Origin: a virus
Strand: one strand, 5' to 3'
Length of the DNA: 21,466 nt
Virus record (IMG/VR): IMGVR_UViG_3300030099_002868
Coordinates: 1 to 21,466 of that record
Part shown: positions 1-21,466 of the stretch, one piece after another
How positions within the stretch are numbered: the stretch's first letter is position 1
How the letters are laid out: each line of letters begins with the position of its first letter
Notes under the pieces: generated by a model
What the model saw: the letters and a program-made list of their open reading frames with translations, nothing else
What the model was told of the DNA's origin: nothing
The model's database searches: none
Made by a program: the position numbers and the translations under genes

Positions 1-12
1 GTTATTAGTTTT

Positions 13-36
13 GTTTAAAGTCTGGTTTAAAGTCTG
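13..36. repeat. Two tandem 12-bp direct repeats
   Basis: GTTTAAAGTCTG occurs twice head to tail (13-24 and 25-36) without a mismatch. The pair is flanked by GTTATTA at 1-7 and again at 37-43. It lies in the gene-free left region. Short tandem repeats of this kind are common near phage genome ends and replication origins, but nothing here proves either role. Confidence 0.85.
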
Positions 37-62
37 GTTATTAACAGAATATAGACAGCTAA

Positions 63-340
63 TGATGATAGTGTTCAAGCGAACAGTAGTTATGCTGTAA
101 GTGTTTTAAAAGCTCTTTAAGTCCTTTAAGTGCAAAAACACAGATAAACAAAAAAAGACGCAAATAAAACAACGGAAAATAAAACAGATTTAAAAGGCGC
201 TTTAATTTATGACACAAGATTCTAGTTCTTGAGTGTTGTTCAATAAATCCGGTTAATAATGATAGTTTTTTTTGATTGGTGACAAATAAAACACAAATTT
301 AGCAAATAGATAGGCGGCTAATTTAAAATATGATGATAGT
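63..340. repeat. Three dispersed TGATGATAGT-type sites
   Basis: The exact 10-mer TGATGATAGT is at 63-72 and 331-340, and a 9-of-10 copy (TAATGATAGT) is at 257-266. All three are in the same orientation, and the last two are followed by a run of T. Read on the minus strand the core is ACTATCATCA. They are confined to the gene-free region. They could be binding sites for a phage or host transcription or replication protein; the function is unknown. Confidence 0.6.
115..131. repeat. CTTTAAGT pair (inverse of the pair at 505-523)
   Basis: CTTTAAGT occurs at 115-122 and 124-131, nine bases apart. Its exact reverse complement, ACTTAAAG, is paired in the same way at 505-523. The two pairs therefore form a long-range inverted arrangement across the gene-free region. 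Confidence 0.6.
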
Positions 341-483
341 TTTCTAGCAGAACAACAAGCCGATTGGGGGATTCTTGCCCGGATGTACCACGTATTACCC
401 TTTCACATTTTTTTACCAAAACAAAAGATAACAAAAACAACAACAACGAACATTAACCGAAAACAAACATCACACAAAACATG

Positions 484-502
484 TAGTTAAGTGTCCCTCA
501 AG
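484..502 (-). promoter_or_regulatory. Candidate phage promoter/regulatory element, copy B
   Basis: This 19-nt stretch aligns with 16891-16912 in the capsid leader. Allowing three single-base gaps in this copy, 17 of 19 bases agree, including the block TGTCCCTC (GAGGGACA on the minus strand). The two copies lie in the two longest gene-free stretches of the window, in the same orientation relative to late transcription. In T7 the corresponding places carry a late promoter (phi10) and the right-end promoter phiOR. A promoter read by a phage-encoded RNA polymerase is inferred; no polymerase gene is in the window. Confidence 0.35.
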
Positions 503-504
503 CT

Positions 505-523
505 ACTTAAAGTTAACTTAAAG
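505..523. repeat. ACTTAAAG pair (inverse of the pair at 115-131)
   Basis: ACTTAAAG occurs at 505-512 and 516-523, eleven bases apart, about one helical turn. The sequence is the exact reverse complement of the CTTTAAGT pair near the left edge. It lies directly beside the candidate promoter element at 484-502. Confidence 0.6.
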
Positions 524-691
524 CCATCTATAGCTCTATACTTATAGTTATTGTTATAGTTTTTATTTATAGTTGTGTTTGTTTTTATTTTATAGCCTCT
601 TATTAACCTATTCCATAGCCTCCCATAGTTACTTATAGTTAGGGAATATTATGTTGTTTTCCCCCTCCCCTTCTTCATATAGTCGAACAAA

Positions 692-1009
692 TTAATTTTG
701 TTGTTTTTTAAGGGTTTTCTTTAGTTCTTTTTTGATTGTTGGTAGAAGAAGGCTATCAAAGGCTCTAACAAGGGCTTCTTCTTTGTTTTCGTCGTCTATG
801 AGGTAGCTTAGACCTGAAATTGCTAGACAGGCGTGGAAGGCTTCGTGGAGGATGGTGTCGAGTTTATCGTTTATTTTTAAACCGCTTCTAATGGTGATGA
901 TTTTCTTATCGACGTCTAGGCTTCCGAAGTCCTCCAGGTCTTTTTTATAAACGATTTTATATTTATGGCCTCCTATGGTAATTTGACGTGGATTATAGGA
1001 TGTGTTCAT
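692..1009 (-). CDS. Small HExxH zinc metallopeptidase-like protein
   Basis: A 105 aa protein with a clear zinc-peptidase motif, HEAFH at residues 55-59. Helix residues E77/E78 downstream (NKEEALVRAF) could supply the third metal ligand. The spacing and size resemble the ImmA/IrrE or SprT-like minimal metallopeptidases found in phages. Its substrate cannot be told from sequence. The C-terminus is lysine-rich (KKELKKTLKK). It starts with ATG at 1009, 17 nt inside the end of the amidase gene, so the two are probably translationally coupled. It is the last gene of the late operon, with only non-coding DNA beyond it. T7 has no counterpart at this place. The motif is certain, the biological role is not. 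Confidence 0.75.
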   Translation of the reverse strand: MNTSYNPRQITIGGHKYKIVYKKDLEDFGSLDVDKKIITIRSGLKINDKLDTILHEAFHACLAISGLSYLIDDENKEEALVRAFDSLLLPTIKKELKKTLKKQQN

Positions 1010-1706
1010 CTGCCCAATTTTTGATGCCGTGCGCTAGGGCTTGGCTTAAAATGTGTTCACTGTTTGCGAAGGTGGTCCAATCTGGCTCCCAACAAGATCC
1101 GAAGAACGGCTCTGCGATCACGGCTGGCACATGTGTTTTACGCAGGAAGGTGGCCCCACGATCTCCTGTATCTCTCTTTTTGGTTCCCCGGTTCTTTATG
1201 AGAGGGAAATATTTCTGGCAGCCTCTGAGCAGATATTCTGCAAGTGTCATACCGATGCGTGAGGTTTTCCAGTAAAGCATCTCCATTCCGTTGGCTTTTG
1301 AGTTACTTGAGGCGTTGAAGTGCAGTTCGATGGCTATGGAGGCTTTTTGTTCCTTTAAGTGTTTTACGAGCCAGTTGATGGCTGACGTATAAGATCCGTA
1401 AGTGCCTCCATATTTATCTACAACGAAGCTACTGATGCCATATTCCTGGAGGTCTGACTTCAGGTATTCAGCGACCTTCTTATTGTAGGTCCACTCGTTG
1501 ATTCCTCCACATGATACAGCACCAGTATCGCCGGACCTGGAGTGTCCTACGCAGATAGCGACGTTAAGTTCATCTCTAGGTATACTGTTGGTTGGAAAGG
1601 GGATAGCAGTTGGTTGTTCTTTAAGCTTTTCTATTTCGTTGATGTGTTCAATGGCGTTACTGATGTGTTCTTGAGCCTTGAACAGGTCTTCTTTAATGTC
1701 CTTCAT
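993..1706 (-). CDS. N-acetylmuramoyl-L-alanine amidase (endolysin), Amidase_3 type
   Basis: A 237 aa protein that probably cleaves the amide bond between muramic acid and L-alanine in peptidoglycan to lyse the host. Residues 1-30 form a short charged helix. The catalytic domain starts near residue 47 (LNVAICVGHS). The expected zinc and catalytic residues of the Amidase_3 family are visible: H55 in GHS, E71 in NEW, H129 in ELHFNAS and E199 in AEPFF. There is no signal peptide, so a holin is expected to release it. The frame is open further upstream to 1772, but the ATG at 1706 has a good Shine-Dalgarno (AGAGGA) a few bases ahead and is the better start. T7 instead uses an unrelated-fold amidase in the early-middle region (gp3.5). 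Here the lysin sits after the large terminase. Confidence 0.9.
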   Translation of the reverse strand: MKDIKEDLFKAQEHISNAIEHINEIEKLKEQPTAIPFPTNSIPRDELNVAICVGHSRSGDTGAVSCGGINEWTYNKKVAEYLKSDLQEYGISSFVVDKYGGTYGSYTSAINWLVKHLKEQKASIAIELHFNASSNSKANGMEMLYWKTSRIGMTLAEYLLRGCQKYFPLIKNRGTKKRDTGDRGATFLRKTHVPAVIAEPFFGSCWEPDWTTFANSEHILSQALAHGIKNWADEHIL

Positions 1707-1782
1707 ATTTCCTCTACAAATCGTTGTTAATTTAAAATGAATACACACAGCCAAAAGCTGCTCTAAGCCCACCTCGTAAATC

Positions 1783-3459
1783 CTAAAGCCAGTTAGGGCT
1801 ATTCCTGTGGTGTTGTTTGTTCCTAAAGTAGGCGTCGTGTATCTTTTCTAGCTCTGCGTTGAGTAGCTCTTCTTTTCTGTCTTTAATTTTCTTCTCTGCG
1901 TCCTGTGCCATTTGTTCTGTCCAGTAGCTTACAGCCATAGCAAGTGCGTCAAGCCTGTCGTCGTGTGTTATAGCTCCTCTGTCTCGTGTTATGCGTGACA
2001 TCTGGTAGATCAGCTGGTAGCGAAGTTGTGAGTCAAGAGCGTAGTTTTGAGCTGTGGTAAAGTCATTCTTTATGACCTCTGGGTCTATGACAAGCTTATG
2101 TTGACTCATGACTGGCTCCAGGGTGTCAATGATCCGTTTTTCTTTTTGAATACTATGCCTAACCTCCTCAATAGAGCAGGGGTGTATCTTGGTTAAAAAG
2201 GGCTTAAAGAGTTCTGAGAACATGCCGTCACCAAAGTTTGACTCAACGATGATGTAGTTGACTTTATGTTTCTTGGCTTTCATAGCGAGGACTTTAAGCA
2301 CGTCTTCGCCGTAGCCTCCCTGCATTCCGCCAGCGTCAGGTACGTAGAGATAACCGTTAAGCATCTTTACTACTGCCCAGGATGTTTCATCACGACCACG
2401 ACCGGAAGGGTCAATGGACATAACAGAGCCAGTGAACTCTACCATGTCTCCAACTTGCTTAAAGGGGCGGTAGAACCTGTCGCCTGTAAAGCCAACATTA
2501 GGCACATCGCCTCCCCAGGTTAGTTCAGGAGACTGCGCCCATACTACTTTTTCTGGTGCGACCTCTTCGTCTATGTCCATCACAACTAAGTCGTTTATCT
2601 TTAGAGGGTAACGGTCGATGTCAGACAGGCGGCTATCCAACATAAACTGCATAGCGAACCCGGCTTTACCATAACTGACTTCTCTTTCAGCTAGATCTAT
2701 CTCACTGAATCTTGTTGGCTCTGTTGATCTGTTTGTTTGTTTTTTATCTTCGGCAACGCAAAGCGGACTCACGCTCCCATAGTATGTCTTTTCATTCTTC
2801 TGGGGCGTGACGTACTTGCAGGGCCACACTCGCGATGTATAATCACGTTCGATCAATTTGTTATACAATGAGTCTTCGCATTGTGGCGTTCCTAAGAAGA
2901 TAATTTTGGATTCCTCATCAGGCTTGAGAATGGACTCAAATTCTTTAACCTGCTCTCCAAGCTTATCTCTCATGCCTTGCGTCGCCGAATTGTTGGGAAC
3001 CTCGCAGTCATCGCTAACAATAATGTCAGCTCGGCTTCCTGTTAGCTGTGAGGTGATTCCCAAAGATTTAACGCTGGGTGCATGTGAAGCTGGAGCTGGC
3101 CCAACGTCAAAACTAATTTTACTAAATCGTTGTTTGTCTTTAGGTATAAGATGTTCAAGAATAGGCATCTCATGAATCAATCTTAACGTAAAAGTAGAGA
3201 AATCATCTGCTCTAGTTTTACTGGCTGAACAAACTAAAATGTTTTTTGAGGGATCTAGAAGCAGCTGGTGGACAACATAAGCAGAACAGATCCAAGATTT
3301 GCCTACGCCTCGAAAGCCTTGAATGACGGCTCTCTTGGGTCCGTTTTGCATCCAGTCTGCTATCTCGTACTGAATTGGTGTAGGATCAGGTAAATTTAAT
3401 TGTTTCCAAACTAGATATAAAAAGTTCCTGAAATCCTTTAATTCACTAGGGATTTCCAT
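1783..3459 (-). CDS. Terminase large subunit (DNA maturase B), T7 gp19-like
   Basis: A 558 aa packaging motor that pumps DNA into the procapsid and cuts the concatemer. The ATPase half shows Walker A GFRGVGKSW (48-56), Walker B ADIIVSDDCE (144-153) and the coupling motif FLGTPQ (188-193). The nuclease half shows the expected acidic residues: D350 in SIDPSGRGRDET, E406 in IIVESNFGDG and D500/D501 in HDDRLDAL. The tail is basic and charged (515-558). Length and layout match T7 gp19 (586 aa). It starts at an ATG 8 nt after the HNH gene with no obvious Shine-Dalgarno. The protein type suggests packaging with direct terminal repeats, as in T7. Confidence 0.97.
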   Translation of the reverse strand: MEIPSELKDFRNFLYLVWKQLNLPDPTPIQYEIADWMQNGPKRAVIQGFRGVGKSWICSAYVVHQLLLDPSKNILVCSASKTRADDFSTFTLRLIHEMPILEHLIPKDKQRFSKISFDVGPAPASHAPSVKSLGITSQLTGSRADIIVSDDCEVPNNSATQGMRDKLGEQVKEFESILKPDEESKIIFLGTPQCEDSLYNKLIERDYTSRVWPCKYVTPQKNEKTYYGSVSPLCVAEDKKQTNRSTEPTRFSEIDLAEREVSYGKAGFAMQFMLDSRLSDIDRYPLKINDLVVMDIDEEVAPEKVVWAQSPELTWGGDVPNVGFTGDRFYRPFKQVGDMVEFTGSVMSIDPSGRGRDETSWAVVKMLNGYLYVPDAGGMQGGYGEDVLKVLAMKAKKHKVNYIIVESNFGDGMFSELFKPFLTKIHPCSIEEVRHSIQKEKRIIDTLEPVMSQHKLVIDPEVIKNDFTTAQNYALDSQLRYQLIYQMSRITRDRGAITHDDRLDALAMAVSYWTEQMAQDAEKKIKDRKEELLNAELEKIHDAYFRNKQHHRNSPNWL

Positions 3460-3467
3460 GTGGTAAA

Positions 3468-3692
3468 TTATTTGTTTCGAGATCTGTTCCTGGCTCTGCT
3501 TTGTATTCTCAGGTTTCTCCTGCTGTTGTTTAGAGGGTTGCGGTCTTTATGATCAATGTCTTTACCTTTAAGAGCTGCTTTACCTTTTGACTTAACAACA
3601 AGCCGTCTCGCTTTGTTTCTTCCGGCTCTTCGTTTCTTTTGAGTTTCGGAAGCGTGATAAGTTTTATATTCTTTTTTATAGTTTCTTCTCAT
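3468..3692 (-). CDS. Small HNH-type endonuclease-like protein
   Basis: A 74 aa, extremely basic protein with a compact HNH core: DIDHKDRNPLNN at 45-56 followed by NLR at 60-62 and an asparagine-rich end (N69). H48 fits the catalytic histidine. The final metal-binding histidine is replaced by asparagine (HNN type), and there is no cysteine zinc-binding pair. Its ATG overlaps the stop of the small terminase gene by one base (TAATG), and the large terminase follows 8 nt later, so the three are one translational unit. HNH proteins next to terminases take part in DNA cutting during packaging in some phages. Here it could do that, or be a homing-type remnant. Confidence 0.75.
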   Translation of the reverse strand: MRRNYKKEYKTYHASETQKKRRAGRNKARRLVVKSKGKAALKGKDIDHKDRNPLNNSRRNLRIQSRARNRSRNK

Positions 3693-3946
3693 TAATTAGC
3701 AGCGTGGTGTTTGACTACGTTATCTATTCCTTCTTCCTCTTTAAACGGAAGAACACTTACAAGGTCTTGAAGCTTAGTGTCTTGCTTTAAGCCTGAATGT
3801 ACTCCGTTGTCCTTTAGATACTGGCGAGCTGCGTTTAGGAGTGAGGGTTCTGCGTCTCCCGTTTTAATTCTTGTTATAAATTCGTCTGTGAGTAGATCTT
3901 GTAGAGTATACATTCTACCCATGTTGTCTTTATCGTTGGCGTCCAT
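3692..3946 (-). CDS. Terminase small subunit (DNA maturase A), T7 gp18-like
   Basis: An 84 aa acidic, mainly helical protein with the pattern of T7-like small terminases: a helix LQDLLTDEFITRIKTG (16-31), then PSLLNAARQYLKDNGV (34-49). T7 gp18 is 89 aa. The subunit binds concatemeric phage DNA and activates the large subunit. It lies 4 nt after the holin-like gene, and its stop overlaps the start of the HNH gene. The identification rests on size, the leucine-rich helix pattern and position between tail fibre and large terminase. Confidence 0.8.
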   Translation of the reverse strand: MDANDKDNMGRMYTLQDLLTDEFITRIKTGDAEPSLLNAARQYLKDNGVHSGLKQDTKLQDLVSVLPFKEEEGIDNVVKHHAAN

Positions 3947-3950
3947 GTAG

Positions 3951-4112
3951 TTATTTACCTTTCTTACGTATTTCTGATATTATCTTTAACACCATGTAAA
4001 CAAGCGTAGCAGCACCTACAAGCACTGCAAGAATCTCGTTTACGTCGTTGAGTGTTATGTTTGCTAGAAGACCTAAAACACCGACTGTAGGTGTCGTGAA
4101 TTGATTGTTCAT
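3951..4112 (-). CDS. 53 aa single-TM holin-like protein at the gp17.5 position
   Basis: A short ORF between tail fibre and small terminase: ATG at 4112, stop ending at 3951, 53 codons. It begins MNNQFTTPTVGVLG, has one hydrophobic segment from about residue 26 to 45 (EILAVLVGAATLVYMVLKII), and ends in a basic tail (EIRKKGK). T7 has its class II holin, gp17.5 (67 aa), in exactly this place, just before the small terminase. Size, topology and position all fit a holin or a lysis-timing membrane protein. The spacing is tight, 8 nt after the fibre stop and 4 nt before the terminase start, which supports a real gene. A second holin candidate lies at 17259-17441, so which one sets lysis timing is open. 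Confidence 0.7.
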   Translation of the reverse strand: MNNQFTTPTVGVLGLLANITLNDVNEILAVLVGAATLVYMVLKIISEIRKKGK

Positions 4113-4120
4113 TGTGTGCG

Positions 4121-5011
4121 TTATGAAGTAAAATAAAACCCTGTTAGATTAATTCTATCGTTAACCGCATAAGATATTCCTGCTGTGTCACAAACTACGT
4201 CACTTCCAGACTCATCAACGGATGCTGTAGGAATTTGATCAAAGGCTTCAAAAGAATGTGAAGAATTAAGAACAGACATTGACATGGTTCCTCGACTTAC
4301 AACACTAAAGGGCAAACCTGTTATTGTAAAAGATCCGTTACCTATGCCACTTGAAAGTACGATATGCGCTGAAATAAAAACAACTCTTCCTATTTTCGTG
4401 TAGTCCTTGTTAGAGTTCGGGAGATCAACCACACTGCTACCATTGATTATAATATTAGGTGACCAAGTTCCTGTTCTATAAAAGTGATTGGCATTTGGAT
4501 TGTTAAATATTCTAACTACTCCAGTTGCTGTCAGATCGCTTATACTCAAGTCTGTGCTTGAAGGGAGACTTACAGTTCCGCTGGCGCTTAGAGCGTCTAC
4601 GCTAGTAGTGCCGCCTAAAGACAAGTTAGTAACGTTTGTAAGTTGTGTTCCAACTCCCCCAGCGTCTTCAGAGACTTCTTGAGCAACAAACAGCCCTTGT
4701 TTATAAGCGGTATCCAGGTCATTTTCTGTCAGTCGCGCACCGTCAACAAAGTCTATTAAGGCGTTTGAAGACGTTGACCTATATACTCTTACTTTCTCAT
4801 AAGCAGATGGAGCTGTGCTAAGTGTGACTGTTTTTGCGTTTGTATCTCTTGAGGCTATTGTTAAATTTACTCTATTACCTCCTGATGTTTCTCCGAACGC
4901 GTTTATATCGTTTGCGTTTAGAACGTCTATGTTGCTAAAACTAAATGTCTTTTGTCCTAGTTGGTTGGCCCCGGTTCCTGATCCTGTATATTCAATGTAT
5001 GAATTTGGCAT
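4121..5011 (-). CDS. Tail fibre protein, T7 gp17-like N-terminal domain
   Basis: A 296 aa receptor-binding fibre. Residues 1 to about 115 form the T7-type tail-attachment domain (pattern of the phage_T7_tail family), including FSFSNIDVLNANDI and YEKVRVYRSTSSNALIDFVDG at 71-91 followed by LTENDLDTAYKQ. A short repetitive linker rich in Ser/Thr/Ala follows (120-165). The C-terminal part begins GTWSPNIIING (181) and contains YTKIGRVVFISAHIVL and FTITGLPF, a beta-rich motif common at phage fibre tips. It is much shorter than T7 gp17 (553 aa). It starts at an ATG about 30 nt after the gp16-like gene and forms the start of the fibre, holin-like and terminase block. Confidence 0.92.
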   Translation of the reverse strand: MPNSYIEYTGSGTGANQLGQKTFSFSNIDVLNANDINAFGETSGGNRVNLTIASRDTNAKTVTLSTAPSAYEKVRVYRSTSSNALIDFVDGARLTENDLDTAYKQGLFVAQEVSEDAGGVGTQLTNVTNLSLGGTTSVDALSASGTVSLPSSTDLSISDLTATGVVRIFNNPNANHFYRTGTWSPNIIINGSSVVDLPNSNKDYTKIGRVVFISAHIVLSSGIGNGSFTITGLPFSVVSRGTMSMSVLNSSHSFEAFDQIPTASVDESGSDVVCDTAGISYAVNDRINLTGFYFTS

Positions 5012-5040
5012 GGTTGATTGTAATGGTGTTTAAGTTTGTT

Positions 5041-8000
5041 TTATAATTTGTTTTGTAGATAATCACGTTTAGTCCTCATCGCCTCCTTATATTTTTCCTG
5101 TAGTTCAGGCGTTTCTTTCATCAACTCAAAGCGAGCTTTAGAGCTGTACCTATTAATAATTTCTGTGATTGCTTTTATCTTAGGAGACTTCATTGCTGTG
5201 CTGTCGTAGTAGTCTTCGTCAGCTAATTTTTGATAGCCTTCTTTTCCTATTAGATCTTTAAGTCTTTGCCTTAGAGTTTTGTTGCCTATCTTAACTGTTC
5301 CCCTCAGCTCCATCCATCGGTCATACGTGTCGTACTTGCCTTTTGTGGAAGCTATTTTTGTAAGATCAATGTTTGGAATGTTGAATAGTTTCTTAGACGG
5401 CATTTTAAATCCGTGTCCTAGTTTAGCGAGTTCGTTATCAACTGCGTCGTTTTTAACTTTTGAAACGTAAAACGGATTTAGAGTTGACCCAAAGATTCCT
5501 CCAGGGTTGTCTCTTGTGATGACTTCTCCTAGAACAGTTCTTTTAGGCGCAACGTCTTTTGACTTTACAGGAACCCTTCTAAGAGTGGCGTCGGCTACTG
5601 TCCGTGCTTCTCTAACAATTATTTCTGTGTCGGTGTTCTGAAGTTGGTTGGCTATGTTAGGAATAAAACCAGCGGCAACATCTTTGAACAACTTCGGTCC
5701 GTAGTACTCAGGTTCTCTAAGCACGTTGAACATGTTGTTGACACCTTTAAGGAATGTTTTGTCGGTAAGGTTTACAGCGTAAATCATCGCCATGTTAGCA
5801 AAGTTTATAGCTGCGTTTTCGTCGTTGTCGTCTGGAATCTCAAATTTCTGATAATCTCTAAAGTCAGCTGCCATAGTTAGCATTGTTGCCAGTGGGTCAA
5901 GACGTTGATAACTGATGTATTGTTCTCCTCCTGGGAACCATTCAGGCGTTTTAAATGAGTAAGGCTGCCATCCAGCTTTTCTAAGAATGTCTCTTTCCTG
6001 TCTGCTTTGAGGTCCAGCTCCTGTTATAAACTCTGCGTTGCTGTTTACGTATGCAAGAGTAAATGCAGTTGTAAGAACGCTTGTCGCAAGTCTTCCTTTA
6101 AGTTCTGCTTTTTCTTGCGGTGTTCCCTCGTCCATTATTTTTCTATAGCGCTCTCTATGTTTTTTAAGGCCATACATAGCCAGACCTATAGGAGTTCTCT
6201 CAAGTCCGAAGTTAACAATGTTTAAAGGTGTTTTAAGAAACGGAACAATAAATCTCAATTCCGGGTGCGCTTTAAGTATGGTTGCTCCTAAGTTACCCAT
6301 AGATTCCAAAGCTGGAACCTGGAGTTCGTTGTAGTTAGATGTAAAGGTTGATTTTCTAGTGTAACGCGCAGCTCTTTCGGCCATCGCTGATCTAGTCTCG
6401 TCAAACTTTTGATCTAGTATCTTTTCCATCGCTTCTTCGCGACCATCGCCATACTTTAAGCCTTGCTCGTCGAGTACTCTATTGGCTTCTAAAATTCTTC
6501 CCATTTCACTGTAGTAAGTGCCAGCTTTGTTCATGGTTTTGCCCATTTCTCTTTCTACATAAGCTGCAATAGCTTTTCCATTCTTGGCTATATTTGGGTC
6601 ACTCATTGCTTCCATAGCAAACTCAGTTCTTAGGTATTGTCTGAAAGCCATGTTCTTAAAGAACTCGTCGCCTCCAACAAGAAATCTTGAAGGCACTCGC
6701 GCTACGCCTCCAAAAAAGTTTACAGCTTGCCCAAGTGTTGATTCATTTGATAATCTAATATTACCGGGAAGAGGTATGTTTTCTGCTGTTATACTTCTCT
6801 CTTTAAGTCCGCTGTCTGATTCATCAAACTGTCTACTTCCACGCATCAATCTGGACTCGTCTGTTTTAAAGGCAATAGCGGCAGCTTTAAGAGCTTCAAA
6901 GAAAGTTTCAGAGCTGTACGCGTATTTAATAGTTGCTTTAGCTAGTTCTTTATCTCCGCTAAGTAAAGCTCCTATGCTCCTTTCTCCAACCATCAGCGTG
7001 TTAGTTAGCATGTTACCCATGACGTTCACTATCTGTGTAGTAGGTCCAGAAAGGATACTGTTGATCCAGAACTCAGTTGTTATGTCTAACATTTTTCTTC
7101 CGGCAGTCTTTCTAGTTATCCTCTTGAGGCTAGTTATTTTCTCAACGTCGTTAAGTGTGCTTGCGTTTACTAGTTGGCTTACAAGTTTCTTTATGTCTTT
7201 CTGACCGAGTCTTTCTTGAAGAAACGCAGTGTAATCCTTTATGTCTGCTCCAGGTTGTGGAGACTTTACTCGTTTAAATCTTTTGTTTTCAAACGCTCCT
7301 GTTACGCCTCTTTTAAGAACTTTACGGTAAAACAGTCCAGCGGAATCTCTGGTTGCTCTAATCGAGTTTACTCGCGCTGCTTCATCAAAAGCGGCAAGTG
7401 CGTCGGCTACTTCAATTGTTGCTTCGTTGCTATAAATGTCACCTTCCCACTTCTTAGCTACGTTAACAACATTCTCAGCTGACTTACGCATCACTAAGTA
7501 GGCTGAAGCATTTTCTGCAAGCCACTGTTCGTGTGTTGAAACATCTTCTCCTTCTCGTATCTTTTCCAAAGATACCTTTACGTTTCCTGATTTTTCCGCA
7601 ACAGTTTGTGTAATACCGTTTAAAACGTCAGCAGAGTATACTTTTCTTGCGTTTTTAAGTTTTGCTAGAGCTTGTCTTCCAGCAATCATAATTGCTAAAG
7701 TGTCTGCTGAAGAACTGGCTTCATCTGTGAGGTCTTCTATTGATTTAGCAATAACTTCGTAAGAAGCGTCAACAGCCTGGTCACCTCCTCTTGTTTTAGG
7801 AGTAGACATTTCAGAAGCGCCTTCCTCTGTTTCTTTAATGTTAAATTGAAGCTGGCCTGTTTCTCTTTCGTTAAATTCTTTTTGGTTTTGAGCTATACGT
7901 TGTTCAAGTTTATCTACTGCTTTTTTGTTGAGGGTTACTTGATCAACTTCATTCTCTCTAGTTTTAAAGGGACTGTCAACAAGCGCTGGATCTGCGTCTA

Positions 8001-8880
8001 CGTCTGTAGTGGGTTTTTCAGTTGGGTCAAACTCAAACAACAGCTGACCTTCGTCGTCTTGTTTTAAATCTTCGTAAGCTGCTTTTCCGGCTTCCTCTGG
8101 GTCTTTGCCTTTTGCTTTTTCTTGTTTGTATTTTCTAAGACTCTTTATGCTCTTTACCATTGCGTAAAGAGTTCCTCCAACAACACCTTCAAGAACTAGA
8201 CCTTCAACCATATTCTTCATTCTGCCTTCAAGTTCGGAGTCATCTTCATTGCCTGTGTAACTTAAATAAGAAAAAAAGTTTCCAAGCAATACTTCGTTAT
8301 CTTTGAATAGATCTGAAAGTCTTTCCTCTTGTCCTTCAAAGGCTGTGAAGTCAGTTATAGCTCCAGCTACCATAGGCTTTACAAAGTATTTACCAGCTTT
8401 AGCTAACTTTGAAGTAGGTCCGGCTAATCGAGCTGCTTCTGTTGCTTTAACTATTCCAGGCAATCTTCCGGCCCAACCAGCAGTTCCTAAACCAAACCCT
8501 AAGAAACCAGACAAGAACTGTGTAGCTCCTGTAACTAAACCTCCAGGTATTGTTTTAGACTCGCCAAGCCCGTAAGGCATGATACTACTAAGTTCAAACT
8601 CATCGTCATACCAATCGCCTAAGAAAGGAGTTACGGTGTCCGCTAAATCAGCAATACCGTCAAACATATCTAACACGCCTCTAATAGGAGCGGCTGCGGT
8701 ATCAACAAACACGTTTTCAGTCCACCAAGGTACGTCTTCCTTTTCTGGTTCGCGCATCAAGTCTGCTTCAAAAGAAGACTCTTGTAGTTGCGATGTAGTT
8801 GTAAAAGGAGTTTCCGCTGCTTCTTTAGCCCTGCTTACAGTCCCTTTAGCTCCCTCTCTAAATAATTGTGATAAAGCCAT
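5041..8880 (-). CDS. Internal virion protein D, T7 gp16-like ejection protein
   Basis: A 1279 aa protein, close in length to T7 gp16 (1318 aa) and in the same place: after the gp15-like gene and before the tail fibre. In T7 these core proteins leave the virion and build a channel across the envelope. Visible features: Gly-rich hydrophobic stretches at about 113-140 and 224-242, a highly charged middle (250-400), and a C-terminal half with further hydrophobic helices (ATSVLTTAFTLAYV). The N-terminal lytic transglycosylase domain of T7 gp16 is not recognisable: no soluble-lytic-transglycosylase type Glu-Ser or GxxQ pattern is seen near the start. It begins at an ATG 5 nt after the preceding stop. 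Several long plus-strand open frames inside it are antisense shadows. Confidence 0.88.
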   Translation of the reverse strand: MALSQLFREGAKGTVSRAKEAAETPFTTTSQLQESSFEADLMREPEKEDVPWWTENVFVDTAAAPIRGVLDMFDGIADLADTVTPFLGDWYDDEFELSSIMPYGLGESKTIPGGLVTGATQFLSGFLGFGLGTAGWAGRLPGIVKATEAARLAGPTSKLAKAGKYFVKPMVAGAITDFTAFEGQEERLSDLFKDNEVLLGNFFSYLSYTGNEDDSELEGRMKNMVEGLVLEGVVGGTLYAMVKSIKSLRKYKQEKAKGKDPEEAGKAAYEDLKQDDEGQLLFEFDPTEKPTTDVDADPALVDSPFKTRENEVDQVTLNKKAVDKLEQRIAQNQKEFNERETGQLQFNIKETEEGASEMSTPKTRGGDQAVDASYEVIAKSIEDLTDEASSSADTLAIMIAGRQALAKLKNARKVYSADVLNGITQTVAEKSGNVKVSLEKIREGEDVSTHEQWLAENASAYLVMRKSAENVVNVAKKWEGDIYSNEATIEVADALAAFDEAARVNSIRATRDSAGLFYRKVLKRGVTGAFENKRFKRVKSPQPGADIKDYTAFLQERLGQKDIKKLVSQLVNASTLNDVEKITSLKRITRKTAGRKMLDITTEFWINSILSGPTTQIVNVMGNMLTNTLMVGERSIGALLSGDKELAKATIKYAYSSETFFEALKAAAIAFKTDESRLMRGSRQFDESDSGLKERSITAENIPLPGNIRLSNESTLGQAVNFFGGVARVPSRFLVGGDEFFKNMAFRQYLRTEFAMEAMSDPNIAKNGKAIAAYVEREMGKTMNKAGTYYSEMGRILEANRVLDEQGLKYGDGREEAMEKILDQKFDETRSAMAERAARYTRKSTFTSNYNELQVPALESMGNLGATILKAHPELRFIVPFLKTPLNIVNFGLERTPIGLAMYGLKKHRERYRKIMDEGTPQEKAELKGRLATSVLTTAFTLAYVNSNAEFITGAGPQSRQERDILRKAGWQPYSFKTPEWFPGGEQYISYQRLDPLATMLTMAADFRDYQKFEIPDDNDENAAINFANMAMIYAVNLTDKTFLKGVNNMFNVLREPEYYGPKLFKDVAAGFIPNIANQLQNTDTEIIVREARTVADATLRRVPVKSKDVAPKRTVLGEVITRDNPGGIFGSTLNPFYVSKVKNDAVDNELAKLGHGFKMPSKKLFNIPNIDLTKIASTKGKYDTYDRWMELRGTVKIGNKTLRQRLKDLIGKEGYQKLADEDYYDSTAMKSPKIKAITEIINRYSSKARFELMKETPELQEKYKEAMRTKRDYLQNKL

Positions 8881-8885
8881 GTTTA

Positions 8886-11426
8886 TTATTGTTGTTGTTG
8901 TTGTTGTCTTAGAACTCTAGCGTCTGGAAGAGATCTTGTTTGGAATAAAAGTTCTTGAGCTTCTATAAACTCTGCCGCTGTTAGCTTTTTTCCGCTTGAG
9001 TCTACAAGGTTATTCATGTCTATGATTGTTTGAACTTTTTGAATAACTCTATCTATGTTTTTGTTTTGAATTGAGTCGTAGTCCAAAACAGGAATGACTT
9101 GCCATCCGAAACTTTGCCCCATACCGGGCATTGTTTCAGTAGCTACTTTTGAAGATCTTAAAGCGTTTTCTAAGTCGTACTTATTTCTTTTTATTTCTAC
9201 GTACCCTTGGGCTGCGTCGTCTTCTTCTATGCCGTACTTTAAAAGCTCCCTCATACTTCTTTGAAGTCTTATTCTTTCTCCAACAGATATTCCAGAAGGT
9301 TTGTTATCAAACAATTCTCCTCTAGGAGACATAGAATAGAAACCAGGAAGCTGTGGATTTAATGAATCAAGTATTGATACTATTTTGTCCGAGTTTTTAA
9401 CCATGTCTTTATGAAACTTAAAGACAGTGTCTAAGTCTTCTAGCTTTCCCTCAAATAGTCCAAGATTACGAGTGTTTTGATATTTTTGTTCAAACTGTAA
9501 AATGTCTTCTATTTCATAGTTCGCCCCAACGTCTATAAAACCTAAAAGTTTTCCTCTATCAAAATCAAATATGCTGTCGTCTTTTTTTATTATAAGATTT
9601 CCATTTTCATCAACTTTAAAAGTGTTTTCAGTACGCCGCGCTAAATCACGCCTAGCTCCTATGTTTGCTTGTTTTTCGTCTAAGGTAGGATCGGCCTCTA
9701 GGTACTCTTGAGTAAGCCTTCTGGCTGGAACTTGAGGTTTAGGTTTTATAGTGCTTTGAGATGCTTCTGGAAGTCCTAGGTCTTTTCTTATAGAATTTAC
9801 AGTTGGATCAAAAGCTTCTCTTGCTAATCGTTCTGCGGTTACTTGAATAAATTTATTTCTGTCGGCAAGCGTCGGATTTGGGTTTAGTCTTACGTAGTTA
9901 TCCGCTTCTTCATAAAGTTCGTTCGCTATAATATTTCCTTCAAATATTCCAATCTGCGTTTTTACTTGATTCATTTTAGCTTCCGCAGGATAAAGGGCCA
10001 TATCAAACGACCCAGAAGCTGTAGGTTTTTCAACATAAAAATCAGTATTGTTTCCGTATTGTTCTATAGGAAAAGCTTTTCTGTATACTTCGTCTGCGTT
10101 TAATATGCTTAGTATATAATTAGCCGCGTCCGCTTTTTGCGAATATTCAAAAGCTTTATCGCTTACTTTAGTTTCGTAGTCAGAAGAAAAATCTTCTAAC
10201 AAATCTCTAAAAGCTATCTGCGTCTCGACGGTTCCGCCATACGGTCTTCCTTTTTCAGTCAAGTTGTGAACTTTAGTTAACTCTTGCATGAAAGAATTTA
10301 AATTATCAAAAGTTTGTCCGTTAAACTCAACTATTTCACCTGGATTGTTTGCAAGTATTTCAAGGTTTTTTCTTATGCCGTCTTCAAGCATTAAATCTTT
10401 AACGATGTCTGCTGGTAGGTTTTCGTTGTCTCTTTCAAACTTAGCTTCTGCTGCGTCAACTGTTTTATAGGCTGCTGCTAAAGCTGCTTGTCCTGCTCGA
10501 CTTTTAAATGGAAGCTTTTTCCTAGCTACATCAAGAAACAACTTTGCTTTATCAAACCTGTCAGGCATGTCAGAGTCCGGAAGGTTGACGAAAGGGGCTA
10601 CAGCTTCTGGAAGAGCTTTATGAATAGCTTGCATTTTTTCTGACGGACTCATGTTAAGACCTACAGCTCTAGCTTCAAAATTACTAATTATTGAATCTAT
10701 CTTGTCTTCATAATAAGCTCCAAAGTTTATAGGTTCGTCAGCTCCTTTCAAACCTTGCGTAAGCGGCTCATCTCCGGCTTGAGTGTCGTTGAGCAAGTTA
10801 AACATGTTATTGCCAAGTATCTCTAGCTCTCTTGTGTTAGCCCAGGCGCTTTGTTTCTTTATGTACTTATCTCTTTCTTGAAGTGAAAATTTAGTCTTAA
10901 CAGGCTCAAAGGCGGCGTTGTGAACTTGCATCTGAAACGGATTGTCTCCGATGTAACCTAAAGCTTTGTCCTCAATCTCTTTAACTTTACCAGCGATGAA
11001 ATCGTCAAAGTCATCAACACCTTTTGCTTCAAACTCGTCTGCGTTTATGTTCGCAAGTTCATTACTAAGATCATTGAACATAGGAATGACTTTAGTCTCA
11101 AGATAGCGCGAGTAGAGCTGCTGAGAGTATCCTTTTTGAAAACCGATACGTTCAGTTAAAGGAATCTTGTCCTGTTCCTGCTGCTTCTCAATTGCTGCAA
11201 TCACCTCGTCGGTGGACATAACAGCTGCTGTATCCTGGCCTCTTTTTATCTGTATGTTGCTATACTGTCCTAAAATATTACTGAACTGCGCAAGTCCGCG
11301 AGACAGTTGCAACATAGAGTTGTCTTGAGGTACTTTAGGCATAACGACAGGTGTCTGTCCGCCGCCTTGAATTGTTTCTCTTAGTCTTGGTTCTCCAAAA
11401 GGAACGTCTGTTTGTTTTCTTGCCAT
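8886..11426 (-). CDS. Internal virion protein C, T7 gp15-like
   Basis: An 846 aa soluble, charged, largely helical protein; T7 gp15 is 747 aa. It lies between the gp14-like and gp16-like genes, with 2 and 5 nt gaps. Together these proteins make the internal core that is ejected to form the DNA channel. The N-terminus is Gly/Pro/Gln-rich (RLRETIQGGGQTPVVMPKVP), and long helices predominate after it. No transmembrane segment is seen. The protein ends in six consecutive glutamines encoded by a CAA run, an odd low-complexity tail. Identification rests mainly on gene order and length, since gp15-like proteins diverge fast. Confidence 0.85.
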   Translation of the reverse strand: MARKQTDVPFGEPRLRETIQGGGQTPVVMPKVPQDNSMLQLSRGLAQFSNILGQYSNIQIKRGQDTAAVMSTDEVIAAIEKQQEQDKIPLTERIGFQKGYSQQLYSRYLETKVIPMFNDLSNELANINADEFEAKGVDDFDDFIAGKVKEIEDKALGYIGDNPFQMQVHNAAFEPVKTKFSLQERDKYIKKQSAWANTRELEILGNNMFNLLNDTQAGDEPLTQGLKGADEPINFGAYYEDKIDSIISNFEARAVGLNMSPSEKMQAIHKALPEAVAPFVNLPDSDMPDRFDKAKLFLDVARKKLPFKSRAGQAALAAAYKTVDAAEAKFERDNENLPADIVKDLMLEDGIRKNLEILANNPGEIVEFNGQTFDNLNSFMQELTKVHNLTEKGRPYGGTVETQIAFRDLLEDFSSDYETKVSDKAFEYSQKADAANYILSILNADEVYRKAFPIEQYGNNTDFYVEKPTASGSFDMALYPAEAKMNQVKTQIGIFEGNIIANELYEEADNYVRLNPNPTLADRNKFIQVTAERLAREAFDPTVNSIRKDLGLPEASQSTIKPKPQVPARRLTQEYLEADPTLDEKQANIGARRDLARRTENTFKVDENGNLIIKKDDSIFDFDRGKLLGFIDVGANYEIEDILQFEQKYQNTRNLGLFEGKLEDLDTVFKFHKDMVKNSDKIVSILDSLNPQLPGFYSMSPRGELFDNKPSGISVGERIRLQRSMRELLKYGIEEDDAAQGYVEIKRNKYDLENALRSSKVATETMPGMGQSFGWQVIPVLDYDSIQNKNIDRVIQKVQTIIDMNNLVDSSGKKLTAAEFIEAQELLFQTRSLPDARVLRQQQQQQ
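8889..8906 (-). repeat. CAA trinucleotide run encoding the terminal glutamines
   Basis: Six consecutive CAA codons immediately precede the TAA stop of the gp15-like gene (GTTGTT repeats on the + strand). A microsatellite at a gene end can change length by replication slippage without disturbing the frame. Confidence 0.8.
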
Positions 11427-11428
11427 AT

Positions 11429-11980
11429 TTATGCGTCTTTAGTTGGCTTTGGTACTCCAAGGCCAGCGTTGTAAAGTGATGTGTAAGTGCTTAGTCCTGA
11501 TTGAAGACCACCTAAAGCTGCTCCAATATAATTAGGCGGCTCTATAGGTTGATTGATCCTCAACATGTTTCTGTTAAATCCTATCCCGGCTTCTTTAAGT
11601 TGAAGCTCTCGGTTTACTGAAGTCAATTCAGCTTGTTTCTGTTCTGAAAAAGTATAGTCAGCTTCTTTACGTGTAAGGTCGCTCAACAAAGCCTGAACGC
11701 TTAGTCCGCTTACTCCGGCTTCTCCTGCCGAAACTCTTGCGGTTGCTTTAGCTTCCATCGCTCCCTTTGCAGCTGCTTGAAGGCGCTGTGAGCGCGTTAT
11801 CATTTCTTGTTGCTCCTGCATTCGCATTGCTGAAACTTCAGCCAGATATCTTTGTCTCTCTTGTGCTGAAGCTACTTTTTGAGCTTGCGCTTGAGCGTCT
11901 GCTTGATATCTCTGTCCTTGAATTGAAGAGACAGTACCAGCTGCTCCAACGATTGAAGATACTATTAATGGGCTACACAT
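11429..11980 (-). CDS. Internal virion protein B, T7 gp14-like
   Basis: A 183 aa protein, close to T7 gp14 (196 aa), in the conserved place ahead of the gp15-like gene. Layout: a short hydrophobic N-terminus (MCSPLIVSSIVGAAGTVSSI), a long Ala/Gln/Arg-rich helix region (21-80) with heptad-like character, a conserved-looking AGEAGVSGLSVQALL stretch (about 85-100), a further helix, and a Gly-rich C-terminus. In T7 the protein moves to the host outer membrane and forms part of the ejection conduit. Its ATG overlaps the stop of the preceding gene by 8 nt (ATGTGTAG), a typical translational coupling. Confidence 0.87.
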   Translation of the reverse strand: MCSPLIVSSIVGAAGTVSSIQGQRYQADAQAQAQKVASAQERQRYLAEVSAMRMQEQQEMITRSQRLQAAAKGAMEAKATARVSAGEAGVSGLSVQALLSDLTRKEADYTFSEQKQAELTSVNRELQLKEAGIGFNRNMLRINQPIEPPNYIGAALGGLQSGLSTYTSLYNAGLGVPKPTKDA

Positions 11981-12506
11981 AAAATTCGTCGATTACGTCT
12001 TTGTTTATTAAAATGAATTGAAAAAAGGGTTCACCTTTGATTGTTAATTGTTGAGTAAAACTTGCTCCAAGCCAGTTAAGCCAGCGTACAGCCGGGCGGT
12101 TATAACAGTGAACAACATTCCCTGCCGCTCCGCCTGTAATTTTAAGAAGTTCTCTTATCCAGGTCTTTGAATGTTTTATAAGATCTCTTCTAGCTACCTT
12201 TGGAAACTCTTCTGTACCGAGCATCCAAACATAAGGCATTTCGTCGTTTTCTCCTACGCCAAACATGGCAATAGGTTTGTTTGTTTTGTCAACAACAGTC
12301 ATAGTTGCCATGTCATACTCAAAGGCAGACATTAGAGCTTCTTTTGGTTTCTTTCCAAAAGCCATACACTCAATCACATCTATTTCTCTTAGCTTATCTG
12401 CCAAGTAATCAGCGTGGTCTGGGTGTCCGTCAATGACGTCTACTTTATCATATCTTACAATGACTCTATCAAACACGTCGAGATCTTGAGTGAATGAACG
12501 ATTCAA
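11973..12506 (-). CDS. Internal virion protein A-like (T7 gp13 position), GNAT-like fold
   Basis: A protein of up to 177 aa between tail tube B and the gp14-like gene. T7 gp13 (138 aa, virion assembly) is in the same place. Its end, with CYNRPAVRWLNWLGASF (near 134-150) then a beta strand, resembles the end of GNAT acetyltransferases (asparagine plus aliphatic residues, then LGF). T7-like gp13 homologues often show this pattern without proven activity. The start is uncertain. The frame opens with TTG at 12506, overlapping tail tube B by 38 nt. A GTG at 12476 is an alternative, and the first in-frame ATG is at codon 48. The N-terminal residues VFDRVIVRYDKVDVID look native, so an early non-ATG start is favoured. 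Confidence 0.75.
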   Translation of the reverse strand: MNRSFTQDLDVFDRVIVRYDKVDVIDGHPDHADYLADKLREIDVIECMAFGKKPKEALMSAFEYDMATMTVVDKTNKPIAMFGVGENDEMPYVWMLGTEEFPKVARRDLIKHSKTWIRELLKITGGAAGNVVHCYNRPAVRWLNWLGASFTQQLTIKGEPFFQFILINKDVIDEFYV

Positions 12507-15018
12507 ACTCAGCGGACTGAAAGTTACCGGGTAACGCTGAATCGTTTACTATTTTTATTGTTGTGTCTTTTGCGGCAGACATGATTGGAAATGAAAATGA
12601 ACCGGACTCTATGGGAAGTGTCCCAACAACCGTGCTGCCAACGATGTTGCTAGAAAATACGTTGTTGTAAGTCTGTCGGGCCTTGGGGGTAACTTGTACT
12701 TTAAAGCTTGCAGTGTCATCGAAGAACAAAGTGCCTCCCTTTAAGAAATGCCTTTGGTATCCTGAAGGACTGCTTTGTTTGTTAGCTCTCTGTCTAAACA
12801 ACTGCTCACTAAATGTATAACTCATGGTGTACTTAACGCCTACCCATACTGGGGTGTTGTTATGGCTGGCGTCTACTGTTACAGTGGTTCCGTTAACAGT
12901 ACAAGGTATCAAAGCTCCTGCTTTAGTTCCTCCGGCTTCTCTAGTGTAAACTTGAATTACATCGTCACTTTCTGGAGTAAATGAAAGAGTGATTTGTCCG
13001 TTTGCAATAGTAGCTTGTTGTCTTAAATCTAAATAGGTGTTAAAGGCTGCACCGTCGTCTATAAGCTTTTCTTCCATCGGTAGCTTTGCTAAGATAGTTT
13101 TATTGCTTTTTGTTCCAACAATAAATAGATCGCTTTCAATAAAATCAAAACCTACAATGGTAAACGGAAAAGTAAACTTGGACCAACTTGCTAATACTTT
13201 TTTGTTTCCTTCCCAGTAGTACTTATAGACGTACATATCTTTCTGGATAGAAGTATCGGTAGCTGTGTTCTTAGCTACAACACATATAACATTCTCTGCT
13301 GTTGATCCTGCCATGTCCATTATGTCTGACGGAACATATTGAGGTACGTGTCCTGTTATTTCAACAGAGTCATAGGTGTCTACATTTGCATTAACTGTAA
13401 ACTCTCTTACTCCTGAAAAGCTTCCCCTTGTAAACGGAAAGTAAACGTAACTTCCAAGTTCAAGCGGTGTTGTGCTAGTGTCAGTTTCGTAGTTTGTAAC
13501 TGGTGTTATAGATACTGTTTTTGGAGTAAGTATATCTCCTCCTTTAAGAACAAACTGGCCGCGCTCTCCAAACAAGATAAGGTTCTCTTGAAAACCTACA
13601 GCTGACTTTAGTTGTGTAACTTTTGTGCTAGCAACATTTACGTCAATAGGATCGGAGTCCAATAAAGTTCTTACAGTGGTCCTGAAGAAGTTAAAGTATT
13701 CTCCTACTTCTGATAAGATGACGCTGCCTTCTGAAAGAAATCCTAGTCGGTTCTTGAAAAAGAATATGTTAGATATCTTTCTGTCTCCGTTATTTGCCGA
13801 TGAGGAGTTAAAGAAAGAAGGGAATGGGTTTGTATTGTCGTCTCCTGCTTGCTTTGTTGTCCAGGAACACGCTCCCATAGTAAAATTATTAGGCGATGTA
13901 TTTACGAGTTTAAAGGGAAGAGTATTTTCATCTAGTTGTATAAACTCATCAAAGCCTACATCCTCAACGTATCCTCCGTTACCTATAGCAGATCCGTCGT
14001 TAGTTTGAAACTTAACATAATAGTCATCCTCGTTATCCTCTACAGACCCTCTTACTTTTACTCTAAAATTATTTGGAGCAGTCTTTGGTAAGTCAGAGAT
14101 AGAGTCTACTTCTTTATAAACTACACCGAGGGCTGTTCCTGACTTGCTGTCAGATACTTTTATTTTAAAAGGAGAAGAAGAGCTAGAGGATATAGTAAAG
14201 AAGTTGTCGGGGTTTCCATTGCTGTCAATGTTGTTTGGGTCTGAGGCAGCGTTTGGTCCGTCGTCATCTTCTCCATCCTCAAAAAATATTTCTTGGTTAG
14301 CGGCTCCAGTGTTTTGAGAAGGTGTGGAAACAGAAAATATAGTAGAACTACTTATTGCTTGTTCTAACTCAGTGTTAAGCTTTTTAGCGATTACTCCAGA
14401 GCGAAGGCGTGAGTCTTTTATTTTATTACTTGGTTGCGCTCCTGAAACATAAGTTGCTTTGTATGTAGTTCCAAAGTCATCTGTAACTTCTACAGTGTAT
14501 TCGGTTGCGTAATCTGCTTGCTTTATAAATACTATTGCTTTGTTATCGTTAAATATAGCTGCACTCTTTGAGTTTGTTCTTCCTACGTTTTTAGTTGTGT
14601 TAAGAATAAAGGTGTTGTCGTTGATTGTTAGAGCCTTTAAAACGTCTTTAGGGTTTGTACCTGAAGGAACGTGAAGGTATTCATTAGATGACATACCAGA
14701 TCCAGAAGAAACCCCAGGGCCGGAGTAGTTAACTTGAGAAAAGTTTAAGATGTCAAATACACGTACAAAGTTGTTATTAATAATAAGAACATACTTCTCA
14801 CCCTTGTCTCTATTAATGAAATGAACAAAGGCTCCGTCGGCTACTGCTGTGCTTATAAGTTCTGACAGGTATCTTGTATTCGGCCTCTTTTTTAATCCAT
14901 CAGCTACTGAAGACAACGCATTAAGTTGATCCTCACATTGTCCATCAAATCTTAAAGTGTCTGGTTGCTGACTGACCCCCTGAACAAGGTTTGGAAGTGA
15001 AGTATTAATTAAAGCCAT
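12469..15018 (-). CDS. Tail tubular protein B (nozzle), T7 gp12-like
   Basis: An 849 aa structural protein; T7 gp12 is 794 aa. The N-terminus (MALINTSLPNLVQGVSQQPD, then LRFDGQCEDQLNALSSVADG and KKRPNTRYL) closely follows the T7 gp12 pattern of MALI, GGISQQPD and EGLQKRPP. The rest is beta-rich with aromatic repeats and many Asp/Asn/Ser loops, typical of the nozzle propeller. It forms the distal end of the short tail and contacts the fibres. It starts at an ATG 4 nt after tail tube A. A very acidic loop (FFEDGEDDDGPNAASD, near 245-260) is notable and probably surface-exposed. Confidence 0.96.
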   Translation of the reverse strand: MALINTSLPNLVQGVSQQPDTLRFDGQCEDQLNALSSVADGLKKRPNTRYLSELISTAVADGAFVHFINRDKGEKYVLIINNNFVRVFDILNFSQVNYSGPGVSSGSGMSSNEYLHVPSGTNPKDVLKALTINDNTFILNTTKNVGRTNSKSAAIFNDNKAIVFIKQADYATEYTVEVTDDFGTTYKATYVSGAQPSNKIKDSRLRSGVIAKKLNTELEQAISSSTIFSVSTPSQNTGAANQEIFFEDGEDDDGPNAASDPNNIDSNGNPDNFFTISSSSSSPFKIKVSDSKSGTALGVVYKEVDSISDLPKTAPNNFRVKVRGSVEDNEDDYYVKFQTNDGSAIGNGGYVEDVGFDEFIQLDENTLPFKLVNTSPNNFTMGACSWTTKQAGDDNTNPFPSFFNSSSANNGDRKISNIFFFKNRLGFLSEGSVILSEVGEYFNFFRTTVRTLLDSDPIDVNVASTKVTQLKSAVGFQENLILFGERGQFVLKGGDILTPKTVSITPVTNYETDTSTTPLELGSYVYFPFTRGSFSGVREFTVNANVDTYDSVEITGHVPQYVPSDIMDMAGSTAENVICVVAKNTATDTSIQKDMYVYKYYWEGNKKVLASWSKFTFPFTIVGFDFIESDLFIVGTKSNKTILAKLPMEEKLIDDGAAFNTYLDLRQQATIANGQITLSFTPESDDVIQVYTREAGGTKAGALIPCTVNGTTVTVDASHNNTPVWVGVKYTMSYTFSEQLFRQRANKQSSPSGYQRHFLKGGTLFFDDTASFKVQVTPKARQTYNNVFSSNIVGSTVVGTLPIESGSFSFPIMSAAKDTTIKIVNDSALPGNFQSAEFESFIHSRSRRV

Positions 15019-15022
15019 TATT

Positions 15023-15622
15023 TTAAATTAAATCGTAGTTTCTATTTATTCCTATTCTTGTCGCTGTGTCGTAGTTGTCAAAAATAGTTCTGTCAGCGTT
15101 AGCGCCGTCAGCTCTCTCCAGGTTTGCTTTAGCTGCAAACTCGTCTCTTATAATGAGAGCTTCAAGTTCTCTAGAACCAACAAGTCTAGATTGTAAAGAC
15201 CGGGTTGCTCTAAGTGTTATATATCGGCGAGCTTGTTCTGGAAGTTTGTCAAAATCTAACAGTCTTACTACAGTCACTTCAATAGGACTTGTAAACACCT
15301 CTGTGTTGTCTTTTCTGTTGTAAAGTGATCTTCCACGCTGCACTAGGTCAACATCATCGGCGCCTTCGTGGTCTACTTGTAAAACGTCTTCGTCTAAAGT
15401 TATCTTGCCGTCAGCCGCGCTTCCAGTAAGTGTAATTTTATTTTCTGTGTTGAAATGCCAGCCTTCACTTTGGACCTCTCTTGAAGTTTCTGCAAGAACA
15501 GTAACAGCGAGGGCAGCTGACACTGGAAGCTCCTGTGTGTTGCTTATGCTGTTTACAGGCGCTTCGCCTATGTATCCTAGCATTGTGTTTACAGCCTCAA
15601 GCTGTGTCGTAAGTGTTGCCAT
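15023..15622 (-). CDS. Tail tubular protein A (gatekeeper), T7 gp11-like
   Basis: A 199 aa protein; T7 gp11 is 196 aa. The N-terminus LEAVNTMLGYIGEAPVNSI matches the gp11 hallmark AVNDILASIGEPPVSTL. Further family features are SREVQSEGWHFNTENKITL and VVRLLDFDKLPEQARRYITLRATR. It forms the ring joining portal and nozzle. It is the first gene after the terminator downstream of the capsid. There is no clear Shine-Dalgarno; the leader before the ATG is A/T-rich. Confidence 0.95.
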   Translation of the reverse strand: MATLTTQLEAVNTMLGYIGEAPVNSISNTQELPVSAALAVTVLAETSREVQSEGWHFNTENKITLTGSAADGKITLDEDVLQVDHEGADDVDLVQRGRSLYNRKDNTEVFTSPIEVTVVRLLDFDKLPEQARRYITLRATRSLQSRLVGSRELEALIIRDEFAAKANLERADGANADRTIFDNYDTATRIGINRNYDLI

Positions 15623-15660
15623 AAATTTTTAAGTCAATGTGAGTTGTTTGTTTGGTGGGT

Positions 15661-15697
15661 AAAAAGAAAAGGGCAGGAGCCGATATGACTCCCACCC
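15661..15697 (-). terminator. Rho-independent terminator after the major capsid gene
   Basis: On the minus strand a 9-bp stem (GGGTGGGAG with CTCCTGCCC; seven Watson-Crick and two G-U pairs) encloses a 9-nt loop and is followed at once by TTTTCTTTTT. The stem arms are 15671-15679 and 15689-15697, and the U tract is 15661-15670. It lies 34 nt past the capsid stop and before tail tube A, the same place as the late terminator T-phi after gene 10 in T7. Partial termination here would give more capsid than tail mRNA. Confidence 0.9.
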
Positions 15698-15731
15698 AAT
15701 TCTCTGTGATGTTTATAAGTGTGTATAGATA

Positions 15732-16787
15732 TTATAAGGTAATTTCTACAGCGCACTCAGGTCTGAGGATTCCATGTCCAAGACCGTACTTTGCCAGGAA
15801 CAATGTACCTTGGTGGGCAATACTGTACTCTGACTGAGTAGTAAGGTCCAATAAGGAAACAGTTCCAACAGCTGCTGGGTGTCCTCCGATGATTGCAGTT
15901 TGTGAAAGATCACCGTTGTATCCTTCTCCATCATTGCCGCCACCGAACACGTCGTTCTTAACAGCAGAACTACCGTCACCAGTAGTTGTACTTGAGAAGT
16001 CTGATCTCACGTCTTTGATGTGCTGAGACTTGACAAGCTTAATGCCAGCTACCTGTGGTATCTGACCTGTAGCAACACTACCTACACCACCAGCATCACG
16101 ATTAAGAGCTAGTGATACTGCTGAGTTATCAGAAGTAATTAGCTTATAGTAAAGCTCTGGTGGTAACACTGCAAAACGCTGTCCGTCGTCTGGCACGTTC
16201 TTCTCGTCAAGCACTTGAGCCATCTCGAAGAGCGCACCAATAAGTTCAGGAGCGCTACTAAGAGTGCCATCTCCTCCTGATGCTCCGTCAATACTAGTAC
16301 CGCCGTCACCTCCGTTGATGTTAGCAGCAGATCTAGCAGCAGCTACCCAAGTCTTCATAACCGCAAGGTCATAACGCTTGGCAAGTGCCTTTCCGATCTC
16401 TTTTGAGTAGGTTGCTCGCATTGAATAATGAGCTTTTAGTTCGTCAAATTCAGCAATGAATGTTGAACTAATTAGCATGTCATCAATAAAGATAACCTTC
16501 TCGTTGTGCTTAATGTTACTGAGGTAACTATTGCCAGCGTCAAGAATGTCTTGACCAGGCTGGTAGTACTTAGCCTCGGCAATACCGCTTACAGGGAATT
16601 GAGCTGACTTTCCAGAAGTTATTGTTCTGGTAGTGTGCAAGTCCTTCATCACGTTTGTTTCGTCGAATGTGGTTAGGATCTCGTTAGAGAATACTTTAAG
16701 AAATAAAGCATCAGCATCGCCTGCGCTGCCGGTTGACACGTTATGCGACTGTCCTATCCTTGATGGATTTGTATCTCCATTAGCCAT
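15732..16787 (-). CDS. Major capsid protein, T7 gp10-like
   Basis: A 351 aa coat protein with the HK97-type fold expected for the family; T7 gp10A is 345 aa. Recognisable regions are the N-arm with GDADALFLKVFSNEILTTF (about 23-41), TTRTITSGKSAQFPVSG, then FIDDMLISSTFIAEFDELKAHY and ISKEIGKALA-like helix ATYSKEIGKALAKRYDLAVM. The surface loop is Gly/Asp-rich (NINGGDGGTSIDGASGGDGT). The gene has a 195 nt leader with AAAGGA upstream of the ATG, and a strong terminator follows it, so it is a separate high-expression unit. The late part of the gene has a second open frame, but it stops before the capsid stop, so it does not make a T7-like longer 10B form. Confidence 0.96.
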   Translation of the reverse strand: MANGDTNPSRIGQSHNVSTGSAGDADALFLKVFSNEILTTFDETNVMKDLHTTRTITSGKSAQFPVSGIAEAKYYQPGQDILDAGNSYLSNIKHNEKVIFIDDMLISSTFIAEFDELKAHYSMRATYSKEIGKALAKRYDLAVMKTWVAAARSAANINGGDGGTSIDGASGGDGTLSSAPELIGALFEMAQVLDEKNVPDDGQRFAVLPPELYYKLITSDNSAVSLALNRDAGGVGSVATGQIPQVAGIKLVKSQHIKDVRSDFSSTTTGDGSSAVKNDVFGGGNDGEGYNGDLSQTAIIGGHPAAVGTVSLLDLTTQSEYSIAHQGTLFLAKYGLGHGILRPECAVEITL

Positions 16788-16982
16788 AATTTAATATGTC
16801 CTTTCTATTTTATTTATTGTTTGTTGTTTATTAGTTTGGGTTGAACAACTCACTTAATGAATAAAACAAAAAGACCTATGAGTGTTTACTTAGCTTAGTT
16901 GTCCCTCGCAAGGGGCTAAACATAAAACAAACTTTCGGTTGCTTTTGTTGTGTGTTCTTCTGTGTGGTTGAAATCTTTAAAA
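16788..16982 (-). promoter_or_regulatory. Capsid gene leader region, probable late promoter location
   Basis: A 195 nt gene-free stretch ahead of the capsid gene, the second longest in the window. It is AT-rich, with an A/C-rich run (minus strand) near the capsid start and the AAAGGA Shine-Dalgarno just before it. It holds a small hairpin (CCCT/AGGG, 16903-16914) and the 22-nt element shared with the left end of the window. T7 has its strong phi10 promoter in this place. No convincing sigma-70 -35/-10 pair was found. Confidence 0.5.
16891..16912 (-). promoter_or_regulatory. Candidate phage promoter/regulatory element, copy A
   Basis: This element agrees with 484-502 at 17 of 19 bases after removing three bases that are extra in this copy. 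The shared core is TGTCCCTC on the plus strand (16900-16907). It is about 100-120 nt upstream of the capsid start. The small CCCT/AGGG hairpin overlapping it is not kept in the other copy, so the conservation appears to be of sequence rather than RNA fold. A phage RNA polymerase promoter is the preferred reading. An RNA processing site or a protein-binding site are alternatives. Confidence 0.4.
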
Positions 16983-17180
16983 TTATCTTCGATGCTCCAA
17001 ATCATTTACGTACTTTAGGATCTCTCCTATTGTTTCCTTTTCTGGAGCGCTGAACGAATGGGCTTTCAGTTTCGAGAGAAAATGGGGAATCTTGCTCTGA
17101 GGCGGCTGTATCGTCTTGCAGCCAGTCGTCAATAAGATCAATGTTGCGATTGCGACTACGACTATATGCCTCCTTTTCAT
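16983..17180 (-). CDS. Lipoprotein resembling outer-membrane spanin (Rz1-like)
   Basis: A 65 aa protein with a lipoprotein signal: basic start MKRR, hydrophobic run IVVVAIATLILL (6-17), then TTGC with the acylated cysteine at C21. The -3 residue is Thr rather than Leu, so the lipobox is imperfect. The mature part begins CKTIQPPQSKIP, with prolines as in Rz1 proteins, and is about 45 residues long. Most of the gene (179 nt) lies inside the preceding 84 aa gene in another frame, the usual nested arrangement of Rz/Rz1 pairs. O-spanins join the outer membrane to the i-spanin and finish lysis. It starts at an ATG without a strong Shine-Dalgarno and lies just before the capsid leader. Confidence 0.65.
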   Translation of the reverse strand: MKRRHIVVVAIATLILLTTGCKTIQPPQSKIPHFLSKLKAHSFSAPEKETIGEILKYVNDLEHRR

Positions 17181-17256
17181 AAGCTTCGACTATTTTAAAA
17201 AAGTACTCGCAGATTTTTGGAAAATTGAAAAGAAAACCTACGAGTAACTTGATCAT
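17002..17256 (-). CDS. Small protein overlapping the lipoprotein; possible inner spanin
   Basis: An 84 aa protein with a hydrophobic, aromatic N-terminus (MIKLLVGFLFNFPKICEYFF, 1-20) followed by a charged region (AYEKEAYSRSRNRNIDLIDDWL) and a low-complexity basic end. It has AAAGGA as Shine-Dalgarno inside the end of the upstream gene. The N-terminus could anchor in the inner membrane as expected for an i-spanin, but the membrane segment is interrupted by Pro and Lys, and no clear coiled coil is seen. It is short compared with T7 gp18.5 (143 aa). Its C-terminal sequence overlaps the lipoprotein frame and looks constrained by it. Spanin partner is the best guess; an unrelated small virion or membrane protein remains possible. 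Confidence 0.5.
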   Translation of the reverse strand: MIKLLVGFLFNFPKICEYFFKIVEAYEKEAYSRSRNRNIDLIDDWLQDDTAASEQDSPFSLETESPFVQRSRKGNNRRDPKVRK

Positions 17257-17258
17257 AA

Positions 17259-17441
17259 TTATTCCTTTGGTTTTGCTTTTCCGACGTTAAGAGCAAGCCA
17301 GTTTATAAGTTTAAGGGCTACGCCTGTAATTTTGTTATCAGCTTTATTTGGTGTCATTGCCGATATAAGACTAGCAGCAGTGACAACAGCAGTAGCAATT
17401 GCTATAAGCTGTTCTTTATTGTCAATAATGTACGTTATCAT
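17259..17441 (-). CDS. 60 aa holin-like membrane protein
   Basis: A 60 aa protein with one clear hydrophobic helix (LIAIATAVVTAASLISAM, about 12-29), a short linker MTPNKADNKITG, a second weaker amphipathic helix (VALKLINWLALNV) and a lysine-rich end (GKAKPKE). This pattern (TM, TPNxxDDK-like linker, LxxLALN helix) resembles small phage proteins often labelled holins. It is followed by the spanin-like pair 2 nt later, which strengthens the lysis reading. It follows the scaffold gene by 8 nt and has the A/T leader ATAAAAATT before the ATG. It could also be a capsid-associated membrane protein. Confidence 0.65.
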   Translation of the reverse strand: MITYIIDNKEQLIAIATAVVTAASLISAMTPNKADNKITGVALKLINWLALNVGKAKPKE

Positions 17442-17449
17442 AATTTTTA

Positions 17450-18241
17450 TTATACCCTTGTTGATACTGCCAAGCGTCTTTCGACTTCTTCACGGTAGGC
17501 AGGATCTGTTTCATATCGTCTGTCTTTCATTGCTTCGACTACTTGAGCGTTACTATTAAAAGGCTGGACCGCAGCTCCTGAAGTTTGTCCTTGAGCTATG
17601 TTTATTGGTCCGCTACCAGACTCAGATCTGTACCGGGCATACAACCCTTTAACAGCTAACTTCGCAGCTTCAGGTGAAGACTCAGAAACTATTGTATCAA
17701 AAGTATCTATCTCATCAGCTGGCAAATATTCTGAGGCCCACTGAATCATAGCGTCATAGTTTTCTTGTCCTCCTATGCTGTTAGTAATATCTGCAACTTC
17801 AGACTCCATTGATGCTTCTTGACCGCGAACATAAGCCTCAACAAATTCTCTAGGTATGCCGTTTTCTTCAAGAGCTTTATAGTTTTCTTCAGATAGCTCT
17901 CCGTCGTTGTAAAAGGCATCACTAGCGTTTTGAATTGCTTGAGAAACATTAGAGTCCTGCGCTAGGTTTTCTTCAGTTGCTTGCTCTTGTTGTTTTGTTT
18001 CTCCAAGTTTCTTTTCTAAATTTTCATAAGCAACAACAAGATCTTCTTGGCTTTTAAATTTGCCTAAGATTAAATCTTGTTCTTGTTGCTGTGGTTCAAC
18101 ATTTTGAGGCTGCTGTTGTGCCTCTTGTCCAGAAGGGTTTTGCTGTGTTTGTTGAGCAGCTTCTTGTTGAGCTAATTGCTCCTCCAGGCTTATGTTCCCC
18201 TCTTCGGTTTTTTGTTTCTCGTTTACTATGTATTGTTCCAT
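17450..18241 (-). CDS. Capsid assembly scaffolding protein, T7 gp9-like
   Basis: A 263 aa acidic protein (T7 gp9 is 307 aa) between portal and capsid genes, the standard scaffold position. The first 65 residues are Gln/Glu-rich and disordered (QQEAAQQTQQNPSGQEAQQQ). Then comes the family-like segment LILGKFKSQEDLVVAYENLEKK, a helical middle, and a C-terminus with charged helices (DPAYREEVERRLA) of the kind that bind the coat protein. It would be lost from the mature head. The frame can be opened upstream at a TTG (18268), which overlaps the portal end; the ATG at 18241 is preferred. Confidence 0.92.
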   Translation of the reverse strand: MEQYIVNEKQKTEEGNISLEEQLAQQEAAQQTQQNPSGQEAQQQPQNVEPQQQEQDLILGKFKSQEDLVVAYENLEKKLGETKQQEQATEENLAQDSNVSQAIQNASDAFYNDGELSEENYKALEENGIPREFVEAYVRGQEASMESEVADITNSIGGQENYDAMIQWASEYLPADEIDTFDTIVSESSPEAAKLAVKGLYARYRSESGSGPINIAQGQTSGAAVQPFNSNAQVVEAMKDRRYETDPAYREEVERRLAVSTRV

Positions 18242-18260
18242 AATTTTTATCACTTCCCAT

Positions 18261-19820
18261 CTATTCAACTGGTGGTTGTTCTGCTTGCCCTTCTTGAGCT
18301 AAAGCTTGATCACTAGCTGCTTTTATTCCTGCTGGGCCAAGCTTTTCACTGAGAGCCAACAGTTGTTGTTGTTGTTGTTCTTCTGCCAACTGCTCCTGGG
18401 TTTTGATTAACCCGGCAGTCTTAATGCCTAAAGCAGTAGCGCGTCTCTTTATGTATTCAGAGACATTAACAAAGTTTGCTACAGCTTGCGGTCCAAGAAC
18501 TTGACTTGAACCAACAAGAAATGAATCAAGACTGTTAAGATCTCCCTGTCTGCCTAGGCTGTCCAGACCTGTAACAATAACAGGACTTACAAGATCTTTA
18601 GGCAACTTAGGCATCTTCTTGTTTTTCTGCATGACGTCCATCAATCTAGAAAGCAACGGCGTCTGCAAGTCATTACTAAGTAAACTAAATATTCCACCTA
18701 AAGCAGCGTTAAGCTCCTGAGAGATCAATCGTATCTCTTCAGCAGTCACGCGCTCTGCGTTTCTTATAGCGCTGCTAGTGAGCAAGAAGTTTTGAGCTAG
18801 TCTATCTTTAATTTGATTTATAGTTTCAGCGGCTACTCTAAAGTCGTTAAATTTATTAAGTTGTAAAACACTGACGTCTGCTGCGTTACCTTGCACTATA
18901 GCTCCATTAGGTGCGTTCATGTCTTTTGGTTTTGTTGTTCCGTTTGGATTTACAAGGAAAAGAATCTTACTAGCAGCTGCACTACCTTCAACAATAGCTT
19001 TAGTCAAAGCCTCCAGGGACTGAAGGTCGCCTAGGTATTCTTCAACATAACTACGTCCGAAGTTCTCTCCGTCAACACGACTAAATCTTAAAGGTATGTA
19101 CGGATTTTTATCAAGAGGAAAAGTAGTCCCGGTCTGAGGTAAAATCACACCGTTGATGTCTTGCTTCAACATCCACTTATCGCCGTGTTTACATACAGCA
19201 GTGTAAAGATTTACAGTACCTCCACTACCTACTCCAGAATCTTGTGGCTTCTGTATGGCTCCTTTAATGTCCTCATCGAGCGCTTCATAGCTTAAAGTTT
19301 CTTTTGTTGCTATTGTTAAAACATTATCCATAGGATCACGCTCAATAACAAACCTATCCAACCTAAAGGCTCGCATGCCTCCGTCTTGGTCAAGATAAAG
19401 CAAACTGTTACCAGTAACGATCAGCTGCTTTAAACTTTCATGTATAACTGTACGATAGCGCTCTCTTGCAATCTCATCTGTTACTGCGTCTTCTACTTTA
19501 CGCAAAGCGGAATCTATTTCACTTATAACTTCTTCCGGCGCTCCTTCTTGTTGTAATTTGTTTGTATCAACCTGGAGCCTAAAGAATGATATGTTAGGAG
19601 GCAACAAGGCCAGTAGGAGCTTTGAAGCTAAATTGTTAACGCCTCTTGCTCCTACACCTTGAAAAGGAGTTTCAAGTCTTGAGTGCTGCCCAAAACCTTC
19701 GTCAGGGAGGATATAAGGAATTGTCAGCTTTGAACACTGCCTGGCCCTATCAAGGTAACTATTTCTGCGCCCTTCGAGAACTGTATAAATATGTTCGGCG
19801 GTTTGATTTTCGTAATTCAT
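18261..19820 (-). CDS. Portal (head-tail connector) protein, T7 gp8-like
   Basis: A 519 aa protein; T7 gp8 is 536 aa. The segment PFQGVGARGVNNLASKLLLA (52-71) is the hallmark of T7-type portals, and RDPMDNVLTIATKETLSYEAL and RNAERVTAEEIRLISQELNAALGG-like helices fit the family. Twelve copies form the channel through which the terminase packs DNA and to which tail tube A binds. The C-terminal tail is Gln-rich (EEQQQQQLLALSEK) and acidic. It starts at an ATG 11 nt after the 112 aa gene, with only an A/T-rich leader in place of a Shine-Dalgarno. Confidence 0.96.
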   Translation of the reverse strand: MNYENQTAEHIYTVLEGRRNSYLDRARQCSKLTIPYILPDEGFGQHSRLETPFQGVGARGVNNLASKLLLALLPPNISFFRLQVDTNKLQQEGAPEEVISEIDSALRKVEDAVTDEIARERYRTVIHESLKQLIVTGNSLLYLDQDGGMRAFRLDRFVIERDPMDNVLTIATKETLSYEALDEDIKGAIQKPQDSGVGSGGTVNLYTAVCKHGDKWMLKQDINGVILPQTGTTFPLDKNPYIPLRFSRVDGENFGRSYVEEYLGDLQSLEALTKAIVEGSAAASKILFLVNPNGTTKPKDMNAPNGAIVQGNAADVSVLQLNKFNDFRVAAETINQIKDRLAQNFLLTSSAIRNAERVTAEEIRLISQELNAALGGIFSLLSNDLQTPLLSRLMDVMQKNKKMPKLPKDLVSPVIVTGLDSLGRQGDLNSLDSFLVGSSQVLGPQAVANFVNVSEYIKRRATALGIKTAGLIKTQEQLAEEQQQQQLLALSEKLGPAGIKAASDQALAQEGQAEQPPVE

Positions 19821-19831
19821 ATAAAAAATTT

Positions 19832-20170
19832 TTAGTCAGGTTGTACGAGGGCTTCGGGTTCGGGAGGATATGCCCAGTCGCTTGGAAGGGATTCGACAAC
19901 CTCGTCTTCATCAGTAAGTATGTCTTTATCAACGGCAACAACTGTTGAAGAGATTACTTCACCTTCATCGTCTGTTTCTGTTTCCGTTGTTGTTGGTAAT
20001 ACTATCGCTGCTCTAGGGTTCTCTTCTTTGCTTTCAACAACAACAGAAAACCAGTACCTACTTCCAGTTCCGTTAAGCGACCAACTAAGTCCTCTCATGC
20101 CCCCTGCCTGTTCACTGCGAATATGTGCTTGGTCTTCGTTGTCGTATATAATGTAAAATGGATCGGTCAT
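19832..20170 (-). CDS. Unrecognised 112 aa acidic protein ahead of the portal
   Basis: I do not recognise this protein. It starts MTDPFYIIYDNEDQAHIRSE, has a beta-rich N-terminal half with aromatic residues (RYWFSVVVES), then a very acidic Thr/Glu/Asp stretch (TTTETETDDEGE, about 60-71) and a Pro-rich acidic end (WAYPPEPEALVQPD). There is no membrane segment or signal peptide. It lies 9 nt after the adhesin gene and 11 nt before the portal, so it belongs to the late operon. T7 has small virion or assembly genes (7.3, 7.7) in a comparable place, but no similarity can be claimed. The strongly acidic composition could suit a virion-surface or assembly-factor role. Confidence 0.75.
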   Translation of the reverse strand: MTDPFYIIYDNEDQAHIRSEQAGGMRGLSWSLNGTGSRYWFSVVVESKEENPRAAIVLPTTTETETDDEGEVISSTVVAVDKDILTDEDEVVESLPSDWAYPPEPEALVQPD

Positions 20171-20179
20171 AATGATACT

Positions 20180-21466
20180 TTAGAAAATGTTATGGAAGTC
20201 ATTTATGTGTTTTTCAATGGAAGTCCTATTGGCTGACTGGTCAGAATCAAAGAAAATCCATTCGGAGAACTTGGTATTTTCAATGTTTAGACTGTAGTTG
20301 GTTATTCCTGCAAAGTGACCCATGTCAACGGCTCCCCAGAATCTTGTACTTGCATTTCTGTGATAAACAAGTTTCCGTCCTTGGTACGCTGTATGTACGT
20401 CATCCCTAGTTGAAGGTGATTGTTGCACTCCATTAATTTCTAGTACAGGAGAACCATATCCACTAACCAGACCAGTAGCTGTAGATGAGTCTTCTGCTAC
20501 AAATGCGTACCTATATCCAACTGTCGGGTCTACAGGATAGCCCAACGCTGCATCGCTCGTTTCTGCTACAAAGAAAGAATCTAACTTGAGTATATCTTGA
20601 AGCCCTTGTACTCTTAAATTCCTCTGAGGATTACTTACTGGATACTCCCAAGCAGGACTACTTCCAGATCTTACAAGCAACCCTGCATTATATAATAACG
20701 GCTGATGTGCTTGAGTATCTTGAGTAGCATCTTCCCCTCCTGTCTGGTTGTATAGCACGACAATTCCTGCGTTTCCGTCTCTTGCTGTGCCTGTGGTCTT
20801 TTGGTACTTCTTGAGAGAGTCGGTGTTTACTTGATAACCAAACACATAAAAATTATCGCCAGTTGAGCTTGAAGAGCCTGAGTACAATTGAAACGTATCT
20901 GATCCTCCTGCTGGAAATGTATAAGCAAAGCTAACACGATACCAACCATCGGAGCCTACTGCTTCTATAGAAACATCAGATGGTGAGCCTACCGCAGTAG
21001 AAATAGTGCCATTAGTTAAGTTTGCTTCTACTCGTATCGATGTTGTTCCTTGATCAATGACTCCCAGTTGAACGCTGTCTGTTGTTCCTTTTTTTAGAAA
21101 GACAGAAATAAAATACTTACCTGCTGTTGTTGTTATGTTGTCTTGAATTTTAGAACCAATCCCATCAGCGTGGGATGTAAATATATGACTGCCTGTTCCC
21201 CCAAACGGGTCAGTTATGTTGCTTTCAACAATCTGTGCTGCTCCACCAAACAAATGAGGATTCCAAGCGTTATTGTTAAAATCTTCAGAGTAAGGTATCA
21301 AATTCTCACCGCCAACGAAGCTGTCCAAGTCGGATTCTACAAATGTTAGTCCATCGTTACTCACCACTGGGGTGCTGATGTATTCGGAAGGGATTGGATC
21401 GAATTCTTTGATGCTTACGTTGTCTATTGATCCTACAAAAGCTGCTGTTGCTTCAAAATAAGCCGT
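20180..21466 (-). CDS. LamG/lectin-like adhesin or tail-associated protein, partial
   Basis: The frame is open through the right edge, so the N-terminus is missing; at least 428 codons are present. The protein reads as a chain of carbohydrate-binding-type modules. The first visible residues (AAFVGSIDNVSIKEFDP) are the typical end of one jelly-roll module. A second begins GGENLIPYSEDFNNNAW and includes DPFGGTGSHIFT, GWYRVSFAYTF and FYVFGYQVNTDSLKKYQKTT. The last part has LYNQTGGEDATQDTQAHQPL and ends FDSDQSANRTSIEKHINDFH, the usual pattern of a concanavalin A/LamG-like domain in phage tail and surface proteins. It most likely binds host or environmental glycans. The GTG at 21367 could be read as a start, but the frame and module pattern continue upstream, so it is internal. 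Confidence 0.85.
   Translation of the reverse strand, partial: TAYFEATAAFVGSIDNVSIKEFDPIPSEYISTPVVSNDGLTFVESDLDSFVGGENLIPYSEDFNNNAWNPHLFGGAAQIVESNITDPFGGTGSHIFTSHADGIGSKIQDNITTTAGKYFISVFLKKGTTDSVQLGVIDQGTTSIRVEANLTNGTISTAVGSPSDVSIEAVGSDGWYRVSFAYTFPAGGSDTFQLYSGSSSSTGDNFYVFGYQVNTDSLKKYQKTTGTARDGNAGIVVLYNQTGGEDATQDTQAHQPLLYNAGLLVRSGSSPAWEYPVSNPQRNLRVQGLQDILKLDSFFVAETSDAALGYPVDPTVGYRYAFVAEDSSTATGLVSGYGSPVLEINGVQQSPSTRDDVHTAYQGRKLVYHRNASTRFWGAVDMGHFAGITNYSLNIENTKFSEWIFFDSDQSANRTSIEKHINDFHNIF

Follow-up and report, generated by a model that had tools for sequence, protein, structure and literature searches.

What are three small genes doing between the scaffold and the capsid gene of a T7-like phage? 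The window, a virus record analysed over all of its 21,466 bases, comes from a marine T7-like phage with its head-tail genes on the minus strand; among named relatives, the uncultured Ayaqvirus AP013544 is the closest in capsid protein (61.7% identity). Between the T7-type scaffold gene (17450-18241, minus; phrog_1052, E = 5.9e-49; PF05396, 1.1e-18) and the major capsid gene (15732-16787, minus; phrog_267, 3.7e-70) it carries, on the same strand and each with an ATG start, genes for a 60-aa protein with one transmembrane (TM) segment (h60; 17259-17441), an 84-aa candidate i-spanin (17002-17256) and a 65-aa candidate o-spanin lipoprotein (16983-17180). T7 has no gene between genes 9 and 10, only 93 nt with the promoter phi10, which bears out the sequence-only reading that these genes sit where T7 has none. 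That reading also took the block for a lysis cluster with a spanin-like overlapping pair. Here, the overlapping frame and the lipobox cysteine prove conserved and relatives carry an endolysin in the same slot, and we consider it quite probable that the block is a phage lysis cassette encoding a two-component spanin and a lysis-associated membrane protein. To judge from their sequences, the last two genes likely specify a spanin that represents a new sequence family and is unusually placed.

The two genes share 179 nt (17002-17180, minus), over which the 65-aa frame runs at +1 to the 84-aa frame, and the lipoprotein gene ends 19 nt past the stop of its partner. The lipoprotein had been described as nested; its gene is in fact overlapped in the sense used for spanins, starting inside the i-spanin gene and ending beyond it, and the embedded architecture of T7 and lambda, absent from the window, is found in 13 of the family's 70 distinct pairs. 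The 84-aa protein consists of an N-terminal hydrophobic helix with a conserved F-P-[KR] motif, a charged helix to residue 50 and a disordered tail encoded in the overlap. Single-chain AlphaFold models, of modest confidence and with one or two helices that would match any fold, give one helix (2-50) and a disordered tail for the 84-aa protein (mean pLDDT 67), and a short linker followed by helices 31-39 and 45-64 for the lipoprotein (mean pLDDT 75).

The N-terminus of the lipoprotein is hydrophobic, its best hydrophobic window (start 6) coinciding with the predicted signal peptide (17121-17180, minus), which is followed by the codon of the candidate lipidated Cys21 (17118-17120, minus). In all 67 complete distinct members of the family (one more locus is truncated), the lipobox carries the residues GC; at position -3, the strict L/V/I residue is rare and most members have M or T. 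Near-invariant residues extend through the mature part of the protein (P32, L38, F43, E47, K48, T50, I51, E53, L55, Y57, L61, and E62). The C-terminal helix 45-64 is charged, which sets the protein apart from unimolecular spanins with their C-terminal TM segment. No significant match of the lipoprotein to the curated spanin families of Pfam and PHROGs was found (best E values 0.005-0.05), nor any spanin match in NCBIfam; the weak matches include the Rz-like spanin family phrog_456 (E = 0.0073; three of 16 members at E ≤ 0.1) and LysC PF23793 (E = 0.052, below the cut-off; four of 16 members). A genome-level search with phrog_456 was dropped as evidence, as at E ≤ 1 it also matched 13 of the 14 unrelated genomes that served as controls. 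Among named phages searched with the o-spanin of a distant relative, AP013544 is the only match. The window pair has no periplasmic cysteine, and the same holds for 22 of 30 chosen representatives of the family; periplasmic cysteines are found in 507 of 528 published spanin pairs (PMC6139136) and are thus common rather than defining.

The main doubt about the spanin reading is the poor TM segment of the 84-aa protein. Its N-terminal hydropathy is 1.23, compared with 1.35 for T7 gp18.5, 2.63 for lambda Rz, and 3.12 for P2 LysB, and on a second insertion scale it performs worse than the T7 i-spanin (8.9 versus 4.7). This N-terminus contains the residues Pro13, Lys14, Glu17, and Lys21, and searches of Pfam, PHROGs, and NCBIfam returned nothing usable for the protein. 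A weak but sufficient anchor is nevertheless conceivable, given that the TM segment of lambda Rz can be replaced by an artificial one (PMC5295617). In favor of the spanin reading, the overlapped +1 architecture and the summed periplasmic lengths, 69-138 residues among the 30 representatives and about 107 for the window pair, agree with what is published for spanins (62-300 residues; PMC6139136).

The 60-aa protein has the better TM segment, with a maximum 19-residue hydropathy of 2.03, and could alternatively be the inner-membrane partner of a true o-spanin lipoprotein, leaving the 84-aa protein as a peripheral amphipathic helix protein that regulates the holin or destabilizes the membrane. 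Such an arrangement would suit the weak N-terminal helix with its proline and lysine, the prediction of a single helix 2-50, and the small size of the shortest partner homologs (49-52 aa), which makes the helix the core of the partner. We nevertheless regard it as unlikely, because the invariable overlap partner of the o-spanin is the 84-aa frame and not the 60-aa one (70 of 70 distinct pairs), because the 60-aa family occurs without this o-spanin in 41 of 91 loci (the viral loci being the best 80 of 497), and because the positively charged C-terminus of the 60-aa protein suggests, from sequence, a C-in orientation. The 84-aa protein is thus kept as the candidate i-spanin.

The position of the block between scaffold and capsid genes might instead point to virion-assembly accessories, cofactors of scaffold or capsid, and the location recurs: among 91 loci of the 60-aa family (the best 80 of 497 viral loci, 10 genome-contig loci, and the Salicola phage CGphi29), a model of the o-spanin finds the lipoprotein family downstream in 50, 41 of which are flanked by scaffold and capsid. 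The same 91 loci, with the viral ones again limited to the best 80 of 497, contain a homolog of the window's amidase within 1.6 kb downstream in 41 cases; both families are found in 18 loci (so that Amidase_3 accompanies 18 of the 50 loci with this o-spanin), the amidase alone in 23, the o-spanin alone in 32, and neither in 18. Many of these contigs are near-copies, and the counts are of records rather than independent events. Pfam confirms Amidase_3 in all three examples tested. Five relatives (L127, L134, L136, L145, and L157) arrange their genes as scaffold, 60-aa protein, a partner of 49-61 aa, the overlapping lipoprotein, amidase, and capsid, with one or two extra small genes in some blocks, and the amidase thereby occupies the same scaffold-capsid slot as the window's cassette. 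As a control, 59 capsid relatives of lower identity were inspected, 35 of which extend 1.8 kb or more upstream of the capsid gene; none of these has an o-spanin of this family or such an amidase there. The co-location with an amidase in relatives, together with the CGphi29 trio, which stands beside a holin and an M23 peptidase endolysin, favors lysis over head assembly, and with the lipoprotein signal added, a role as virion-assembly accessories appears very unlikely.

Two further lineages of the 60-aa family were observed. In the second (L123, L130, L149, and L154, around 4001-5243), the 60-aa protein is accompanied by a helix protein of 71-72 aa (96 aa as called in L123) that is overlapped by an unrelated lipoprotein, as well as by a one-TM protein of 55-57 aa and an Amidase_3; this is probably another spanin-like pair. 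In the third (L171, L175, and L183), the 60-aa family precedes another protein of 60 aa, which has a hydrophobic stretch at its C-terminal end, and neither an amidase nor an o-spanin of these families is nearby.

The endolysin of the window itself is distant from the cassette, as had been noted from the sequence: the gene at 993-1706 (minus) encodes a genuine Amidase_3 (PF01520, 7.5e-21), lies downstream of the large terminase gene as in AP013544, about 15 kb from the cassette, and has homologs in 13 of 13 related records. The 105-aa protein encoded after it (692-1009, minus) shows weak metalloprotease matches (phrog_87, E = 0.0011) and a match to phrog_1233 (3.5e-10).

The 60-aa protein had been called holin-like. 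Its single TM segment and its place at the head of the cassette, also seen in relatives, agree with this; however, it has no holin family match, its family phrog_9685 (E = 6.9e-8) is one of unknown function, and a separate holin-like gene coexists with it in the window, in CGphi29 (an HP1 holin), and in L158. In the window this is a gene for a 53-aa one-TM protein (3951-4112, minus), which occupies the position of the T7 holin gp17.5 between the tail fibre and small terminase (TerS) genes, has a hydropathy of 2.45 and a weak match to the holin family phrog_920 (E = 0.016), and is kept in 11 of 13 related records. This 53-aa protein is the likelier holin; the 60-aa protein often accompanies lysis genes and may be a second holin, an antiholin, or an accessory. 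In L158, a homolog of the 53-aa holin candidate (L158:305-463) directly precedes the 60-aa gene, both within one cassette.

Assuming a host with a Gram-negative envelope, the components could be ordered as follows. The holin, most likely the 53-aa protein, would release the amidase endolysin, which would degrade the wall, with the 60-aa protein possibly acting as a second holin-type or antiholin component; this division of labor between the two small membrane proteins is a proposal. After loss of the wall, the 84-aa protein, if anchored in the inner membrane, and the lipoprotein, if lipidated at Cys21 and held in the outer membrane, would meet in the periplasm to form a complex bridging both membranes. 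The bridged pair would then fuse or tear the outer membrane.

The conservation of the pair was followed in relatives whose capsid proteins are 48 to 100% identical. IMG/VR scans gave 26 loci with the 84-aa query, 10 with the 65-aa query, and 79 with the capsid query; after selection of loci with all three small proteins and removal of identical regions, 35 distinct regions were obtained. All three small-protein frames are retained in each of the 35, and in every one the lipoprotein frame is open, begins with ATG, lies in the +1 register, and has a cysteine near residue 21. The comparison with relatives that the earlier reading had proposed for frames and cysteine thus yields no loss in 35 distinct regions. 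When the codons of 12 pairs were reshuffled synonymously, the lipoprotein frame stayed open in 2-13% of trials with the 84-aa protein held fixed, and the partner frame in 0.2-1.2% with the lipoprotein held fixed, so neither frame comes free with the other. Variability by codon position, computed for 21 of the 35 regions, indicates normal constraint ahead of the overlap, dominance of the 84-aa frame in the signal-peptide half of the lipoprotein gene, and dominance of the lipoprotein frame in the second half, where variation peaks at the lipoprotein's own third codon positions, the pattern of a coding frame. Both overlapping frames are under constraint. That the lipoprotein frame could be a functionless by-product of the 84-aa gene is scarcely credible: two-frame overlaps do arise by chance, as the trials with an open frame illustrate, but the start, frame, and cysteine are kept in all 35 regions, the third positions of the mature half behave as coding, and the o-spanin holds its length (62-72 aa) while its partner ranges from 49 to 111 aa.

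For the window's clade, a contrast in T-ending codons led to rejection of the idea that the C-terminal tail of the partner merely reads through the o-spanin gene in a passive way. T is the last base in three of the 254 o-spanin codons of this clade that could produce a stop in the partner frame; each of the three coincides with the stop of the partner itself (0 of 253 strictly inside), and the figure for other codons is 173 of 570. In short-partner relatives, past the partner's stop, stop-making o-spanin codons end in T in 53 of 105 cases. Because an open frame by definition lacks such codons and the sequences share ancestry, the contrast, and not a p-value, is the evidence. Over the same stretch, the first codon positions of the o-spanin gene are less variable than the second in the window's clade (0.161 versus 0.337), and the short-partner records show the reverse (0.885 versus 0.549). 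The partner tail in the window's clade is itself under selection.

Across the 70 distinct pairs, 57 are overlapped and 13 embedded, with none separated and none without a partner. Relative to the stop of the partner, the o-spanin gene ends anywhere between 115 nt downstream and 53 nt upstream. The starts of some embedded partners (TTG or GTG) were chosen by script, which leaves their lengths approximate but does not touch the stops, by which embedding is defined. With the clustering thresholds as published (40% identity across 40% of the periplasmic portion), applied to the 30 representatives, 143 of 176 embedded-overlapped comparisons pass for the o-spanin and 35 of 176 for the partner, and single linkage joins all 30. 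One spanin family thus holds both overlapped and embedded pairs. Kongari et al. 2018 (PMC6139136) saw embedded and other architectures combined in none of their spanin families and could offer the origin of embedding only as conjecture; a large-scale spanin classification (PMC12596118) likewise shows no embedded-overlapped mixture in its accessible part.

In a midpoint-rooted capsid tree of 51 of the 63 labelled records (12 lacking a full capsid were left out), the nine embedded records form one clade with support 99/99, and their sister records are overlapped with short partners; the tree requires three label changes for short partners and two for the window's type. This fits a short overlap as the older state, although the root is a midpoint and the cassette may have evolved separately. 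The partners of all eight embedded representatives have two or three C-terminal cysteines, and those of the 22 overlapped ones have none, as would be expected of a periplasmic C-terminus in the embedded i-spanin frame. We consider it an even chance that one spanin family is seen here while passing from one gene architecture to another. If so, embedded spanins can arise from overlapped ones via C-terminal lengthening of the i-spanin. The mixed family, with its graded overlaps in many genomes, makes the direction and selective value of embedding testable.

One counterpart of the window pair is gp18.5/gp18.7 of T7, likewise a lipoprotein gene overlapping the gene of an i-spanin with a weak TM segment, in a virus of the same type. 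The T7 pair, however, is of the fully embedded kind, with an i-spanin of 143 aa, and is located between the small and large terminase genes, whereas the window pair lies between scaffold and capsid and is overlapped, with an i-spanin of 84 aa; no sequence match between the two was found. The window's counterpart of the T7 slot between the terminase genes is taken up by a 74-aa ORF (3468-3692), which we tentatively take to encode an HNH-type endonuclease. In LysB/LysC of P2, as in other overlapped two-component spanins (PMC6139136), the o-spanin gene likewise begins within the i-spanin gene and extends past its end, but the P2 pair comes after the endolysin in a lysis cassette, and LysB has 141 aa and a strong TM segment.

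A further counterpart is CGphi29 (SLPG_00043-00045), with the same three-gene order, a homolog of the 60-aa protein, a 71-aa protein, and an overlapped lipoprotein, SLPG_00045, annotated as an Rz-like spanin (phrog_8971, E = 4e-11). The CGphi29 trio belongs to another genome type, away from scaffold and capsid genes, and its o-spanin is just 16% identical to that of the window. The true start of SLPG_00045 (L002:4276-4494) is probably 48 nt upstream of the annotated one, which restores a signal peptide. AP013544 (MedDCM-OCT-S45-C18) also carries its cassette between scaffold and capsid; its o-spanin (L001:4074-4277) is instead fully embedded in a 104-aa partner and is unannotated, an example of how a lipoprotein gene hiding in another frame causes spanins to be missed in many phages. 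In some T7-like marine phages, lysis genes are worth seeking in the interval between scaffold and capsid.

T4, too, has its spanin genes (PseT.3/PseT.2) at a distance from holin and endolysin; there the two genes are separated and the o-spanin has essential cysteines (PMC6139136). In the partial texts available, cobaviruses are described with lysis genes ahead of internal virion proteins (PMC6775973), and LUZ100 as having no recognised spanin (PMC10134795). Searches of the open-access literature turned up neither an account of this cassette nor one of a spanin family that mixes embedded and overlapped pairs.

The earlier reading suggested that a place just ahead of the capsid gene would tie the lysis proteins to peak late transcription; no promoter was identified. 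Between the o-spanin gene and the capsid gene lies a noncoding stretch of 195 nt (16788-16982, minus) that is strongly conserved. Readings of this stretch as a terminator or a promoter were rejected: its fold is not unusual (z = -1.19), and a promoter pattern scan performed no better than on shuffles. It contains an invariant element, CCCCTTGCGAGGGA[CT]AA (16895-16915), which is present as a single copy in nine of 11 records searched, with one further record having two sites near its ends and one having none; being mostly single-copy, the element is unlike a repeated phage-polymerase promoter. Since the stretch parts the cassette from the capsid gene, a capsid-proximal promoter of the phi10 kind would leave the cassette upstream.
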